Shown here: piece by piece, positions 1-64,000 of the stretch | Numbering within the stretch: position 1 is the stretch's first letter | Layout of the letters: each line of letters opens with the position of its first letter | Source: Paralcaligenes ureilyticus | GTDB lineage: Bacteria; Pseudomonadota; Gammaproteobacteria; Burkholderiales; Burkholderiaceae_B | Length of the DNA stretch: 64,000 nt | Reading direction: 5' to 3' | NCBI RefSeq assembly: GCF_004346225.1 | Contig: NZ_SMAJ01000008.1 | Coordinates: 62,001-126,000 of the forward strand | Made by a program: the position numbers and the translations under genes | The notes under the pieces: generated by a model | Database searches by the model: none | What the model was told of the DNA's origin: nothing | What the model saw: only the letters and a program-made list of their open reading frames with translations

Positions 1-711
1 CGTCCTCCCCTGGCGCTGATCGTCAGGAAGGGCGTTGATCTCCCCAACAAGGCGGCCGGATACCCTGCATCCATGCGCGATCTGAAAGGCACGAGGCTCG
101 GTGTAATTGGCCTGGGCATTTCCGTTCACTTCATGACCGAGATTCTGGCGAAAGAAGCTGGGCTGAAACCGTCCGACTACACGATTCTCGCTGTCGGCCT
201 TCCCAGTTCCGCCCGAGCCGCCTTGAAGAACAAGAGTATTGACGCATATTTGAGTCTGTGGCCACTGCCGGCAATCATGGAGGCAACCGGAGAGGGAACG
301 GTACTGATTGATCTAATCAAGGATCAGGGGGCAAAGGAGCTGCGGGGCTTGGCCTATCAAGCATGGTGGGCGACAGAAAAAAACATCAAAACAAAACCAG
401 AGTTGATAAAGCGGTTTATTCGTTCGTCGCAAGAGGCGTATTGCTGGTACAGCAACCCGGATAACTTTGATGAAGTCGTGGCTATTCTCAAGAAAAATGT
501 GCCTGTTCCTGAACTGAACGAGAAACAGTACAACGATATGGTTCACGCCATGTTGCCGGCGTATGCGACCAATATTCCCGTGTCCTCGATAGAAACATGG
601 CAAAAGATACTCATCGACCAGGGGATCATTACTTCCGCGCTGAGTGTCGACAAGCTGGTGACACCCGAAGCCCTGCGCAAGTTCGAGTGCCCGGCGGCAT
701 CAAAAGGATAA
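1..711 (+). CDS. ABC transporter substrate-binding protein, SsuA/THI5-like (5' end outside window)
   Basis: The reading frame is open from base 1 and ends at 711, so only the C-terminal 236 residues are present. The visible part fits the NMT1/THI5/SsuA class of periplasmic binding proteins: an interdomain stretch DLKGTRLGVIGLG, then a region listing solute-dependent residues and a helical C-terminus. It should capture a small nitrogen- or sulfur-containing compound outside the inner membrane and pass it to the permease at 1497. The ATPase gene starts three bases after the stop, so the three genes form one operon that continues into an asparaginase and a nitrilase. The family call is firm. The substrate is inferred only from these neighbours. 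Confidence 0.85.
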   Translation, partial: RPPLALIVRKGVDLPNKAAGYPASMRDLKGTRLGVIGLGISVHFMTEILAKEAGLKPSDYTILAVGLPSSARAALKNKSIDAYLSLWPLPAIMEATGEGTVLIDLIKDQGAKELRGLAYQAWWATEKNIKTKPELIKRFIRSSQEAYCWYSNPDNFDEVVAILKKNVPVPELNEKQYNDMVHAMLPAYATNIPVSSIETWQKILIDQGIITSALSVDKLVTPEALRKFECPAASKG

Positions 712-714
712 GAC

Positions 715-1500
715 ATGGGCCAACGTTCTATGGCTGCGGCTCGGGAATCGGGAATATCTGTCTCGAATCTCGCTATCGCTTTTGGAAAAATGCCGCCGAT
801 ATTCGCCAATCTGGATTTGCGGATTGCGCCGGGCGAATTTGTCGCGCTGGTGGGGGCAAGTGGCTGCGGGAAGACGACGTTGATGAATGCCATTGCCGGC
901 CTGGTGCGCGTGGAGGAAGGAAATATTCAGGTCAATAGTCTTCCTCCTGCCGCCGGGCGGCCTGATATTGCCTATGTATTGGCGCGAGATGCACTGTTGC
1001 CCTGGCGAACCGTGAGAGAGAATGTCGAGTATGCGCTCATGTTGTCAGGCGTCCCGAAAGCGGAATGGAAATCTATTGCGCTGGACTACATTGCGCGAGT
1101 CGACCTGACCGCGCATGCTGATTTTCTTCCCGCCCGGCTTTCGCATGGCCAGCGTCAGCGCGTTGCGCTGGCGCGCGCCTTTGCGGTCAATCGTTCAGTG
1201 TATATGCTTGACGAGCCGTTCAGCGCGCTCGATGCGCAAACCAAATTGGTGTTGCACGATCAGTTGCTTGCGCTGTGGGAGCAGAGTAGAAAAACCGTTA
1301 TCTTTGTGACCCATGATATTGGGGAAGCTGTTACGCTCGCCGATCGGGTTGTGGTGATGGGCACAAAGGGAAGGGGCATCGTGGATGAAATCCGTGTGCC
1401 GTTGCCCAGGCCCAGATCAGCCGGAGATTTACAGGAAAACGAGGCGTTTCATGAAATTTTCCGCCAGGCCTGGCACGCACTCAGGAAGGGTATGTCATGA
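715..1500 (+). CDS. ABC transporter ATP-binding protein (SsuB/TauB-like) with altered Q-loop and signature
   Basis: This 261-residue ATPase energises the importer encoded on both sides of it. The Walker A motif GASGCGKTT (about residues 43-51), Walker B VYMLDEP and the switch histidine in FVTHD are all present. Two motifs are atypical. Where the family has V-F-Q before the LLPW stretch, this protein reads YVLARDALLPW, so the Q-loop glutamine is replaced. The signature is LSHGQ rather than LSGGQ. The start follows the upstream stop by three bases, and the stop overlaps the permease start by four bases (ATGA), which indicates translational coupling. It is probably functional because the frame is intact and sits in an operon, but its catalytic coupling may be unusual. 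Confidence 0.93.
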   Translation: MGQRSMAAARESGISVSNLAIAFGKMPPIFANLDLRIAPGEFVALVGASGCGKTTLMNAIAGLVRVEEGNIQVNSLPPAAGRPDIAYVLARDALLPWRTVRENVEYALMLSGVPKAEWKSIALDYIARVDLTAHADFLPARLSHGQRQRVALARAFAVNRSVYMLDEPFSALDAQTKLVLHDQLLALWEQSRKTVIFVTHDIGEAVTLADRVVVMGTKGRGIVDEIRVPLPRPRSAGDLQENEAFHEIFRQAWHALRKGMS

Positions 1501-2357
1501 GCCACACTAGCACCCAGGCGTTATCCGCTACCGGACCAACGCACACGCCAGCCGAAAAGCAACCCACGGCGATGGACTATTGCCGAAAAAAGGGAGCACT
1601 TCTGGCAAAACGGATACTGCTCTTTGCGGTATTTATAGCCCTGTGGGATATGGCTGTGCGTACAGGAATGGCTGACGCTGCATTCATCAGCACGCCGCTC
1701 ATGGTATTGAATGCATTCATGAAGTTGGTAACTGATGCTGCTTTTTGGCCTCATCTGTATACCTCTTTCATAGAAGTTGGCGCGGCCTTTGCATTGTCGG
1801 TTGTGTTTGGTGTGCTGGCGGCGATATTACTGGACAGGAATGAAGCGGTGAATGAGGTTGTGGCGCCGTATATTGCTGCCTTCAATAGCATGCCCAGAAT
1901 CGCGCTGGGCCCGATCTTCATTCTATGGTTTGGTATCGGCATCAGCTCAAAAATCGTGCTTGCCACGTCGCTGGGGTTTTTTATCATTCTCATGAGCACA
2001 TACGCCGGCTTGCGCAACGTCGATCGGGATATGCTCCTTATGTCCCGGCTTTACGGCGCATCGAACGCAAAGCTGTTCTGGTTTGTAAGATTGCCGTGGG
2101 CGTTGCCAAGCGTTTTTGCGGGGCTGAAGCTGACACTGATTTATTGCATGTCAGGTGCAGTCATCGGCGAGATGATCGCCGCCCAGAGCGGGTTGGGCCT
2201 GTTGCTGCAAACCTATAGTGGACAATTCGATATTGCAAGTGTCCTGGCCGTCATGCTTATTTTAATTATCGTCGTGGTTATTCTCACCGCAATCATTGAT
2301 GCGGCTGAGCGCAGGCTTCTGAGTTGGTCCAAAGGCAGCACCAACATCCCGGGATAA
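1497..2357 (+). CDS. ABC transporter permease (SsuC/TauC-like)
   Basis: This is a 286-residue inner-membrane permease with about six hydrophobic segments after a polar N-terminal tail of about 35 residues. The cytoplasmic EAA-type loop is recognisable near residue 185, with SRLYGASNAKLFWFVRLPWA, the helix that docks on the ATPase. It belongs to the BPD_transp_1 family used by taurine, sulfonate, nitrate and pyrimidine-precursor importers. The start overlaps the ATPase gene by four bases, and the asparaginase starts three bases after its stop. Family and role are secure. The imported solute is unknown. Confidence 0.93.
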   Translation: MSHTSTQALSATGPTHTPAEKQPTAMDYCRKKGALLAKRILLFAVFIALWDMAVRTGMADAAFISTPLMVLNAFMKLVTDAAFWPHLYTSFIEVGAAFALSVVFGVLAAILLDRNEAVNEVVAPYIAAFNSMPRIALGPIFILWFGIGISSKIVLATSLGFFIILMSTYAGLRNVDRDMLLMSRLYGASNAKLFWFVRLPWALPSVFAGLKLTLIYCMSGAVIGEMIAAQSGLGLLLQTYSGQFDIASVLAVMLILIIVVVILTAIIDAAERRLLSWSKGSTNIPG

Positions 2358-2360
2358 GCC

Positions 2361-3359
2361 ATGGAGCAGCTTGTGCGTACAAATAACATTGTGCTTCTCG
2401 CTACGGGAGGCACAATCTCTATGAAAACAGATGACTCTGGTGCAGCATATAAGGCATTGGGTGCCGCGAGCCTGGGCGAGAATTTGTCAGGGATACCGAA
2501 TGTTTCCATCGAGGCAGTCGATTTTGCCTACGATATCGGCTATAGCGTTACGCATCAGATGATGTTGGCCTTGGCTCACCAGATTACGCAGCTTTGCGAA
2601 CGCGGCGATATCGATGCGGTGGTTGTTTGTCATGGCACGGATGTCATGGAAGAGGTTGCCACATTCGTGGATCTGACCGTTGCAAGCAGAAAGCCGATCG
2701 TGTTTACGGGGGCTATGCGTAATGCATCCATGCCCGGGTACGACGGAGCGCACAATCTGCGGTCTGCCGTTCAGGTTGCGATGAGCGAACACGCGATGGG
2801 CCGCGGCGTGCTCGTATGCATGGATGACACGGTGCATATAGCGCGTGCGATCACCAAGACGCACACTTCCCGAACGTCGACTTTTGATAGCCCGAATTTT
2901 GGAGCCGTAGGGTTTCTCAATAATGACGTTGTGGACTTTAAGGGAACGCCACCGTCATTTAGAAAATATGCCTTGCCCACCCACTTTGTGGATGTGCCTC
3001 TGATCTGGGTATATGCCGGCCAGGACACCTCGTTTCTGTCCCTCGCCTGTTCGCAATCCAAGGGCATTGTGATTGCAGCAAAGGGTATTGGGCATGTTCC
3101 TGCCTGGTGGATGCCTGTGATTCGGCAGGCGATCGCTCAAGACGTGATCGTGGTTGTTGCATCGCAGTGCGGATCGGGCTCAACCAGCTTGCAGTATGGG
3201 GGCGTTGGCAGCGACCGTGACTTATTGGATGCCGGCGTTATTTTCGCTGGCTATCGTCGGCCGCTGCAGGCGCGCATCGAACTGATGTGTGCGATCTCAT
3301 GCGGTCTGGCGCCGGCGGAGATCCGCCGTGCCTTCGCGTCGCCTTTTGGCCTGGAATAA
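2361..3359 (+). CDS. L-asparaginase family protein
   Basis: This 332-residue member of the asparaginase/glutaminase family hydrolyses L-asparagine or a related amide to the acid and ammonia. The first catalytic motif ATGGTIS places the nucleophilic threonine at residue 18. The second motif HGTDVMEE lies at residues 91-98, with Thr93-Asp94, and the lysine of the second triad is in ITKTHT (Lys166). There is no obvious signal peptide, so a cytoplasmic enzyme is likely. It lies three bases after the permease and 90 bases before a nitrilase, so all five genes probably act on an imported amide or nitrile. HGTDV is a small departure from the usual HGTDT, and a relaxed substrate range is possible. 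Confidence 0.93.
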   Translation: MEQLVRTNNIVLLATGGTISMKTDDSGAAYKALGAASLGENLSGIPNVSIEAVDFAYDIGYSVTHQMMLALAHQITQLCERGDIDAVVVCHGTDVMEEVATFVDLTVASRKPIVFTGAMRNASMPGYDGAHNLRSAVQVAMSEHAMGRGVLVCMDDTVHIARAITKTHTSRTSTFDSPNFGAVGFLNNDVVDFKGTPPSFRKYALPTHFVDVPLIWVYAGQDTSFLSLACSQSKGIVIAAKGIGHVPAWWMPVIRQAIAQDVIVVVASQCGSGSTSLQYGGVGSDRDLLDAGVIFAGYRRPLQARIELMCAISCGLAPAEIRRAFASPFGLE

Positions 3360-3449
3360 GGTGCTCGCGCCCGGAAGGGGAGCAACAGGCGGTTCTGGTA
3401 AAAAATGGATTGTTGTCAATCAGATACTGAATAACATGGGAGAATTTGG

Positions 3450-4499
3450 ATGGCAAAGTATGTCAGAGTCGCCGCGGCGCAATTGGCGCCGAAGTTTATG
3501 GATCTGGAAGGCAGCCTGGCAGTTGCCGAGTCTGCCATTGCCGAGGCGGGTCGCAACGGCGCCCAGCTTATCGCTTTTCCGGAAACCTGGCTGCCCGGCT
3601 TTCCCCTTTGGATTTTCCAGGAGACGGGTTGGAGAGATGAGCGTCACAAGCGCGCCTATGCGCATTTGCTGGCCAATTCCATAGAGCTCGGCGGTCCGGC
3701 GTTGAACCGGCTGTGTCGTGCGGCGCGAAATGCCGGAGTCACTGTGGTAATGGGCGCCAACGAACGCGACAGCCAGGCGTCCCGCGAGACGCTGTACAAC
3801 TCGCTGATCTACATATCTTCCGACGGCGAAATTCTGGGCGTACGCCGCAAGCTGAAACCTACGCACGTTGAGCGGGTAATCTGGGGTCAAGGTGACGGTA
3901 GTGGCATCCGCGTCTATGAAACGAGCGCGGGGCGCGTTGGCGGTTCGATTTGCTGGGAGCACTGGATGCCGCTCAACCGGTTTGCAATGCACGCACTCGG
4001 AGAGCAGATTCACGTTGGCGTCTGGCCAGACGTTGCCGAACACAATGAGATCGCGGCACGGCACTACGCATTTGAAGGAAGATGTTTCGTTATTGCCATG
4101 GGAACAATTCTTCGTCGCACCGATGTTCAGGTCGATTTCGGTGTGCCGATCGAGACGCTTCGCAGTACGTCGGGCATGAGCCAGCGTGATGACTTCATAC
4201 TTGCCGGCGGCACAGGCATCATCGGGCCCGACGGCAAGTGGGTCGTCGAGCCAGTGACGTACGAGGAAAAAATCATCTACGCCGATCTGGACCTGGACCG
4301 GGTGACCGAAGAGAAGCTATCTCTGGATACGGCAGGCCATTACAACCGCCCCGACATTTTCCAGCTCATCGTTGATGACCGTCCGAAAGAACAGATCTAT
4401 TGGGCATCGAAAAGGGCGCCTGGCCCGTATGAGGATGGCGTGAAACAGGAGGGCATCAAGCCGGGCTTTGTTGACCCTCAGAATGCCAAGGGTGGCTAA
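3450..4499 (+). CDS. Nitrilase (carbon-nitrogen hydrolase family)
   Basis: This 349-residue enzyme converts a nitrile to the carboxylic acid and ammonia. The Glu-Lys-Cys triad is visible: Glu45 in FPETWLPGFPLW, Lys134 in RRKLKPTHVER, and Cys168 in GGSICWEHWMPL. The last two motifs are characteristic of true nitrilases rather than of amidases or ureido hydrolases of the same superfamily. A GGGAG ribosome site precedes the ATG by eight bases. Lying next to an asparaginase, one economical reading is a beta-cyanoalanine type route, in which nitrile goes to amide or acid and then to aspartate and ammonia. An arylaliphatic substrate is equally possible. Class is certain, substrate is inferred. Confidence 0.94.
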   Translation: MAKYVRVAAAQLAPKFMDLEGSLAVAESAIAEAGRNGAQLIAFPETWLPGFPLWIFQETGWRDERHKRAYAHLLANSIELGGPALNRLCRAARNAGVTVVMGANERDSQASRETLYNSLIYISSDGEILGVRRKLKPTHVERVIWGQGDGSGIRVYETSAGRVGGSICWEHWMPLNRFAMHALGEQIHVGVWPDVAEHNEIAARHYAFEGRCFVIAMGTILRRTDVQVDFGVPIETLRSTSGMSQRDDFILAGGTGIIGPDGKWVVEPVTYEEKIIYADLDLDRVTEEKLSLDTAGHYNRPDIFQLIVDDRPKEQIYWASKRAPGPYEDGVKQEGIKPGFVDPQNAKGG

Positions 4500-4552
4500 T
4501 AGCCACGGCTCCATGAAGTGGCGCGAATGCCTGGTTGCAGCTGAAAGTCCAA

Positions 4553-5695
4553 TTAACAGCCCTTGAACGCTGACAGGAATCGACGGCACCCCTCGACGAT
4601 ACACTCGCGATCGGGGGCAAACGAGAGCCGAATCCGGTACTTCCCACCTGGCCCGAACTCACTGCCCGGACGCACATGCACCCCCTTGGACAGGCACTTG
4701 TCGGCCATTTCCTGGGAATCACCGAACTTCTCGGGATATCCTACCCATAGGTAGAACGCTCCAGAGGGGATGGCAAACTGCAGCGGCCCTTTGTCTTGCA
4801 GGCACGACACCATCAATGCCCGGCGTTCCTGAAACTCTACCCGCATGGCCTCGGCGTCTTGCGATGCTTGTTCAAGCGCCACGGCCGCGGCGCGCTGATT
4901 GGCGGTATTGACTGCGCCGTTGAAGGTTCGATGGACAGTAGACGCCGCAGCAATGAGCTCGGCCGTACCCACCAGGTATCCCACGCGCCAGCCCGTCATG
5001 GCGTACTTCTTGGAGAATGTGCGGCACACGATCAGGCGGTCGGCAAGTTCGGGAACGGACAAAGCCGATACGAACTCGCAGCCATCAAACACGATGCCGT
5101 CATAGGCTTCATCGCTCAGTACGATAAGGTCGGACTCGCGCGCGACCTGCGCCAATTTCCGCCACTCGGCGGCACTGAGAATTGTCCCGGCGGGGTTGGA
5201 TGGCTGGCACACGATGATCATCTTCGCAGCAGGTGCAAGCGACCGAATTTCCTCGAAGTCCAGGCCGCCGTCAGAGTGTCTGCCGAAGCTTTTCACCACG
5301 CCACCGGCCAGTCGGATGGCGTCGGCATACAGCGAATACGTTGGATTCTCGATAAGTACCACATCGCCAGGGTTGACAAGCCCCAGGATGCTGCACGATA
5401 GCCCGGCAGTTCCGCCGTGAGTAATCAGTATATTGTTCGAGCCAGCTAGCGAGGACTGCTCGGGCACAACATGTTTCAGGATGGCTTTCACCAGCAGCGG
5501 GTCGCCGGTCTGCGCCGCGTAATGCGTCAGCCCTTGCGCCAGCGCGTATGCCTGTGCTTGCACGATGCAGCCGGGCGTGACGAACCCGGGCTCCCCGATG
5601 GCAAGCGATACCGCCGACTTGCCACTCCCTGCGAGCAATTTTCCCCGCAGGGAGTTCTTGCGAATCTCTACTACCCTGTTTGCGCTGACATTCAT
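4553..5695 (-). CDS. Pyridoxal-phosphate aminotransferase, class I/II
   Basis: This 380-residue fold-type I aminotransferase moves the amino group of an amino acid to a keto acid. The PLP lysine lies in TFSKKYAMTGWRVGY, the cofactor-binding Asp/Tyr in LSDEAYDGI, and the carboxylate-binding arginine in the C-terminal YRIRLSFA. The ATG at 5695 is preferred because the protein then begins as family members do (MNVSANRVVEI). An in-frame ATG at 5752 would add 19 residues that lack homology-like character. It is the last gene of a five-gene minus-strand operon after the ABC genes and the aldolase, which points to deamination of the imported amino acid. Confidence 0.92.
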   Translation of the reverse strand: MNVSANRVVEIRKNSLRGKLLAGSGKSAVSLAIGEPGFVTPGCIVQAQAYALAQGLTHYAAQTGDPLLVKAILKHVVPEQSSLAGSNNILITHGGTAGLSCSILGLVNPGDVVLIENPTYSLYADAIRLAGGVVKSFGRHSDGGLDFEEIRSLAPAAKMIIVCQPSNPAGTILSAAEWRKLAQVARESDLIVLSDEAYDGIVFDGCEFVSALSVPELADRLIVCRTFSKKYAMTGWRVGYLVGTAELIAAASTVHRTFNGAVNTANQRAAAVALEQASQDAEAMRVEFQERRALMVSCLQDKGPLQFAIPSGAFYLWVGYPEKFGDSQEMADKCLSKGVHVRPGSEFGPGGKYRIRLSFAPDRECIVEGCRRFLSAFKGC

Positions 5696-5811
5696 TTCTT
5701 GGGTATCCAAATTATCAGAAATTAACCAAATCGCCGAGTCATGAGCAAGCATCCTCGCCTCGGTGGGGGGATGCCTACTACCCTACGTTGCGCGATAGGG
5801 TGCTGGTAAAG

Positions 5812-6621
5812 TCATGCTCTTGCATTGAATCGCCCCAGGAAGAGGCGCGTACGTTCCGCCTGAGGATTATCCAGCACGTCGCGCGGTGTTCCCTCTTCTA
5901 CGAGGCCTCCATCGGCCATGAAGACCACGCGGTCGCAGACGTCGTGCGCAAACTGAATCTCGTGGGTGACGACAATCATTGTCATTCCCGATTCTGCGAT
6001 CTCGCGCATGACTGTCAGCACTTCACCTACCAGCTCGGGGTCAAGTGCCGACGTGGGTTCGTCGAACAACATCACATCGGGGTCGGTGGCCAGTGCGCGG
6101 GCAATGGCAACACGCTGCTGTTGTCCACCCGAGAGCTGAGCGGGATAGGCATCGGCGCGCTCGGCCAAGCCAACGCGCCCCAACAGTACGCGTGCGCGCG
6201 CCTTTGCCGTTTCGACGTCCACGCCTTTGACGTGAATCGGGCTTTCAATAATGTTTTCTAAAGCGGTTTTGTGCGCGTACAGATTGAAATGCTGGAAAAC
6301 CATGCCTGTGTGAGCGCGCTGCCGGGCCAGATCCTTGCCGCCGATCCCGCGAAGGACATTACCCTTGCGGCGATAGCCGATATATTCGCCGCAGACTTTT
6401 ATGGTGCCGCCCGTGGGTTTTTCCAGATGATTGATACAGCGCAAAAGCGTGGACTTTCCCGAGCCGGAAGGCCCGATGATCGCCAGCACCTCGCCTGATG
6501 GCACGTTTAGTGAAATATCATTCAATACAACGTTCTCGCCAAACGCCTTGACCAGGTTGCTGATCTCGACCGGGTACTTATAAGGCTTCGGGTTCGACTG
6601 GTTTTGCATGGCCGAATTCAT
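5812..6621 (-). CDS. Amino-acid ABC transporter ATP-binding protein (GlnQ/HisP-like)
   Basis: This 269-residue polar-amino-acid ATPase has Walker [10 protein letters not shown], the Q-loop in MVFQHFNLY, signature LSGGQQQR, Walker [15 protein letters not shown] and a switch histidine in VVTHE. The insertion between Walker A and the Q-loop, with RRKGNVLR, is common in this subfamily. The ATG at 6621 is chosen because an AAGGAAAT ribosome site precedes it. A further upstream start would extend into the permease gene. The first 44 bases overlap the 3' end of the permease, so translation is coupled. It powers uptake by the permease at 6578 and the binding protein at 7513. Confidence 0.94.
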
Positions 6622-7516
6622 CAGGTTGATTTCCTTTTTGCTTGCGTACGGTGGAGCTTCCATACCCTTTACCGACCGCTCGCTCCAGATAGGTCTGGCC
6701 AATCGTTGCAATCGTCACGATGGCCAAATACCATAGACTCGCCACCACCAGCAGAGGTATTACGGCAAAATTTACGGAGTAGATGTCAGTGACGTTACTG
6801 AGCAAATCGCCTCCCGATATGAAGGCTACCAGCGAGGTTGCCTTCAACAGGTTGATCCCCTGGTTACCCGTGGGAGGAATAATGACGCGCATGGCCTGTG
6901 GCAATATGATGCGCGACATGGCCTGTGCTTCGGTCATGCCGGTAGACAAAGCCGCCTCTTTCTGGCCCGAGCTGACCGAAAGAATGCCGGCGCGCACGAT
7001 CTCTGCCATATAGGCGGATTCATGCAACGAAAAGCCAAGAATGGCTGCAGTAAACCCGGAAATCAGAGTATTGGTTGAAAGGACCTGATAGTAATCAGTA
7101 AACGGTATCCCCAATACAAGGTGGGGGAAGAGGGCGGCAATGTTGTACCAGAATATCAACTGCACCAGAAGCGGTGTTCCACGGAAGAACCACAAGTATC
7201 CCACCGCCATGGGAACCATCACGCGGCTGCCCGACAGCCTCATGACCGCAACGATTGTCCCGATGATGACGGCCAGAATCTGGCATAGAACGGTCAGCCC
7301 CAGCGTGACCACAACACCATGCAACACGTGCGGATTGAACAAGTATCCAATCACGACGTTCCACTGCATGTTCTTGTTGTTTAGCAGGCTGTTCCCGATG
7401 AAAATCAGGAAGGCCAGCACCACCAGCCCGATGACAAGCTGCACCGGGTGGCGGCGGGGCGCATACACCAAAGGGCTGGTGTCTGCGGATGTTGCGTTTT
7501 CTATGGAAGGTGTCAC
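6578..7516 (-). CDS. Amino-acid ABC transporter permease (HisM/GlnP-like)
   Basis: This is an inner-membrane permease of about 312 residues, with a cytoplasmic N-terminal tail, roughly five to six membrane segments, and the EAA loop [21 protein letters not shown]. The GTG at 7516 is favoured as start because it overlaps the TGA of the binding-protein gene (GTGA), a standard coupled arrangement. The ATG at 7576 would lie well inside the upstream gene. The C-terminus carries an unusually polar tail of about 30 residues. Only one permease gene is present, so the channel may be a homodimer. Confidence 0.92.
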
Positions 7517-8445
7517 TTTTGCGCCGCCGTGGCATTGATTCCAGGGCCTGTCATTAGCATCTGAGAGACCCCCCATTTGGCCAGGATCTTCTCGGCGGCG
7601 CCCTGTTCATAGATGCTTTGGAAAGCTTTCAGCAGTGCATCACGCAGTTGCGGGTTGTCTTTCGGCAAAGCGGCTCCGTGAAAGCCTTTGGCAAAAAGTT
7701 CGCCTGCCAGTTCCAACTTACCGTTTGAAGCTTTGACCTGGTGCGCGGCAATCGCATAGTCGATCCCGGAGGTATCCACACGGCCGTTCCCGAGTGCCAG
7801 ATACGTATCGGCGCCGCTCGGGTATTTCTTCACATCGACTGCCTTCTTGCCCTCGGTCAAGCATGTCGCAGACTGCTGCTCCGCGAGCTGCACCGAGAGG
7901 CTTCCGGTTGGTCCAGCCGCAATGTGGCCGCACAAATCCGCCAAAGAGTGAATCTTCAGCGGATTGCCCTTGGCCACGACGAGCATCTGGCCGGTTTTCG
8001 TGTAATCAACGAAGTCCACCTGTTCTTCGCGTGCAACGGTATCGGAGAAGTCGGACATGGCCACATCCACGCGCCCCGACAACAGCCCGATGATCATGGA
8101 GCTGAACCCGGTATTGATCACATTGATCTTGACATCCAGCACCTTTTCCAGCGCCTGCATGAAATCGGCTTCAATTCCGGTGATCTTTCCATCTTGCCGG
8201 AACAAGTAGGGTGCCAGCGTTGTCTCACCGCCTATTGTCAGAACCTTCTTGTTCCTGATCTTTTCGGGTAGCGCTTTGATGGCGCCTTGATCAGGCTTGA
8301 GGGTAGAGAGAAAATCCGTCGTCAGAAATTCTGTGGTTTGTGCGCCATTGGCCGGAGCATCAGCGGCATAAACGCTCTGGAAAGCGAGGCAACCGAGCGA
8401 CAAAGATACGGTTGCGACAGAAGTGAATAATTTTTTGGTAAGCAT
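7513..8445 (-). CDS. Amino-acid ABC transporter substrate-binding protein
   Basis: This is a 310-residue periplasmic solute-binding protein of family 3. A lysine-containing start and hydrophobic core end at SVYA-AD near residue 28, a normal Sec signal peptide. The mature protein carries the family features VLTIGGETTLAPY, a GIEADFMQAL helix and DVAMSDFSDT. Family 3 members bind polar or acidic amino acids and small amino-acid derivatives. It is second in the operon after the RraA-like gene, which lies 87 bases upstream, and overlaps the permease gene by four bases. The ligand is not readable from sequence. Confidence 0.93.
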   Translation of the reverse strand: MLTKKLFTSVATVSLSLGCLAFQSVYAADAPANGAQTTEFLTTDFLSTLKPDQGAIKALPEKIRNKKVLTIGGETTLAPYLFRQDGKITGIEADFMQALEKVLDVKINVINTGFSSMIIGLLSGRVDVAMSDFSDTVAREEQVDFVDYTKTGQMLVVAKGNPLKIHSLADLCGHIAAGPTGSLSVQLAEQQSATCLTEGKKAVDVKKYPSGADTYLALGNGRVDTSGIDYAIAAHQVKASNGKLELAGELFAKGFHGAALPKDNPQLRDALLKAFQSIYEQGAAEKILAKWGVSQMLMTGPGINATAAQK

Positions 8446-8531
8446 TGTCTCTCTCTTTTAGTAGTGTGATAAAGCAGCTTGGAGCCATCAGCCTGGGAGC
8501 AGGAAAACTGGGCAGGGCCGCCCCTGGTACT

Positions 8532-9209
8532 TCAATCCACAAAAACGTAGCCCAACTCTTTAAATCGTTCGTCCACCCAAGAGCGGTCTGATTGTTGGTT
8601 CATATATTCTTGCAACTGCTTTTCTTCGCTTTCATGCTTTGCTTTGGAGGCGGCATACACGTCCTCTGCGATTGCCCTTGGCACACATACAAGGCCATCC
8701 TCGTCGCCCAATATCAGATCGCCCGGCTCTATAACCATGCCCTCTATGGCAATCGGCACATTAATTTCCCCTGGCCCGTCTTTATAGGGCCCACGATGTG
8801 TCACCCCGGCGGCAAATACCGGGAAGTCACCTTGATGTATGCTCGCGTAATCGCGAATTGCGCCGTTGATTACGACACCGGCGAGATGCCGTGCCTTGGC
8901 AAGCGCGGCCATCATTTCGCCGAAGAGCGAATTCGTTAAATCACCACCGGCGTCCATGACGACGACATCACCCGGCTCCGCCAGATCGAGGGCCTTGTGC
9001 AGGATGAGATTGTCGCCCGGGCGGCCCTTTACCGTAAAAGCGGGGCCAGCCAGTACACCCTTTGCATGGAATGGGCGGATTTTGCTGCCGGCTGCCGTGA
9101 TGCGCAGCATGTTGTCGCTCACATTCGCCGTAGGTATCGCCTTGAAGCGATCCACTAAATCACGACTTACCCTTTCAAAATGGGTCAATACCCTGATGGC
9201 AACTGGCAT
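8532..9209 (-). CDS. RraA-like protein, probable 4-hydroxy-4-methyl-2-oxoglutarate-type aldolase
   Basis: This 225-residue protein of the RraA/HMG-CHA aldolase family carries the conserved GEMMAAL helix followed after about 20 residues by GAIRD, the Arg-Asp pair that binds substrate and metal in the aldolases. It also has a second family block, GDLILGDEDGLVCVP. Members cleave 4-hydroxy-4-methyl-2-oxoglutarate or 4-carboxy-4-hydroxy-2-oxoadipate into pyruvate plus a second keto acid, while E. coli RraA instead inhibits RNase E. A catabolic operon context favours the aldolase. The ATG at 9209 has GGAGG eight bases upstream; a TTG one codon earlier is less likely. It heads the operon and is divergent from the LysR gene at 9419. 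Confidence 0.85.
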   Translation of the reverse strand: MPVAIRVLTHFERVSRDLVDRFKAIPTANVSDNMLRITAAGSKIRPFHAKGVLAGPAFTVKGRPGDNLILHKALDLAEPGDVVVMDAGGDLTNSLFGEMMAALAKARHLAGVVINGAIRDYASIHQGDFPVFAAGVTHRGPYKDGPGEINVPIAIEGMVIEPGDLILGDEDGLVCVPRAIAEDVYAASKAKHESEEKQLQEYMNQQSDRSWVDERFKELGYVFVD

Positions 9210-9262
9210 CAATCATCCCTCCAAACTATGGATTACCGTAAGTGTGCGCTAGCACTGATATA

Positions 9263-9368
9263 GCGTATTACGCCTTACTCGGTATCATGCACACGAGTCG
9301 CGCTGTTACGAAAGCGAAAAGAATTCGAACCGATCCATCACTTTTCGGAATATATTTCTAATATTAGA
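9263..9368. promoter_or_regulatory. Divergent control region with two perfect palindromes
   Basis: The 209-base gap between the aldolase gene and the LysR gene contains GCGTATTACGC (9263-9273) and TCTAATATTAGA (9357-9368), both perfect inverted repeats. Their position between a LysR gene and the operon it is likely to control fits the LysR habit of binding dyads in the shared promoter. The binding itself is inference. Confidence 0.45.
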
Positions 9369-9418
9369 TAGGCCCTACCTTACTCAAGATACCCGACGTT
9401 AAGTAATGACTTGGAAAA

Positions 9419-10327
9419 ATGGTTACGTTCAAACAGATCGAGGCGCTGTACTGGATTTCGAAACTTGGCAGTTTCAATGCGGCAGCCACGCAACTTCACA
9501 CCACGCAATCGGCGGTTTCAAAGCGCATACAGGAGCTCGAGGGTCGTTTTGATGTAGAGATTTTCGACCGCAGCAGGCGTTCGGCATGCCTGACTCCGAA
9601 AGGCGAAGAAGTTCTGCGTTCGGCACAGCTGTTGCTGGATACGCGCAATACGTTGCTGGCACAGTTGGGTGCGCGGGAAGTCATGTTCCGCCGGCTGAGG
9701 CTCGGCGTGACTGAATTGACCGCACTGACGTGGCTGCCTATTTTGATATCCAGCCTAAGGAAGCAGTTTCCGCAATTGGAGATCGAACCAGAAGTGGGAT
9801 TGAGCCAAGCGTTGTATGAGCGGCTTGTCGACAATACCATCGACCTCATCATCGTGCCGGATACGTTTGGCGATACGCGCTTCATGATGACACCCCTTGG
9901 CAAGATAGAGAATGCCTGGATGTTCGCTTCCGGCGTCATGCAGGCCGAGCGCAGCTATACGTTATCGGAAATTGCCGAACAGACCGTGATTGCACAGGGC
10001 AAAGATTCGGGTATGGGGATTGTATATAGTCAGTGGTTTCTCGCGAACGGTGTTGAAACGCCGAAGGTGATCGTGTGCAGCAATCTCGTGGCGCAGATTG
10101 GCTTGACGGTGTCCGGCCTTGGCGTGAGCTACCTTCCAAAAGAGTGCCTGTCGCATCTCGTCAAGAAGAAGATTTTACGAATTGCCAAAACGTCGCCCCG
10201 GCTTCCGATAATGAACTACGTCGCTATGTATCGGCCCGCCCAGCCCATTGACTTTCACGGCGAAGTCGCACGCATGTGCCAGGAATGCTGTGATTTCTCA
10301 CGGTTGGTTCTGCAGGCCCCAAATTGA
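9419..10327 (+). CDS. LysR-family transcriptional regulator
   Basis: This 302-residue regulator has an N-terminal winged helix (residues 1-60, with GSFNAAATQLHTTQSAVSKR as the recognition region) followed by a two-lobed effector domain. It is divergent from the aldolase/transporter operon and so probably controls it. It is clearly related to the LysR protein at 59863: both share the YWISKLG start region, the VTEL..LTWLP block, LTVSGLGVSYLPK-type motif and a CxxxCDFS ending. The paralogy implies that both sense chemically similar keto or amino acids. Confidence 0.93.
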   Translation: MVTFKQIEALYWISKLGSFNAAATQLHTTQSAVSKRIQELEGRFDVEIFDRSRRSACLTPKGEEVLRSAQLLLDTRNTLLAQLGAREVMFRRLRLGVTELTALTWLPILISSLRKQFPQLEIEPEVGLSQALYERLVDNTIDLIIVPDTFGDTRFMMTPLGKIENAWMFASGVMQAERSYTLSEIAEQTVIAQGKDSGMGIVYSQWFLANGVETPKVIVCSNLVAQIGLTVSGLGVSYLPKECLSHLVKKKILRIAKTSPRLPIMNYVAMYRPAQPIDFHGEVARMCQECCDFSRLVLQAPN

Positions 10328-10409
10328 TTGGGTTGTGGGAATACACGGCGATGCGGTCGAAACTTGTTCTTCGTGATCGAGGACTGTCCCGTTAAGCGAT
10401 CGGATTCAT

Positions 10410-10784
10410 CTATGTCTTGCCGGTTTGAGTGAGCCAGTCCAACGCGGCATCCTCGTGCACGAAATCGAAGTGCTGCACCTGTGCATGGACGAAATGGTTT
10501 GCAATGTACGGCATGATGTTCGCTAAAACGCCATCCGCGACGACAGCAACTTTCTCGATCCTCTGAATATGCTCCTTGAGGAACTTCAAATGAGCAAGCA
10601 TCGCGGCGAAGTTTTTCCAGCCGGGAAATGATTTTGCATGTATCAAGACTCCATGCAGCTTCCCGTGTCCCGCCAGATAAGTATCGACTTGGCTTGCTAT
10701 CGAAATGAAATCTGCCGCTTCAAGCGGCCCTTCAGGATGCAGCACGAGTATGCCTTTGTCGTGTTGCAATTCGTAGTTAATCAT
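10410..10784 (-). CDS. SpoIIAA-like (STAS-fold) protein
   Basis: This 124-residue protein matches the SpoIIAA-like family: a start MINYELQHDKG, a GPLEAADF segment, LIHAKSFPGW near the middle, then VAVVADGVLA and a C-terminal W-L motif. Proteins of this family have a STAS-like fold and no assigned reaction. The ATG at 10784 is chosen because GGAGG lies seven bases upstream; the frame stays open to 10856 but without a ribosome site. It is monocistronic and convergent with the LysR gene at 9419. Cytoplasmic. Confidence 0.85.
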   Translation of the reverse strand: MINYELQHDKGILVLHPEGPLEAADFISIASQVDTYLAGHGKLHGVLIHAKSFPGWKNFAAMLAHLKFLKEHIQRIEKVAVVADGVLANIMPYIANHFVHAQVQHFDFVHEDAALDWLTQTGKT

Positions 10785-11443
10785 CAGATATCCTCCATTA
10801 GATTGTGGCGCTACTATTACTCGCGCGGCTAACATACATAATGCGCCTTTAGCCATATAAAAACGATGCCGGCTTCAGATGGGTATGTCTGTTCGTTACT
10901 GCTCATAGGGTGTATGGGTTTGACCGGACTTGTCCAGCCCCATGGCATTGATGGAACTGAGCAAACGAGAGCGCCCAACAGCGGGGGGTCGCGACCGGCA
11001 GGATTTGGCCAATCTCAGCCCACTCTAGATAATATTGGCGCATTACCGGTCGCCTAGTTGCCCGATCAGTATAGGGGGCTAGATAATTCTTATTATTACG
11101 TTCGTAGCACAAGAACAAAATTCCAAATTGAATGACGCGTCGGTACTAAATTGAAATACGTATTTTAGTTAACCCATTGGTTTATCAAGGGATGTTATTT
11201 CAATTCGAATCAACTTCGACAAGTATCCCAAGCTCCGGGAATTTCGGTCTTTTTAGCCATGTTTATAAACCCAGCCGATTGAAATCCATCCGTAGACCAG
11301 CGGCACCCATCAGCATCACCCCCTCAGGTGGAACTAAATTGTGTAACAGTTGAAACGGAAGAGGCCTTGCATGCATCTATTGCAGTAGTCCCGTGCGTGG
11401 CACAGGGCCTTAAACATACTAAATTTTGCCTGGAGAGGAAAAC
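10785..11443. other. Intergenic region of about 660 bases, AT-rich in the middle
   Basis: No convincing gene was seen on either strand. The segment around 11060-11240 is markedly AT-rich and holds the perfect 12-base palindrome AAATACGTATTT (11154-11165), flanked by ACTAAA and TTTAGT. It probably carries the promoters for the divergent genes at 10784 and 11444. Confidence 0.5.
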
Positions 11444-11782
11444 ATGCTTACTTTTGCGTTATTGGTCTTTGCCGTGGGTGCGATCGGCGGGCTTGTGCTT
11501 GCTTCGCATGTCTTGCGTGGCAAATTTGCCCCTTGGGCCCTGTCTTTGATCCATGCATTGCTTGGCGCTGTCGGCCTGATTCTTTTGATCGTGGTTCTGG
11601 TGCACGGGGCGGCCACCCACCAAGTAACAATCAGCTTTATTCTTTTCCTTATCGCGGCGCTGGGAGGATTTGTCCTGGCATCGTTCCATTTGCGCAAACG
11701 CCTGCCACCCAAGGCGGCTGTTATCGGGCACGCGGGCCTGGCGATTGTTGGCTTTCTGGTCTTGCTTGCTGCGGTGATCTAA
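11444..11782 (+). CDS. Small integral membrane protein, hypothetical
   Basis: This is a 112-residue protein with four predicted hydrophobic segments, arranged as two similar halves: each half has a GG-L/F-VLAS-H/F-LR-type motif (GGLVLASHVLRGK and GGFVLASFHLRKR). That internal symmetry suggests duplication of a two-helix unit. The ATG at 11444 follows a GGAGAGG ribosome site. The DUF2231 protein starts five bases after its stop, so the two are co-transcribed membrane proteins. No function can be assigned. Confidence 0.8.
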   Translation: MLTFALLVFAVGAIGGLVLASHVLRGKFAPWALSLIHALLGAVGLILLIVVLVHGAATHQVTISFILFLIAALGGFVLASFHLRKRLPPKAAVIGHAGLAIVGFLVLLAAVI

Positions 11783-11787
11783 CAGCC

Positions 11788-12195
11788 ATGCGCCATCCCC
11801 TTCATCCTGCTTTGGTTCACTTTCCCATCGCCTGTTGGTCGTTGGCTGTCGTTTCTGACTTCGCCAGCCTGTGGGTGGGGGAGTCGGCCTGGCGCTGGTC
11901 AGGCGGCTTGCTGGCTGTAGGCTGCGTGGTGGCACTGGCAGCCATGCTGGCCGGGCTAATGGAGTTCTCACGCATACCCGAAGGGCCTGCCATGCGTGAC
12001 GCCTATCTTCACATGACGGCGATGCTCGTCGCTTTTTCCTTCTTTGCCGCGCGCCTGTTGCTGCGGGTGGATCACCTTCAGCCTCAACCGCCGGATGCTT
12101 TGTCACTGCTGCTTGATGTGGGCGGTTTTCTTGCCTTGCTCATCGGAGGCTGGCTGGGCAGCCGGTTAGTGTACGGCCACGGCGTGGGGCGTTGA
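11788..12195 (+). CDS. DUF2231 family membrane protein
   Basis: This 135-residue protein begins MRHPLHPALVHFPIACW, the HPxxVHFP signature of DUF2231, and has four hydrophobic segments. The conserved histidines at the start suggest metal or haem contact, but no function is established for the family. The ATG at 11788 lies five bases after the preceding membrane-protein gene, so both are probably translated together. It converges with the sigma-factor gene at 12243. Confidence 0.88.
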   Translation: MRHPLHPALVHFPIACWSLAVVSDFASLWVGESAWRWSGGLLAVGCVVALAAMLAGLMEFSRIPEGPAMRDAYLHMTAMLVAFSFFAARLLLRVDHLQPQPPDALSLLLDVGGFLALLIGGWLGSRLVYGHGVGR

Positions 12196-12242
12196 AGAAA
12201 GGATAGTCGATAGGGACGGATCTCAGTCGAATCGGTTCGCTG

Positions 12243-12965
12243 TCAGGGTTTGAGGGCCTGCGCTGCTTTCATGCGTGCGTGGACGTTTGCCAGAATACGG
12301 TCACAGCGTGCGCCGGCAAATGAGAAGGCGTCCTTGGCGCGCTGGTCGATATCGTGCCGCAGCGCCTCCTGAAGCAGTCGGCGGGCGCGCATGAAGCGCA
12401 CGCGAACTGTGGCTTCCGGCAAATCCAGCACCACAGCCACTTCATTGGCGGACATTTCTTCCACCCCTCGCAGCATGAAGACTGAGCGATATATATCAGG
12501 CAGGGAGTCGATTCGTTTCTCAATCAAGCTGCGCAATTCTGAACGCCAGGCCTGCTGGTCCGGCTGCGATGTGGCGGGTAACGCCTGTGAGAGTTCGGCC
12601 TGTGAGAATTCGTCCATGGGCATGGTGTCCTGTGTTTGTTGGTCCTGATACATGGGTTGGATGACCGCTTCACGAGTTTTGTTTCGCCGTCGGTGCATCA
12701 GAGCCTCGTTAATAGCGATACGGGTTAGCCAGGTCGCAGGTTTAGCCTCGGAACGAAAGTCCTTCAAGTGATTGTAGGCCTTCCACCAGGCTTCTTGAAC
12801 CGCTTCTTCCGCGTCCGCTTCATCGTGGAGAACACTACGGGCCACACGGTAGAGTCGTTGGTTGTGGCGGCGCATCAAAGTATCGAAAGCGGTTGTGTCG
12901 CCCGAAGCCGCCCGGTTGATTAATTCCGAGTCCTCGATAAAAACAGAGTCGGCCATCGTGCCCAT
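12243..12965 (-). CDS. ECF-type RNA polymerase sigma factor
   Basis: This 240-residue sigma-70 family protein has region 2 around residues 15-85 (AFDTLMRRHNQRLYRVARSV and the EEAVQEAWWKAY helix) and region 4 near residues 160-215 (LPDIYRSVFMLRGVEEMSANEVA and the ATVRVRFMRARR recognition helix). A 70-residue linker joins them. The start at 12965 has an excellent GGAGGTTCAC ribosome site. A C-terminal extension of about 30 residues follows region 4. No anti-sigma gene is adjacent, so how its activity is controlled cannot be told. It would direct transcription of an unknown stress or envelope regulon. Confidence 0.92.
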   Translation of the reverse strand: MGTMADSVFIEDSELINRAASGDTTAFDTLMRRHNQRLYRVARSVLHDEADAEEAVQEAWWKAYNHLKDFRSEAKPATWLTRIAINEALMHRRRNKTREAVIQPMYQDQQTQDTMPMDEFSQAELSQALPATSQPDQQAWRSELRSLIEKRIDSLPDIYRSVFMLRGVEEMSANEVAVVLDLPEATVRVRFMRARRLLQEALRHDIDQRAKDAFSFAGARCDRILANVHARMKAAQALKP

Positions 12966-13153
12966 GTGAACCTCCAAAAATCTTTTTGCTCTATGAGCCT
13001 TGTGATGCATTCTATTGCAGTAATTTGACTAGAGGGACTGTAGATTAAACAGCGGACATTTAGGTTTTTATTGCGCTATGGCCCCGCTCAAGCCTGATGG
13101 CATTGGCAAAGAAGAACGTGGGCTGGGCTGTGGCGTTCATTGCGTCCGCGACA

Positions 13154-13185
13154 GCGCGCCAGAGCGGGGGGCCGCTCTGGCGCGC
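13154..13185. terminator. Strong 14-bp perfect hairpin downstream of the DUF4148 gene
   Basis: GCGCGCCAGAGCGG (13154-13167) and its exact complement at 13172-13185 flank a GGGG loop. The hairpin begins 43 bases beyond the DUF4148 stop on the minus strand. It lacks a clear T-run on either side, so it may be an RNA-stabilising 3' structure or a weak terminator. Confidence 0.5.
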
Positions 13186-13227
13186 ATCTCAACGAGTGAT
13201 GAGGCCTCATTTCGGCCAGATACGTTG

Positions 13228-13482
13228 TTAGTGCTCGACGGGCTGATGAGGATGCTGCCCTTTGTACTGCTCAAGCTGCGCGAGCACGGCGCTGCGCGAG
13301 ACATTACTCGGCACATTGGTGCTAATCGGATAGGGCTGGTTTTCACCCGTGTAGAGTTGGCCGGCGGCACGGGCTTGTTGCAATTGTTCAACCACTTGAG
13401 CACGAGTCAACGAAGCGGCACTGGCAGAGCCAGCGAGAAGGGCCAAGGCAGCAACTGCTACCGTCAGGGAAGTCTTGATCAT
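13228..13482 (-). CDS. DUF4148 domain exported protein
   Basis: This 84-residue protein has a signal peptide (MIKTSLTVAVAALALLAGSASA) followed by the short DUF4148 motif, LTRAQVVEQLQQARAAGQL, and a proline-rich tail. Such proteins are abundant in Burkholderiales and are periplasmic with no known activity. The ATG at 13482 is the only start that gives an intact signal peptide. It stands alone, followed by a perfect hairpin. Confidence 0.85.
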   Translation of the reverse strand: MIKTSLTVAVAALALLAGSASAASLTRAQVVEQLQQARAAGQLYTGENQPYPISTNVPSNVSRSAVLAQLEQYKGQHPHQPVEH

Positions 13483-13627
13483 CACAATTCTCCAAATTGC
13501 GCGGCGCGAATCGTCACGTTTCAACAATTGGATGCGGCGACGATGCGGCGCGTTTCAGGAGTTGGTATTAAATTTGGAAGCAGCGTTTGAGCTTGACGAA
13601 TAACGGCCCTTTGATCTGAGGTAAAGC

Positions 13628-15043
13628 TCAAGGCTGTTCGTCGACAGTGCGAATAAACCGTTGCACAAGAAAACCAGCGGCAAGGTAGCCGAAGGCCAGA
13701 ATGCCGAACGCTACGGGCAGCACGCTGTGCCAATCGGCAATCTGATGCAGGACAACACCCATGATGGCCACGCCTATCAAGGCGCCGATCTGGCGGTTGG
13801 CATTGAGCGAGGCCGCAGCGATGTTTGCGTGGTTCTGTCCAGCTACCTGCATGACCGTTACCGTCATGGCGGGGATGGCGATGCCTACACCCAGATTAAT
13901 CACAACGATGGCTGCGGCAAGCACAATGTAGGGCAGATCATGGCTCCAGAGCGCGATACTGCTCGACAATGCCGCAGCAACAATCAACCCTCCCAGCATA
14001 GGAAGGCGCGTACCCCATCGGGTGCTTAGTCGACCGGACACCAGGTTGCCTACTGTGAATGTGGACATCAAAGGCAACAAATTCATGCCGGTGTGCCAGG
14101 CATCCATGCCGCCCACTTGCTGTAGATACAGACTAATCAGGAACAATTGCCCAAAGGCAGCCAGATTGATGAAAAAACCAATGCCGTTTGCAGCGGCAAA
14201 CTGTGCGTCATGGAATAGGTCGCGTGGCATGATGGGCGTTGTGCTGTAGCGTTCACGCGCGACAAAGGCGACGATGCCGGCGAAACCTAGTGCCATGGCG
14301 CCCAGAATGGGTGCCGATGTCCAGCCAAAGGTTGAATTCTCTATCATGGCGAACGCAATCCCTGCCAGCCCGATCATGGCGTACACATGACCAAGCGGGT
14401 TCAGCGCTTGCGCTTGACGCGGCGAGACGGCGATGTGGCGGAAAGTCAGCGTTATTCCAACGATGCCGATCGGAACATTCAGCCAGAATATCCCGCGCCA
14501 GCCAATGATTGCAATGACGGCGCCGCCGACCACCGGGCCTAGCACGACGGCTATCGAGATGATGGCCGACCAGATTGACAGCACCTTGATGCGCACATTT
14601 GCGTCGGCATAAGACTGCGTCATCAGGCTAAGAGACGCGGGCATGAATAATGCGGCTCCCACACCTTGCAGTAGTCGGGCCGCTATCAGCGTGGCGCCAC
14701 TTGGGGCGAGGCCGCACAAGGCCGATGCAACAATAAAGACCACCAGGCCGCACAGATAAATGGCGCGGGCACCGTATCGGTTGGCCAGGGCGCCGCAGGC
14801 CAAAAGCAGGGCGGCGAACGATAGGGTGTACCCGTCGATCACCCAGACGAGACCCGACAGGCCGATAGCGAGGCCATTTTGTATATGAGTCGACGCCACA
14901 TTGACGACGGTAACGTCGAGCATCGCCATGACGAATCCCAGCGCCACCGCGATCAGCGGCCAGGCGTTATAGCTGGGCGATGTCACGTTAGCGAGGCGTG
15001 GCGGATTTGTAGCGCATTCATTAGGGCAAGTTGTTGTGGTCAT
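13628..15043 (-). CDS. MFS efflux transporter, DHA2 (EmrB/QacA-like) family
   Basis: This is a drug:proton antiporter of about 471 residues with 14 hydrophobic segments. The DHA2 signature motif is visible in the first helix (FVMAMLDVTVVNVAS), and the loop 2-3 region reads GALANRYGARAIYLCG. Motif C-like GPVVGGAVIAIIGWR lies in helix 5. It should export hydrophobic or cationic compounds across the inner membrane. In-frame ATGs exist at 15064, 15049 and 15043. The last has AAGAG at good spacing and is used here. It is divergent from the LysR gene at 15142, its likely regulator. Confidence 0.92.
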   Translation of the reverse strand: MTTTTCPNECATNPPRLANVTSPSYNAWPLIAVALGFVMAMLDVTVVNVASTHIQNGLAIGLSGLVWVIDGYTLSFAALLLACGALANRYGARAIYLCGLVVFIVASALCGLAPSGATLIAARLLQGVGAALFMPASLSLMTQSYADANVRIKVLSIWSAIISIAVVLGPVVGGAVIAIIGWRGIFWLNVPIGIVGITLTFRHIAVSPRQAQALNPLGHVYAMIGLAGIAFAMIENSTFGWTSAPILGAMALGFAGIVAFVARERYSTTPIMPRDLFHDAQFAAANGIGFFINLAAFGQLFLISLYLQQVGGMDAWHTGMNLLPLMSTFTVGNLVSGRLSTRWGTRLPMLGGLIVAAALSSSIALWSHDLPYIVLAAAIVVINLGVGIAIPAMTVTVMQVAGQNHANIAAASLNANRQIGALIGVAIMGVVLHQIADWHSVLPVAFGILAFGYLAAGFLVQRFIRTVDEQP

Positions 15044-15121
15044 GTTCATCTCTTGAAAGGGCATGACCGAATGCTAACGATTTCTATTGATGCGGAAAAG
15101 ACATATAATTTCAGCATCGCA

Positions 15122-15135
15122 ATGCAAATATGCAT
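15122..15135. promoter_or_regulatory. Inverted repeat ATGCA-AATA-TGCAT, possible LysR site
   Basis: A perfect 5-base dyad with a 4-base centre lies between the efflux pump and its divergent LysR gene. It overlaps the first possible ATG (15130) of the regulator, which supports autoregulation and favours the ATG at 15142 as the real start. Confidence 0.4.
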
Positions 15136-15141
15136 CACTAT

Positions 15142-16023
15142 ATGGATTGGGACAACGCCCGATTTTTTTTGGCAATCTATCAGCAAGGCACACTACGTGC
15201 GGCAGCCAGCCAACTACAGGTTGATCAGGCCACGGTTGGCCGGCGTCTGGCTGCTCTGGAGCAATCGCTTGGTGCCCGCTTGTTTTTGCGGACGCCAACA
15301 GGCTATGTGCCAACGCCCGCAGGCGAGCTGGCGCGGCAGGCGGCAGACCGCATGGAGCAGGCGGCGCTTCAACTGCAACGGCAGATGCAAGGCGTCGACG
15401 AACGCTTTTCAGGCACGGTGAGTGTGGCCTGTACAGATACTACCGCTGTGCATGCCATGTTCATGGTGTTGCAAAAGCTGCACGATGCCCACCCCGACAT
15501 ACGCGTTATCCTCACCGTTGCCACGCAATTTACCAACCTTTCCCGGCGCGAGGCTGACATTGCCGTGCGCACGGTCAGGCCGGCTAACCCGGATCTGATT
15601 ACCCGTCATCTGGCGCGCTGCCAAGTGGGTCTTTTTGCTGCCAAATCCTATCTTGCCGCCCGCGGTGCGCCCGAACCCAACACCGCGATGGCTGGACAGG
15701 ACGTGGTCATTTATCAGCGGTCGGTTGTGCGCTACCAAAAGGATGCCTTATGTGACGAGCCCATTGCCAATGCGCGTGTCGTACTGGAGGTCAACTCGGG
15801 GCTGATGATGCTACAGGGCGTTCGCGCGGGCCTTGGCATAGCAGAGCTACCCGTACACTTGGCCGAAAACGATCCTCTCTTGCAACGTGTCTGGCCGCGC
15901 GTTTCCCGTCCCTACGATATGTGGCTGGTGTTGCACAGCGACCTGAACCGCACCGCGCGGGTCAGGTCGGTCGTCAATACGATTGTTCAGGTGTACGAAG
16001 AACTGTTTCCCACTGTTCTGTAA
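15142..16023 (+). CDS. LysR-family transcriptional regulator
   Basis: This regulator of about 293 residues begins MDWDNARFFLAIYQQGTLRAAA, typical of the subgroup whose members start with MDWD. The helix-turn-helix recognition part is VDQATVGRRLAAL. The effector domain runs from residue 90 to the end. It is divergent from the DHA2 pump and most likely controls it in response to a pump substrate. An ATG at 15130 would add four residues. Neither start has a strong ribosome site, so translation may be weak or leaderless. Confidence 0.92.
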   Translation: MDWDNARFFLAIYQQGTLRAAASQLQVDQATVGRRLAALEQSLGARLFLRTPTGYVPTPAGELARQAADRMEQAALQLQRQMQGVDERFSGTVSVACTDTTAVHAMFMVLQKLHDAHPDIRVILTVATQFTNLSRREADIAVRTVRPANPDLITRHLARCQVGLFAAKSYLAARGAPEPNTAMAGQDVVIYQRSVVRYQKDALCDEPIANARVVLEVNSGLMMLQGVRAGLGIAELPVHLAENDPLLQRVWPRVSRPYDMWLVLHSDLNRTARVRSVVNTIVQVYEELFPTVL

Positions 16024-16067
16024 AAGGGCACTTAATTCGATTCAGTACTGAAATCATCCTTGCGCCG

Positions 16068-16319
16068 TCACATGGGCGCCGAGGCGCCTCCCACGCTCAC
16101 CGCCGAGCCTGGGACGGCTGAAAAAGACACATCGATTTTTGAGGGACGGCCCATGTCCTCGCCTTGGTAGATGGTCAGGTCACCGTCGGTGAGCAGCCGG
16201 TGATCACGTAGCATGCCGGCCAGTGCGGCGGCCGCAGCGCCTGTGGCCGGGTCTTCCAGAACTCCGCCGGACGCAAAAGCGTTGCGAGCGTGGAATACGC
16301 GCGGCGCCTCGCGCCAGAC
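16068..16319 (-). pseudogene. PhzF-family remnant, C-terminal part only
   Basis: On the minus strand the sequence reads WREAPRVFHARNAFASGGVL then EDPATGAAAAALAGMLRD, and runs on to a clean TGA at 16068. This is the C-terminal third of a PhzF isomerase-like protein with its DPATG motif. The N-terminal two thirds, including the catalytic glutamate, are missing. The homology stops abruptly near 16317-16322, where an Lrp coding sequence begins on the other strand. An ancestral divergent phzF/lrp pair fused by a deletion explains this. Confidence 0.75.
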
Positions 16320-16748
16320 GATGTCGCAGATCGCAAGATTCTACGAGCGCTGGCACTGGACTCACGCATCAGCCTGCGCGATCTTGGCGTGCAGGTGGGC
16401 CTTTCCGCTCCGGCGGTCCGAGAGCGAATTAACCGGATGGAGGACGAAGGGGTAATCGAAGGGTTTAGCATCCGGATCGACCCGGCCGCGCTGGGCTATA
16501 CCCTGGAGGCATTTGTGCGGATTGAACCTCTGCCAGGCAAGCTGAAACAGATCGAGAAGGCGCTACAGAACATTCCTGAAGTTACTGAATGCTCCGTCGT
16601 GACCGGTGAGGATTGCTTTGTGGCCCGTGTTGTCTTGCGTGAGATCAATGATCTGAACCGTTTGCTGGATCCTTTGCATGACAAGGCGCGCACGAATACC
16701 AGTATCGTGAAAAGCATGCCCGTCCGGCGGCGCTTGCCTCCGCTATAA
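16290..16748 (+). pseudogene. Lrp/AsnC regulator lacking its native start (deletion-fused)
   Basis: From about 16317 the frame encodes an Lrp/AsnC protein: DVADRKILRALALDSRI, recognition helix SAPAVRERINRMEDEGVI, then the RAM effector domain to residue 152. The codons before 16317 are antisense to the phzF remnant, and the only in-frame initiator is a GTG at 16290 with no ribosome site. So the N-terminal few residues and the promoter are probably lost by the same deletion that truncated phzF. The DNA-binding helices are nearly complete, so a residual protein could still act if translated. Confidence 0.65.
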
Positions 16749-16791
16749 GGCATTGGCGGTCCTCAAGGTATTTGATCAACAGGGGTTGGCG

Positions 16792-16881
16792 ATGATTTGC
16801 CCCATTTGCGAAGGGTATCTGCCGTTAGAGCGTCGGGAGTTTCGCTATCAGCAGTGTACAGACGCATTAGGTCACGAATAA
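16792..16881 (+). other. 29-codon ORF with a CxxC start, possible degenerate zinc-ribbon antitoxin
   Basis: ATG at 16792 has a G-rich AGGGG eight bases upstream. The short product starts MICPICEG and has a third cysteine near its end. It resembles the N-terminal zinc motif of MqsA/YgiT-type antitoxins with a large internal loss. No toxin partner for it was seen. It may be chance, but it sits just before a toxin-antitoxin pair. Confidence 0.2.
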
Positions 16882-16899
16882 TTTGTGCGGTTGGGCTAG

Positions 16900-16955
16900 C
16901 TATTATTGGAATCTGAACTGAGCCCAGGCTACAATCAGACCATAATAGTCAGATT
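16900..16955 (+). promoter_or_regulatory. Toxin-antitoxin promoter overlapped by inverted repeats
   Basis: TTGGAA (16907-16912), a 17-base spacer and TACAAT (16930-16935) form a good sigma-70 promoter. Two perfect 7-base inverted repeats enclose it: CTATTAT (16900-16906) with ATAATAG (16942-16948), and AATCTGA (16910-16916) with TCAGATT (16949-16955). This is the layout expected for autorepression by the antitoxin encoded 14 bases downstream. Confidence 0.6.
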
Positions 16956-16968
16956 TATGGAGACGGTT

Positions 16969-17217
16969 ATGCCCCGTTGGCAAATACAGGAAGCAAAGGC
17001 TCGGATGTCCGAGCTCATCAAGCGCGCGCAGGAGCGACCCCAAGACATTACCTCGCACGGTAAATCCGTTGCGGTGGTAATGTCGCGCGCAGCATTTGAT
17101 CGCCTCTCCCAAAGGGATGGATCGCTCGTAGATCTCATGCGCCGCTCGCCGTTTTATGGAGCGGACGACCTCGATCTTGAGCGGGACAAGAGCCTTACAC
17201 GCGAGATTTCGCTTTGA
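16969..17217 (+). CDS. Type II antitoxin, Phd/YefM family
   Basis: This 82-residue antitoxin begins MPRWQIQEAKARMSELIKRA, the Phd/YefM DNA-binding start, followed by ITSHGKSVAVVMS and a charged toxin-binding tail. The ATG at 16969 is preferred over the one at 16957 because TATGGAG then supplies a ribosome site at seven bases. Its stop overlaps the toxin start (TTGA). It should neutralise the PIN nuclease encoded downstream and repress the shared promoter through the inverted repeats upstream. Confidence 0.9.
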   Translation: MPRWQIQEAKARMSELIKRAQERPQDITSHGKSVAVVMSRAAFDRLSQRDGSLVDLMRRSPFYGADDLDLERDKSLTREISL

Positions 17218-17636
17218 GTTATCTCTTGGACACCAATGTACTTTCGGAACTGCGCCGCAAGGCACCAAACCCGGCCGTGCTTCAGTGGTTCACACATAGA
17301 CCGGCCTCAACGCTTTATCTGAGCGTTTTGACGCTTGGAGAAATTCGCAAAGGGGTCGAAGCTATCTCGAAGGTTGATCGCCGACAGTTACTGGTGGATT
17401 GGCTCGAGACTGAACTCTCGGCCTTCTTCATAGGGCGTATTCTGTCTGTGGATGTCGCCGTAGCCGATCGATGGGGCCGGTTGGTTGCTGCGGCAGGCCG
17501 GCCCTTGCCTGCAATAGATAGTCTGCTGGCGGCAACCGCGCTCGAGCACGATCTGGTGCTTGTCACGCGCAATACCAAAGACTTTGAGAGCCTGGGTGTC
17601 TCACTGATCAACCCTTGGGATACCAGCCCGGGTTGA
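17214..17636 (+). CDS. PIN-domain toxin ribonuclease (FitB/VapC-like)
   Basis: This 140-residue PIN nuclease has its acidic residues at the expected places: Asp6 in YLLDTNVLSEL, the glutamate in LTLGEIRKGV, and a later aspartate in AIDSLLAATA with TRNTKDF at the C-terminus. It cleaves RNA when free of its antitoxin. The start is a TTG overlapping the antitoxin stop, so translation depends on the upstream gene, which keeps the toxin in deficit. The 16 bases TTGAGTTATCTCTTGG at this start recur at 21665. Confidence 0.92.
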   Translation: MSYLLDTNVLSELRRKAPNPAVLQWFTHRPASTLYLSVLTLGEIRKGVEAISKVDRRQLLVDWLETELSAFFIGRILSVDVAVADRWGRLVAAAGRPLPAIDSLLAATALEHDLVLVTRNTKDFESLGVSLINPWDTSPG

Positions 17637-17707
17637 TCGGCTGGACAACACCGAGAGCCGCCGCTGGCCGTCGCCAGGCCCAACGTGTCTTTTCCACGCG
17701 TTTGCGC

Positions 17708-18862
17708 TTAGCGCGCAAACTGAAACTGCTCAAACTGATGGAGCTTTTCCTCGATCCGCCTTTTATGCCGGGAAGCCTTGCCCTGGCCCACCCAGCTCCA
17801 TTGCTGCAGCAGCAGCTTGCGGCGTTCACGGTCGGCTTTCAGATCAACGACGGCAACGATTTCGCCGTCGACCAGCACGGGCAGACCCATATACCCGTAG
17901 ATACGTTTTTCCTTGGGCACATAAGCCTCGAACACATGCTTGTAGCCGAAGAATAGTTCGAGCCTTTTGCGCTGGATGATCAGCGGGTCGAAGGGCGAAA
18001 GCACATGTACGCCTTCAGCGGTGTCTGGGACATCGGCCAGCAATTCAGGGCAAGCCCAGTGTTCCAGCTTGCCTGCGCCATCGATGGACACGGGAACCAG
18101 CAGCCCCCGGCGAGTACGGGTTTCGATGGCGCGGCGGACGAGCGGTTTTCGTTTCGCGTTCAAATGGCAGATCGAGTCCAGGCTGATAAGCCCTTGCGAT
18201 CGAAGCGCCCTGTCGAGCAGATATTCGGTGGTTTGGCTCTCGGAAGCGCTTTTGGGCGGGGTGTCCCACTGAAAGTGCCGGTTCATGAGTTCGTACGTCT
18301 TCAACATGCCGGTACGCTCGCTGACGGCCAGCTTGCCCGCATAGAAAGCAAACTGCAAAGCACGTTTCGAAGGCTTGCGGCTTGCCCACGCGTGGTCTTT
18401 TTCCACCAACGTATCGTCACTGATATCGCGTATGGACAGCGCGCCGTCGTTCCGTATGCGAGTGAGAACTTTACGCAGGTCGCTCTGAGTCACCGAATCG
18501 AACCAGCTTTTGGGCGATTTTTGATGGCGCCTCATGTCGGCCATGAAGAACTTCAGGTCGCGTGTTGGGACATAGGACAAGGCGTGCGTCCAGTACTCGA
18601 AAACAGTCTTGTCTATAGTCTGCGCCTGGTGCAGGTGACTGCGCTGATATGACGGGATTCGTGTCCAGAGAATATGGTGATGGCTGCGCTCGATCACGTT
18701 GATGGTGTCGATCTGCACATAACCCAAATGCTCGATCGCCGCGAGCACGGCTTTCGCATCGTCGCCGAATGGCGCCACCGTATCCAGCCTCTGAGCGCGC
18801 AGCCAGATATGACGTGCCTGCAATGGAGTCAACGAAGCGGGGGAGGTGGGATGCTGTGCCAT
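17708..18862 (-). CDS. YcaQ/AlkX-like winged-helix DNA glycosylase
   Basis: This 384-residue protein of the HTH_42 (DUF1006) family has YVQIDTINVIERSHHHILWTR near residues 48-69, with the QxD motif that in YcaQ/AlkZ-type enzymes provides the catalytic residues for unhooking bulky or cross-linked bases. Conserved tandem winged helices and a C-terminal beta-barrel follow (DPLIIQRKRLELFFGYKH). It is probably a base-excision repair enzyme for alkylation or interstrand cross-links. It is monocistronic and converges with the PIN toxin gene. It may be part of a stress-survival block together with the adjacent toxin and efflux genes. Confidence 0.85.
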   Translation of the reverse strand: MAQHPTSPASLTPLQARHIWLRAQRLDTVAPFGDDAKAVLAAIEHLGYVQIDTINVIERSHHHILWTRIPSYQRSHLHQAQTIDKTVFEYWTHALSYVPTRDLKFFMADMRRHQKSPKSWFDSVTQSDLRKVLTRIRNDGALSIRDISDDTLVEKDHAWASRKPSKRALQFAFYAGKLAVSERTGMLKTYELMNRHFQWDTPPKSASESQTTEYLLDRALRSQGLISLDSICHLNAKRKPLVRRAIETRTRRGLLVPVSIDGAGKLEHWACPELLADVPDTAEGVHVLSPFDPLIIQRKRLELFFGYKHVFEAYVPKEKRIYGYMGLPVLVDGEIVAVVDLKADRERRKLLLQQWSWVGQGKASRHKRRIEEKLHQFEQFQFAR

Positions 18863-19058
18863 ACGAACCTGACATTGCCGAATTTGTTTAGAGGAAAATT
18901 ATACGGTCAGGCACTGGTCGCCTGTCATTCGACGATAAAGGTCTAAAATCAGGCCAGAAATACACTCGGGTCGACATTGCTTCGATAGAGCGAGATGCTC
19001 CCGGTCTTTCATCTTGAACTGACCGTGCCGATTCGATTCTTTCCTTCAGGAGAAGAAC

Positions 19059-20186
19059 TTGCCTAGCCTACTGCCCAATGTCGATCCAGACGGACTTCTG
19101 GAATATTCCGTGGTCTATACCGACCGTGCAATAAATCACATGTCGAACGTTTTTCAAGGCGTAATGAAAGACATTTCCAAAACATTAAAACAAGTCTACA
19201 ACGCGCGATCCGCTATTGTGGTGCCCGGCAGCGGCACCTTTGGCATGGAAGCGGTGGCGCGGCAATTTGCAACAAACAAGCGATGCCTGATCATTCGCAC
19301 CGGGTGGTTCAGTTTCCGCTGGAGCCAGATTTTCGATATGGGTGGCATTCCTTCGGCCACGACTGTACTTAAGGCGCGCCCAGTCGAAAGCGGCAGCCAA
19401 GCGGGCTTCGCGCCGCCTCCTATCGAAGAAGTGCTTGCCGCGATAAAGGCAAACAAGCCCGATCTCGTGTTTGCCCCTCATGTAGAAACCGCCTCTGGAA
19501 TATTGCTGCCCGACGCCTATATGCGTAAAGTCGCCGACGCCGTTCATGCCGAGGGAGGGCTCTTTGTACTGGACTGCATCGCGTCCGGTGCCCTCTGGGT
19601 CGACATGCGGGCGATCGGGGTGGATGTGCTGATCAGCGCGCCGCAAAAAGGCTGGAGCGCCTCGGCGTGTTGCGCCCTGGTCATGCTAAGCCCCTTGGCG
19701 CGAGAAAAAATCGACGCCACCGTCAGCACCAGCTTTGCCTGCGATTTACGCAAATGGATGCAGATCATGGAGGCCTACGAACAAGGCGGCTTTGCCTACC
19801 ACGCCACCATGCCTACCGATGCTCTCACTGTCTTGCGCAACGTCATGGCCGAGACAGAAACGTATGGCTTCGATAAGGTTCGCGCGGAACAGCAGAAACT
19901 GGGTGACGCCGTGCGCGCGCTGCTAGCCGAAAGAGGTTTCAAGAGCGTCGCGGCAAAAGGCTTTGAAGCGCCTGGTGTCGTCGTCAGCTATACCGATGAC
20001 GAAGGCATACACTCCGCCAAAAAATTCACGCAGGCGGGTTTGCAGGCCGCCGCTGGCGTGCCGCTGCAATGCGACGAACCGGCGGATTTCAAGACGTTTC
20101 GCATTGGCCTCTTCGGCCTGGACAAGCTGCACAATATCGAGCGCACCACAGGGCGCCTGGCAAAGGCACTGGACGAGATCGTTTAG
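19059..20186 (+). CDS. Class V aminotransferase (alanine-glyoxylate type)
   Basis: This 375-residue PLP enzyme is related to serine/alanine-glyoxylate aminotransferases. The cofactor lysine lies in LISAPQKGWSA, the Asp that contacts the PLP ring in LFVLDCIAS, and a GSGTFGMEA loop binds the phosphate. The start is a TTG at 19059 with AGGAG seven bases upstream; no ATG fits this frame. It would transfer an amino group between a small amino acid and glyoxylate or pyruvate. It stands between the divergent glycosylase gene and an efflux pump, with no pathway partner in reach. Confidence 0.92.
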   Translation: MPSLLPNVDPDGLLEYSVVYTDRAINHMSNVFQGVMKDISKTLKQVYNARSAIVVPGSGTFGMEAVARQFATNKRCLIIRTGWFSFRWSQIFDMGGIPSATTVLKARPVESGSQAGFAPPPIEEVLAAIKANKPDLVFAPHVETASGILLPDAYMRKVADAVHAEGGLFVLDCIASGALWVDMRAIGVDVLISAPQKGWSASACCALVMLSPLAREKIDATVSTSFACDLRKWMQIMEAYEQGGFAYHATMPTDALTVLRNVMAETETYGFDKVRAEQQKLGDAVRALLAERGFKSVAAKGFEAPGVVVSYTDDEGIHSAKKFTQAGLQAAAGVPLQCDEPADFKTFRIGLFGLDKLHNIERTTGRLAKALDEIV

Positions 20187-20293
20187 GGCTTTTGTTGAAA
20201 TTGCCAAACGCAAGTAGTACGGGCGTCCGGCGTGATGCCGGCACGGCCGGTGGGTTTTTGGGCCCAACTGGGGAAAGCCGGCCTGTCCGCCGT

Positions 20294-21643
20294 ATGCTGG
20301 TGTTCACAACCATCGCGCTCGCGTTGTTGATGATGTCGATCGACTTGACGATTGTGGCGACGGCGTTGCGCTCTTTGCAACATGGGCTGCACACGTCAAT
20401 CAACTGGGCCGGATGGACCATTACGGCGTACTCGTTCGGTTTCGTGTTGATGCTGCCGATCAGTGGCAAGCTCAGCGAGCGGTATGGTCGCCGCCGGGTG
20501 TTCCTCGGTTCGACCATCGCGTTCACTGTGGCCTCGCTGTGCTGCGGGCTGGCCGACAACATCTTCGTGCTCATCGCGTTACGCGCGGTGCAGGCGGCCG
20601 GCGGGGCGGGCTTCACGCCGTCGGCAACCGGGATCGTCGTCGACTATTTTGGCGACGAGCGTGATCGGGTAGTTAGCCTGTTTGGCAGCATCTTTCCGGT
20701 CGGTGCAATGATCGGACCCATATTCGGTGGGCTGTTTGTGTCTTATTGGACTTGGCGCGGCGTGTTCTTCGTCAATGTGCCGATCGGGATCGTGGTTATC
20801 GTGCTGGCGTTGCGCTACATCCCACGCGACCCGCCGCGGGCCAAGCAGCGCCGTCATGGGATGGACGCCACCGGGATGGTGTTGCTTGGTGGCGGCCTGC
20901 TCCTGGGCATGCTTGCTGTCAGTACCCTTGGCGAAAAGAACGCACATGTGTGGTCACTCGCATTTGCGGTACTGTTGGCCATCTCGATCATCTGCGTGTG
21001 TCTATTTGTGCGCCACATAAACCACGCTGCGCACCCATTTATCGCCCCTCGCCTGGTCTACGGGCCGGGCTTTGGCACGGTCAACCTCGTCAACATGATT
21101 TACGGCGGTGTCACCAACGGGGCGGTGGCGCTCATACCGCTGTATGCGGCCAACCGCTACGGTATGGATGCTCTCGACTCCGGCACATTGCTGATCGCGC
21201 AAGGGGTCGCTGCTATTTTGCTGTCTGTCATGGCTGCCCTGGCGCTACGGCGCACCGGTCACCGGCGGCCGCTGTACGCCGGTGGCATTACTATCGCGCT
21301 CGGGATGCTGCTGCTCGCTCTTAGCCCGGTCGCGGGTGTGTCACCGTACGTGTGGTTGGCCGGCTCCGCCTTTCTTGTCGGCGCCGGCGGTGGGGCGCTC
21401 AACCCAGCCAGTCGCAACGCCGGGCTGCAGCTGGCGCCTGAGCATTCGTCGACCCTCGCCGCATTACGCTCCGGATCCCTCCAGATCGGGTCGATCACCA
21501 CCGTCTCGATAGCCACTGCGATCCTCACCAGTTCCGGTGACCCCGGCGGCGTCCAGGCCTGGGTCTATGTCGTGGTGGCTTTGCTGCTCATTGCTCTTTT
21601 ACCCTTGATCACCCGCGTGCCGGAGCACCATGGTTCGTGGTAA
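20294..21643 (+). CDS. MFS transporter, DHA2-like
   Basis: This pump of about 449 residues has 12-14 membrane segments. The first helix has MMSIDLTIVATALRSL and the loop 2-3 motif reads GKLSERYGRRRVF. Helix 5 carries GAMIGPIFGGLFVSYWTWR. It should export drugs or metabolites with proton exchange. The ATG at 20294 is used. The frame extends upstream into the aminotransferase gene, but no start there has a good ribosome site. No regulator is adjacent. It is followed by a short inverted repeat, GCCGA-CAATA-TCGGC (21644-21658). Confidence 0.88.
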   Translation: MLVFTTIALALLMMSIDLTIVATALRSLQHGLHTSINWAGWTITAYSFGFVLMLPISGKLSERYGRRRVFLGSTIAFTVASLCCGLADNIFVLIALRAVQAAGGAGFTPSATGIVVDYFGDERDRVVSLFGSIFPVGAMIGPIFGGLFVSYWTWRGVFFVNVPIGIVVIVLALRYIPRDPPRAKQRRHGMDATGMVLLGGGLLLGMLAVSTLGEKNAHVWSLAFAVLLAISIICVCLFVRHINHAAHPFIAPRLVYGPGFGTVNLVNMIYGGVTNGAVALIPLYAANRYGMDALDSGTLLIAQGVAAILLSVMAALALRRTGHRRPLYAGGITIALGMLLLALSPVAGVSPYVWLAGSAFLVGAGGGALNPASRNAGLQLAPEHSSTLAALRSGSLQIGSITTVSIATAILTSSGDPGGVQAWVYVVVALLLIALLPLITRVPEHHGSW

Positions 21644-21664
21644 GCCGACAATATCGGCAAAACA

Positions 21665-21700
21665 TTGAGTTATCTCTTGGGCGCTACTGAACTTTCAGCC
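21665..21700 (+). pseudogene. Remnant of a second PIN-toxin start (16 bases identical to 17214-17229)
   Basis: TTGAGTTATCTCTTGG (21665-21680) is identical to the first 16 bases of the PIN toxin gene at 17214. The next codons still align as MSYLLGATELSAF against MSYLLDTNVLSEL before homology is lost. So a second copy, or a recombination end-point, of the toxin gene lies here, 4.45 kb downstream of the intact one. Confidence 0.55.
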
Positions 21701-21718
21701 TTTGTTATAGCCTTATGT

Positions 21719-21755
21719 ATATCCCATTGACATATCCCATTTTTCTTGACACAAT
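21719..21755 (+). promoter_or_regulatory. vapB: vapBC promoter with direct repeats
   Basis: TTGACA (21727-21732), 17 bases, then CACAAT (21750-21755) forms a plausible promoter. ATATCCCATT occurs twice as a direct repeat (21719-21728 and 21732-21741) over the -35 element, a likely antitoxin operator. A second TTGACA lies at 21746. Confidence 0.5.
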
Positions 21756-21793
21756 GACCTTATCGCATGCAGCCATATTAAGGGGGAGTAGCC

Positions 21794-22024
21794 ATGACCC
21801 AGAGCACACTTTTCATGAACAACCGAAGTCAATCCGTGCGCTTGCCAAAAGCGGTAGCGTTCCCTGCAACCGTCAAACAGGTCGAGGTCATTGTGGTGAA
21901 TGGCGCGCGCATTATCACCCCTGCTGGCGGCGGTTGGGATAGTTGGTTCGATGGCCCGAGTGTTACATCCGACTTTATGAGCGAACGCGATCAGCCTAAA
22001 GATCAAACACGAGAGTCGCTTTGA
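21794..22024 (+). CDS. vapB: VapB-type antitoxin
   Basis: This 76-residue antitoxin has the swapped-hairpin (AbrB-like) start STLFMNNRSQSVRLPKAVAF and a disordered, charged toxin-binding tail. GGGAG lies eight bases before the ATG. Its TGA overlaps the toxin ATG by one base. It should bind and silence the nuclease encoded next and repress the promoter upstream. The cognate pair lies 4.4 kb from another PIN-based system of a different antitoxin class. Confidence 0.9.
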   Translation: MTQSTLFMNNRSQSVRLPKAVAFPATVKQVEVIVVNGARIITPAGGGWDSWFDGPSVTSDFMSERDQPKDQTRESL

Positions 22025-22422
22025 TGTTGAGGTACATGCTTGATACCAATATCTGCATTTTCATCATTAAGAATAGACCTGTTCAGGTACGCGAACGCTT
22101 CGCCAGACACCCTGCGCAGTTGTGCATCAGCACGATTACACTGATGGAATTGATCTATGGGGCTGAAAAATCGGTCAACGCAGCCGCCAACTTATCGGTA
22201 GTTGAGGGTTTTACAGCCCGGCTCGATGTGCTCGACTTCAGCTTTGACGCAGCGGCGCATGCGGGTCAGGTTCGAGCAGAGCTTGCCAAACTCGGCACAC
22301 CCATCGGCCCATATGATTCGCAAATAGCCGGCCATGCTCGTGCGCTTGGCCTTGTTCTGGTGACCAATAACACGCGAGAATTTGAGCGGGTTCCTGGTTT
22401 GCGAGTTGAAGATTGGATTTAG
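22024..22422 (+). CDS. vapC: VapC-type PIN-domain toxin
   Basis: This 132-residue PIN ribonuclease starts MLRYMLDTNICIFIIKN, with the first catalytic Asp, then STITLMELIYGAEKS with the catalytic Glu, and GPYDSQIAGHARALGL with the third acid. TNNTREFERVPGL near the end completes the domain. VapC proteins of this type cut tRNA or rRNA. The ATG at 22024 overlaps the antitoxin stop. The length and all acidic residues are normal, so it is presumably active. Confidence 0.93.
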   Translation: MLRYMLDTNICIFIIKNRPVQVRERFARHPAQLCISTITLMELIYGAEKSVNAAANLSVVEGFTARLDVLDFSFDAAAHAGQVRAELAKLGTPIGPYDSQIAGHARALGLVLVTNNTREFERVPGLRVEDWI

Positions 22423-22450
22423 CCGCTTCGACTTAATGGGAATCAATACT

Positions 22451-22591
22451 GGGACAATGACCCGCGGCGGCATGTTTCTCCATATCGTCAACCACAAGAC
22501 CTATCATCGCGGCTGGGTTAGCCAGATGTTCTTTGATGTCGGTATGAAACCGCCGCAGACAGACCTTAGTGTCTACCTTTGTGAGGTATGA
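22451..22591 (+). pseudogene. DinB-family remnant, C-terminal 46 residues
   Basis: The frame ending at 22591 encodes FLHIVNHKTYHRGWVSQMF then PPQTDLSVYL, the C-terminal helix of DinB-like metalloproteins with its HxxxYHRG metal-binding histidines. Nothing upstream of about 22451 matches the family. The sequence there is the end of vapC. The toxin-antitoxin insertion or a deletion therefore removed most of the gene. Confidence 0.7.
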
Positions 22592-23048
22592 AATCCGGCG
22601 CCGCACGTATCCTCTCCGCCAACACCAGCAACGGTCCGCGAAGCCTGGCAACCGCTCCTTCAATCGGCTCGTCAGTCGTAACGCTCACGTTCAACGCGTA
22701 CCCTCCATCGCCGCCAAGAACAACCGGGGTCGCCAGTGCGACAACATTGGGTAGCCATGAAGCAGCGCAGTAGCCAAGCGTGTGCACGCCGGCGATCGCC
22801 GAATCGATTTCTTCTTTTATTGCGTCCCAATGCCGAGGGTGCCTGAGTCGAAAAAGCTCAAACAACGATGCCCGCTGCTCAACCGACAGTGTGGACAGCC
22901 AGGCCCGGCCCAAAGAGGTTGAATCCATCGGTATTCTTTGCCCCGGCATCACCGTGCGGACCGACGTCCTGCTGCCAAGCCTGACCGACGCCAAATAAAC
23001 CATCTCGTCCCTGTCCGCTAAGGCAATAAATACCGTTAAATACCGCAA
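22566..23048 (-). pseudogene. IclR-family regulator remnant (effector domain only)
   Basis: About 150 residues match the C-terminal effector-binding domain of IclR regulators, with LADRDEMVYLASVRLGSRTS, the MPLxxTSLGRA-like GQRIPMDSTSLGRAWL, and ALNVSVTTDEP. The N-terminal winged helix of about 90 residues is absent, and the frame is abutted by the 3' end of the LysR gene at 23036. With no DNA-binding domain and no good start, this is a broken gene. Confidence 0.75.
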
Positions 23049-23998
23049 AATGCCCGAACCTCATCGTGGGTAAAAACAACGTCGACCGTTGAATCCGGCG
23101 CCATATTTTCCATTGCGTCGATCATTGCGCGAAACAGGGTAACGGCCGCGGGGGATAGGCTCCTGCCTTTCTTTTTCACTACATGAAGCTGGCGCCGGAT
23201 ATTGGGACGCGTCAGTGGCTGGAAGCGCAGGCCATCCACCACCAAGGACTTGGCCGCCAAGGCCGGCAGGGCGCTATATCCGAACCCTTGGCTCAGCAAT
23301 GCCTGAAGAGACGCGACGCCGCTCACTTCATAAGCCGTACTTTTGAATAGGCCTGCCACTTTCGGTTCCATATCAAGTAGTGTACGTATACCGTTTGCCT
23401 TGTTTAGCCGCACCATTGTGTGGCGTGACAGTTTGTTCCATGTCAATGGTGCCGTCTCTTCGGATAGGGGGTGCGTCTTGTTGCAAACCGCCCCATAGGC
23501 ATCCGTGAGAAGAAGCGCCGTATCGAGCTCCGGGATCGGCTGGAACAGTGTGGTGACGCCGAAGTCGGCTTCGCCCGACAATATCATTTGGGCGACGCTT
23601 TGAGTGGTGCCTTCCGTCAACCGTGTGTGTATGCCCGGGTAATGCGAAGCCATTTGTATCAGCGCCGGTGTCAATACATAGGTAATGAATGATCCCGCTG
23701 CGCATACGGCGACGGAGCCGCGTTCGCGAGCGGCCACCATCTGCAGGTTCTCCAGAGCGTCTTCCAGGTCGCGCAGCAGTCGCTGCGCGGCAGGCAGAAA
23801 CAGCGCTCCTTGCGTTGTCAGCACAACGGCTCTTGTGGATCGGTCGAACATTTGCATGCCGATTTCTTCTTCCAGTGCCTTGATCGATGAAGTAAGCGTG
23901 GACTGGGTGACATGGAGGCTATTGGCGGCCTGCGTAAAGCTACATTCAGCCGCTATGGCTACAAATGCCCGTATTTGCTTGAGAGTGACGTTATTCAT
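23036..23998 (-). CDS. LysR-family transcriptional regulator
   Basis: This 320-residue regulator has its helix-turn-helix around residues 15-45 (ECSFTQAANSLHVTQSTLTSS) and a two-lobe effector domain. It is divergent from the TauD-like dioxygenase gene and so probably regulates dioxygenase, binding protein and dehydrogenase. The ATG at 23998 gives the usual LysR N-terminus, MNNVTLKQIRAFVA. Its last 13 bases overlap the truncated iclR frame. The last few residues may have been altered at that junction. Confidence 0.92.
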   Translation of the reverse strand: MNNVTLKQIRAFVAIAAECSFTQAANSLHVTQSTLTSSIKALEEEIGMQMFDRSTRAVVLTTQGALFLPAAQRLLRDLEDALENLQMVAARERGSVAVCAAGSFITYVLTPALIQMASHYPGIHTRLTEGTTQSVAQMILSGEADFGVTTLFQPIPELDTALLLTDAYGAVCNKTHPLSEETAPLTWNKLSRHTMVRLNKANGIRTLLDMEPKVAGLFKSTAYEVSGVASLQALLSQGFGYSALPALAAKSLVVDGLRFQPLTRPNIRRQLHVVKKKGRSLSPAAVTLFRAMIDAMENMAPDSTVDVVFTHDEVRAFCGI

Positions 23999-24102
23999 TG
24001 AATAAACCAATTAATAGATCGAAATTATTCGTTTGTGCTGGCATAAATCGCAGTTTAGAGTCTTATGCAATGTTTGTGATCTTTATCAAGGAAAAAAATG
24101 CC

Positions 24103-25179
24103 ATGGGCGCAGTGAAAAACGTACTTTCCGCCGATATTCCCGTCAAAATAGAAGGGCCGGCGGCATGGAAGGGTGCGGAAATGGTCGGTAATTCGGAATG
24201 GATCCATACGTTGGATGCGTCCGATATCGAAGAAATCGATCGGGCTCTGCGTGCCTTTCATGCCGGAGGGCTGTCGATGGGAGACATCAATCCCCAGACT
24301 TTTCCGTTGCCCAGCTTTTCAAATCGCCTCAAGCAGATCCTGAGTGAAATACTCGAGGGAAGAGGCTTCGTCCTGCTGCGTGGCCTGCCCGTTGAACGGT
24401 ACGGCAAGGAAGATTCAGCCATTGCCTACCTCGGGATCGGTTCGCATCTTGGCGGCTTCCGCTCACAGAACGCGAAGGGGCATTTACTGGGCCATGTGCG
24501 GGATATGGGCGCCGATATTTCCCAGGCAAAGACTCGGTATTATCAAACCAACCGCGGGTTGGAGTATCACACCGATTCCTGCGATATCGTCGGCCTGCTG
24601 TGCCTGCGAACAGCCAAAGCCGGTGGGGAGAGCCGGATTGCCAGTTCGGTAACAATCTATAACGCAATGATGGCGCGAAGGCCGGATCTTGCCGCCCAGC
24701 TATTCCATGCTTTTCCCACCGACCGCAGGGGGGAAATCCCTGAAGGGATGAAACCTTGGTTCGAGGTGCCGGTTTTCAACTGGTATGCCGGTTATCTGAC
24801 GACGATTTATTCCGGCCAGTACATTCGTAGCGCCCAGAAGAATTTTCCACAGGCCAGGCGACTGACCGAGCTGGAAACAGAGGCGCTGGAAATGTTGGAT
24901 AACCTTACCAACGATCCCCGCCTGAACCTGCAGATGGAGTTCAGGGTGGGGGATATGCAATTTCTTCACAATCAGCAGATATTGCATTCCCGGGCCGACT
25001 TCGAAGATTGGCCGGAGCCGGAACGCCGCAGGCATTTACTCAGGTTGTGGCTGGCGCCCAAGAATGCGCGCCCGCTGCCCGAAAGCTTTGCGGCAAGATA
25101 CGGTTCGCTGGAGCCAGGAAACCGCGGAGGCATTGTGGTGAAGGATACTCGCCTGACATTTTCGCTGGAGGACCTCTAG
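24103..25179 (+). CDS. TauD/TfdA-family Fe(II)/2-oxoglutarate dioxygenase
   Basis: This 358-residue non-haem iron oxygenase has the facial triad: HTD in GLEYHTDSCDIVG (His and Asp, residues about 165-167), and the distal histidine in QILHSRADFED. The 2-oxoglutarate-binding arginine is in RRRHLLRLWLA near residue 310. It should hydroxylate a small organic acid or sulfonate. The ATG at 24103 is used because AAGGA lies ten bases before it; the frame is open to 23998 without a better site. It is the first gene of a set with an SsuA-like binding protein and an aldehyde dehydrogenase. Confidence 0.9.
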   Translation: MGAVKNVLSADIPVKIEGPAAWKGAEMVGNSEWIHTLDASDIEEIDRALRAFHAGGLSMGDINPQTFPLPSFSNRLKQILSEILEGRGFVLLRGLPVERYGKEDSAIAYLGIGSHLGGFRSQNAKGHLLGHVRDMGADISQAKTRYYQTNRGLEYHTDSCDIVGLLCLRTAKAGGESRIASSVTIYNAMMARRPDLAAQLFHAFPTDRRGEIPEGMKPWFEVPVFNWYAGYLTTIYSGQYIRSAQKNFPQARRLTELETEALEMLDNLTNDPRLNLQMEFRVGDMQFLHNQQILHSRADFEDWPEPERRRHLLRLWLAPKNARPLPESFAARYGSLEPGNRGGIVVKDTRLTFSLEDL

Positions 25180-25300
25180 GTATCGATGATCAGGCGTGTC
25201 TTGGTACATGAACACGCAACACCATTATGTGCACGCACCGGGTGCTGACTTATAGAGGGCCGGAAAACTTCAAATCGAAAATATAACGGAGACAACTATC

Positions 25301-26335
25301 ATGAAAGCAAAATGGTTTGCAGCGAGCGTGGTGATGGCCATATCGGCGGGTGCTTATATGCCGCAGGCTTATGCCGAGGCAAAGGAGATTCGCATAGCGA
25401 AGCAATATGGCATCGGGTACTTGCCGTTAGCCATCATGGAACATGATCATTTGGTGGAAAAACACGCCAAGGCGGCGGGTATTGAAAAGCTCGACGTTAC
25501 ATGGGCGTCTTTTGCCGGCGCCAATGTCATGAATGATGCCTTGTTGTCCAATTCACTGGACTTTGCCGCGGTGGGAACAACGTCGTTGCCCATTATGTGG
25601 AGCAAGACAGAAGGAAGCAGGCAAGAAGTAAAGGGGGCCTGTGCCATCGTATCGTCGCCCCTGTTTTTGAATACCCGCAATCCTAAGGTGAAATCAATAC
25701 GCGACCTTACCGACCAGGACAAGATCGCCTTGCCGGCCGTAAAGGTATCCATCCAGGCCATGATCCTGCAAATGGCCGCCGCTCAGGCGTTTGGCGAGGC
25801 TCAGGTGAACAAGCTGGATCGCCTGACGATTAGCCGCTCACACCCCGACGCCATGGCTGCGCTATTGTCCGGCACAGGAGAGATTAATGGCCATTTCACC
25901 TGGGCGCCGTTCCAATATCGTGAGCTGAAAAATCCGGCTGTGCATACCATACTCAATTCGTTCGACGTGCTGGGTGGGTCCGCCACGACCGTGGTCATGC
26001 TTACGACGAAGCGATTTCATGATGAAAACCCCAAGCTTTACCAGGCGTTCCTGGGGGCTGTGGCCGAGGCAACCGAAATCATCAATAACGACAAGCGTCA
26101 TGCCGCGCAGGTTTATCTCGATACAACGAAAGATAAAGACACCGTCGAAAATATCGTAAAGATGCTTGGAGATCCCCAGGTGAAATACACCACCATGCCA
26201 GAGAACATTTTCCGGTTTACGGATTTCATGCATCGTATGGGCACCATCAAGAAAGTGCCGGCGTCATGGCAGGACATGTTTTTTCCCGAGGTGTTCAGCA
26301 TGAACAAGGCCTCCGCTGCGTCGACACCCAAGTGA
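25301..26335 (+). CDS. ABC transporter substrate-binding protein, SsuA/TauA-like
   Basis: This is a 344-residue periplasmic binding protein. The signal peptide ends at AYA-EA (about residue 26), and the mature part starts KEIRIAKQYGIGYLPLAIME, a hallmark of the sulfonate/nitrate class. NDALLSNSLDFAAVGTTSLP forms the hinge-proximal helix. Neither permease nor ATPase genes adjoin it, so it must share a transporter or belong to an incomplete locus. It lies between a TauD-like oxygenase and an aldehyde dehydrogenase. Confidence 0.92.
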   Translation: MKAKWFAASVVMAISAGAYMPQAYAEAKEIRIAKQYGIGYLPLAIMEHDHLVEKHAKAAGIEKLDVTWASFAGANVMNDALLSNSLDFAAVGTTSLPIMWSKTEGSRQEVKGACAIVSSPLFLNTRNPKVKSIRDLTDQDKIALPAVKVSIQAMILQMAAAQAFGEAQVNKLDRLTISRSHPDAMAALLSGTGEINGHFTWAPFQYRELKNPAVHTILNSFDVLGGSATTVVMLTTKRFHDENPKLYQAFLGAVAEATEIINNDKRHAAQVYLDTTKDKDTVENIVKMLGDPQVKYTTMPENIFRFTDFMHRMGTIKKVPASWQDMFFPEVFSMNKASAASTPK

Positions 26336-26372
26336 CAGGTTGTCCGGTGGTATAAAGACAAATTGAACCGGC

Positions 26373-27872
26373 ATGGCGGAGACAAAGATAGTGGAAATCT
26401 TCAATCATTTCATTGACGGCCAATATGTGGAGCCGGTAAGCGGGTTGTGGGTGGACAGCATCGACCCCTATCTGGGCCAGCCGTGGGCGAAGATTCCTCG
26501 CGGCTGCGAAAAAGACGTGGATCGCGCCGTGCGGGCTGCCGCCCGCTCCATGCGGGAGGGGCCCTGGGCCACGATGACCGCGACCGAGCGCGGCCGACTG
26601 ATGCTGCGCCTGGCCGACCTGGTGGAGTCCAATACGGAGCGGCTGGCGGAAATCGAGGTGCGCGACAACGGAAAGCTGTACGCCGAAATGTATGGGCAAC
26701 TGAAGTATCACCCCAACTGGTGGCGTTATTTCGCGGGCTTGGCGGACAAGATTGAAGGCCGCGTCATGCCGATCGACAAGCCCGAGCACTTTGCCTTTAC
26801 GCGCAAAGAGCCCATAGGCGTCGTCGGCGCCATCACTGCCTGGAACTCCCCATTGCTGTTCGTCGCCTGGAAATGCGCCGCGGCGATTGCGGCCGGTTGT
26901 TCCGTTGTGCTCAAACCGTCGGAATATGCGTCGGTATCGACGCTCGCGTTTGCCGATCTGACCCGTGAAGCCGGATTTCCGGACGGCGTATTCAACGTCG
27001 TGGCCGGCTACGGTCATGAAGTGGGGTCCGCGCTTGTGGACCACCCGCTGGTAGCGAAGATTACCTTTACGGGGTCGGATTCGACGGGTGCGAAAATCTA
27101 CGCGCAAGCGGCAAAGAGCCTCAAGCGCGTCACTCTCGAGCTGGGTGGCAAATCGCCCAACATCGTCTTCGACGATTGCAACCAGAAGGCCGCGGCGTCG
27201 GGCGTCGTGTCGGGCATTTTCGCCGCGGCGGGACAAACCTGTATCGCAGGCTCGAGATTGCTCGTGCAGAACTCGATCAAAGAAGCATTTTGCGAGCGAT
27301 TGGTGGAACTGGGCCGCACCGCAAAAAAAGGAAATCCGATGTCTCCCGACACGAACATCGGCCCAATCACTACACCGGCCCAATACCAAAAGGTGCTTGA
27401 CTATATCGGCATCGCCAAGGGGGAGGGCGCGCGTTGCCTGCTGGGCGGCGGCCCGGCAACTTCCCCTGATTTGCCCGGCGGGCAGTTTGTGGAACCCACT
27501 ATCTTCACGGACGTCAAGCCCGATATGCGAATCGCCCGGGAAGAGGTGTTTGGCCCCGTGCTATCGGTCATCGGTTTCGATGACGAGGCAGAGGCCATTC
27601 GCCTGGCCAATGACACCATCTACGGCCTGGCTGCGGGTTTATGGACCAAGGACATGGGCCGGGCCATGCGAGTGTCCGCCGCCATCCGGGCCGGAACCGT
27701 GTGGGTGAATACATACCGCGCGGTCAGCTACATGATGCCTTTTGGCGGCATGAAGCAGTCGGGCATCGGACGTGAAAGCGGCATCGAATCGATCGAGGGG
27801 TTTCTCGAGACAAAAAGCACCTGGATTTCCTATAGCGAGCAGGTTCCGGAAAATCCGTTTGTGCTTCGCTGA
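26373..27872 (+). CDS. NAD(P)-dependent aldehyde dehydrogenase
   Basis: This 499-residue ALDH oxidises an aldehyde to the acid. The catalytic cysteine lies in AAGQTCIAGSR, the general base in LELGGKSPNIV, the cofactor loop in TFTGSDSTGAKI, and the active-site Asn in TAWNSPL. Length and motifs are normal. The aldehyde formed by the upstream dioxygenase (for example from a hydroxylated sulfonate or amine) is a reasonable substrate, but that link is inferred from order alone. It starts 37 bases after the binding-protein stop. Confidence 0.95.
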   Translation: MAETKIVEIFNHFIDGQYVEPVSGLWVDSIDPYLGQPWAKIPRGCEKDVDRAVRAAARSMREGPWATMTATERGRLMLRLADLVESNTERLAEIEVRDNGKLYAEMYGQLKYHPNWWRYFAGLADKIEGRVMPIDKPEHFAFTRKEPIGVVGAITAWNSPLLFVAWKCAAAIAAGCSVVLKPSEYASVSTLAFADLTREAGFPDGVFNVVAGYGHEVGSALVDHPLVAKITFTGSDSTGAKIYAQAAKSLKRVTLELGGKSPNIVFDDCNQKAAASGVVSGIFAAAGQTCIAGSRLLVQNSIKEAFCERLVELGRTAKKGNPMSPDTNIGPITTPAQYQKVLDYIGIAKGEGARCLLGGGPATSPDLPGGQFVEPTIFTDVKPDMRIAREEVFGPVLSVIGFDDEAEAIRLANDTIYGLAAGLWTKDMGRAMRVSAAIRAGTVWVNTYRAVSYMMPFGGMKQSGIGRESGIESIEGFLETKSTWISYSEQVPENPFVLR

Positions 27873-27941
27873 GATCCGCAGGTGCTTGCGTCAACCGGAG
27901 CCGTGCTTCTTCGGCGACGCTCACCTGTAAGGTTGTTTCGA

Positions 27942-28613
27942 TTACTCGCTCATGGCGTCGGCAGGGACCTCGGCGCTTCGCTTGGGTCGGCGGACGGCTC
28001 TTACCTTTCCGCTGTTGCCGCCTCCGCAGAAGAACTGATCGCCGCCATCGGACTCGAGTCCCGACACGCCGACCCCTGGCGGCATTTCGAGCACCTCCAG
28101 GACCTCTCCCGATCGAGGATCGACCCGCCTTAATTCGCTCGCGTCATCCTCCCAGGTGCCGTGCCAGAGGTCCCCGTCAACCCAGGTGACCCCGGTGACG
28201 TGGCGGTTGGATTCGATGGTGCGAAGAATCGCCCCCGTTTGCGGGTCGATCTGGCGGATCTTCCGGTCCCGATGCTGGCCCACCCAGAGCGTCCCTTCGG
28301 CCCAGGCTAGCCCGGAGTCGCCGCCTGCACCCGCGGGTGCGGGGATCGAGGCGAGCACGCGGCCGGTCTTCAGGTCGATCTTCTGGATGCGATCGTCGGC
28401 GATCTGAAACAGGTGCTGGCCGTCGAAGGCTGTGCCTGCCTGTGCGGCGACATCGATCGAGCGCAGCGTTTTCCCGCTTGCCGGATCGAGGGCATTTAGT
28501 TTGTCGCCGACGGCGAGCCAGACGTGCTGGCCGTCGTACGTGACGCCGCCCACATTGTTGACGCCCGGAAAGGGTCCATACTCGCGGATGATTTTGGCTG
28601 CTGACTTATTCAT
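27942..28613 (-). CDS. Beta-propeller protein (Vgb/YncE-like)
   Basis: This 223-residue protein has repeated blades of the type VGGVTYDGQHVWLAVGDKL, AGTAFDGQHLFQIAD and SGLAWAEGTLWVGQH. They are spaced by about 45 residues and contain DPxTG-like turns (DPASGKTLRSID, DPQTGAILRTIE, DPRSGEVLEVLE). It resembles virginiamycin-B-lyase and glutamine-cyclotransferase propellers. No catalytic histidines can be assigned. No signal peptide is seen. It starts nine bases after the regulator gene at 28623, with AGGA seven bases before its ATG, and is co-transcribed with it. Confidence 0.78.
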   Translation of the reverse strand: MNKSAAKIIREYGPFPGVNNVGGVTYDGQHVWLAVGDKLNALDPASGKTLRSIDVAAQAGTAFDGQHLFQIADDRIQKIDLKTGRVLASIPAPAGAGGDSGLAWAEGTLWVGQHRDRKIRQIDPQTGAILRTIESNRHVTGVTWVDGDLWHGTWEDDASELRRVDPRSGEVLEVLEMPPGVGVSGLESDGGDQFFCGGGNSGKVRAVRRPKRSAEVPADAMSE

Positions 28614-28622
28614 GGTTCCATC

Positions 28623-29843
28623 CTAATCGTTTGGTAGTGGAACAGGGAGTAACAAAGTGGTCGTGAATCCCGGAACGGGCGGGGCCACCCAGCAGCGAGC
28701 TCGCCCGCGACCGAACGATTGCACCTTGCCGGTTGTTGCAAGCAAGTCGAGTGCCCGCTGTACGGTGCGCTGGCTGGCTCCAAGCGCAAGGGCCAGGGCC
28801 GAGCTGGACCACGACTCGCCGTCGGCGAGAAAGGCGAGCACCGCTGCATGTTTTTCCTCGACCGGCCGCGTCAGTATGACGACCTCGCGGGCGTGGTGCG
28901 GCACCAGCACAAATCCTCGCTGGGTGGCGCTTACATCGGCCAGCGGCAGAAGCGCCTTGCGCAGCCGCCCGATTTCGACTCGCAGCCTCGCGCGATACGA
29001 TTCATCGGCGTGCTTTGCCCGGAAGGCCCGTGCGACGAGGGTATCCCTTGACACGTCTGCCGGCCATGCTTCGCCCAGCACGCGCGCTAGCGCGAACAGC
29101 ACTGGGCGCCTCGCGAGCGTGACCGCCGTGCGTGGCGCCCGCACGGCGTGGCGGCACGCGTCCACGACGAGCGTCTCTGACACCAGTAACGCTTCAACCT
29201 CCTCGAGCAGGAGGAGCCGCTCTTCGCCACGCGCAATCAAACGCGCCGCGGGCGTATTCAAGACAAGGGATGCGCTTTCGACCTCCGCCGTCAGCGCGGG
29301 GATGCCTGCGTGGCGTGCGGCGTGCCCGGCCCGGATCAGAGCTGCGCGCGCCGTCTTCGTTTGCAGGCGCCGCATGGCGATTCCGGCCGCGACCAGCTCA
29401 TGGGCGGCCCTCGACGCGGGCGGGAGGAGGGCGGGGTCGAGTTTGGCGAGCATACCCTCGGCCTCGTCGAGGCGCCCGATCAGGAGAAGGCGCCGGGCCT
29501 CAAGATACCGCGCATGTGCGGCATTGACCCGGTCGCCATGCTCTTCGAGCGTTGCCCGCGCCGCATCGAGCGCTTTTGCGGACCAGCCCAGGTCGCGCGA
29601 GGCGAGGGCGATCTCGGCCTGGGCGACGACGCACCTTGCGCGGGCCATCGCCTCTTTCGGGCCGAAGGCGCGCGCCGCTCTGCGCACGAGAGCCTTCGCC
29701 CGGACGAAATCGCCCAGCTGCGCCATCGCGATGCCTCGCAGCGCAAGCGCGGGCGCGTCGTCGCGCAGGGCGACCCGGTTCAATGCGCCCAGGGGGTCAC
29801 CCGCCGCGAGCGCGCGGGCCGCGGCCGTGATCAGCAAGTCCAT
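28623..29843 (-). CDS. Helix-turn-helix regulator with TPR-like N-terminus and two DNA-binding domains
   Basis: This 406-residue protein is Ala/Arg-rich. The first 200 residues form helical repeats (ALRGIAMAQLGDFVRAKALV and similar) like TPRs. Residues about 260-320 look like an OmpR-type winged helix (RLRVEIGRLRKALLPL then GFVLVP). The C-terminus (about 335-385) has a second helix-turn-helix, LGASQRTVQRALDLLATTG. It is divergent from the DUF899/DUF2182 genes, with an inverted repeat in the gap. It therefore probably regulates them and the propeller gene downstream. Confidence 0.75.
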   Translation of the reverse strand: MDLLITAAARALAAGDPLGALNRVALRDDAPALALRGIAMAQLGDFVRAKALVRRAARAFGPKEAMARARCVVAQAEIALASRDLGWSAKALDAARATLEEHGDRVNAAHARYLEARRLLLIGRLDEAEGMLAKLDPALLPPASRAAHELVAAGIAMRRLQTKTARAALIRAGHAARHAGIPALTAEVESASLVLNTPAARLIARGEERLLLLEEVEALLVSETLVVDACRHAVRAPRTAVTLARRPVLFALARVLGEAWPADVSRDTLVARAFRAKHADESYRARLRVEIGRLRKALLPLADVSATQRGFVLVPHHAREVVILTRPVEEKHAAVLAFLADGESWSSSALALALGASQRTVQRALDLLATTGKVQSFGRGRARCWVAPPVPGFTTTLLLPVPLPND

Positions 29844-29914
29844 TTGAATCCCGCCACACTTGTCACTCCCACCTTCCGATGCCCGATATTAATCTATCAC
29901 ACAAGCACCCACCA

Positions 29915-29948
29915 CTACGCCGTATCGGCCATGGGGCAAACGGCGTAG
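29915..29948. promoter_or_regulatory. Inverted repeat between the two-headed regulator and DUF899 gene
   Basis: CTACGCCGT (29915-29923) and ACGGCGTAG (29940-29948) are exact complements, 16 bases apart, ending 20 bases before the DUF899 start. It could be the regulator's operator or a leader hairpin. Confidence 0.5.
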
Positions 29949-29968
29949 AACACTCGAAGGAGAGAAAA

Positions 29969-30739
29969 ATGATGACGACCACACACATGACCGGAACACG
30001 CCAAGAGTGGCTGGCCTCGCGGCTCGAGTTGCTCAAGGCCGAGAAGGAACTGACGCGGCGCAGCGACGAGCTGGCGCGGCAGCGCCAGGCGCTGCCGTGG
30101 GTCCGGGTCGACAAGATGTACCGGTTCGACACCGATGAAGGGAGCGCCTCGCTGGCCGATCTTTTCAGAGGGCGTTCGCAACTTCTTGTCTACCATTTCA
30201 TGTTCGGACCCGATTACAAGGCGGGGTGTCCGTCCTGCTCGGCGATCGCGGACGGGTTCGACGGCTTTGCCGTTCATCTGGCGAATCACGACGTGACGCT
30301 TTCGGCGGTGTCGCGTGCGCCTCTGGCGAAGCTGCAGGCGTACAAGCGGCGGATGGGGTGGACGTTTCCCTGGGCGTCTTCGGCCGGCGGCGAATTCAAC
30401 TTCGACTTCAACGTTTCGTTCACTGAAGAGCAACAACGCGAAGGAGCCATTGAATACAACTACGAGCGCGGCGGCCACGCCATGGACGCTGTACAGGTTC
30501 CGGAAATCGTTGTCCAGATCGCGGCCGGATGCGGAACCGACCCGGCCACGTTCTCGCGCGACAGGCCGGGCTTGAGCGCGTTCGTGCTCGAAGACGGCGT
30601 CGTCTACCACACCTATTCCACTTATGCACGCGGGCTGGACGGCCTTTGGGGCATGTACCAGTGGCTCGACCGCGCCCCCAAGGGGCGCAACGAGACAGGC
30701 ATCTGGTGGAGCCGCCACGACGAATACGCCAAGGGCTGA
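29969..30739 (+). CDS. DUF899 family thioredoxin-like protein
   Basis: This 256-residue protein of the DUF899 (AhpC/TSA-like) family has the opening TRQEWLASRLELLKAEKELT, the central LLVYHFMFGPDYKAGCPSCS with two close cysteines, and the closing GLDGLWGMYQWLDRAPKGR. The family is thioredoxin-folded and of unproven activity, possibly peroxide or thiol chemistry. AAGGAGAG lies before the ATG at 29969. The DUF2182 gene follows after six bases, a common pairing of these families. Confidence 0.9.
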   Translation: MMTTTHMTGTRQEWLASRLELLKAEKELTRRSDELARQRQALPWVRVDKMYRFDTDEGSASLADLFRGRSQLLVYHFMFGPDYKAGCPSCSAIADGFDGFAVHLANHDVTLSAVSRAPLAKLQAYKRRMGWTFPWASSAGGEFNFDFNVSFTEEQQREGAIEYNYERGGHAMDAVQVPEIVVQIAAGCGTDPATFSRDRPGLSAFVLEDGVVYHTYSTYARGLDGLWGMYQWLDRAPKGRNETGIWWSRHDEYAKG

Positions 30740-30745
30740 CGGGTC

Positions 30746-31405
30746 ATGGATACCGCCGCGATGTCGATGATGTGGATGCGGATGCCCGGGCAGACGTGGC
30801 CCGGCGCCGCGGCGTCGTTCCTGGGCCTGTGGGTCGTGATGATGGCAGCGATGATGCTGCCATCCCTCGCGCCCATGCTTTGGCGCTACCGCCAGGCCGT
30901 GGGCGGAACAGGCCTGGCGCGTCTGGCCTGGCTGATGGCGCTGGTGGGCGCGGGGTATTTCCTCGTGTGGGCCGCATTCGGATTGGTCGCCTTTGTGCTG
31001 GGCGTTGCTCTGGCAGGGGCCCAGAGGCGGTTGCCGGCGTTGGCGCACGCTGTTCCGATTGCGGCCGGTGTGGTCGTTTTGTTTGCCGGCGCGCTCCAGT
31101 TCACCGCGTGGAAGGCGCAACACCTTGCCTGCTGCCGAGAAGCGCCTGGGCGGGGCCATGCGTTGCCGGCGGACGCCGGCACGGCCTGGAGACACGGCCT
31201 GCGCCTTGGCCTGCACTGCGGCTACTGTTGCGCCGGCCTGATGGCGATCCTTCTTGTCATAGGCCTGATGGACCTGCGCGCGATGGTGGTCGTGACGGCG
31301 GCCATCACCGCCGAACGTCTCGCCCCGGCAGGCGAGCGCGTCGCACGGGTTATCGGGGTTGTAGCCGCCGAGGCGGGGTTGTGGCTGATCGTCAACGCTT
31401 TGTAG
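30746..31405 (+). CDS. DUF2182 family integral membrane protein
   Basis: This 219-residue inner-membrane protein has about five to six hydrophobic helices. The DUF2182 features are MMAAMMLPSLAPM (helix 1, methionine-rich), a CC pair in QHLACCREAPG, and GLHCGYCCAGLMA, a likely metal-binding cysteine/histidine cluster. The family is thought to bind metal. It begins six bases after the DUF899 gene and ends at the first bases of a palindromic repeat cluster. Confidence 0.88.
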   Translation: MDTAAMSMMWMRMPGQTWPGAAASFLGLWVVMMAAMMLPSLAPMLWRYRQAVGGTGLARLAWLMALVGAGYFLVWAAFGLVAFVLGVALAGAQRRLPALAHAVPIAAGVVVLFAGALQFTAWKAQHLACCREAPGRGHALPADAGTAWRHGLRLGLHCGYCCAGLMAILLVIGLMDLRAMVVVTAAITAERLAPAGERVARVIGVVAAEAGLWLIVNAL

Positions 31406-31529
31406 CGGCACCCCTTCGTTTTGTGGCGGTACTCTTTTCGTTTTGTAGCGGCACCCCTTGTGGGTGCCATCTACGCAATAACCTGTACCCTGTTTATTGA
31501 AAAATGGCAGCCACAAGGGCTGCCGCTAC
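31402..31529. repeat. REP/BIME-like palindromic repeats, three copies
   Basis: Copies lie at about 31402-31417 (partial, with a decayed echo at 31423), 31445-31469 (+) and 31505-31529 (-). The core is GGCACCCCTTGTGGGTGCC or GGCAGCCCTTGTGGCTGCC, a 7-base stem with a CTTGT loop, preceded by GTAGC. The last two form an inverted pair 35 bases apart. After this, to 31742, no gene is seen. Confidence 0.75.
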
Positions 31530-31742
31530 ATGATTCACGGCTACGTCCTTGCCCCGGCGCTCGCAGGCCACACGAGGGGGCTTCCGTACGGGATCGGTTA
31601 CGATGAAGGCCGTATCGATCACCTGCCCAGATCCGGAGCCCCCTGAACGTGCAATCCCCTTTCCCTCCGCTCGCGCATCAACCCCAGTATGTCCTGGTCG
31701 CCGAGCCCCTGAAGTGCCCGCCCGGGCAGCGTTGGGTGAAGG

Positions 31743-32948
31743 ATGCGTAGTTTGCTGTTTCCACTGGCCGTGACGCTCGCGGTCCAGGTTCTCGTGTCGA
31801 TGGCGGTGGTGACGGTGCCTGTGCTTGCACCGGCCGTGGCGGCTGAGACCGGCGCTTCAGCCAGCCATGTGGGTATCTTCATTGCCATGGTGTATGGCGC
31901 CAGTATGGCTGCGAGCCTCGTGTCCGGCCCGCTGGTGCAGCGTTTCGGGGCCATCCGCCTAAGCCAGGCCTGCCTGGTGGCCTGCGCGGTCGGGCTGGCC
32001 TGTGTGGCTACGGGGGTGCCCGCCCTGTTTGTCGTTGGTGCCCTGTTTCTTGGCATGGGCTACGGCCCGGTCACCCCGGCCAGTTCGCATATCCTCGCCA
32101 AGAGTACGCCGCCGGAGAAGATGTCGTTTATTTTTTCGCTCAAGCAGACCGGCGTTCCGATCGGCGGTGCGCTGGCCGGTGCGCTGGTGCCGGCGCTTGT
32201 GCTGTGGGGCGGCTGGCGCGTAGCCGCGCTCGCGGTCGCCGGGGCTTGTTTGGCCACCTTCATCTCCGCCCAACCCATGCGAGAGGCGCTTGACGCCGAC
32301 CGTATTCCTGATCGGCCGCTGGTGTTTTCCAGCCTCGCGGGGCCGCTGCGCTACACGCTGGGCGACCCGGTGCTGCGGCGCCTGGCCTTCTGCTCGTTCT
32401 TCTTCGCGGCGCTGCAACTGTGCCTCATCACCTTCCTCGTGACGTACCTCACACTGAACGTCGGCATCTCGCTGGTCGCGGCAGGACTCATGCTCGCTGC
32501 CGCGCAAGCCGGCGGCGTGATCGGGCGCATCGGGTGGGGGATGATCGCGGATCGCTGGGGCCGGCCCATGTATGTGCTGGGCCTCCTGGCCATTGCCATG
32601 GGGGCGGCTGCGGTTGCGACAGGGCGTTTCACGCCGCAGTGGTCGGTTGTTTCCGTTGCCCTCGTGTGCGCGGCCTTCGGCGCCACTGCAATCGGTTGGA
32701 ACGGCGTCTACCTTGCGCAGGTGGCACGCCTTGCCCCTCCTGGAAAGGCCGGTGACGCCACCGGCGGAGCCCTGGTATTTACCTACGGCGGCGTCCTCTT
32801 CGGCCCGCCGGCGTTCACGTTTCTCATCGAAGGGGGCGTGAGCTATGCGTGGGCGTTCGTAGTGCTCGCCGCGCCGGCAGTTGCCTGCGGGCTGTGGCTG
32901 TTCGGTCGCAAAACCTCTGCAGTGCGGGCCTTGGACAACACGCGATAA
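31743..32948 (+). CDS. MFS transporter
   Basis: This 401-residue, 12-helix MFS protein has the CynX/NarK-like opening LAVTLAVQVLVSMAVVTVPVLAP, a GPLVQRFGAIRLSQA loop 2-3 motif and FSLKQTGVPIGGALAG in helix 5. Such proteins import or export small organic anions. The ATG at 31743 follows a GGGTGAAGG stretch. No regulator adjoins. It follows the repeat cluster and precedes msrA, which has its own ribosome site after a 182-base gap. Confidence 0.88.
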   Translation: MRSLLFPLAVTLAVQVLVSMAVVTVPVLAPAVAAETGASASHVGIFIAMVYGASMAASLVSGPLVQRFGAIRLSQACLVACAVGLACVATGVPALFVVGALFLGMGYGPVTPASSHILAKSTPPEKMSFIFSLKQTGVPIGGALAGALVPALVLWGGWRVAALAVAGACLATFISAQPMREALDADRIPDRPLVFSSLAGPLRYTLGDPVLRRLAFCSFFFAALQLCLITFLVTYLTLNVGISLVAAGLMLAAAQAGGVIGRIGWGMIADRWGRPMYVLGLLAIAMGAAAVATGRFTPQWSVVSVALVCAAFGATAIGWNGVYLAQVARLAPPGKAGDATGGALVFTYGGVLFGPPAFTFLIEGGVSYAWAFVVLAAPAVACGLWLFGRKTSAVRALDNTR

Positions 32949-33130
32949 AAGAGGATGTGGTTCCGATGCGCCACCAGCTCGCGCACGAAGACGGGCAAGC
33001 CTGGCCGGTCGCCAGCAGAAAGAGTCGAGCTTTTTGCCGATAGGGCGAATGAGGACTAGACTTAAAATCTGACAAAAGGCATTACAGTGCTGTGGCGATC
33101 TTTCCTCTCGCCCAAACAGGAGAAATGAGT

Positions 33131-33646
33131 ATGACTATAACGACTGAACGCGCCATCCTTGCCGGCGGCTGCTTCTGGGGCATGCAGGATTTGCTGCGCC
33201 GCTATCCGGGCGTAGTTTCCACGCAGGTCGGCTATACGGGCGGCGACGTAGCCAATGCAACTTACCGGAACCACGGAACCCATGCCGAAGCGATAGAGAT
33301 TGTCTTTGATCCTCAGGCAATCAGTTACCGGCGGTTACTGGAGTTCTTCTTTCAGATCCACGACCCGACCACGCAGAACCGCCAGGGGAACGATATGGGC
33401 ACCAGCTATCGTTCGGCCATCTTCTATGCGAACGACGAGCAGAAGCGAATCGCGGAAGACACCATTGCCGACGTCAATGCATCAGGGCTTTGGCCGGGCA
33501 AAGTGGTGACCGAAGTGGCTCCGGCCGGGGCTTTCTGGACTGCGGAACCGGAGCATCAGGATTACCTGGAACGCATTCCGAACGGCTACACCTGCCATTT
33601 CATCCGGACCGGCTGGAGGCTGCCGAGCCGGGAGAAAGCGGCCTGA
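33131..33646 (+). CDS. msrA: Peptide methionine sulfoxide reductase MsrA
   Basis: This 171-residue enzyme reduces the S-epimer of methionine sulfoxide in proteins. The catalytic cysteine is in GGCFWGMQ near the N-terminus, and GYTGG, the [11 protein letters not shown] loop and [10 protein letters not shown] follow in order. The resolving cysteines at the C-terminus of many MsrA proteins are not evident. The ATG at 33131 is favoured because AGGAG lies eight bases upstream; one at 33125 is only two bases from it. It is cytoplasmic and stands before a PEP-mutase-family gene. Confidence 0.95.
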
Positions 33647-33690
33647 AGAGCTTGCTTCCAACGATAGGCCCGCAAAACGATGAGGATTTC

Positions 33691-34518
33691 ATGATCTACA
33701 CTACCGCCCAGAAACGCACCATCTTTCGTGCTCTCCACGAGCAAGGTTGTTTCGCGCTGCCCAATCCCTGGGATGCCGGCAGTGCACGTTACCTTCAGGG
33801 GCTGGGCTTCAAAGCGCTAGCCACGACGAGCTCGGGCTTCGCCTGGTCGCGTGGCCATCCGGATGGAGCGCTTTCGCGAGAGATCGTTCTTGCCCATTTG
33901 CGCGACATCGTTGCGGCCACTGACCTGCCCGTGAATGCAGACTTCGAAAGCGGGTTTGGTTCCGATGAGCAAGGCGTTGCGGAAAGCGTGCGGCTGGCCG
34001 TCGAGACCGGCGTGGCGGGGCTGTCAATCGAGGACTCTACGGGCGACTCGGCGAATCCGCTTTATGACATTGACACCGCCGTTGCCAGGATACGCGCTGC
34101 ACGCAGCGCCATCGACGCGGCAGGCGGGGATACTCTTTTGGTGGGCCGGGCCGAGAATTTTTTCGTGGGGCGGCCAGACCTCGACGATGCGATCGCCAGG
34201 CTCAAGGCCTATGCGGAAGCCGGCGCCGACTGCCTGTATGCGCCGGGCATTCGCACGCGTGAACAGATTGCAGCCGTGGTCGCGGCCGTTGCGCCAAAGC
34301 CGGTCAATCTGCTCGTCGGATCGGCCAGCGAACTCACCCTGAAGGACATTGCCGAGCTTGGTGTGAGACGCGTCAGCGTTGGCGGCGGGCTTGCGCGTTC
34401 GGCCTGGGGCGGATTCATGCGCGCCGCCCGTACCCTCGCCGAACAAGGCCGCTTCGATGGGTTTGCGGATGCCGCGTCGGGTGCAGACCTCAATGCGCTC
34501 TTTCGCTTGCCCGAGTAG
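33691..34518 (+). CDS. Isocitrate lyase/PEP mutase superfamily enzyme
   Basis: This 275-residue alpha/beta barrel has the family blocks LPNPWDAGSARYLQ, VNADFESGFG (metal-binding Asp/Glu) and GLSIEDSTG in place of the EDK signature. AGADCLYAPGI follows later. Absence of the EDK lysine argues against PEP mutase or phosphonopyruvate hydrolase, so a C-C lyase acting on a small 2-hydroxy or 2-oxo acid is more likely. It lies 44 bases after msrA and 36 before phzF, perhaps one transcript. The substrate is unknown. Confidence 0.88.
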   Translation: MIYTTAQKRTIFRALHEQGCFALPNPWDAGSARYLQGLGFKALATTSSGFAWSRGHPDGALSREIVLAHLRDIVAATDLPVNADFESGFGSDEQGVAESVRLAVETGVAGLSIEDSTGDSANPLYDIDTAVARIRAARSAIDAAGGDTLLVGRAENFFVGRPDLDDAIARLKAYAEAGADCLYAPGIRTREQIAAVVAAVAPKPVNLLVGSASELTLKDIAELGVRRVSVGGGLARSAWGGFMRAARTLAEQGRFDGFADAASGADLNALFRLPE

Positions 34519-34554
34519 ACGGCATGCTACGGCCCTCTTATTCTCGGACGAGCA

Positions 34555-35412
34555 ATGACTGATCCCAAGATCGACTATATTCGCGTGTTTCCTGCGGACG
34601 AGCTTGGGGGTAACCCCGCTGCTATCGTCCTGGAGGCCGACGGCCTTTCGCTTCTTGAAATGCAAGGCATTGCCGCCGACTATGGCCACGAAAGCGGGTT
34701 TGTCGTCCACCCGTCCACTCCGGGCACGGATTTTCGCTTCCGGTTTTTCGTACCGAACCACGAGATGGAAATGTGTGGGCACGCCACGTTGGGTGCGCTG
34801 TGGCTTCTGAGGCGGGCAGGGCGGTGGCGCACCGACTTTGCCAAGGTCGAGACGTTAAGCGGCGTAGTCATTGGCGAGTTTCAGGCCAAGACCGGGTTGA
34901 TTCGGATTAGCCAGCCGGCCGGCCGTGTCGTCCCGATCGCGCATGGCGGTGTGATTGACCAGATACTCGAGACGCTTGGCTTGAGTGCCGACGAGTTGAT
35001 GCCCGTCGGGATAGTCAATGCAACGACCAGCCGGACAAAAACGCTGATTCCGCTTCGGTCAGTCGAGCGTCTTAATAAGCTAACACCCAAACTGTCTCAG
35101 ATAAAAGCTGTCTGTGACGCACTTGGCTCGACCGGGCTCTACCCATTCGCCGCGGGGAGCACTGAAAAAAATGCGTTCCAGGCACGGCAGTTCCCACGCT
35201 CATCGGGCTATCCGGAGGATGCGGCAACCGGCATCGCTGCCGCGGCCCTTCTCTACGGAGCGTTGCGTTATGGTCTCGTCACGTTGTCAAACGATGTGGT
35301 GAAGATCAGGCAAGGCGTTGCGATGGGGCGGGCGTCGGAGATTTTCGTGCAGTTTCAAGCCCCGGGCGATGCGAGCAAGGGGTGTTGGGTTAGCGGTGCC
35401 GTCGACTGTTAA
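34555..35412 (+). CDS. PhzF family isomerase/epimerase-like protein
   Basis: This 285-residue PhzF-like protein starts DYIRVFPADELGGNPAAIV, with the GNPxA motif. The catalytic-type glutamate is in DYGHESGFVV, and EMCGHATLGALW and PEDAATGIAAAALLYG are the substrate-binding blocks. Members isomerise or epimerise small cyclic acids, and most have no known substrate. It is complete, unlike the remnant at 16068, and comes from a different branch (AATG rather than PATG). The last two genes upstream are close enough for an operon. Confidence 0.9.
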   Translation: MTDPKIDYIRVFPADELGGNPAAIVLEADGLSLLEMQGIAADYGHESGFVVHPSTPGTDFRFRFFVPNHEMEMCGHATLGALWLLRRAGRWRTDFAKVETLSGVVIGEFQAKTGLIRISQPAGRVVPIAHGGVIDQILETLGLSADELMPVGIVNATTSRTKTLIPLRSVERLNKLTPKLSQIKAVCDALGSTGLYPFAAGSTEKNAFQARQFPRSSGYPEDAATGIAAAALLYGALRYGLVTLSNDVVKIRQGVAMGRASEIFVQFQAPGDASKGCWVSGAVDC

Positions 35413-35910
35413 GTGAAGCTTATGGATGCAAGATGCGCTACAGTTGAATGCGATCTTGTGCTGATGCCGGATAGGAAGGCTCATCTTCGGGAATTTGTGG
35501 AAGTCAGAATGAGTAATCTCATGTCATATCCGTAATGTGTTGAGGGAGGAGAGCTGGGGCGGGGCTCAGTAGTTGCAAAAAATTCAACAACTGCGTCCGA
35601 TGGCAAAACTTACCAAGACGATTATTTCAACCTTGGTGATCCGGCTGATTGAGCACTTTATCCTGCTGGGGAAGCCTGGCGGGGATAAGGGTAAGGATCG
35701 ATAGCAATCCACGTGCTGGATAGGCCAATCAAGTCCTGATGTCGCCGGCAATTAGTGGGTCAAATTCGATTGCTGCTGACACTGATCATGGCATGTGCTG
35801 TTAGATGCGTTAGAGTGTTGCTTGTAACCGCAGCTCTCGGCCAAAGGCGGTCACCGGCTAGCGGAAGTCGCTGTATTCTCAATGCGAACAGTGTTAATAG
35901 GAATGATGCG
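35413..35910. other. Gap of about 500 bases at the left side of the AT-richer island
   Basis: No full gene is visible. A 34-codon ORF (35600-35704, product starting MAKLTKTIIS) has no ribosome site. CAGTAGTTG and CAACAACTG form a nine-base inverted repeat with one mismatch at about 35569-35595. The composition changes here from the GC-rich neighbours. Confidence 0.4.
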
Positions 35911-36885
35911 ATGCTCTTCAGGCCATATCCGGGAACGCGCAAGGACTTGGATCTTCTCACGGGAATTGCTCCTGTATTTCGGATCGATGCGGGTACCAAT
36001 GAGGCGCATTTAATAGGGACGGGGTTCTGGGTCACCGACGTGGGCCACTTGGTGACTGCGTGGCATGTCATTCAGGAAAATATCGGCGAAGATGGCGTGG
36101 ATCGCGGCCCGATATTCGCCATTCAAACGTTTCCCGATGGGAGTCTCGTTGTCCGCTCTTTCAAGAAATCGGATAAACATCCTCGGTTTGACTTGGCATT
36201 GAGTGAGACGGTGACGACTCCACCACGTGCTGATCGACCAACAATGCCAATAGCAATGTCACTTGATGAATTGAGCATTGGCGACCCAGTGTTCAGCTTT
36301 GCAGTGTTGGCAGATGATCAGATTTTCGAAAATGAAAAGTTGCCAGGCCATACCATCTATAAGTTCAATGGCGATATATCGGGAGATTTCTTGCCCAGAC
36401 CAGCTTCAGTAAAATTCGCAGTTCGACTGAGTTTTGGTCACGTTTCGATGATCTTCGAACAAATGAGAGATCGTGTCATGCTGCCGTTCCCGTGTATCCA
36501 GACGGATGTCCCGATATACGGAGGAAACAGCGGAGGACCATTGTTCGACGTGCGCGGTCGTATCAGCGCAGCCCATTGCACTAGCTTCGGGGGTAATGAT
36601 ATTGCTTTCCACGTTCCGATACTGGGGGTACTTCGTCTTCAGGCGCGGGCGCAATCCTTTGGCATTAAGGACTCAGCGAGGACGCAACGCTCCATTCTCG
36701 AGCTGGCCATCATGCAGAAGGTTTCATTTGACCCTCCAATGCTGGATGCAGATAGACTCGTGCGATCAGTCTTGCTGTGGCTCTGGTATGCGACGAAGTG
36801 TCTCGCCAGAAGAGAACGTCCTTCGATGAACGTTCATTTTTCTACCACTAGGTCTATGATGGAATCGGAGAAATCGGCCCAATAA
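35911..36885 (+). CDS. Trypsin-like serine peptidase (S1/DegP-like)
   Basis: This 324-residue protein has a complete chymotrypsin-type triad: His52 in VTAWHVIQ, Asp94 in RFDLALSE, and Ser207 in GGNSGGPLFD. No PDZ domain follows. Instead there is a basic tail of about 80 residues without clear homology. The ATG at 35911 has AGGA eight bases upstream and gives a cytoplasmic protein. A longer frame from 35755 could add a hydrophobic N-terminus. Codon use is AT-richer than in neighbours. Trypsin-like peptidases of this kind occur in accessory and defence regions. The target is unknown. Confidence 0.85.
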   Translation: MLFRPYPGTRKDLDLLTGIAPVFRIDAGTNEAHLIGTGFWVTDVGHLVTAWHVIQENIGEDGVDRGPIFAIQTFPDGSLVVRSFKKSDKHPRFDLALSETVTTPPRADRPTMPIAMSLDELSIGDPVFSFAVLADDQIFENEKLPGHTIYKFNGDISGDFLPRPASVKFAVRLSFGHVSMIFEQMRDRVMLPFPCIQTDVPIYGGNSGGPLFDVRGRISAAHCTSFGGNDIAFHVPILGVLRLQARAQSFGIKDSARTQRSILELAIMQKVSFDPPMLDADRLVRSVLLWLWYATKCLARRERPSMNVHFSTTRSMMESEKSAQ

Positions 36886-36909
36886 TTCGTGAATTTATGG
36901 GATGGCATC

Positions 36910-37074
36910 ATGCACTATAGCGAGGGCCTTAATACTAAGCCTGCCCGCGGCTTTAGTTCCACGATGCTCGTCTTTAATCGAAACGAACTACTTGGCTCTG
37001 AGGGAATGCCGTTTGTTTTTGATCGGGTACGGTCGATCATTGATAGTCAAGAGTCGGCCATAACCAGCCATTGA
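36910..37074 (+). CDS. Small hypothetical protein (54 aa)
   Basis: A 54-residue ORF follows the peptidase gene by 24 bases. It starts MHYSEGLNTKPARGFSS and has no membrane segment or recognised motif. A GTG at 36889 is an alternative start. Its stop at 37074 overlaps the left end of an attC-like sequence, as in gene cassettes. Weak coding evidence, unknown function. Confidence 0.3.
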   Translation: MHYSEGLNTKPARGFSSTMLVFNRNELLGSEGMPFVFDRVRSIIDSQESAITSH

Positions 37075-37140
37075 GGATTTATCTCGATAGCGGGCATTCC
37101 AGCCGGAATCCTGGCGTCCGTACTGTTGGAGTTGTTATAC
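37058..37140. other. Possible attC-like recombination site 1
   Basis: CCATAAC (37058-37064) and GTTATAC (37134-37140) bracket 83 bases with internal dyads (ATTCCAGCCGGAAT), and the left end overlaps the stop of the small ORF. This is the geometry of an integron attC, but the core pairing is imperfect. Confidence 0.3.
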
Positions 37141-37162
37141 GGACCTAGCCGAGGTCCTTTCC
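37141..37162 (+). terminator. Short hairpin GGACCT-AGCCG-AGGTCC with T-rich tail
   Basis: A perfect six-base stem (37141-37146 and 37152-37157) is followed by TTTCCTT. It could terminate transcription from the peptidase side before the gene at 37255. Confidence 0.35.
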
Positions 37163-37254
37163 TTGTCCGGCGGGTGATTCCGACTGCATAATGGGCGCAT
37201 CAATATCAATTCGTATATGGAATCAGCGGGTCCGTTTAATAACAGTAGGGAGCA

Positions 37255-37920
37255 ATGGAGCATTTCGAGATATCGCAACGGGAATCGGGCCTTCACATTG
37301 AGGGATTTCCTGACGCAGTGAAGGTAATTGCTATTGAAGGCCCGCGCTCTAAACGCTTGGCTGATCTAGCCCTCCATAAGGATGACCTAGAGTTTGCCGA
37401 TGGTTGCCTAGATGCCATAAACCTCTCACCTGAAGGGCCATACGTCATTCGAGAGGCACTCTGGCGATCCGCTATCGTGCATTTCATGAAGTGCTTCGGT
37501 GACTCAGGCGCGCGTTTCCAGCTCTCATCAGCCAAGATACTGAAGGGAGAACGGCCCGAGGCCTCAATAGCCTTTAAGTATTTTAAGCACCTTAGAAACA
37601 AGCATTTCGTTCATGACGAGAACTCATATGCTCAGAGCCTCCCCGGCGCAATCCTGAATAGCGAGACGAAGAGCTACAAGATAGAGAAGATCGTCTGCTT
37701 CGCTGCAATAGCGGGAACTCTAGCGCAAGAAAATTACAGCAACCTCAAATTGTTAATCCAGAAGTCGCGCTCGTGGGTCATCTCGGAATTCGATCAGCTG
37801 TGCAGCACGCTTACAGCCGAGTTGGAACGCGAACCATACGAGAGACTACTTAAGAAGGAATCGCTGGCGTTTCGCGCACCAATCATTGGTGAGATTCATA
37901 AGAACCGAAATGTGCCCTAA
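37255..37920 (+). CDS. Hypothetical protein with a HEPN-type RNase motif
   Basis: This 221-residue protein has no family I recognise. It is helix-rich and carries HLRNKHFVHDENSY, in which Arg114 and His120 are separated by five residues. That matches the R-x4-6-H signature of HEPN ribonucleases found in toxin and phage-defence systems. The second half is helical with a charged C-terminus. There is no signal or membrane segment. It is flanked on both sides by attC-like sites and is AT-richer than its surroundings, so it may be a mobile gene cassette. The RNase idea is inference from one motif. Confidence 0.6.
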   Translation: MEHFEISQRESGLHIEGFPDAVKVIAIEGPRSKRLADLALHKDDLEFADGCLDAINLSPEGPYVIREALWRSAIVHFMKCFGDSGARFQLSSAKILKGERPEASIAFKYFKHLRNKHFVHDENSYAQSLPGAILNSETKSYKIEKIVCFAAIAGTLAQENYSNLKLLIQKSRSWVISEFDQLCSTLTAELEREPYERLLKKESLAFRAPIIGEIHKNRNVP

Positions 37921-38010
37921 CCCGTCACTCAAGCGGTACGCCCGCAAGCTGCATTTGCCGGTTCCCTCCGCTCTTCGGGCTCCGGCGGCCGGATACCTTA
38001 AACGTAATGC
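37915..38010. other. Possible attC-like recombination site 2
   Basis: Starting in the stop codon of the preceding gene, CCCTAAC (37915-37921) is followed by CACTCAAGCGG, and the site closes with ACCTTAAACG and GTAATGC (38004-38010). These correspond to the R''/L'' and L'/R' blocks of attC sites. The next ORF starts only 12 bases later, as in integron cassettes. Confidence 0.4.
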
Positions 38011-38022
38011 ATCGAAAGCCTA

Positions 38023-38529
38023 ATGAAGGACTACGTTGCTGTTGTCGCTGCCATAATTGCCGGAATCTTCGCGGTCGTGTCAGCATTTATCGCATGGAGG
38101 CTAAAGAATTCCAGCGATGATCGTGCCCGAAAGGTTTCTCTGGAGAAGGAGCGCCGAGACGAGATCAAAGGGCTGTACGAAAACACCTTCGTCTTGTTCG
38201 AGCAAGCCATTCGCCAGGTGCAACATAGGGAACAGTTCACGTTGGCGCGCGAGTTCAGCCAAACAAACGCAAAGATTCATTTGCTGGCTCCGCAAGAAAT
38301 TACAGACCGATACCTGAAGGTTGCTTGCCTGTTGGAAGACTGGTCTCAGCTTCACGCTAAGGCATCGCCGCGCCAGCTTGATCTAAACGGTCAAACGGTC
38401 ACACTCATTCAATCTCCCGATTCCACCGCCGCATTCAAAGAGCCCGCTAGGGCTGCCTACGAGTCGTTAATTACCGAGCTACGGAGCCTCACCAAGGCAA
38501 TGCGCGAGGGGTTAATCGCCGATGCATAA
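38023..38529 (+). CDS. Membrane-anchored coiled-coil hypothetical protein
   Basis: This 168-residue protein has one N-terminal membrane helix (about residues 4-25, VAVVAAIIAGIFAVVSAFIA) followed by a charged coiled-coil-like helix and a helical cytoplasmic domain. No enzyme motif is visible. It starts 12 bases after an attC-like site and ends at the left core of another, which suggests a gene cassette. Cassette genes often encode such uncharacterised small proteins. Function unknown. Confidence 0.65.
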   Translation: MKDYVAVVAAIIAGIFAVVSAFIAWRLKNSSDDRARKVSLEKERRDEIKGLYENTFVLFEQAIRQVQHREQFTLAREFSQTNAKIHLLAPQEITDRYLKVACLLEDWSQLHAKASPRQLDLNGQTVTLIQSPDSTAAFKEPARAAYESLITELRSLTKAMREGLIADA

Positions 38530-38592
38530 CCTCTCAGTCGAGTGGGCCTGCGCGAAAAGCTGTACAGGCCGCTCACTTCTGCATTTCTGACG
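38524..38592. other. Possible attC-like recombination site 3 (degenerate right end)
   Basis: GCATAAC (38524-38530) overlaps the end of the membrane-protein gene. GTCGAGTGGGCCTG pairs imperfectly with CAGGCCGCTCAC about 35 bases on. The closing core that should pair with GCATAAC is degraded (GCATTTC). Confidence 0.35.
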
Positions 38593-38631
38593 GCCCGCTT
38601 TCCAAAACTGGCTACTTCTACTTTGGGTCGA

Positions 38632-38842
38632 GGCTGTGTGAAAACGTTAAAAATCTGAGGGTCTGGAAAATCGACCTTTCGGATCGATCGCTATTCAATT
38701 ATTTTCGCCTTGGGAAGGGCCTCCCTACCCACGTGTTTTCACGAAATTTGAGTTTTCAGGCAGCCTCGGTCGATTTGAGACACTGGTGATACGCTTCAAT
38801 CGGCCCATAGTGGGCATGGGGGTCTCGTTCCTCGGTCACATC
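38632..38842 (-). mobile_element. IS remnant: transposase C-terminus plus terminal inverted repeat
   Basis: On the minus strand an open stretch reads EERDPHAHYGPIEAYHQCLK and stops at a TGA near 38758, like a DDE transposase tail. After about 110 noncoding bases comes the end sequence CGTTTTCACACAGCC (38646-38632), typical of an IS terminal repeat. The rest of the element is missing; upstream the frame is closed at 38843, next to gph. The family is uncertain. Confidence 0.5.
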
Positions 38843-38851
38843 ACCGCTGTG

Positions 38852-39577
38852 CTAGGTCGTAGTTTCATAGAGCGGATTAACAGAACGCGGCCCATTGAGC
38901 AGGGCGGCGCAGGCGCCCACCAAGTCATCGAAGTGATGCAGCAGGATATCCGGCGCAAGTTCGACAGCCGGGATTTCGGTGTAGCCGAAGTCAACCAGTA
39001 TCAACGGCGTCCCGGCAGCTCTCGCGGCTCCGGCGTCGGTGCCAGCATCGCCAACCATGATAGTGCGAGCCAGATCGCCGCCCACAGCTTCCACGGCTTC
39101 GATCAGGTGAGCCGCGCTGGGCTTGGCCGCTGTGACGGAGTCAATGCCCACCACACCCTCGAACAGTCCCGCCATGTCTAGCTTGGTCAATAAGCTACGT
39201 GATAGATCGGTGGGCTTATTGGTGCAGACTACCAGCTTAGCGCCTGCCGCCTTTAGGACTTTCAGAGCGTCGATCACACCCGGAAACGGCAGGCTTTCAT
39301 CGGCGATATGGTCGCTATAGTAATTAATGAAACGACCGAAAAGGGCAGCGGTGCGTGCGGCTGGGTCTTGCTCTCCAGCGATCTCAAGGCCCCACTGCAG
39401 CAGCCATCGGGCTCCACGACTGATGAAGGGTCGACCCTCGTCGTAGGCCAGAGGTTTGAAGCCTTCTGTGATCAGGATTGCGTTCACGGCTCCGATCAGG
39501 TCGGGGGCCGATTCGACCAGGGTTCCATCGAGGTCGAAGGCGATAGTCGCCCCGTTAAGGGCGATGAGGTTGGTCAC
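38852..39577 (-). CDS. gph: Phosphoglycolate phosphatase (HAD superfamily)
   Basis: This 241-residue HAD hydrolase has motif I in IAFDLDGTLVES (nucleophile Asp), motif II Thr in LVVCTNKP, motif III Lys in AAKPSAAHL, and motif IV MVGDAGTDAGAARAAG. The cap-domain position and length fit Gph, which removes 2-phosphoglycolate formed from DNA repair or oxygenation. The start is a GTG at 39577, 18 bases after an AGAGGAG stretch. The C-terminus (NPLYETTT) may have been altered where the IS remnant abuts. Other HAD substrates cannot be excluded. Confidence 0.85.
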   Translation of the reverse strand: MTNLIALNGATIAFDLDGTLVESAPDLIGAVNAILITEGFKPLAYDEGRPFISRGARWLLQWGLEIAGEQDPAARTAALFGRFINYYSDHIADESLPFPGVIDALKVLKAAGAKLVVCTNKPTDLSRSLLTKLDMAGLFEGVVGIDSVTAAKPSAAHLIEAVEAVGGDLARTIMVGDAGTDAGAARAAGTPLILVDFGYTEIPAVELAPDILLHHFDDLVGACAALLNGPRSVNPLYETTT

Positions 39578-39782
39578 AGTGCGGGGCTCCTCTTTGGGCC
39601 AAAGAATTCAGCCAAATTATATACGCCATGGCTTAGCGTTCGCGATGCTTAACGATGATCCTGAATATCGAAGCGCGTGGGCACCATATCTGCTGGCCAT
39701 TTGATTGCTTCAAACATACTTTTTTTCCTTGGTTGTTGGGGACTGCCGGCTGGCCGTTCCGTCAGTGCGCAGATCGCGAAGC

Positions 39783-40577
39783 TCAGGGGATCGAGCGAAT
39801 GACGCCGCCGTCGACGCGCAGTGCGGCGCCGCTCGTACCGGAAGCCTGCTCCGAGCAGACGTAAATCACCATGTTTGCGACTTCCTCGGTCGTCGTGAAC
39901 CGGTTGATCAGCGTCGTCGGGCGCATCGTCTTAAGGAAGTTTTGCTCCGCGTCCTGCTGCGTGATGCCCTGTTCCTCAGCGGTTGCCTTCATCCAGTTAC
40001 CCAGGATCTCGGATCGGGTCGGCCCGGGCAAAACCGCATTGACGGTGACGCCAGTCCCACCGACCAGCTCTGCAAGCCCCCTCGATACGGCGAGCTGTGC
40101 GGTCTTTGTCATGCCGTAGTCGATCATTTCCTTGGGAATCGCTACCCCAGACTCGCTGCTGATAAACACGACGCGTCCCCAACCGCGCCTCACCATGCCA
40201 GGTACATAGTGCCGTGCGGCGCGCACGCCGCTCATGACATTGAGCTGGAACAGGTCAAGCCACTCGCTGTCCTTCTGTTCGAAGAAGCCATTGAGGTGGG
40301 CCGTACCGAGGTTGTTGACGAGAATGTCGGCATCCTTCACCTGAGCCACGAGGGCTGCTGATCCCTCAGCCGTTGAGAGGTCGGCGGCCACGCCCGTAAG
40401 GTCCGCCTCGGGCAACAGCGCACGCAGCTCTTGCAGCGCTGCTGCGACCCGCTGTTCTCCGCGCCCGTTGATGACGACCGATGCGCCCGCGCGTGCAAGG
40501 CCCTCGGCGATCGCGCGGCCAATGCCTGCCGTCGATCCGGTAACGATGGCCTTGCGGCCTTTAAGTTCGATTTTCAT
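39783..40577 (-). CDS. Short-chain dehydrogenase/reductase
   Basis: This 264-residue NAD(P)-dependent oxidoreductase has the nucleotide motif TGSTAGIGRAIAEGLARAGA, NNLGTA, the catalytic Ser in FISSESGV, and Tyr-x3-Lys in DYGMTKTAQL. The ATG at 40577 has GGAG ten bases upstream. The product is a typical 3-oxoacyl-reductase-like fold, but the substrate is unknown. The first codons overlap the end of a truncated SRPBCC gene. It is transcribed in the same direction as the F420-reductase-like gene upstream. Confidence 0.92.
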   Translation of the reverse strand: MKIELKGRKAIVTGSTAGIGRAIAEGLARAGASVVINGRGEQRVAAALQELRALLPEADLTGVAADLSTAEGSAALVAQVKDADILVNNLGTAHLNGFFEQKDSEWLDLFQLNVMSGVRAARHYVPGMVRRGWGRVVFISSESGVAIPKEMIDYGMTKTAQLAVSRGLAELVGGTGVTVNAVLPGPTRSEILGNWMKATAEEQGITQQDAEQNFLKTMRPTTLINRFTTTEEVANMVIYVCSEQASGTSGAALRVDGGVIRSIP

Positions 40578-40834
40578 GCTGTTTTTCTCCAATAGTGTGT
40601 GAGTTAAGTGATCCATCCGCTGCGCGGGCAAGACGTTCGACCCAGTCCTGGTGATAGCGGTAAAGTCCACCGGGATGCTTGTGTCCGAGCACGTCGAGGA
40701 ACCAGGGACCCTGTTGCGTCTCCTCCGTCAGCACGTGACAACCTTCGTCAGTAGGAGTGATGACCCAGCCGTGGTAGGCGCTCGAACCGGTCTCGTCGCC
40801 GTCGACTGTCGTGGCCCATCGCTCACTTCTCTTT
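40561..40834 (-). pseudogene. SRPBCC-fold remnant, C-terminal part
   Basis: Between the gene at 40823 and the SDR gene the minus strand encodes SSAYHGWVITPTDEGCHVL, TQQGPWFL and YRYHQDWVERLARAA, the last strand and long helix of an SRPBCC (polyketide-cyclase-like) protein. It stops at 40561, inside the SDR start. No start codon or N-terminal domain exists, as upstream it runs into the end of the next gene. A deletion removed about half of the gene. Confidence 0.65.
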
Positions 40835-41425
40835 CTTGAATAGGTCTTGAAAAATTAGCGGCGCCCAGCTCTTGTCCCGGGCCTGCACGAGCTGACCGCC
40901 TTGCGCGATCTTGCCGAGACTGACCGGCGCGTAGCCGAGTTTCTCGACCAGGGCGGCGACCGTCGCGGTCGCGCCTTCGTCGTCGCTCGATAGAAAGATC
41001 ACTCGACGGCCTCCGGCGGTGGCAGGATCCTGTGCGAGCACCCCCGCGGGCAGATGGTTGAATGCCTTCACGAGGTGCGCGCCAGGCAGTGCTTTCGCCA
41101 CAATCGCTGAGGAAGGCAGATTGTCGAGGTCGGACAGCGGCACGCCGTAGGCATTGGTGGCGTCGATGACGACCTTGCCCTGCCAAGTTGGGGCGGCCTT
41201 GGCAACGTCGCGGTGCGCCCAGAATGGAACCGCCAGGATGATCACGTCGGCCTTGAGTGCTTCCTGAAGCGTCAGCGGAACCACTTTGTTGCCGTATTCC
41301 TGCGCCATCGATGCGATGGATTCTGGTCCGCGCGTATTGGCGACGCCGATGGCGGTGCCGCTACGAGCGAATTGCCGGGCTAGGGCTTTACCGATGTTGC
41401 CGGTTCCGATGATGGAGTAAGTCAT
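40823..41425 (-). CDS. NADPH-dependent F420 reductase-like oxidoreductase
   Basis: This 200-residue Rossmann protein starts MTYSIIGTGNIGKALARQFA, the dinucleotide-binding GxGxxG motif, and shares the FNO/ProC_N layout: ILAVPFWAH, VVIDATNAYG and LVKAFNHLPA. Homologs in organisms without F420 use NADPH to reduce a small substrate, so the name is only structural. It is divergent from the LysR gene at 41587 and upstream of the SDR gene. Together these look like a LysR-controlled reductase locus. Confidence 0.9.
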   Translation of the reverse strand: MTYSIIGTGNIGKALARQFARSGTAIGVANTRGPESIASMAQEYGNKVVPLTLQEALKADVIILAVPFWAHRDVAKAAPTWQGKVVIDATNAYGVPLSDLDNLPSSAIVAKALPGAHLVKAFNHLPAGVLAQDPATAGGRRVIFLSSDDEGATATVAALVEKLGYAPVSLGKIAQGGQLVQARDKSWAPLIFQDLFKKEK

Positions 41426-41546
41426 GTTGAATTCCTTGAATGAACGTTTGTGAATTTCGGGACCATCGTGGATTCGTTCACTTCAGATTGCCCCGCACTG
41501 TTCGAATGATGGCGGTCAATATGTATTTTGAAAAGAGAGTATATTT

Positions 41547-41561
41547 AGATGGAATCCATCT
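41547..41561. promoter_or_regulatory. Perfect dyad AGATGG-AAT-CCATCT, likely LysR site
   Basis: A 15-base perfect inverted repeat lies 26 bases before the LysR start and 121 bases before the divergent reductase gene. A second AGATGG-like half-site (GAGATGG) follows at about 41568. Good position for autoregulation and activation of the divergent gene. Confidence 0.5.
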
Positions 41562-41586
41562 ATTTTTGAGATGGAAGGACACGTGA

Positions 41587-42507
41587 ATGCTTGATGGCGT
41601 CTCTTTGGACCAACTTAGAACCTTCATCGCCGCCGTGGATGAGGGCAGCTTCTCGGCCGCAGCTCGAAAGCTCAACCGCGTTCAATCGGCAGTGAGCGGC
41701 TGGGTCGGGGGTCTGGAAGACCAAATCGGGGTCAAGCTGTTTGACCGCTCGGGTCGGTTCCCCAAGCTCACGCCGGAGGGCGTGCTGTTGCTCGCAGACG
41801 CTCGAAACATCGTGTCAGGGGTCGATACGCTGAAGGCTCGTGCCAAGCTCATGAATTCAGGCGTAGAGGCTGAACTTTCCGTGGTAGTCGATGTGTTCTT
41901 TCCGGCCACCGTTGTCAGCGCCGTTGCGAAAGCGTTCGCGCGCCAGTTTCCGTTGACGCCGCTGCGCCTCTTCGTGGAGGGCTTGGGCGCTGCCTATCTG
42001 CCCGTTCTGGACGGCCGATGCAGCCTGGGCATACTGACTCCGTTGCCCCAGACATTTCCGTCATTGGTGAGTGAGCGACTGGGCGAATTGCCCTTGGTCG
42101 CGGTCGCTTCAGCATGTCATCCACTCGCGAACTTTAGCCATCGGATACCACGGCGTGAGTTGGCGAAACATGTACAACTTGTGCTCACCGACAGGTCCGA
42201 CCTCACGGTCGGCCGGGACTTCGGCGTCGCATCGCCGTCGACTTGGCGTCTGGCGGATTTGTCAACCAAATATGCGTTTCTCAAAGACTGCGTGGGGTGG
42301 GGAGGGATGCCCTTGCACATGGTTGCGAAAGACATCGCTGCAGGCACGTTGGTCGTTCTAGATGTGGATGAAATGCCGCGCACAGGTTTCATGCTGACGA
42401 TGTCCGCATTTCACCAGCCTTCGCAACCGCCTGGACCCGCAGGCAAATGGTTCGTTGACCATCTGAAGACCTTGTGGGAGCAAGACGATGTCGTTCAGGT
42501 GCCGTAG
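41587..42507 (+). CDS. LysR-family transcriptional regulator
   Basis: This 306-residue protein begins MLDGVSLDQLRTFIAAVDEG. Its helix-turn-helix is in SFSAAARKLNRVQSAVSGWV, and an effector domain of about 210 residues follows. It is divergent from the F420-reductase-like gene and is the likely controller of that gene and of the SDR. The ATG follows a weak AAGGAC. Its 3' end is followed by a truncated MarR gene on the same strand. Confidence 0.92.
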   Translation: MLDGVSLDQLRTFIAAVDEGSFSAAARKLNRVQSAVSGWVGGLEDQIGVKLFDRSGRFPKLTPEGVLLLADARNIVSGVDTLKARAKLMNSGVEAELSVVVDVFFPATVVSAVAKAFARQFPLTPLRLFVEGLGAAYLPVLDGRCSLGILTPLPQTFPSLVSERLGELPLVAVASACHPLANFSHRIPRRELAKHVQLVLTDRSDLTVGRDFGVASPSTWRLADLSTKYAFLKDCVGWGGMPLHMVAKDIAAGTLVVLDVDEMPRTGFMLTMSAFHQPSQPPGPAGKWFVDHLKTLWEQDDVVQVP

Positions 42508-42527
42508 GTAGATGGCCTGCCGCCCGG

Positions 42528-42722
42528 AGCAGTCGCATCGTGCTTACGAAGGCCGTGCAGGAACGCATGCCCGGGGCCATCATGACCTTGTTCCAAGGAA
42601 ATCGCGAGGCAATGATTGGATTCACGCATGCGGAAGCGGTACAACTCGTTGACCTGCTTACACGACTGATCCGTAACCTCGATCAAATGGCGAGCGCCGA
42701 AACCCCGTTGCGCAATTCATAA
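42528..42722 (+). pseudogene. MarR-family remnant (C-terminal dimerisation helix)
   Basis: The frame ending at 42722 reads SSRIVLTKAVQERMPGAIM and ends with GFTHAEAVQLVDLLTRLIRN, the wing and C-terminal dimerisation helices of MarR regulators. The DNA-binding helices are missing, and the sequence immediately before it is the end of the LysR gene. It is a deletion remnant without a plausible start. Confidence 0.6.
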
Positions 42723-43559
42723 CGCCAACCACGTGCGAACATCTTTATGATCAAGTACCAACAAACATGTATTAGGCTCCCTCGTATAAGCCCCACGGTC
42801 GATAAACAGATGCGAGTCGTGCAATACCATGTGCTTGATCGGCGTATGCCCCACATAGGTCAAGGACAACCCGGGATGCATGGGTTGCTGGCTCACGAGC
42901 ACCTTTCCGGCAGGCGTGTCGATTTCTGTAGACTGCTTCATATTCACCTTGCCCACCAGCCGGCGGCCCCACGTGAGGGGCTCGATCATCCCTGATAAGA
43001 TCTCGTCGGTCAGCCGTTCATCGGTCAAGACCTGCTTGGGTGTCTGATCCACAGGCAAACCGGCCAGCGTGGACCAGGAGCTTTCCTCCTCGACACTTCC
43101 GGTCATGAGCTCCGCATGCGCCACATGAAATTGACTCTCTCCCTCGCCGACAGTCATGACATAGGGAAGGGCGGCGACACGGGGCAGCAGGTCTTGCGCC
43201 AATTCCGCTTCGGCCTGGTCGTTCAATTCACGGACCCAACCGCCGCCGTTGCGAAAGAACATTGACGCTGCGTTACTGGATGAATGCGGCATCATGGCTT
43301 GATGGTGGTAATCAAGCAGCATGTCTTCGTGGTTGCCGCGCACGGCGTAAAACCATGACTCGCGTAAAAGACGCAGGCATCCCATGGAGTCGGGACCCCG
43401 ATCGGCCAGGTCCCCGACTGAAAACAGCCGGTCCCGGGCCGCATTGAACCCGATGCGGGTTAATTCCGCCTGCAACAGATCCAGGCAGCCGTGCAGGTCG
43501 CCGACAATAAAATCACGTCCCGCCTGATTGACGGGGAGCCGTCGGTGAAAAGTCGCCAT
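42717..43559 (-). CDS. Metallophosphatase, serine/threonine protein phosphatase-like
   Basis: This 280-residue calcineurin-like enzyme has GDLHGCLDLL (residues about 21-30), GDLADRGPDS, GNHEDMLLD and later histidines in HVAHAEL and VGHTPIKHM. These are the five metal-binding motifs of lambda-type phosphatases, which dephosphorylate proteins or dinucleoside polyphosphates. The end shows RGAYTREPNTCLLVLD. It is complete, monocistronic and divergent from the SRPBCC gene at 43748. Confidence 0.92.
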   Translation of the reverse strand: MATFHRRLPVNQAGRDFIVGDLHGCLDLLQAELTRIGFNAARDRLFSVGDLADRGPDSMGCLRLLRESWFYAVRGNHEDMLLDYHHQAMMPHSSSNAASMFFRNGGGWVRELNDQAEAELAQDLLPRVAALPYVMTVGEGESQFHVAHAELMTGSVEEESSWSTLAGLPVDQTPKQVLTDERLTDEILSGMIEPLTWGRRLVGKVNMKQSTEIDTPAGKVLVSQQPMHPGLSLTYVGHTPIKHMVLHDSHLFIDRGAYTREPNTCLLVLDHKDVRTWLAL

Positions 43560-43747
43560 AATCGTTCCTCCGCTTCAGTTCAGTATAGACAGGCTGGCCG
43601 GTTTTTGGGGGGCCAGTTGGCCGGGCGGAAACATCGGCTACAAGTGTGAAAACGGTACTTTTACAAGATAATTATCCGCTTATCACGCAACTAAATAGTT
43701 GCATTTATGATTCGTTCGTTTTATCCTGCATCCAGGAGGTTGCACAT

Positions 43748-44209
43748 ATGAACGCATCAACAGATCGTATTGAAAGAGAGATTCTGCTCAAGGCCACTCG
43801 CTCGCGGGTCTGGCAGGCGCTTTCCGATGCCGAGGCATTCGGCGACTGGTTCGGGGTGGCGCTCAAGGGGCAGCGTTTTGTGGCGGGCCAGCGTGCGCGA
43901 GGGCACATCACCTATCCGGGATATGAACATGTTATGTGGGACGTGCTGGTCGAGCGAGTCGAGCCCGAGCGGCTGCTGTCCTTTCGCTGGCATCCCTATG
44001 CGGTAGACCCGGCGGTCGACTATACCGAAGAGCCCACCACGCTTGTGGTGTTCGAACTGGAGGACGCGGGCGAGGGTACCTTGCTGCGTCTTGTCGAATC
44101 GGGCTTCGACAATATCCCGCTCGCACGTCGCCCGGAGGCGTTTCGCATGAATAGCGGAGGGTGGGACGAACAGATGACGAACATCCAGAAGTATGTCGCC
44201 ACGCGCTAA
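43748..44209 (+). CDS. SRPBCC (AHSA1-like) domain protein
   Basis: This 153-residue START/AHSA1-like protein starts with RIEREILLKATRSRVWQALSDAEAF, the usual first strand and helix, followed by FGDWFG and a C-terminal helix GGWDEQMTNIQKYV. Such proteins bind a hydrophobic ligand in a helix-grip pocket. A strong AGGAGGT ribosome site precedes the ATG. The ArsR-type repressor gene overlaps its end by 17 bases, a very common pair in which the SRPBCC protein accompanies an ArsR regulator. Confidence 0.9.
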   Translation: MNASTDRIEREILLKATRSRVWQALSDAEAFGDWFGVALKGQRFVAGQRARGHITYPGYEHVMWDVLVERVEPERLLSFRWHPYAVDPAVDYTEEPTTLVVFELEDAGEGTLLRLVESGFDNIPLARRPEAFRMNSGGWDEQMTNIQKYVATR

Positions 44210-44543
44210 TCCGGCTTCCCGACGCACGTCGTTGCGGGGCTCCGCCCCGATTTTTGCGGCACTGGGCGACGAGACGCGCCTGTATCTCATTGCCGTTCTG
44301 TGCTCCAAAGGGGCGATGTCCATTGCGCAGCTCACCGCCGGTACGGCTATCACTCGCCAGGCGGTTACGAAACACCTGCAAGTGCTTGCGCACACAGGGC
44401 TGGTCCGCGATGTCAAACTCGGGCGCGAACGCCTTTGGGAGTTCGAACCTGCGCAATTGGAAGAAGCGCGGCGTTCTCTGGACGTCATTGCGCGACAATG
44501 GGATTGCGCGCTTGCAAAGTTGAAGTCGGTCGTGGAACGTTGA
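44193..44543 (+). CDS. ArsR-family transcriptional regulator
   Basis: This 116-residue winged helix has AALGDETRLYLIAVLCSKGAM as its first helices and ITRQAVTKHLQVLAHTGLV as the recognition helix. It lacks the cysteine metal sites of arsenic or cadmium sensors, so it belongs to the metal-independent branch that accompanies SRPBCC proteins. It overlaps the upstream SRPBCC gene by 17 bases, so translation is coupled. Likely autorepressor. Confidence 0.92.
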   Translation: MSPRANPASRRTSLRGSAPIFAALGDETRLYLIAVLCSKGAMSIAQLTAGTAITRQAVTKHLQVLAHTGLVRDVKLGRERLWEFEPAQLEEARRSLDVIARQWDCALAKLKSVVER

Positions 44544-44576
44544 TGGGCGGCTTGATGCCGGTGCTGTTTCAGCCCG

Positions 44577-45557
44577 TCAACGCGGTATCGGCGCGTTGGG
44601 TGAAAGAAAGGGATGCAAATCGCTCCAGGATAGGGTGACTTCCAGGATGCCCGAGGCCATGGCTCCCGCCTCGCCGGGATTGAACGAAATAAGAAGCCCC
44701 GGTTTGGTGAACGACCATGCTGCCGGGTCACTTATGCCCTTGTTGATACCGTCGTTAAAAACGATGGCGTCGTCGGTGCCCAGGGCCTGCGTGGCGCGTT
44801 TGCTCAGAAAGGCCTCCCAGCCGCTATCCGGCTTGAACAGGTCCGCCGCCTTAAGGCGAGGCAGGCCTGGCTTCAGCCAATAGGAGAGGTTGTGCGTGTC
44901 TTCGGAACCTGCTCCGCCGCCGCATTGCTCATAGTGCCGCATTTTGACGTTGATGAAATCGGATGTCGCCGATTCGACCGTGAAATTGACAAACTGTTCG
45001 GCGGACGTCTCTGCATCTCCGAAGCACCAGCTCGTTCTCGCGTCCGCTGCCCATTGCACCATCGCCGCATTCCATTGTTCTGCCAGAGGAGAAAGCGGAT
45101 GATCGATTCTTGGCAGGCCCGTATGCTGTTCCAAAGGTATTCCGGTAAGCGCTTGTTTCCCCATTGATGCGTAATGGTCGTCGCGGCTGAACACGAAGGG
45201 GCCCATCGATACGGCCGCGCTGCGCAGATCGCTAAGCCGATCTGCGTACTGTCGTTGCAGACAGGCTGTGGAACCTTCTTTCCTCTTGTTATCAAGACAT
45301 AGGACTTGCACCGTTTTGAGCCATTGCTTCTGGCCTGTGCGCAGAATCGCCTGGCCTGGGGCGGAAAGTAGCGGCAGAGCCGTGTTGTAGCGCTGCGCCA
45401 TCGCCATGTCCTGGGCGGATAGTTTCGGGTCCGCGCAAACCGTTTTCTCGAATGGGGTCCTGGCCTTGCCGCAGTCAAAACTGGCGGCTGGCGCGATGGA
45501 CGGCACTAGGCATACGAACAATATGCTGATGGTCAGCAAACCGTATTTATGGGCCAT
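44577..45557 (-). CDS. Exported protein with LprI-like domain and DUF3298-like C-terminus
   Basis: This 326-residue protein has a signal peptide ending at APAA-SF (about residue 26). Then comes SFDCGKARTPFEKTVCADP, the cysteine-bearing DUF1311/LprI motif linked to lysozyme inhibition, down to about residue 110. The C-terminal half is unassigned, but its last strand VTLSWSDLHPFLS looks like DUF3298/RsiV-type domains that bind lysozyme. The combination suggests a periplasmic envelope-protection factor. That is inference from the two domains. Confidence 0.75.
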   Translation of the reverse strand: MAHKYGLLTISILFVCLVPSIAPAASFDCGKARTPFEKTVCADPKLSAQDMAMAQRYNTALPLLSAPGQAILRTGQKQWLKTVQVLCLDNKRKEGSTACLQRQYADRLSDLRSAAVSMGPFVFSRDDHYASMGKQALTGIPLEQHTGLPRIDHPLSPLAEQWNAAMVQWAADARTSWCFGDAETSAEQFVNFTVESATSDFINVKMRHYEQCGGGAGSEDTHNLSYWLKPGLPRLKAADLFKPDSGWEAFLSKRATQALGTDDAIVFNDGINKGISDPAAWSFTKPGLLISFNPGEAGAMASGILEVTLSWSDLHPFLSPNAPIPR

Positions 45558-45717
45558 GAAGTGATTGTTCGCATTGGTGTGTTCGGGGGGAGATGAAAGT
45601 GTATGCCGATTGCCGATGAGCCGGTAAAAAGTCGTTACGTTTTCCGGTGCTCAGCCTGGAATGTCTGGAAACACGGAAAATCCTCGTTTGAGGTATTCTT
45701 TTGGACTTTAAACGGTT

Positions 45718-45742
45718 TGGCGGCCACAAGGGCTGCCGCTAC
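45718..45742 (-). repeat. REP-like palindromic repeat, single copy
   Basis: The sequence here (minus strand orientation) carries the GGCAGCCCTTGTGGCCGCC core with the GTAGC flank. It lies 16 bases before the ribosome site and start of the parvulin gene at 45758, inside its probable leader. Confidence 0.7.
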
Positions 45743-45757
45743 GAAGGAGTAATACCC

Positions 45758-46039
45758 ATGGCCCAAGCCACTGCTCGTCATATCCTGGTTTCCACCGAAG
45801 CGAAGTGCAACGAACTCAAAACCGCCATTGAAGGCGGCGCTGATTTCGCGCAAGTTGCGAAAGACAATTCCAGCTGCCCGTCCAGCCGCGACGGCGGCAA
45901 CCTGGGTTCGTTCGGCCCCGGTCAAATGGTCAAGGAATTCGACGCTGTCGTGTTCAGCGCGCCCATCAACGTCGTGCAAGGCCCTGTGAAGACCCAGTTC
46001 GGCTATCACCTGCTTGAAGTTACGAGCCGTCAGGACTGA
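45758..46039 (+). CDS. Small parvulin-type peptidyl-prolyl isomerase (PpiC-like)
   Basis: This 93-residue stand-alone parvulin has ATARHILVSTEAKCNELKTA (first strand and helix), SSCPSSRDGGNLGSFGPGQMV with the substrate loop, and GPVKTQFGYHLLEVTSR with the closing strand and active-site His. It isomerises prolyl bonds in protein folding. There is no signal peptide, so it is cytoplasmic like PpiC. GAAGGAG lies before the ATG. It converges with the GntR gene, and the two stops overlap by 20 bases. Confidence 0.95.
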   Translation: MAQATARHILVSTEAKCNELKTAIEGGADFAQVAKDNSSCPSSRDGGNLGSFGPGQMVKEFDAVVFSAPINVVQGPVKTQFGYHLLEVTSRQD

Positions 46040-46718
46040 TTCCGGTCGTCTTATCGGCGGCCGGCGCGCCTGTTTGCAGCCGCTGGATCGTATTTCGGAT
46101 GTGTTGTCTGGCTATTGTCTCAGCGCCCGCGCGATCTCCCCGCGCGATCACTTTGGCTATTTCAATGTGCTCCGCAATGGCGCTGACAGCGCGGCTGCGG
46201 TCCATCAGCATGCGCGGAGTGAAAACCTGCGATGTCATATGGACTATTGGCAGTTGCCTGGACAGAAATGCGTTATTGGCGACCGCAATAATCGCCGCAT
46301 GAAACTCGACATTGGTCCTGGTGTAGTCGTCAGGCATCCACGGGTCCAGTGAGCGCTTCTGACGTTCGATGATTTCGAGCAACCGGGCGCCCGCAGCCGG
46401 GTCGGCCCGTTGCGAGGCTTCGCTGGCCGCCATGCCATCGATGAATTCGCGCATGGTGTAGGCGTCCATGAGCTGCTGGAAGTCGATGTCGACAACGGTG
46501 GCGCCATTGCCTTTTTTAGTGCTCACCAGGCCTTCGCGTTCCAGCAGGCGCAGCGCCTCTCGCAGGGGCGTGCGGCTGATTTTGAGGTCGGCGGCAATTT
46601 GCTCCTGACGCAACGGATCGCCGGGCAGGTAGCGTCTGGAATAGATCCGGTTCCGTAGAACCTCGGCCACTTCGTGCACCAGTCGAATCCGGTTTTCCCG
46701 CTCAAATGTCTCGGCCAT
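46020..46718 (-). CDS. GntR-family regulator (FadR-like FCD subfamily)
   Basis: This 232-residue regulator has a winged helix at residues about 10-70 (ISRTPLREALRLLEREGLVS). The FCD effector domain, with a likely metal/ligand cluster of His residues (NVEFHAAIIAVA, AEHIEIAKVIA and ARQHIRNTI), follows to the end. The ATG at 46718 is preceded by AAGGAAGC. It is divergent from the dipeptide-type transporter operon, with a strong promoter and operator dyad in the gap, so it almost certainly controls that operon, probably as a repressor released by an imported acid. Confidence 0.93.
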   Translation of the reverse strand: MAETFERENRIRLVHEVAEVLRNRIYSRRYLPGDPLRQEQIAADLKISRTPLREALRLLEREGLVSTKKGNGATVVDIDFQQLMDAYTMREFIDGMAASEASQRADPAAGARLLEIIERQKRSLDPWMPDDYTRTNVEFHAAIIAVANNAFLSRQLPIVHMTSQVFTPRMLMDRSRAVSAIAEHIEIAKVIARGDRAGAETIARQHIRNTIQRLQTGAPAADKTTGISPDGS

Positions 46719-46744
46719 GGTTGCTTCCTTTTTGATAGGGTTAC

Positions 46745-46799
46745 TTGACATCATTTGAGTTGCCAGTATGATTGATATTGTATTCTGGATCCAGGATAC
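46745..46799 (+). promoter_or_regulatory. Promoter and GntR-type operator of the dipeptide transporter operon
   Basis: TTGACA (46745-46750), a 16-base spacer and TATGAT (46767-46772) make a near-consensus promoter. GTATTCTGGATCCAGGATAC (46780-46799) follows at about the transcription start and is a 20-base inverted repeat with one mismatched pair. Its last bases include the AGGA that serves the TTG start at 46803, so the regulator could block both transcription and ribosome entry. Confidence 0.7.
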
Positions 46800-46802
46800 T
46801 TT

Positions 46803-47795
46803 TTGGTAAAGCCAGAGACACCGGAGAGCTTTCTGTCCCTACAACTTTTCAAGAAGCTGTGCAGTTTCCTGCTCACGATGCTCGCCGCCATGGTGCTCAT
46901 CTTTCTTGTGCTGCAGGTGCTGCCTGGCGACCCGGCGCTGGTCATGCTGGGCCCAGATGCGCAACCCGACACCTTGGCCGCTCTGCACACGCAGCTTGGG
47001 CTGGATCAGCCTTTGGTCCAGCGATTTGCCTCTTGGGTCTGGGAAATGGCTCATGGCGATCTGGGCATCAGCTATGCCTACAGGGTGCCCGTGTCCGGCA
47101 TGGTGCTTGAGCGTCTGGCGGTCACGTTGCCGTTGGCGCTGATGGCCATTGTGATTACGATTGTGGTGTCGCTCGCGCTGGGGGTTTATGCGGCGACCAA
47201 CAACCATCGGCTGCGCGGCCAGGCGATCATGGCCCTTACTCAGTTCGGCATTGCGGTTCCCAACTTCTGGTTCGGCTTGCTCCTGATCCTGTTTTTCTCA
47301 ATTTACCTTGGATGGTTTCCGGCGGGGGGATTTCCCGGCTGGTCGGCCGGGGTGGGCCCCGCTCTCCAGGCGCTGTTGCTGCCCGCATGCGCTTTGGCAC
47401 TGGTGCAGGCGGCCATTCTGACGCGGGTTACGCGCGCGGCGTTGCTTGAAGTGCTTCATGACGATTTCATTCGCACTGCGCGTTCCACGGGCTTGTCGCG
47501 GCGGCAGGTGTTGTGGCGCCATGCTCTGCAAAATGCGATGGTTCCTGTCGCGACGGTGATGGGCCTGCAGTTCGCATCCTTGATCGCCGGTACTATCGTC
47601 ATAGAGAACGTTTTCGCCCTGCCGGGGCTGGGCCGGTTGATCTTTCAGGCGGTTGAACAGCGCGATCTCATCGTCGTCAGGACCATGGTTGTTCTATTGG
47701 TGGGCGTGGTGGTCGCGATGAATTACCTGGTCGATATCGCTTATTTGTTCATTGATCCGCGGTTGCGTGTGCGTCCTTCTGGAGACAGCCAATGA
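46803..47795 (+). CDS. Dipeptide/oligopeptide ABC transporter permease (DppB-like)
   Basis: This 330-residue permease has a first hydrophobic segment at residues about 20-40 and five more to the end. The periplasmic loop after helix 1 (VLPGDPALVMLGPDAQPD) and the EAA loop RTARSTGLSRRQVLWRHAL mark it as DppB/OppB. The start is a TTG at 46803 with AGGA six bases upstream; no ATG is available near it. Its stop overlaps the next gene by four bases (ATGA). Confidence 0.92.
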   Translation: MVKPETPESFLSLQLFKKLCSFLLTMLAAMVLIFLVLQVLPGDPALVMLGPDAQPDTLAALHTQLGLDQPLVQRFASWVWEMAHGDLGISYAYRVPVSGMVLERLAVTLPLALMAIVITIVVSLALGVYAATNNHRLRGQAIMALTQFGIAVPNFWFGLLLILFFSIYLGWFPAGGFPGWSAGVGPALQALLLPACALALVQAAILTRVTRAALLEVLHDDFIRTARSTGLSRRQVLWRHALQNAMVPVATVMGLQFASLIAGTIVIENVFALPGLGRLIFQAVEQRDLIVVRTMVVLLVGVVVAMNYLVDIAYLFIDPRLRVRPSGDSQ

Positions 47796-48643
47796 GGGCC
47801 TGGTTTAGCGGTTTTCGGCGGGTATCCAAGTCGGCCGGCTTGAATCTATGGATAGGCGGCGCTATTACCGGCGCGTTGCTGCTCGTTGCAATAATCTCTT
47901 TTTATTGGACGCCCCATTCGCTCACCCGCATGAATTTGCGAATGCGGCTTCAGCCGCCGTCGCATGAATTCCTGCTCGGCACCGATCAGTTCGGCCGGGA
48001 CGTGCTCTCGCAACTCATGGCGGGGGCGCAGAGCGCCCTGACTATCGGCGTCATGGCGGTGCTGCTTGGCCTGGTCGTGGGTGTCACGCTGGGGCTGCTC
48101 GCGGCAGCGCGTGGCGGCTGGATCGAAGAATTGACGATGCGAGCCTCCGACCTGTTATTTGCCTTTCCCGTCGTGCTGCTGGCGATTATGTTCGCCGCCG
48201 CCATGGGAGCGGGGACCACCAATAGCATGATCGCCATCGGGATCCATAACATCCCCATTTTTGCGCGCCTGACTCGCGGTGCCGCCAAATCGATCTGGAC
48301 GCGCGACTTCGTCATGGCCGCGCGCGTCGGCGGACGCGGCACCTGGGATATCTCGTTGCGCCATGTTCTGCCCAATGTGCTGAACATTCTGGTGGTGCAG
48401 GCAACCATCTCTTTTGCCATCGCGATTCTGGCCGATGCCGCGCTCAGCTACCTGGGCCTGGGCACACAGCCTCCTACGCCCACGTGGGGCCGCATGCTCA
48501 AGGACGCACAGACTTTCATGAGCCAGAATCCCTATCTGGCGATTTTCCCCGGGCTTACGATCGCAGTGACCGTGCTGGGTTTGAACTTGTTCGGCGATGC
48601 GTTGCGCGACATGCTCGACCCGCGCTTTGCCCGGAGTCGCTGA
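47792..48643 (+). CDS. Dipeptide/oligopeptide ABC transporter permease (DppC-like)
   Basis: This 283-residue second permease subunit has a hydrophobic N-terminal helix (residues about 25-45), the DppC-typical loop HEFLLGTDQFGRDVLSQLM and the EAA loop VGGRGTWDISLRHVLPN. Five further helices follow. The start overlaps DppB's stop (ATGA), and the stop is one base before the ATPase ATG. It pairs with DppB to form the channel for an imported peptide or peptide-like compound. Confidence 0.94.
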   Translation: MRAWFSGFRRVSKSAGLNLWIGGAITGALLLVAIISFYWTPHSLTRMNLRMRLQPPSHEFLLGTDQFGRDVLSQLMAGAQSALTIGVMAVLLGLVVGVTLGLLAAARGGWIEELTMRASDLLFAFPVVLLAIMFAAAMGAGTTNSMIAIGIHNIPIFARLTRGAAKSIWTRDFVMAARVGGRGTWDISLRHVLPNVLNILVVQATISFAIAILADAALSYLGLGTQPPTPTWGRMLKDAQTFMSQNPYLAIFPGLTIAVTVLGLNLFGDALRDMLDPRFARSR

Positions 48644-48644
48644 C

Positions 48645-49601
48645 ATGGCGCTGCTTGAAGTCGAAAAGCTTACCGTCTCGCTGCCGTCGGCCGCAGGCTG
48701 GGTTCGCCCGGTGGATCAAGTTTCGTTCGAATTGAACCGCGGCGAGGTGACGTGTATTGTCGGCGAATCAGGCTGCGGGAAATCGACGACTGCCCTGGCG
48801 CTTATCCGGCTTCTGGACGATAGGGCAAATATTTCCGGCAGCATGCGCTTTGATGGGCAGGAGATACTGGGTTTGAGCGAAGCGCAGATGTGCGCGATTC
48901 GCGGAAACCGCATGTCCATGGTGTTCCAGGAGCCGATGACGGCGTTAAACCCGGTCAAGACGATTGGGGCTCAGGTCATGGGGCCTTTGCTGCTGCATAC
49001 CGGCATGAATTCCGCCCAGGCGCATATGGAAGCCGAGCGCCTGCTCGCCCGTGTGGGCATCGACCAGGCCGCCAGGCGGATGAGCGCCTATCCGCATCAA
49101 TTATCCGGCGGTCAGCGTCAGCGCGTCGTCATTGCCATGGCGCTTGCCTGTAAGCCCGATCTGATCATCGCCGATGAGCCGACCACCGCGCTGGACACAA
49201 CCGTCCAGCGCCAGATACTGGACCTGCTGCTAAGCCTGGTTGATGAATCCTCCATCGCGCTTCTGTTGATCACCCATAACCTTGCGATTGTGTCCGAAAT
49301 TGCCGATAAAGTACTGGTCATGTATGGCGGGCAGGTGGTCGAGGCAGGGCCCGCAGAGAAGGTATTGAGCTGTCCGCGGCATCCCTATACGCGCGGCTTG
49401 ATGAACGCGCTTCCCCGTCCGGATGCGCCCGAGGGCCTGCGTTTGATTCCCATTGCCGGAACGGTGCCGAATCTGTCGCATATGCCGATTGGATGCGCTT
49501 TCGCCGATCGCTGCGACATGGCGATCGATGCGTGCCGCAGCGGCCGTCCGCCCATGCGGGTGATTGAAAGTGGGCACGCCGTTGCGTGTATTCGGGCATG
49601 A
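48645..49601 (+). CDS. Dipeptide/oligopeptide ABC transporter ATP-binding protein (DppD-like)
   Basis: This 318-residue ATPase has Walker A GESGCGKST, Q-loop VFQEPMTALNP, signature LSGGQRQR, Walker B IIADEPTTALD and switch His in LITHN. The C-terminal CxxRC-type cluster (IGCAFADRCDMAIDACRSG) is the site that binds a [4Fe-4S] cluster in Dpp/Opp ATPases. It ends ATGA-overlapped with the DppF-like gene. Partner ATPase of the next gene. Confidence 0.95.
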   Translation: MALLEVEKLTVSLPSAAGWVRPVDQVSFELNRGEVTCIVGESGCGKSTTALALIRLLDDRANISGSMRFDGQEILGLSEAQMCAIRGNRMSMVFQEPMTALNPVKTIGAQVMGPLLLHTGMNSAQAHMEAERLLARVGIDQAARRMSAYPHQLSGGQRQRVVIAMALACKPDLIIADEPTTALDTTVQRQILDLLLSLVDESSIALLLITHNLAIVSEIADKVLVMYGGQVVEAGPAEKVLSCPRHPYTRGLMNALPRPDAPEGLRLIPIAGTVPNLSHMPIGCAFADRCDMAIDACRSGRPPMRVIESGHAVACIRA

Positions 49602-50584
49602 AACCGCAAGTGGCTGTATCTCCCGCCATTGTCCTGTCGGTCGAGGATTTAAGTATCCGATACCGGCTGCCCAGCCAGCAACTGTTAAAGCCGCCTGCCT
49701 CGATGACCGCTGTCGACCGGGTTAGCTTCAAGGTCCGTGCCGGTGCCACGCTTGGCCTGGTGGGCGAGTCCGGTTCCGGCAAATCATCGACCGCGCGCGC
49801 TGTGATGGCGTTGGAGCGGCCGAGCTCCGGGCGTGTTCGGCTCTTCGATCGAGACCTTGCAACCCTTTCGCGCGGGGAACTCAAGCAGCTTCGACAGAGC
49901 TTTCAAATGATTTTCCAGGATCCCTACGGATCCCTGGATCCCAGGTATTCGATCGAGAGAATCATCGTCGAGCCGATTCACGGCATTGCCCGATCCGAGG
50001 CTCGGCAGCGCGCTGCGCACGCGCTTGAAGAGGTAGGGCTGCGCGCCGACGACCTTCGAAAATACCCCAACCAGTTTTCAGGCGGCCAGCGGCAGCGGAT
50101 CGCCATTGCCCGGGCTCTTGTCACCCGGCCGGCCCTGATCGTGGCCGACGAGGCCGTGTCGGCGCTCGACGTGTCGGTGCAGGCGCAGGTGCTCAACCTG
50201 ATGAAGGACTTGCAGGCTGAACACAATATGGCCTATTTGTTCATCAGCCACGATCTTGCTGTCGTCAGGTATCTGTGTGAAGAAATCATCGTGCTGTTTC
50301 GCGGGGCCATTGTCGAATCGGGCAACACGCTCGAGGTATTGCAGTCGCCGGCTCATCCGTACACCCGTGAGCTGATCGACGCCATGCCGCGTCTGGGCGT
50401 GCGCCGACGGGTGGCGCGGATCGTTCCCGGTTCGCCTGGCGGCACTCCATCGGCAGAGGTCGGGCTTTTGCAGGGTGGTTGCCCATACCGGACGAGGTGC
50501 GCGCGTGCTGCCGCGGTTTGCCAAGAGGCGCCCGAATTGCGAGAGCGCGGCGATGGGCGGCAAGTCGCGTGCCATTTCGGCTGA
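49598..50584 (+). CDS. Dipeptide/oligopeptide ABC transporter ATP-binding protein (DppF-like)
   Basis: This 328-residue ATPase has Walker [12 protein letters not shown]-loop [11 protein letters not shown], signature FSGGQRQR, Walker [14 protein letters not shown] and FISHDLAVV. Note DEAVSALD where DEPTSALD is more usual, which is common in DppF. The C-terminal cysteine set ([17 protein letters not shown]) is intact. The start overlaps the previous stop, and the hydrolase gene begins 31 bases after its stop with its own ribosome site. Confidence 0.95.
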
Positions 50585-50615
50585 ACTACATAAATAAGTG
50601 ATTGAGGAGAAGCAA

Positions 50616-52451
50616 ATGCAGGGATACGAGGGATCAAGCCATCAATACGATCATGTTCTGGACCGGAAAATAGCGGTCCGGATGAGGGATGGAGTGACGC
50701 TCTATCTCGACGTCTATCGGCCGGCCCTGAAGGGCCATGCCCTCGAAGGCGCATGGCCGGTCGTCGTGGAGCGCACGCCTTACGACAAGGATCGGCAATC
50801 GTATTCGATTACCGGCCGCTATTTCGCGCAGCGCGGCTATATCTTCGTCGTGCAGGACGTGCGCGGCCGCGGAGCGTCGGAAGGGGAGTTCGAGTTTCTA
50901 CGCAATGAAGCCGATGACGGTTTCGACACCATGAAATGGATTTCGGAGCAAACATGGTGCGGCGAAAAAGTCGGCACCATGGGTATCTCGTACACCACCG
51001 CGACGCAACAGGCGCTGGCCGTGCGCAATCCTCCGCGCCTGGCCACGCAAGTGCTGTTCGATGGTCCCTACAACTACCATAGCCAGACGATGCGCCACGG
51101 CGGCGCCTGCGAATACGGTATTGCCTTCCAGTACGTTGTCCGGATGGCGCGCACGGGCAAGGAGGCGGAAGCGGATCCCCGCATCCGCCGTCAGTTGGAC
51201 ACAATGTGGACGGAACTGACTCGCTGGATGATCCACCTTCCCCTGCGTCAGGGCGAGTCGCCGCTGCGGGCGACGCCCAATTATGAGCAGTGGTTCTTCG
51301 ACATGCTTACGAAGTCCGACTATCAGGACTACTGGAAGACGCCTGGCCTGGCGATCGAAGAATATTACGACGATTACCCCGATATCCCTCTTTTGCTGGA
51401 GACCTCCTGGTACGGACATCACATTACTGCGACGCTGGCCAAGTTCGCTGAATTGAAAAAACGCCATCGCACGCCCAAGAAGCTGTTGATTGGAACCTGG
51501 CTTCATGGCGGCGATATGTTTACGCAGACGTTTGCGGGCGATGTGGAGTTCGGCGGAGATGCGGCCATGCCGGACAACAACAGTTTGCGCCTGCGTTGGT
51601 GTGATGAATACTTGAAGGGGCTCAAGACCGGCCTGGGCGATGAGGCGCCTGTGCGGCTCTTCGTCATGGGCGGAGGCAGCGGCAGGCGTGACCTGCAGGG
51701 CCGGATGGTTCATGGGGGAAAATGGCGCGATGAGCAGGAGTGGCCGCTGGCGCGCGCCTGCTACACCTCGTTCTATATGCAGCCCGGCGGCCGTCTGTTG
51801 ACCGATCGCGCGCCCGCCGGCGGGGTCCCGAGCCGTTACGATTTCGATCCGGCGAACCCGGTGCCGACGGTCGGCGGAAACTTCACCAATTACGGTACCA
51901 CCGGCTTTCTTGAAGGAGGCGGCTATGATCAGAAGAGTGGGACGATGTCGGGCGACAATAGTCCCAGCCTGCCATTGGCTTTGCGTCGCGACGTGCTGGT
52001 GTTCCGCACCCCGCCGCTTGAAGCAGGCGTGGAGGTTACGGGCGTTGTCACGTGCCGGCTTTGGGTCAGCTCGAGCGCGGTGGATACCGACTTCACTGTC
52101 AAGCTGATCGATGAATACCCATCGAGCAACGACTATCCCAACGGCTATGCGCTCAATCTGGGCGATTCGATCTTGCGCATGCGCTACCGCGAGGGTCGCG
52201 ACAAGGCGGTACTGATGGAGCCCGGTGAGGTATATGAAATTGTCATAAAGCTGCAGGCGACGAGCAACTGGTTCGCGCCGGGGCATTGCATCCGCCTCGA
52301 TGTTTCAAGCAGCAACTTCCCACATTACGATATCAACCCCAATACCGGCGAACCATTGGGGCTGAACCGTTGCACACAGGCGGCTCGGCAAACCCTCTAC
52401 CATGACGCCGTACGAGCCACCTGCGTTGAACTGCCGATCATCCCCGCTTGA
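50616..52451 (+). CDS. CocE/NonD-family hydrolase (X-Pro dipeptidyl-peptidase S15-like)
   Basis: This 611-residue alpha/beta hydrolase related to cocaine esterase and alpha-amino-acid ester hydrolases starts VRMRDGVTLYLDVYRP. The nucleophile serine lies in GTMGISYTTATQQAL, the elbow reading GISYT where cocaine esterase has GVSYL. The C-terminal jelly-roll domain is recognisable by VEVTGVVTCRLWVSSSAVDTDF and the ligand-binding edge. There is no signal peptide, so imported substrate is hydrolysed in the cytoplasm. It is embedded between the transporter ATPases and the binding protein, so the operon probably imports and splits an amide, ester or Pro-containing peptide. Confidence 0.92.
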   Translation: MQGYEGSSHQYDHVLDRKIAVRMRDGVTLYLDVYRPALKGHALEGAWPVVVERTPYDKDRQSYSITGRYFAQRGYIFVVQDVRGRGASEGEFEFLRNEADDGFDTMKWISEQTWCGEKVGTMGISYTTATQQALAVRNPPRLATQVLFDGPYNYHSQTMRHGGACEYGIAFQYVVRMARTGKEAEADPRIRRQLDTMWTELTRWMIHLPLRQGESPLRATPNYEQWFFDMLTKSDYQDYWKTPGLAIEEYYDDYPDIPLLLETSWYGHHITATLAKFAELKKRHRTPKKLLIGTWLHGGDMFTQTFAGDVEFGGDAAMPDNNSLRLRWCDEYLKGLKTGLGDEAPVRLFVMGGGSGRRDLQGRMVHGGKWRDEQEWPLARACYTSFYMQPGGRLLTDRAPAGGVPSRYDFDPANPVPTVGGNFTNYGTTGFLEGGGYDQKSGTMSGDNSPSLPLALRRDVLVFRTPPLEAGVEVTGVVTCRLWVSSSAVDTDFTVKLIDEYPSSNDYPNGYALNLGDSILRMRYREGRDKAVLMEPGEVYEIVIKLQATSNWFAPGHCIRLDVSSSNFPHYDINPNTGEPLGLNRCTQAARQTLYHDAVRATCVELPIIPA

Positions 52452-52476
52452 ATTATCACCATACTGGAGACAAAAA

Positions 52477-53958
52477 ATGAGATTCCAATCCGTTCTGATA
52501 GGCATGGCGCTGCTGTGCATACCCCTGCAGTCGATGTCCGCACAGGCCGACAACAAGGTTGTGATCGCGATTCCGGCCGAACCGCCAGGCCTGGACCCGG
52601 CGATGCAGGCATCCGCCGCGGTCAGTGAAGTTGTCTGGCAAAACATCTTCGAAGGCCTCACGCGGTTCGACCCCACGGGCAAGATTGTGCCGGGGCTCGC
52701 CGTCAGCTGGAGCCGGGAAGGGGCCAATGTCTATGTATTCAAGCTTCGTCCGGGCGTGAAATTCCATGATGGCAGTGCGATGACCTCGGCCGATGTGAAG
52801 TTCAGCTTCGAACGTAATGCGGCGGCGGACAGCACCAACAAGCGCAAGCGCGTATTTATCAATTTCGCGAAAATCGAGACGCCTGATCCGCTAACGGTAA
52901 AAATCACGACTAAAGAGCCGACAGCCTTGCTGCCGTTTTTCCTGGCCGAAGGTACGGCTGCCATTGAATCGGCCGCAACCGCGGCGACCAACCGTTCTGC
53001 GCCGGTGGGCACCGGCCCTTATAAGTTCGTGAAATGGGTGCGCGGCGACTCGATCCAGATGGAACGTTTCGCCGACTACAACGGGCCGGTGCAGCCGCAC
53101 ATCCAGACCGCTGTCTTCCGCTTTATGCCCGACGAAAATTCGCAGGTGCTTGCCCTGCGTTCGGGACAGGTCGACTATTTGCCGTATATCGCCGCAGTCG
53201 AGGCCATCAACAGCCTTAAATCGGAAGGGAAGTTCAAGATTACACAGGGGCAGACACAGGGTGTTCTCTTCCTTGGCATGAACAACAAAAAGACGCCTTT
53301 CAATGATGTTCGCGTCCGCCGTGCCATGTACTATGCCGTCGATGCGCAAATGGTCAACGAAGGCACGCACGGCGGTTTCGGCAAAAAAGGTGGAGCGCAG
53401 ACCAATGAGCTGAACCCATACTTTGTCGACGTGCTCGGCGCGCCGAAGTACAACGTCAAGACGGCCAAGAAAATGCTTGCCGATGCGGGGTATCCGAACG
53501 GGTTCTCTGTCAATTTGAAAGTGCTGTCGAATCCTTCGACACGCCGCACCGCCGAAATATTGGTGGCGCAGTTGGCGGAAGTGGGCATCAAGGTGAAGCT
53601 CGAGGTTCTTGAGACGGCGCAATGGCTGGACATTGTGTTCCGCCATAAGAACTATGACATGACGATTATCTCGCATCCGGAGCCATGGGCGATTCTTAAC
53701 TACACCGATCCAAACTACTTCTATCAGTACGATGGCGAGAAGTTTCGTGCGCTCATGAAAAAGGCCGAGGCAAGTACTGATGAGGCAACGTTGAAAGAGA
53801 CGCTTGCACAGGCCCAGCACCAGCTGTACGATGATGCGCCCTCGGTGTGGATGTATGCGATGCCTCAGGTTGGAGTCGTCAGCAAGGGGTTGTCCGGCAC
53901 GCGGGTTGATCTTCCAGTGCCTGCTTATCCGGTGGCTGAAATGTCGTGGGGCAAGTGA
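52477..53958 (+). CDS. ABC transporter substrate-binding protein (DppA/OppA family 5)
   Basis: This 493-residue periplasmic binding protein has a signal peptide ending SAQA-DN (about residue 24). The family-5 opening is IPAEPPGLDPAMQASAAVSEV, followed by the lobe motif PTGKIVPGLAVSW and the SADVKFSFERN hallmark. It should deliver the substrate to DppBC. It is the sixth gene, placed after the hydrolase instead of first as is usual. GGAGA lies eight bases before the ATG. Confidence 0.95.
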   Translation: MRFQSVLIGMALLCIPLQSMSAQADNKVVIAIPAEPPGLDPAMQASAAVSEVVWQNIFEGLTRFDPTGKIVPGLAVSWSREGANVYVFKLRPGVKFHDGSAMTSADVKFSFERNAAADSTNKRKRVFINFAKIETPDPLTVKITTKEPTALLPFFLAEGTAAIESAATAATNRSAPVGTGPYKFVKWVRGDSIQMERFADYNGPVQPHIQTAVFRFMPDENSQVLALRSGQVDYLPYIAAVEAINSLKSEGKFKITQGQTQGVLFLGMNNKKTPFNDVRVRRAMYYAVDAQMVNEGTHGGFGKKGGAQTNELNPYFVDVLGAPKYNVKTAKKMLADAGYPNGFSVNLKVLSNPSTRRTAEILVAQLAEVGIKVKLEVLETAQWLDIVFRHKNYDMTIISHPEPWAILNYTDPNYFYQYDGEKFRALMKKAEASTDEATLKETLAQAQHQLYDDAPSVWMYAMPQVGVVSKGLSGTRVDLPVPAYPVAEMSWGK

Positions 53959-53982
53959 CTATAGCGTTGACGGAGCTGGGTG

Positions 53983-54471
53983 ATGGCGCAAATTTACGAG
54001 GCCCGATTTCCTGAAGACCTTGATGTCGTGCGGGCCATGTTTCGCGAATATGCCGAAAGCCTGGCTATCGATCTGAGCTTTCAGGATTTTGAATCGGAAG
54101 TCGCAAACTTGCCCGGCAAGTTTGCGGCGCCCCATGGCCGGGTGCTTCTTGCCCGGAACAATGGGCAAGTGATTGGCTGTATAGCCATGCGCCCGTTGGG
54201 TGGCACGGCCTGCGAAATGAAACGCCTTTACATACGTCCCTCCGGACGCGGCCAGCAAGTCGGAAAGCAATTGGCGACGATGATTTGTCAAATTGCAAAA
54301 GAGGCGGGATATGCCTGCATCCGCCTCGATACGCTTCCCAGCATGCAGGCGGCGCAACGGCTTTATGCGTCACTTGGTTTCAAGCCTATTGCGGCTTACG
54401 CTTTCAACCCCGTCGCGGGAGCGATATTCATGGAGCGTGATCTGACCGGGCCGGATGATCAAGCCGCATAG
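53983..54471 (+). CDS. GNAT-family N-acetyltransferase
   Basis: This 162-residue GNAT fold has FPEDLDVVRAMFREYAESL at the start, the acetyl-CoA loop RPSGRGQQVGKQLA, and LDTLPSMQAAQRLYASLGFK near the end. It transfers an acetyl group to an amine, here perhaps to detoxify or label a product of the imported compound. It starts 24 bases after the binding-protein stop, probably the last gene of the operon. The substrate is unknown. Confidence 0.92.
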   Translation: MAQIYEARFPEDLDVVRAMFREYAESLAIDLSFQDFESEVANLPGKFAAPHGRVLLARNNGQVIGCIAMRPLGGTACEMKRLYIRPSGRGQQVGKQLATMICQIAKEAGYACIRLDTLPSMQAAQRLYASLGFKPIAAYAFNPVAGAIFMERDLTGPDDQAA

Positions 54472-54516
54472 CGGCGTGGCGTGTGAATTTATCTTGTCGC
54501 TATCCCTGTCGACGCT

Positions 54517-55254
54517 CTATCGCTTCTTGTTATTGATGACCGCAAGGCGCGCTTTCAGTTCGGGTGAGTTGAGTGATTCCGTGTAGTGGGCGCGCAGGAC
54601 CTTGGGATCGGCATGGCCGTACGCGGTAGCCATTAAATCGGTCTTTACGGTGGCCAGCACCTTGGGTTCGCAAGCCAGGATATGTTCGATGTAGCTGTGT
54701 ACAACGGCATCCAGTTCGCGGGCATCGACCCGTTCGGTTAAAAAGCCGATGCGCAGCATCTCGGTATCGTCGATGGCTTGCGCCGTTAAAAACAGTTTTT
54801 TTGCCGCGGCCAGCCCCAGTATGCCTACATAGCGCCGGATGCCGCCCGGATAATAATGCAGGCCGATGCGCGATGCAGGCATGAACATTTTGCTTCCCGT
54901 CACGCCCAGCCGAAAGTCGCAACAGAGCGCCAGGTCGGTTCCGCCGCCATAAACGCTGCCGTTTATTGCACAGATCGTGGGCAGGGGGAATTGTTCGATG
55001 GCGTCGAGCATGTCTTCGAATCGGTTATCCAGTTGGTCCTGGATGGCACCCAGGGTATAGCCGGAGCTGAAGGTTTGGGTTCCAGTGCCTGTGATGACCA
55101 GTACGCGAACATCCGGGTTGCGGGCAAGCCGGGATAACTGCCCGCTGATGACGGAGCAGTCATCCGGAGCAATCCGGTTGTGCTGGCTGGGCCTTTGCAG
55201 CGTAATCGTCGCTACGCTGTCATGGATGCTTAATCCGGGTGCCTGGTCTTCCAT
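54517..55254 (-). CDS. Enoyl-CoA hydratase/isomerase family protein
   Basis: This 245-residue crotonase-fold protein has the oxyanion-hole motifs TFSSGYTLGAIQ and CAINGSVYGGGTDLALCCDFRLG. ASRIGLHYYPGG holds the position of the second catalytic residue, where the usual Glu of hydratases is not evident. It may therefore be an isomerase or hydrolase rather than a true hydratase. The ATG at 55254 is used; upstream extension has no homology. It converges with the acetyltransferase gene. Confidence 0.85.
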   Translation of the reverse strand: MEDQAPGLSIHDSVATITLQRPSQHNRIAPDDCSVISGQLSRLARNPDVRVLVITGTGTQTFSSGYTLGAIQDQLDNRFEDMLDAIEQFPLPTICAINGSVYGGGTDLALCCDFRLGVTGSKMFMPASRIGLHYYPGGIRRYVGILGLAAAKKLFLTAQAIDDTEMLRIGFLTERVDARELDAVVHSYIEHILACEPKVLATVKTDLMATAYGHADPKVLRAHYTESLNSPELKARLAVINNKKR

Positions 55255-55542
55255 GGTGTATCCGTTTCTGCTCTGGCGTTTTTGAATTTCACCACGTTGA
55301 CATGCGGGTTGAGTCCGGAGAAACAAAACATTACTGTACACCGAGTTACTCGTGGCGCACAGATGGGGCGATATGTCGAACCTTCACCGAGCAACTCCCG
55401 TCCTATCTTGTATATTCCACTCGGCTTCGGTATGGTTACGCCACATTTTTTGTCGAAGACGCGGAAGCGCTCGTGGGCTTTCTTGTGAGGGGTGCGCACT
55501 GAATTTATTCCTCATGCGGTTTATTCCCCATGCGGATCGGCC

Positions 55543-56274
55543 TTAATAAGGATGGCGGTCTTTTTTCGCCATCCAGGCCTCATAGGCTTTCAACCCGATG
55601 TCCCGTTCAAAGTTCGGCGTGACGGCGATGCGCCTTTTTTCCCACGGCTTGGCGAAGTCTTCGTACTGGAAGGCGTCGTCGAACCCTATTTTGCTGGTAT
55701 CTTTCAGGCTGGCCGCAAAATAGACGTGGTCGATGCGAGCCCAATAGATGGCGCTCATGCACATCGGGCAGGGTGCGCCGTTGATGTAGATGTCGCAGCC
55801 TTTGAGCATGCGCGCGCGTTCGGGCACGGGGTCGGGCGATCCGGCTTCCCGCGGGATCATTTCAAGAATGGTTCCCGCACCGTATTCGCTGCCAAGCAGC
55901 GCCTTGGGGTTAAGCCTTGCCGACGCGTCCATGATGGCCGTGATCTCGGCATGAAATACGGGGATGCCCGTCAGGAGTACTCGGTTCTGGCCTCGCCCGA
56001 TGATTTCGCCGTTTTTCACGATGACGGCTCCAAACGGGCCGCCCCAGCCTTTTTCGACAGACTCGATCGCCAGGCGCGTGGCCTCTTCCATAAACTTGCG
56101 CTTGCCTGTGCCTGTGCCTGTGCCTGTCGTGGCCTTGGCAGGCGACTTGGATTGCGTTGCGCTAGCTACATCGCTGGTAACGGCCGCCGCAGCGGCCAGG
56201 GTGCCGGCTAACGTGCGTGTAAGGAATTTGCGCCGATCAACGTGTTGGGAGCAATTGCAGTCCGCTGGAAACAT
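55543..56274 (-). CDS. Exported nucleoside deaminase (Tat signal)
   Basis: This 243-residue protein has RRKFLTRTLAGTL as a twin-arginine signal followed by an Ala-rich hydrophobic stretch. Then comes a TG-repeat linker and a deaminase domain with HAE in PVFHAEITAI and PCPMCMSAIYW, the zinc ligands. Related enzymes deaminate guanine, cytosine or tRNA adenosine inside cells, so an exported version is unusual. The 24-base repeat GCCTGT x4 at 56104-56127 encodes part of the linker. It is divergent from the secreted hypothetical at 56527. Confidence 0.85.
   Translation of the reverse strand: MFPADCNCSQHVDRRKFLTRTLAGTLAAAAAVTSDVASATQSKSPAKATTGTGTGTGKRKFMEEATRLAIESVEKGWGGPFGAVIVKNGEIIGRGQNRVLLTGIPVFHAEITAIMDASARLNPKALLGSEYGAGTILEMIPREAGSPDPVPERARMLKGCDIYINGAPCPMCMSAIYWARIDHVYFAASLKDTSKIGFDDAFQYEDFAKPWEKRRIAVTPNFERDIGLKAYEAWMAKKDRHPY
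56104..56127. repeat. Hexanucleotide tandem repeat (GCCTGT x4) inside the deaminase gene
   Basis: Four exact copies lie in the linker between the Tat signal and the enzyme domain. The unit is six bases, so slippage would lengthen or shorten the Thr-Gly linker without breaking the frame. Confidence 0.75.
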
Positions 56275-56526
56275 ACGTCACCTCTTTTAGAATTTTTTGT
56301 CGCGAGATGCGACAGAAAATGCTAATGGAGATTTGCCCGCCGACAAACAGTGTTTACCCTTAGGTGTGGTGACCGTGACTGAAGCAATACCCTTATCGAT
56401 GATCGCTTTTCGAGTACAGCACCACCGCAGGAAGTCCTTGGAAAGTACTAAGGGGGTAACGTGTATGATCACGAAAAGTCACCCCGAAAGTCGCGTTGAT
56501 CTCAAACAGGTCCAGGTGTTCATCCA

Positions 56527-57492
56527 ATGCGTTCCATGAAAAATTCCGCTTTCTCTTTATTGAAGAGCCTGCTGCTTTGCCTGGCCCTCTGCTCGACTCC
56601 TGTAGCGCCCGCTGGCGCGGCCACCACCACCGTGCATTCGCTGGATCAGGTGCGCGGGGCGACCAAGAGTACTGAAGGCCGTGCTGTTTTTGATCAGCAG
56701 ATGAATGGTGCGCCGCAGCCCGATGGTTTCGGCACGCATCTGCCCGATGGCTTTACGAAAGAATGGCTGGCCGCGCAGCTTGCGCCGGGGCAAGATATAA
56801 AGCGCCTGACGCTGGCGGGCGCGAAGCCTTGGCCGCAACAGCCCAACAAGTTTGTCGCGGTTGTCTGTTTGGCCCGGTCGGTCAAGCAGGCTGCCAGTGA
56901 ATTGAAAGGTGTCACGAGCTCCTGTGCCGGGTTTAACGATCCTGATCATGACGTCTGGTTCGGTGTGTTCGGGCGTGACGCCGGTGGCTCACCAAAATTG
57001 GTCGCCCGGACTGAGGCCGCGGTTGACGTTCCTGTTCGCTGGAACGATACCGATCTTGAGGTGCCGCAAAGCGTGGGTTCTGATGCAAGCGGCGGTAATA
57101 GCGCATCCGGCATGCCCGAAAGCTGGTTGCGCTTTGACCTGGCGCCCTACCAATTGCATGCCGGCGACCCGGCATTCGGGGTGCGCGTGGGTTGGTCGGA
57201 AGGCTATTCCGGCGGCGGCGCTTCGTACGAAGCACTCTACCTTTTCCAGATCGATGGCGCCAAACTGCGGGTCGTTTTTGCGCAGCCCATGATGTTCACC
57301 AAAGACCTGGCCGGCGACTGGCATAAAGATGGAACACGTGACCACGAAGTATCCGAAGGCAGCAACGTGTTGGCTGTCCTGGCCAGAACGAGCGACGGCT
57401 TTCATGATTTGCGGCTGCGTGAGCGGCGCGGCAAGTGGAGCCGGACCTTTCGATGGTCTGCGCCCGAGCAGCGCTACATAGTGGTCAAGTAA
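56527..57492 (+). CDS. Secreted hypothetical protein
   Basis: This 321-residue protein has a signal peptide (LLLCLALCSTPVAPAGA, cleaved near residue 31). The mature part is beta-rich with repeated Trp/Asp motifs (DPDHDVWFGVFGRD, FGVRVGWSEGYSGGGASYEALYLF) and two cysteines. I recognise no family. It is divergent from the exported deaminase and converges with the phosphonopyruvate hydrolase gene, ending 17 bases before that gene's stop. ATGs at 56527 and 56536 are both possible; neither has a strong ribosome site. Confidence 0.8.
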   Translation: MRSMKNSAFSLLKSLLLCLALCSTPVAPAGAATTTVHSLDQVRGATKSTEGRAVFDQQMNGAPQPDGFGTHLPDGFTKEWLAAQLAPGQDIKRLTLAGAKPWPQQPNKFVAVVCLARSVKQAASELKGVTSSCAGFNDPDHDVWFGVFGRDAGGSPKLVARTEAAVDVPVRWNDTDLEVPQSVGSDASGGNSASGMPESWLRFDLAPYQLHAGDPAFGVRVGWSEGYSGGGASYEALYLFQIDGAKLRVVFAQPMMFTKDLAGDWHKDGTRDHEVSEGSNVLAVLARTSDGFHDLRLRERRGKWSRTFRWSAPEQRYIVVK

Positions 57493-57509
57493 ACGCGGTC
57501 GGCTGGCAC

Positions 57510-58382
57510 TTATCGCAGGAATTTACGTTCCAGGCCGCGCATATGCTCATCGCCTTGCAAGGCAATGATGTCCTTGACGGAAGGAATGGTGTTTTCCACC
57601 CCCTGGATGCCGCCGTCACTGCGAATTTGCGCGAAAACTTTTCGCATCGCGCCCACTGCCGCGCGGATGGCATGGTTGCCGTAGATCACGATACGCACCT
57701 TGCCTCGCGCCGCAATATCGGCTTCGGTGAGTTGCGGGTAGGCCGTGGGCACCAGCACCAAAGGAATGTGGCCCGGCCATGCGTCAATGAAGGCCAGTAT
57801 CTCGTCGGGCGTCTTCTGTTTTGAATGAATCAGGATCGCATCGGCGCCCGCTTCTTCGTAGGCCAGGCCTCGCTTGAGCGCCTCTTCCTGGCCGAGGCCG
57901 GCGATCAGCGCTTCGACGCGTGCGATCACCACAAAATCCTTGTCCTTTCTGGCCTCGGCGGCAGCGGCGATTTTCCCCTGGAATTCTTCGATACGCACCA
58001 ATTCCTGGCGCCCCTGCGCACGCAGGCTGGTGTCTTTCGGAAAGGTCTTGTCTTCCATGACGATAGCCGACGCGCCGGCCGCCTCGAATTGCGGGACGAT
58101 GTAGCCGACGCTTACCGCATTGCCAAAGCCTGTATCGATGTCCGCAATAAGGGGAATCGAAACCACCGAGGATATGGCGCGCATCATCTCCAAATGCGTG
58201 CTCATGGAAAGAATGCTGGCATCGGGCAGGGCATAGCTGGCCGAAAGCTCGAAGCCACTACCCCAGATGCCGCTGAAGCCGGCCTCGTCAGCCAGCTTTG
58301 CCGCCAGCGGATTGTGCGCGGCCATCGCCGTAAAAAGCCTGTCGCCCGATAGGGCGGCGCGCAGGGTCTGGTTCTTGGTCAT
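57510..58382 (-). CDS. pphA: Phosphonopyruvate hydrolase (PEP mutase/ICL superfamily)
   Basis: This 290-residue protein splits the carbon-phosphorus bond of phosphonopyruvate to give pyruvate and phosphate. The key block reads EDKTFPKDTS (residues 110-119), while PEP mutases have EDKxxxxxNS. Replacement of that Asn by Thr118 is the feature of the Variovorax hydrolase as I recall it, and the length of 290 also agrees. Metal-binding Asp81 and Asp83 lie in LIADIDTGFGN. The ATG at 58382 is used because homology begins there. No phosphonate transporter is adjacent, so its substrate source lies elsewhere. Confidence 0.82.
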   Translation of the reverse strand: MTKNQTLRAALSGDRLFTAMAAHNPLAAKLADEAGFSGIWGSGFELSASYALPDASILSMSTHLEMMRAISSVVSIPLIADIDTGFGNAVSVGYIVPQFEAAGASAIVMEDKTFPKDTSLRAQGRQELVRIEEFQGKIAAAAEARKDKDFVVIARVEALIAGLGQEEALKRGLAYEEAGADAILIHSKQKTPDEILAFIDAWPGHIPLVLVPTAYPQLTEADIAARGKVRIVIYGNHAIRAAVGAMRKVFAQIRSDGGIQGVENTIPSVKDIIALQGDEHMRGLERKFLR

Positions 58383-58443
58383 CGCGGTATTTCCTGTGTA
58401 TGGTGATGGTGCGTTTCTGTAGGGGTCTTGGCCGCCAACGATT

Positions 58444-58528
58444 TGGCAGCCACAAGGGCTGCCGCTACATGATTCACGGGTATGTCTTTGTAAAGCCGCC
58501 AGTGTAGCGGCAGCCCTTGTGGCTGCCA
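58444..58528. repeat. REP/BIME-like inverted repeat pair
   Basis: Two copies, at 58444-58468 (-) and 58504-58528 (+), with core GGCAGCCCTTGTGGCTGCC, are 35 bases apart. Outer flanks ATGATTCACGG and TACGCATTACCT also match the copies at 31.5 kb, so the mobile unit is larger than the stem. They lie between the divergent hydrolase and aldo-keto reductase genes. Confidence 0.8.
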
Positions 58529-58629
58529 TGTACGCATTACCTTCTGGCCGTTCCCAAAGGCCACTATACTTCAATGGTCTCGTCCCTTTCCATGTCGCTG
58601 AAAGGGCCACATCTTAAGGAGTCCGCACT

Positions 58630-59679
58630 ATGCGTTACAAGAAACTGGGTAGTACCGGCCTGTTCGTTTCCGAACTCTGCCTCGGAACGATGACCTTTGG
58701 CGGCGATGAGGGAATCTGGAGTCATATCGGCAATTTGCAACAGGCCGAGGCCAATCAGCTCGTTGCCCGTTCGCTTGAAGCGGGCATCAACTTTATCGAT
58801 ACCGCCGACATATACTCCGGCGGACGTTCGGAAATCATCACCGGCCAGGCGCTGAAAGACTTGCAGGTGCCGCGTGAAAACGTGGTGATCGCCACCAAGG
58901 TGTTTGGCGAAACCGGCACGAAAAACGCGAATTCGCGCGGCATGTCGCGCTACCACATCATGGGCGGCCTCAAGGCGAGCTTAAAACGTTTGCAACTCGA
59001 TCACATCGATCTTTACCAGATCCATGGCTTTGACCCGGCGACCCCGATCGAAGAGGCCGTGCGAGCGTTGGACAACCTTGTCCAGCAGGGTCATGTTCGT
59101 TACGTCGGCGTATCGAATTGGGCGGCGTGGCAGATCATGAAGGCGCTCGGTATTTCGGAACGGCTGGGGCTTGCGCGGTTCGAGTCATTGCAAGCCTATT
59201 ACACCATCGCCGGCCGCGATCTCGAGCGCGAGGTGATTCCGCTTTTGAATAGCGAAGGTGTCGGCCTGCTGGTTTGGAGCCCACTTGCGGGTGGGCTGCT
59301 TAGCGGCAAGTACGGCCGCGATATTAAAACGGAAGAAGGCAGCCGCCGGACCACGTTTGATTTCCCGCCGGTCAATCTTGAGCGTGCCTACGACTGCATC
59401 GATGTGATGCGCCCTATCGCGCAGGCAAAGGGCGTTTCTGTTGCACGGATTGCGCTCGCGTGGCTGTTGCATCAAAAGACGGTAACGAGCGTAATTGTCG
59501 GCGCGAAGCGCCTGGCACAACTCGACGACAACATTGCGGCGACCGACATCGTATTGAACGGCGAGGAGCTGGCCGCGCTCGATAAAGTCGGTGCATTGCC
59601 GTCCGAATATCCGGGCTGGATGCTTGAGCGCCTGGGTGAGTACCGGCGCGGGCAAATGGCTGGGTCCGCAGGCGTCTGA
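58630..59679 (+). CDS. Aldo/keto reductase
   Basis: This 349-residue TIM-barrel reductase of the YajO/YdhF-like class starts MRYKKLGSTGLFVSELCLGTM. The tetrad residues are Asp in FIDTADIYSGG with Tyr, Lys in VVIATKVFG and His in DLYQIHGFD. GVSNWAAWQ and SVIVGAKRLAQLD bind NADPH. It reduces an aldehyde or ketone. It is divergent from the phosphonopyruvate hydrolase across a repeat pair and converges with the LysR gene at 59863. Confidence 0.94.
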   Translation: MRYKKLGSTGLFVSELCLGTMTFGGDEGIWSHIGNLQQAEANQLVARSLEAGINFIDTADIYSGGRSEIITGQALKDLQVPRENVVIATKVFGETGTKNANSRGMSRYHIMGGLKASLKRLQLDHIDLYQIHGFDPATPIEEAVRALDNLVQQGHVRYVGVSNWAAWQIMKALGISERLGLARFESLQAYYTIAGRDLEREVIPLLNSEGVGLLVWSPLAGGLLSGKYGRDIKTEEGSRRTTFDFPPVNLERAYDCIDVMRPIAQAKGVSVARIALAWLLHQKTVTSVIVGAKRLAQLDDNIAATDIVLNGEELAALDKVGALPSEYPGWMLERLGEYRRGQMAGSAGV

Positions 59680-59703
59680 CGGTGCGTGGCTTAGAAATTT
59701 GAA

Positions 59704-59773
59704 TGGCACCCACAAGGGGTGCCGCTACAGAACGTGTCCTTCATTAATGTAGCGGCAGCCCTTGTGGCTGCCA
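59704..59773. repeat. REP/BIME-like inverted repeat pair
   Basis: Copies at 59704-59728 (-, GGCACCC variant) and 59749-59773 (+, GGCAGCC variant) are 20 bases apart. They follow the aldo-keto reductase stop by 25 bases and may serve as its transcript end. Confidence 0.78.
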
Positions 59774-59862
59774 ATCTTGTGTCTGCCAAAATCCTTAACG
59801 GGATGGCAATAATCCCGGTTGTATTTTCTTCGGATCACCTCTCATCCGAAATAATTCCGGCG

Positions 59863-60759
59863 CTAGCTCTGTTTGGAGAAATCGCACAGGTCTTCGCACA
59901 TGCGGATAATGCTTTGGTCGAAGCTTGTGCTGCTAGCTTCGCTATGGACCACAATATTGTATTGAATGTCCGGAATGGGTTGCTCGGTGGTAATGATTTT
60001 TAAAGTGCCATTTTCAACCAGATCTGAAAAATAGAGTTTGGGAAGATAGCTGATTCCCAGCCCTGATACGGTCAATGAGGCCAGAGTCATGAGGCTGTTC
60101 CCGGCAAAAAGCTTCTTGCCCGAGACTCCGGCCGATTTAAGCCATGTGTCGCACACTGCGTCGACTCCCGAGCGTCCGTTTTGAGTCAGTATCGGGTAGC
60201 GCATTAAATCTTTCAACGAAACATGGTCTCTTCCCTTGAAGAGCGTGGGGCTGGACATCCATTCAAGCTTCATTTTTTGAAGAGGCCTGGAAGTGACCTC
60301 CGGATCTTGCATCACAAGGGGCACGACAATCAGGTCCAGGCCGCCCGCCAGCAATTTATCCACCAGAGCGGTACTGACATCGATTTCGGGCTCGAACGTT
60401 ACCTCCGGGTAATGGCCTTTTAAGTCGGCCAGCAGTTGCGGCAGCCAGGTCAGCCCCACCAGCTCGGTGACGCCGATTCTGTAGCGATGTACTAATGCTT
60501 CCGATCTATTTAACTGTTCCATGTAGTCGTCGCACAGGACGATGATTTTTTCCGCAACGATGGCCAGATTGAGGCCGTCTCGGGTAAGCCGGCTGTGCCG
60601 AGCCTGGCGATCCAGCAAGTCAACCCCGACCAGCGATTCGATTTCGTTGATTCTTTTCGAAATCGTCGATTCGCTGATGTGCAATTTTTTTGCCGCGGCC
60701 GAGTATGTGCCCAGCTTGGATATCCAATAGATGGCTTGAAGTTGTTTAAGACTGAACAT
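59863..60759 (-). CDS. LysR-family transcriptional regulator
   Basis: This 298-residue regulator starts MFSLKQLQAIYWISKLGTYS, with its recognition helix in LHISESTISKRINEIESL. The effector domain carries GVTELVGLTWLP. It closely resembles the LysR at 9419 in the same landmarks and probably arose from the same ancestor. It is divergent from the LeuC/LeuD-like operon and is its likely regulator. The longer start at 60804 lacks support, so the ATG at 60759 is used. Confidence 0.93.
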   Translation of the reverse strand: MFSLKQLQAIYWISKLGTYSAAAKKLHISESTISKRINEIESLVGVDLLDRQARHSRLTRDGLNLAIVAEKIIVLCDDYMEQLNRSEALVHRYRIGVTELVGLTWLPQLLADLKGHYPEVTFEPEIDVSTALVDKLLAGGLDLIVVPLVMQDPEVTSRPLQKMKLEWMSSPTLFKGRDHVSLKDLMRYPILTQNGRSGVDAVCDTWLKSAGVSGKKLFAGNSLMTLASLTVSGLGISYLPKLYFSDLVENGTLKIITTEQPIPDIQYNIVVHSEASSTSFDQSIIRMCEDLCDFSKQS

Positions 60760-60901
60760 GACACTTTTTATGGCAGGGTGAATGGTTGAAAAATTTTCCT
60801 GCAATCGCCGGAATATTTATCGCTTTAGCTTTAAGGAACGCCAGGTTACATTCAGCCGTACATACTTTATAGCAAGAATTTCCAATAAGCTCGGAGACGG
60901 C

Positions 60902-62164
60902 ATGAGGGGGCAGACAATTGCTGAAAAAATACTGTCTAGGGCAGCGGTCAAGGAAGTATACGCAGGCGACATCGTAAATTGCCAGCCCGATCTGGCGATG
61001 GCCACAGATGGCTCTTTCCCGATGGCCATCGATTATTTGGCCCAAATGGAACCGGGCACGATGCGGCCGATGTTTCCGCAGCGAATAATATTGGCTTTGG
61101 ATCACTATGACAACAGCTCGGGGCCCAAGGCGCTCGCCTTGCAAGGCAAGGCCAGGGCATATGCCAGGGAATTCGGCCTTACCTTGTTCGACGCGGGTGA
61201 GGGCGTAGGGCATCAGTTGATGCTGGAGTCGGGCCGGATTCGCCCCGGCATGCTGGTGGTGGGCGCCGATTCCCATTCCACGACATATAGTGCGTTAAAT
61301 TGTTTTGCCACCGGTATCGGGTCGTCGGATTTGGCCGGCATCCTGTTGTGCGGTGCATTATGGCTTCGCGTCCCGGAAACGATAAAGGTCGAGTTCAGCG
61401 GGTTATTGAACAAAGGGGTGTCGGGCAAGGACATTGCCCTTTGTCTGGCCAAACGCTTCGAAAATGGCGGGGCGAATTATTTCGCCCTGGAATTTCATGG
61501 GGGCGGGCTGGCGCAATTACCCATGAATGATCGCATTGTGATCTCGAACATGGCGGTCGAGTATGGTGCGAAAGCAGCCATGTTTCAGTTTGACGAAATC
61601 ACCGGCGCCTGGTTGCGGGCCAACAAAACCTATGATTGCCAGGCGGTGACGCCGGATGGGGACGCGCGCTATTCAAAAACGATAACTGTCGATTTGAGCG
61701 GCATTGTGCCCCAGCTTGCGTGCCCGCACAGTGTCGATAACGTGGTGCCGGCGGACGAAGTCGATACTCTTAGAGTGGATACGGTGTACATCGGTACCTG
61801 CACGGCCGGGCGCTACGAAGATTTCTATGATGTCTTCAAAATTCTGAAAGAAAATGGGGGGCCGAGCCCTCACGTTCAGTTGATCGTAACGCCTGCGTCG
61901 CAAATGGTTTATGAACAATTGAAAGCAAGCGGTGTTTTAGACGAGTTTGTACGATATGGCGCGCTGTTGCAGCCGCCTGGCTGCGGCTCGTGTTGCGGGA
62001 CGGCGGGATACAGGCCCAGAGACGGCGAAGTCATCATTTCGACGGCTAACCGCAATTTCAAAGGCCGGATGGGCAACGCCAATTGTTTTATTTATTTGGC
62101 CTCTCCCCAGACGTGTGCACAGGTTGCATGCACGGGCTTTATAAATAAAGGGGCGCTTCAATGA
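60902..62164 (+). CDS. Aconitase-family hydro-lyase, large subunit (LeuC-like)
   Basis: This 420-residue iron-sulfur dehydratase has GADSHSTTYSALNCFATGIG and the three cluster cysteines C300 (IGTCTAGR), C361 and C364 (PGCGSCCG), spaced x60 and x2 as in isopropylmalate isomerases. The end is NRNFKGRMGN. It is somewhat shorter than biosynthetic LeuC and is not beside leu genes, so a different hydroxy-diacid is likely (for example dimethylmalate, citramalate or homocitrate type). The ATG at 60902 has GGAG six bases upstream. Its stop overlaps the small-subunit start by four bases. Confidence 0.9.
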   Translation: MRGQTIAEKILSRAAVKEVYAGDIVNCQPDLAMATDGSFPMAIDYLAQMEPGTMRPMFPQRIILALDHYDNSSGPKALALQGKARAYAREFGLTLFDAGEGVGHQLMLESGRIRPGMLVVGADSHSTTYSALNCFATGIGSSDLAGILLCGALWLRVPETIKVEFSGLLNKGVSGKDIALCLAKRFENGGANYFALEFHGGGLAQLPMNDRIVISNMAVEYGAKAAMFQFDEITGAWLRANKTYDCQAVTPDGDARYSKTITVDLSGIVPQLACPHSVDNVVPADEVDTLRVDTVYIGTCTAGRYEDFYDVFKILKENGGPSPHVQLIVTPASQMVYEQLKASGVLDEFVRYGALLQPPGCGSCCGTAGYRPRDGEVIISTANRNFKGRMGNANCFIYLASPQTCAQVACTGFINKGALQ

Positions 62165-62682
62165 ACCCGTTCGAACTCAATCGGATCGAGTGTCGCGTAA
62201 GGCGATTTCCGGATAGCGTCAGCACAGACTACATCATTGCGTCGAGCAGGAAGAAAGAAACGATCGACACCGATGAATTGAAAAAATATGTTTTTGAGGA
62301 TATTAATCCTGGGTTTTTTTACAGCATAAAGCCGGGAGACATCGTTGTCGGTGGGACCAATTTTGGTTGCGGCTCCGCCATGGAGATCGCTGTAACGGTG
62401 TTATTGGCAGCAGGAATCCGGATTGTCATAGCGGAAAGCTTTGCCCGCACATTTCTTCGTAACGCTCTGAATAATGGGCTCATTGCGCTAACGACGGGTA
62501 CAGGCGCCCTCAAGGAAGGCGACAAGATCAGGTTATCGGGGATGAGTACGGGAACCGTAAAGGTCGAATTGGCCGACGGAGATGCCCTTGTGTGCGACAC
62601 GATTCCTCCTTTCATGCTCGATATCCTGGAAAGGGGAGGCCTCGTGCCTTATTTGAAAGCTAACAAGCGATTTGTAGATTAA
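62161..62682 (+). CDS. Aconitase-family hydro-lyase, small subunit (LeuD-like)
   Basis: This 173-residue swivel domain has STDYIIASSRK at the start, GGTNFGCGSAMEIAVTVLL (with AMEIA where LeuD has SREHA, altering the Arg that contacts substrate), and VIAESFARTFLRNALNNGL. It completes the active site of the large subunit encoded just upstream. The replaced Arg/Glu positions argue that it acts on a substrate other than isopropylmalate. It starts in the ATGA overlap. Confidence 0.88.
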   Translation: MNPFELNRIECRVRRFPDSVSTDYIIASSRKKETIDTDELKKYVFEDINPGFFYSIKPGDIVVGGTNFGCGSAMEIAVTVLLAAGIRIVIAESFARTFLRNALNNGLIALTTGTGALKEGDKIRLSGMSTGTVKVELADGDALVCDTIPPFMLDILERGGLVPYLKANKRFVD

Positions 62683-62707
62683 TCACCATTGACCAGAGGA
62701 GACATGC

Positions 62708-63616
62708 ATGAACACGAAAGGCTTTACCATTAAAGCGGCCGTATTGGCGCTGACGCTGGGTCTTGCAGCAGGCGCAACGGCGGCCGAGCTAAGCGGTACG
62801 CTTGCCAAGATCAAAGACAATAATCTGATTGTCCTGGGCTATCGAGAGTCGTCGATACCTTTGTCGTATGTTGACGCCGGCACGAATCAGGTGGTTGGGT
62901 ATTCCCACGAAATCGCCCTGAAGGTTGTCGACGCCATCAAGGCCGATTTGAAGCTGCCGAATCTGAAAGTCAGAGAAATCCCGATTACCGCGCAAAACAG
63001 AATCTCCCTGATGCAAAACGGGACTATCGATCTAGGCTGCAACGGAACGACTAATAACGAAGCGCGACGCCGTCAGGTGGCTTTTTCGAACACGATTGCC
63101 ATTACGGAAACACAATTGCTCACGAAGAAAACCAGCGGTATTCACGATATTGCCGATTTGAAAGGGAAGTCGGTCGCGGTAACGGCAGGCAGCACTTCAG
63201 AAAAATTCATGCGCAATTATGTGCATGAAAAAAACATGGACACCGTCGTGGTAAGCGCTAAAGATCATGCCCAGGCTTTCCTGATGGTTCAAACCAATCG
63301 AGCCGCCGCGTTTTTCATGGATACAGACGTGCTGTCTTCGCTCATTGGCCAGTCGCCTCATCCGGCCGACTACATCATTACCGGCGAGCCGCAAACCCGT
63401 GAAGCGCTTGCTTGCATGTTTAGAAAAGACGACCCTCAGTTCAAGGCGGTTGTCGATAAAACGATACATGACATGCAGGTTTCAGGCGCTGCCGAAAAGC
63501 TTTACAACAAATGGTTCATGAGCCCGATTCCGCCAGACAATAAATCGTTGAATGTGCCATTGAGTGCCGATATGAAGGCGCTGTTTTCTCATCCGAACGA
63601 TCGTTCCTACAACTGA
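62708..63616 (+). CDS. Amino-acid ABC transporter substrate-binding protein (GltI-like)
   Basis: This 302-residue family-3 binding protein has a signal peptide ending ATAA-EL (about residue 27). YVDAGTNQVVGYSHEIALKVVD and NRISLMQNGTIDLGCNGTTNNEARR are hallmarks of the glutamate/aspartate GltI group. It starts 25 bases after the LeuD-like gene with its own GAGGAG. Its permeases would lie elsewhere or to the right of the window. It brings in an acidic amino acid that may feed the hydro-lyase pathway after transamination. Confidence 0.92.
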   Translation: MNTKGFTIKAAVLALTLGLAAGATAAELSGTLAKIKDNNLIVLGYRESSIPLSYVDAGTNQVVGYSHEIALKVVDAIKADLKLPNLKVREIPITAQNRISLMQNGTIDLGCNGTTNNEARRRQVAFSNTIAITETQLLTKKTSGIHDIADLKGKSVAVTAGSTSEKFMRNYVHEKNMDTVVVSAKDHAQAFLMVQTNRAAAFFMDTDVLSSLIGQSPHPADYIITGEPQTREALACMFRKDDPQFKAVVDKTIHDMQVSGAAEKLYNKWFMSPIPPDNKSLNVPLSADMKALFSHPNDRSYN

Positions 63617-63702
63617 TTAATTACTTACTTGGAAGCTGCCGGGAGGCAAGCAATGTCTGTTTGCCCTCCACCTTTCGCTACTCTCGATTATCCAGGCGTT
63701 TT
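63617..63702. promoter_or_regulatory. Spacer with imperfect hairpin before the aminotransferase gene
   Basis: GGGAGGCAA and TTTGCCCTCC pair with one bulge (about 63639-63668). No T-run follows. It may partially terminate or stabilise the transcript between the binding-protein and aminotransferase genes. Confidence 0.3.
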
Positions 63703-64000
63703 ATGATCACCATTTCCAGCCGATTACAGCGTATCAAACCTTCTCCCAGCTCCATGGCCGGCCAGCGAGCCAGGGAGCTGCGGGAGCAGGGCAAAGATGT
63801 GGTGGGACTGACCTCCGGAGAGCCCGATTTCGACACCCCGGAAAATATCAGGGAGGCGGCGTATCAAGCCATGGAGGATGGCAAAACCAAATACACGGAC
63901 GTCGGCGGCACACCCGCCTTGAGAGAGGCGATTGCGGATAAATTCCGCAAGGAAAATTCGCTTGAATACAGCAAGGAGCAAGTCATTGTTTGCACCGGCG
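63703..64000 (+). CDS. Aspartate/aromatic aminotransferase, class I (3' end outside window)
   Basis: The first 99 residues of a class-I aminotransferase: MITISSRLQRIKPSPSSMAG, then GLTSGEPDFDTPENIRE and KYTDVGGTPALREAIADKF. These match AspC/AroJ-like enzymes, which start RxxxIKPSP and contain SGEPDFDTP. The catalytic lysine lies past the window edge. It follows the binding protein by 86 bases in the same direction, so it probably belongs to the same unit and would deaminate the imported amino acid. Confidence 0.88.
   Translation, partial: MITISSRLQRIKPSPSSMAGQRARELREQGKDVVGLTSGEPDFDTPENIREAAYQAMEDGKTKYTDVGGTPALREAIADKFRKENSLEYSKEQVIVCTG

Follow-up and report, generated by a model that had tools for sequence, protein, structure and literature searches.

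A LeuCD-like aconitase-family pair with a changed GSSRE motif in a putative amino-acid catabolic operon with an RraA-family aldolase

The operon described here lies at the end of the window (the whole 64,000 nt stretch of Paralcaligenes ureilyticus DNA that was analysed) and continues past it. A LysR-type regulator (59863-60759, minus strand; Pfam HTH_1 and LysR_substrate), whose start we read as the ATG at 60759 and which has a TTG at 60804 in the ORF list, is divergent from the operon, and the region between them (60760-60901) is a putative divergent promoter region. The first gene, whose ATG at 60902 is preceded by GGAG, encodes the LeuC-like large subunit of an aconitase-family hydro-lyase (P0001; 60902-62164, plus strand; PF00330, 289 bits), and the second the LeuD-like small subunit (P0002; 62161-62682, plus strand; PF00694, LEUD_arch subfamily). 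Both reading frames are intact, and they overlap by 4 bases. They are followed by a GltI-like glutamate/aspartate ABC substrate-binding protein (62708-63616, plus strand; SBP_bac_3), which falls below the NCBIfam PRK10797 cut-off (332 vs 375 bits), and by a PRK06107-like class I aminotransferase (63703-64908, plus strand), inside which the window ends. The original prediction had all of these genes in their places, and proposed to look beyond 64000 for permeases and a lyase. There we find, all on the plus strand, a GltJ-like permease (64967-65704), a GltK-like permease (65707-66423) and a predicted class II pyruvate aldolase of the RraA family (66413-67111). The genes are tightly spaced, with overlaps of 4 and 11 bases. 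Three genes away from the LeuCD-like pair is an ICL-superfamily gene for a phosphonopyruvate hydrolase (57510-58403; 565 bits, cut-off 374). Elsewhere the genome has a genuine leuC-leuD-leuB above the curated cut-offs (locus C2), and it encodes a second LeuCD besides. In the comparisons, the module of the window is locus L009.

The pair keeps most of what defines the LeuCD/HacAB branch of the aconitase superfamily. In the LeuC-like subunit, C300, C361 and C364 align with the [4Fe-4S] ligands Cys358, 421 and 424 of aconitase, and H104, D123, S124, H125, R384 and R389 align with H147, D165, S166, H167, R447 and R452; the three cluster cysteines, the Ser base and the large-subunit His, Asp, Ser and Arg residues are all present. 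The departure is in the LeuD-like subunit, where the motif GSSRE of isopropylmalate isomerase (IPMI), homoaconitase and aconitase, described in PMC7308503, reads G69-C-G-S72-A73-M74-E75-I76-A77. Residues S72 to A77 (62374-62391, plus strand) stand for S-S-R-E-H-A in the alignment with archaeal LeuD/HacB; in aconitase numbering the base Ser642 is retained, Ser643 becomes Ala, Arg644 becomes Met and the His becomes Ile. The aligned M. jannaschii and P. horikoshii sequences carry GSSRE(H/S/Q)A, which bears out the reading of AMEIA in place of the SREHA of LeuD. The phrase "altered substrate residues" holds in that the substitution is real, but the site belongs to the superfamily-wide GSSRE motif, which serves substrate binding and catalysis, and not to the specificity loop. 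The substrate-recognition loop is altered as well: it reads TDYIIASSRKK (62224-62256, plus strand), where LeuD has TDAILPARYLVYT and HacB has TDAIIPGPYLRTT, and its RK is invariant across the clade alignment described below.

The subfamily models accept the pair and the equivalog models do not. The LeuC-like subunit passes PRK00402, IPMI_arch and hacA_fam of NCBIfam, and fails leuC (160.8 of 560), LEU2 (339 of 611) and HacA_Meth (364 of 550); the LeuD-like subunit passes LEUD_arch (138.9 bits, cut-off 109), and fails leuD (40 of 116), TIGR02084 (111 of 246) and HacB_Meth (108 of 230). Its AlphaFold2 model (pLDDT 82) has a Z of 21 against archaeal LeuD/HacB and of 17.8 against aconitase domain 4. 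With the archaeal LeuCD/HacAB structures (PDB 4kp1, 4kp2, 3vba, 2pkp) the pair has in common the fold, the two-subunit architecture, the cluster cysteines and the Ser base, the small subunit being 36-41% identical by structural alignment; it differs in GSAME for GSSRE, in the specificity loop, in the failed equivalog cut-offs and in having no leu or lys context. The leuC and leuD cut-offs argue against isopropylmalate isomerase, and homoaconitase is disfavoured by its own cut-off and the lack of a lysine or coenzyme B context. A catabolic role in place of leucine synthesis, as proposed originally, is supported by a true leuCDB elsewhere in the genome that passes the curated cut-offs which the pair in the window fails.

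A contig search with the LeuD alignment identified the clade with the altered motif, here AMExA, which comprises 26 loci in Burkholderiaceae, Gemmatimonadota, Acidobacteriota and one Pseudomonadota MAG; a contig search with a single LeuC sequence as query gave no matches. All 26 have GSAME(I/V)A, and the 70 other LeuD relatives from the same pattern search, which were selected as controls by a shared peptide pattern, all have GSSRE. For this reason the AMEIA change is neither a chance substitution nor a read error. The AMExA sequences form one clade in the LeuD tree (support 100/99). The loci also group as one clade in the tree of LeuC, a subunit that does not carry the motif; SH-aLRT is 80 if the basal locus L055 is included and 100 for the other 24. 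Judged from alignments and trees, the AMExA type is a distinct monophyletic branch of the aconitase family, recognisable by GSAME[IV]A, and without the otherwise invariant substrate-binding Arg.

The neighbours of the two types differ. An RraA gene lies within 6 kb at 23 of the 26 AMExA loci and an aminotransferase within 6 kb at 24, and neither occurs at any of the 90 SRE-type controls (70 diverse, 20 Burkholderiaceae), a difference with a Fisher p of 2e-21 before correction for relatedness, same-genus loci not being independent. At 17 of the 20 Burkholderiaceae controls the SRE-type LeuCD adjoins an ICL-superfamily lyase instead, as expected for alkylmalate substrates. Of the three loci without RraA within 6 kb, two can be accounted for: in L160 the RraA gene is on the same contig at a distance of about 10 kb, and L163 is a second, OplAB-linked AMExA copy in a genome that has another full module. 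The third, L055, combines the AMEIA signature with an aminotransferase in a 2.5 Mb MAG with no RraA at E 1e-20, so the motif may be older than the link to the aldolase. The other partners vary by lineage. Burkholderiaceae loci have a class I aminotransferase with a TctC or GltI-type transporter (Cupriavidus clade loci use TctC-type binding proteins), and Gemmatimonadota and Acidobacteriota loci have a class V aminotransferase with GltP. Unrelated enzymes take identical roles in different lineages; it is therefore function that is conserved, and not gene order. The flanks of eight loci (form B) contain no recurrent additional enzyme, and no recurrent methyleneglutamate-specific gene, such as a 4-methyleneglutaminase, is linked to the module. 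5-oxoprolinase/hydantoinase-like genes adjoin two Cupriavidus clade loci; we do not count them in the module, since similar genes flank SRE-type LeuCD loci too.

The RraA-family proteins of the clade all retain Asn71, His75, Arg123, Asp124 and Lys147 of the HMG/CHA aldolase 3NOJ, whose activity depends on Arg123 as an essential residue (PMC5065237). Each also carries an acidic metal-site residue, either at 102 or three residues past Asp124. From this motif we predict that they are competent as aldolases. The protein of the operon is below the curated LigK model TIGR02798 (123 of 304.5) and PRK09262 (141.5 of 179), and passes the subfamily model PRK06201 (252 of 231).

We consider it quite probable that the module works as a scheme of four functions (transporter, aminotransferase, LeuCD-like hydratase and RraA aldolase), and we put at roughly 0.55 the probability that the operon breaks down an acidic 4-substituted glutamate. 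The GltI/GltJ/GltK-type ABC system, with an ATPase supplied from elsewhere, would take up the amino acid, and the aminotransferase would convert it into a 2-oxo-diacid. The LeuCD-like [4Fe-4S] enzyme would then add water, or shift an OH by dehydration and rehydration, to leave the OH on the carbon with the distal carboxylate. The RraA-family aldolase would cleave the resulting 4-hydroxy-4-alkyl-2-oxoglutarate into pyruvate and a second 2-oxoacid. This order of steps is our inference, and hydration could precede transamination. 4-methyleneglutamate, a plant amino acid, seems the most economical substrate: it would give 4-hydroxy-4-methyl-2-oxoglutarate and then two pyruvates, and the four functions would therefore suffice for the full pathway. 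We propose it only tentatively, from pathway logic. In the literature library searched we found no account of a bacterial 4-methyleneglutamate pathway, and no direct account of the pathway, of Arg644 or of dimethylmaleate hydratase. The loss of Arg644 fits an oxalo group (-CO-COO-) in place of the malate carboxylate that every known member binds. Of the original idea of a hydroxy-diacid, the altered substrate stands, but a 2-oxo derivative of a 4-substituted glutamate fits better than one of alkylmalate type, since the clade adjoins an aldolase of the 4-hydroxy-4-methyl-2-oxoglutarate type and the SRE-type relatives adjoin ICL-superfamily lyases. This also makes citramalate and 2,3-dimethylmalate less likely substrates than was thought.

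The original prediction had paired this operon with the one at 4553, and the kinship holds. On the minus strand, the companion encodes an aminotransferase (4553-5752), a GltL-like ATPase (5812-6711), a permease (6578-7576), a binding protein (7513-8445) and an RraA-family aldolase (8532-9212), and on the plus strand a LysR regulator (9419-10327). The two operons have in common the aminotransferase, GltI-type ABC system, RraA (41% identical) and LysR (36%). The companion has the same logic minus LeuCD, and is conserved entire as a unit in another genome (locus L193). An asparaginase and a nitrilase beside it, considered as amide-releasing steps, were dropped because they are not conserved with the operon.

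Other known systems resemble parts of this scheme. 4-oxalomesaconate hydratase is known as LigJ and GalB; with the HMG/CHA aldolase LigK (PDB 3NOJ) it follows a similar logic, in which a hydratase makes a 4-hydroxy-2-oxo diacid that an RraA-fold aldolase cleaves to pyruvate, but here the hydratase is of the aconitase family, outside the LigJ and GalB folds, and the precursor would come from an amino acid and not from an aromatic ring. Aconitase X, a further member of the aconitase superfamily, also lacks Arg644 and has a substrate that is not a malate: the equivalent position, which we deduce from its place two residues past the base Ser, is Thr72 or Val64 and belongs to the substrate-specific set (PMC8184944). 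However, our pair is of LeuCD type in its sequence, in its cluster site with three cysteines and in the arrangement of its domains; its best models are LeuCD/HacAB, with no AcnX model among the matches, and we do not assign it to aconitase X.

With the same module, the LeuCD-like enzyme could be a classical isomerase that moves the OH of a 3-hydroxyglutamate-type 2-oxo acid from C3 to C4. The substrate would be 3-hydroxyglutamate or 3-hydroxy-4-methylglutamate, which occurs in some legumes, and RraA would release either pyruvate and glyoxylate or two pyruvates. This reading accounts for the gene content no less well, agrees with the retained catalytic Ser and cluster ligands, and invokes the usual reaction of the superfamily, hydroxyl migration (PMC8184944), but a rarer substrate is required and no recurrent glyoxylate-handling gene adjoins the module. 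We regard this as unlikely. It is distinctly unlikely that RraA is a decarboxylase or works on an unrelated intermediate, with the LeuCD-like enzyme dehydrating an amino or 2-oxo acid in a different type of route. The RraA family is functionally mixed, including an oxaloacetate decarboxylase and a dehydratase/decarboxylase of alginate breakdown (PMC8563752), and the OplAB-linked L163 and the RraA-less L055 are other contexts; against this stands the close linkage, in three lineages, of RraA proteins with all the aldolase residues.

A very unlikely case is an enzyme of ordinary specificity, either an isopropylmalate/citramalate-type isomerase or an alkylmalate hydratase like DmdAB, placed in an uptake operon by chance and with AMExA as tolerated drift. 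DmdAB dimethylmaleate hydratase and 2,3-dimethylmalate lyase act in nicotinate fermentation, where a catabolic operon likewise pairs a LeuCD-like hydratase with an enzyme that cleaves a C-C bond. The fold and subfamily models are those of archaeal LeuCD/DmdAB, and an ICL-superfamily gene is nearby at 57510. However, the partner here is RraA (23/26) and not an ICL/PEP-mutase-superfamily lyase as in DmdAB and beside the SRE-type relatives, which argues against DmdAB membership; the operon includes an aminotransferase and amino-acid transporters; the genome already has leuCDB and a second LeuCD; AMExA is invariant in a clade that spans three phyla, which argues against drift; and outside this clade Arg644 is otherwise conserved. 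We give little credence to a tricarboxylic substrate, the amino form of 4-oxalomesaconate, which would be handled as in protocatechuate 4,5-cleavage, by way of 4-carboxy-4-hydroxy-2-oxoadipate, and yield pyruvate and oxaloacetate: 3NOJ is the nearest solved structure to RraA2 and Cupriavidus loci have TctC-type binding proteins, but the loci examined show no aromatic-degradation gene, a dicarboxylic amino acid is favoured by the aminotransferase and the glutamate/aspartate transporters, and to our knowledge no such amino form is known as an amino acid. A phosphonate route (FrbA- or HvrDE-like), prompted by the PEP-mutase-family neighbour at 57510, is discarded, since the neighbour is clearly a phosphonopyruvate hydrolase, is divergent and has no counterpart at other clade loci.

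Automatic annotation would label this pair 3-isopropylmalate dehydratase, yet the subfamily departs from a motif that is regarded as conserved in IPMI and aconitases alike. In three phyla it is linked to the same set of three partner functions, which makes a specific and cheap assay feasible for what would be a new activity of a textbook enzyme family. The proposal would also give a functional assignment to the RraA family, in which many proteins have only a generic name. It is possible, at the same tentative level as the substrate itself, that the operon encodes an undescribed route from 4-methyleneglutamate to two pyruvates, with a new aconitase-superfamily activity, that of a 4-alkylidene-2-oxoglutarate hydratase, based on the loss of Arg644; if true, it would be a bacterial route for plant non-protein amino acids.

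The LeuCD-like operon lies in a 4.37 Mb genome and extends past the end of the window. As the original prediction described, a LeuC-like gene (60902-62164) and a LeuD-like gene (62161-62682) stand before a GltI-like binding protein gene (62708-63616) and an aminotransferase gene (63703-64908), which starts in the window and ends past 64000, and a LysR gene lies on the minus strand ahead of the LeuC-like gene. Beyond 64000, where permeases and a lyase were anticipated, follow GltJ-like (64967-65704) and GltK-like (65707-66423) permease genes and, as the last operon gene, one for an RraA-family protein (66413-67111). From LeuC to RraA the spacings are -4, 25, 86, 58, 2 and -11 bases, and no ATPase gene is found within that span. 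The same prediction argued against leucine synthesis, and we reject that role as well: a genuine leuC-leuD-leuB cluster elsewhere in the genome scores 785, 255 and 478 bits, above curated equivalog cut-offs, and the window pair falls below the isopropylmalate isomerase and homoaconitase equivalog cut-offs and above the broad subfamily ones. The genome also has another LeuCD pair, next to genes for a LysR and an MFS transporter (G000:C1:317109-318461 and locus L011). This pair is bacterial-type, apart from leuCDB and above the LeuCD cut-offs, and its context looks catabolic.

The predicted AMEIA change is present in the small subunit as S72-A73-M74-E75-I76-A77, where solved LeuD and HacB proteins have S-S-R-E-H/Q/S-A. 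In aconitase numbering, the Ser642 base is kept, Ser643 is replaced by Ala and Arg644 by Met. In aconitase, Ser642 is the general base and Cys358, Cys421 and Cys424 are the cluster ligands (PMC8184944). In the large subunit, C300, C361 and C364 align with those three cysteines, H104, D123, S124 and H125 with His147, Asp165, Ser166 and His167, and R384 and R389 with Arg447 and Arg452. Because the Ser642 base, the cluster cysteines and the large-subunit active-site residues are all retained, the alignments indicate that the catalytic machinery is intact, with one substrate-side residue changed. The recognition loop, TDYIIASSRKK, is also altered (ARYLVYT in LeuD, GPYLRTT in HacB), and its RK is invariant across the AMExA clade. 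In structural comparison, an AlphaFold2 model of the small subunit (pLDDT 82) reaches Z 21 against archaeal LeuD, with 162-165 residues superposed at rmsd 2.0-2.4, and Z 17.8 against aconitase domain 4; its structural matches include 1c96 and 1b0m, titled as S642A and R644Q aconitase mutants. At the His104 column of the window LeuC-like protein, Gemmatimonadota members L052 and L056 have Phe, and the window and Cupriavidus have His.

A plasmid search leads to Cupriavidus campinensis, whose large subunit is 55% identical to that of the window; its small subunit reads GSAMEVA and the operon order is TctC, LeuC, LeuD, aminotransferase, RraA. In C. campinensis MJ1, the LeuD-like frame is apparently frame-shifted near its start (locus L043, near 13349), a real change or a sequencing error. 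An alignment-based scan of genome contigs together with phylum and genus searches gives 26 distinct GSAME(I/V)A loci, those reached by two routes being entered once. They occur in 9/249 Gemmatimonadota, 3/247 Acidobacteriota and 11/60 Cupriavidus genomes, the window, and one Pseudomonadota MAG. A tree of 112 LeuD sequences places these loci on one side of a branch (support 100/99), and the window LeuD is on a long branch. In the LeuC tree, which does not include the motif, the clade is again one group, with SH-aLRT 80 including the basal locus L055 and 100 for the other 24 members. On sequence grounds, the AMExA change marks a clade and is no accident.

Within 6 kb, RraA is present at 23/26 clade loci and an aminotransferase at 24/26; neither occurs in that range at the 70 SRE-type LeuD loci sampled across many phyla, nor at the 20 SRE-type loci taken from the window's family. 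The Fisher value (p 2e-21) inflates the count of independent events because the Cupriavidus loci are kin, and a better measure is the three lineages with differing aminotransferases and transporters. Burkholderiaceae loci combine a class I aminotransferase and either TctC or GltI-GltJ-GltK. Gemmatimonadota and Acidobacteriota loci have a class V (BhcA/PhnW-like) aminotransferase with a GltP glutamate/aspartate symporter, ordered RraA-AT-GltP-LeuC-LeuD or RraA-AT-LeuC-LeuD-GltP. Nothing hints more strongly at the pathway than this swapping of unrelated genes with equal role. Three loci are RraA exceptions. In L160, RraA is about 10 kb off with GltP between; L163 is an extra copy, its genome having a complete set as well; and for L055 no RraA is found at E 1e-20 in its 2.5 Mb Pseudomonadota MAG. 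L055 reads MFS, LeuC, LeuD (AMEIA), 2-hydroxyacid dehydrogenase, aminotransferase, threonine synthase-like. In L163 (G1090:C58, 6691-13433; genus Cupriavidus), LeuCD is followed by 5-oxoprolinase/hydantoinase-like A and B genes and TctC, replacing aminotransferase and RraA. A/B genes of this kind are also neighbours of the campinensis module and of some SRE-type LeuCD loci. The type of C-C lyase changes along with the motif, since AMExA loci mostly have RraA whereas 17 of the 20 SRE-type controls from the window's family have an ICL/PEP-mutase-superfamily lyase, usually with TctC, a layout that would be expected of an alkylmalate hydratase and lyase. In that family (L171-L190), SREQA-type LeuCD, this lyase and TctC recur together, a widespread alkylmalate-type catabolic module that is probably misannotated as well.

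HMG/CHA aldolases, which have the RraA fold, act on 4-hydroxy-4-methyl- and 4-carboxy-4-hydroxy-2-oxo diacids, releasing pyruvate and a 2-oxoacid. All module RraA proteins retain the residues Asn71, His75, Arg123, Asp124 and Lys147 known from the HMG/CHA aldolase 3NOJ, together with an acidic residue at one of two sites, position 102 or the third residue past Asp124; these two sites are taken to define the two RraA motifs. Arg123 is essential, and most homologues carry either of two motifs for metal binding and catalysis (PMC5065237). Other activities of RraA proteins are also on record (PMC8563752).

The gene set can be read as a pathway of uptake, transamination, a hydration or hydroxyl shift, and retro-aldol cleavage. 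It suggests 4-methyleneglutamate, an amino acid plentiful in peanut and tulip, as a candidate substrate. Transamination would give 4-methylene-2-oxoglutarate, LeuCD-like hydration 4-hydroxy-4-methyl-2-oxoglutarate, and RraA cleavage two pyruvates; hydration may precede or follow transamination. This route would need no enzyme beyond those of the gene set, and no other enzyme is recurrent among the flanking genes compared at clade loci. The hydrated product would lack the malate moiety bound by all known LeuCD-type members, and the loss of Arg644 would be understandable because the product has -CO-COO- in place of their carboxylate. Aconitase X, a further branch, also lacks Arg644, and there the residue at the equivalent position is within the substrate-specific contact set (PMC8184944).

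The companion operon (4553-9212; aminotransferase, GltL-like ATPase, permease, binding protein and RraA, with its own LysR) complements the LeuCD operon in make-up. The 4553-10327 unit (LysR, RraA, binding protein, permease, ATPase, aminotransferase) is kept in a second genome (G196, locus L193) at 52-73% identity. Type II asparaginase-like and nitrilase-like genes (2361-4499) adjoin it in the window and are not conserved with it in L193. Elsewhere in the window, a clear phosphonopyruvate hydrolase gene of phosphonoalanine-type catabolism (57510-58403, minus strand; TIGR02321, 565 bits; a relative of PDB 2dua) adjoins an aldo-keto reductase gene. The suggested kinship of the two operons is supported by their common functions, LeuCD excepted, and by the conservation of the 4553 unit in L193. 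The 4553 operon probably encodes a related route for an acidic amino acid, one that lacks the hydratase, and, having equal functions but no LeuCD, would suit an already 4-hydroxylated amino acid such as 4-hydroxy-4-methylglutamate.
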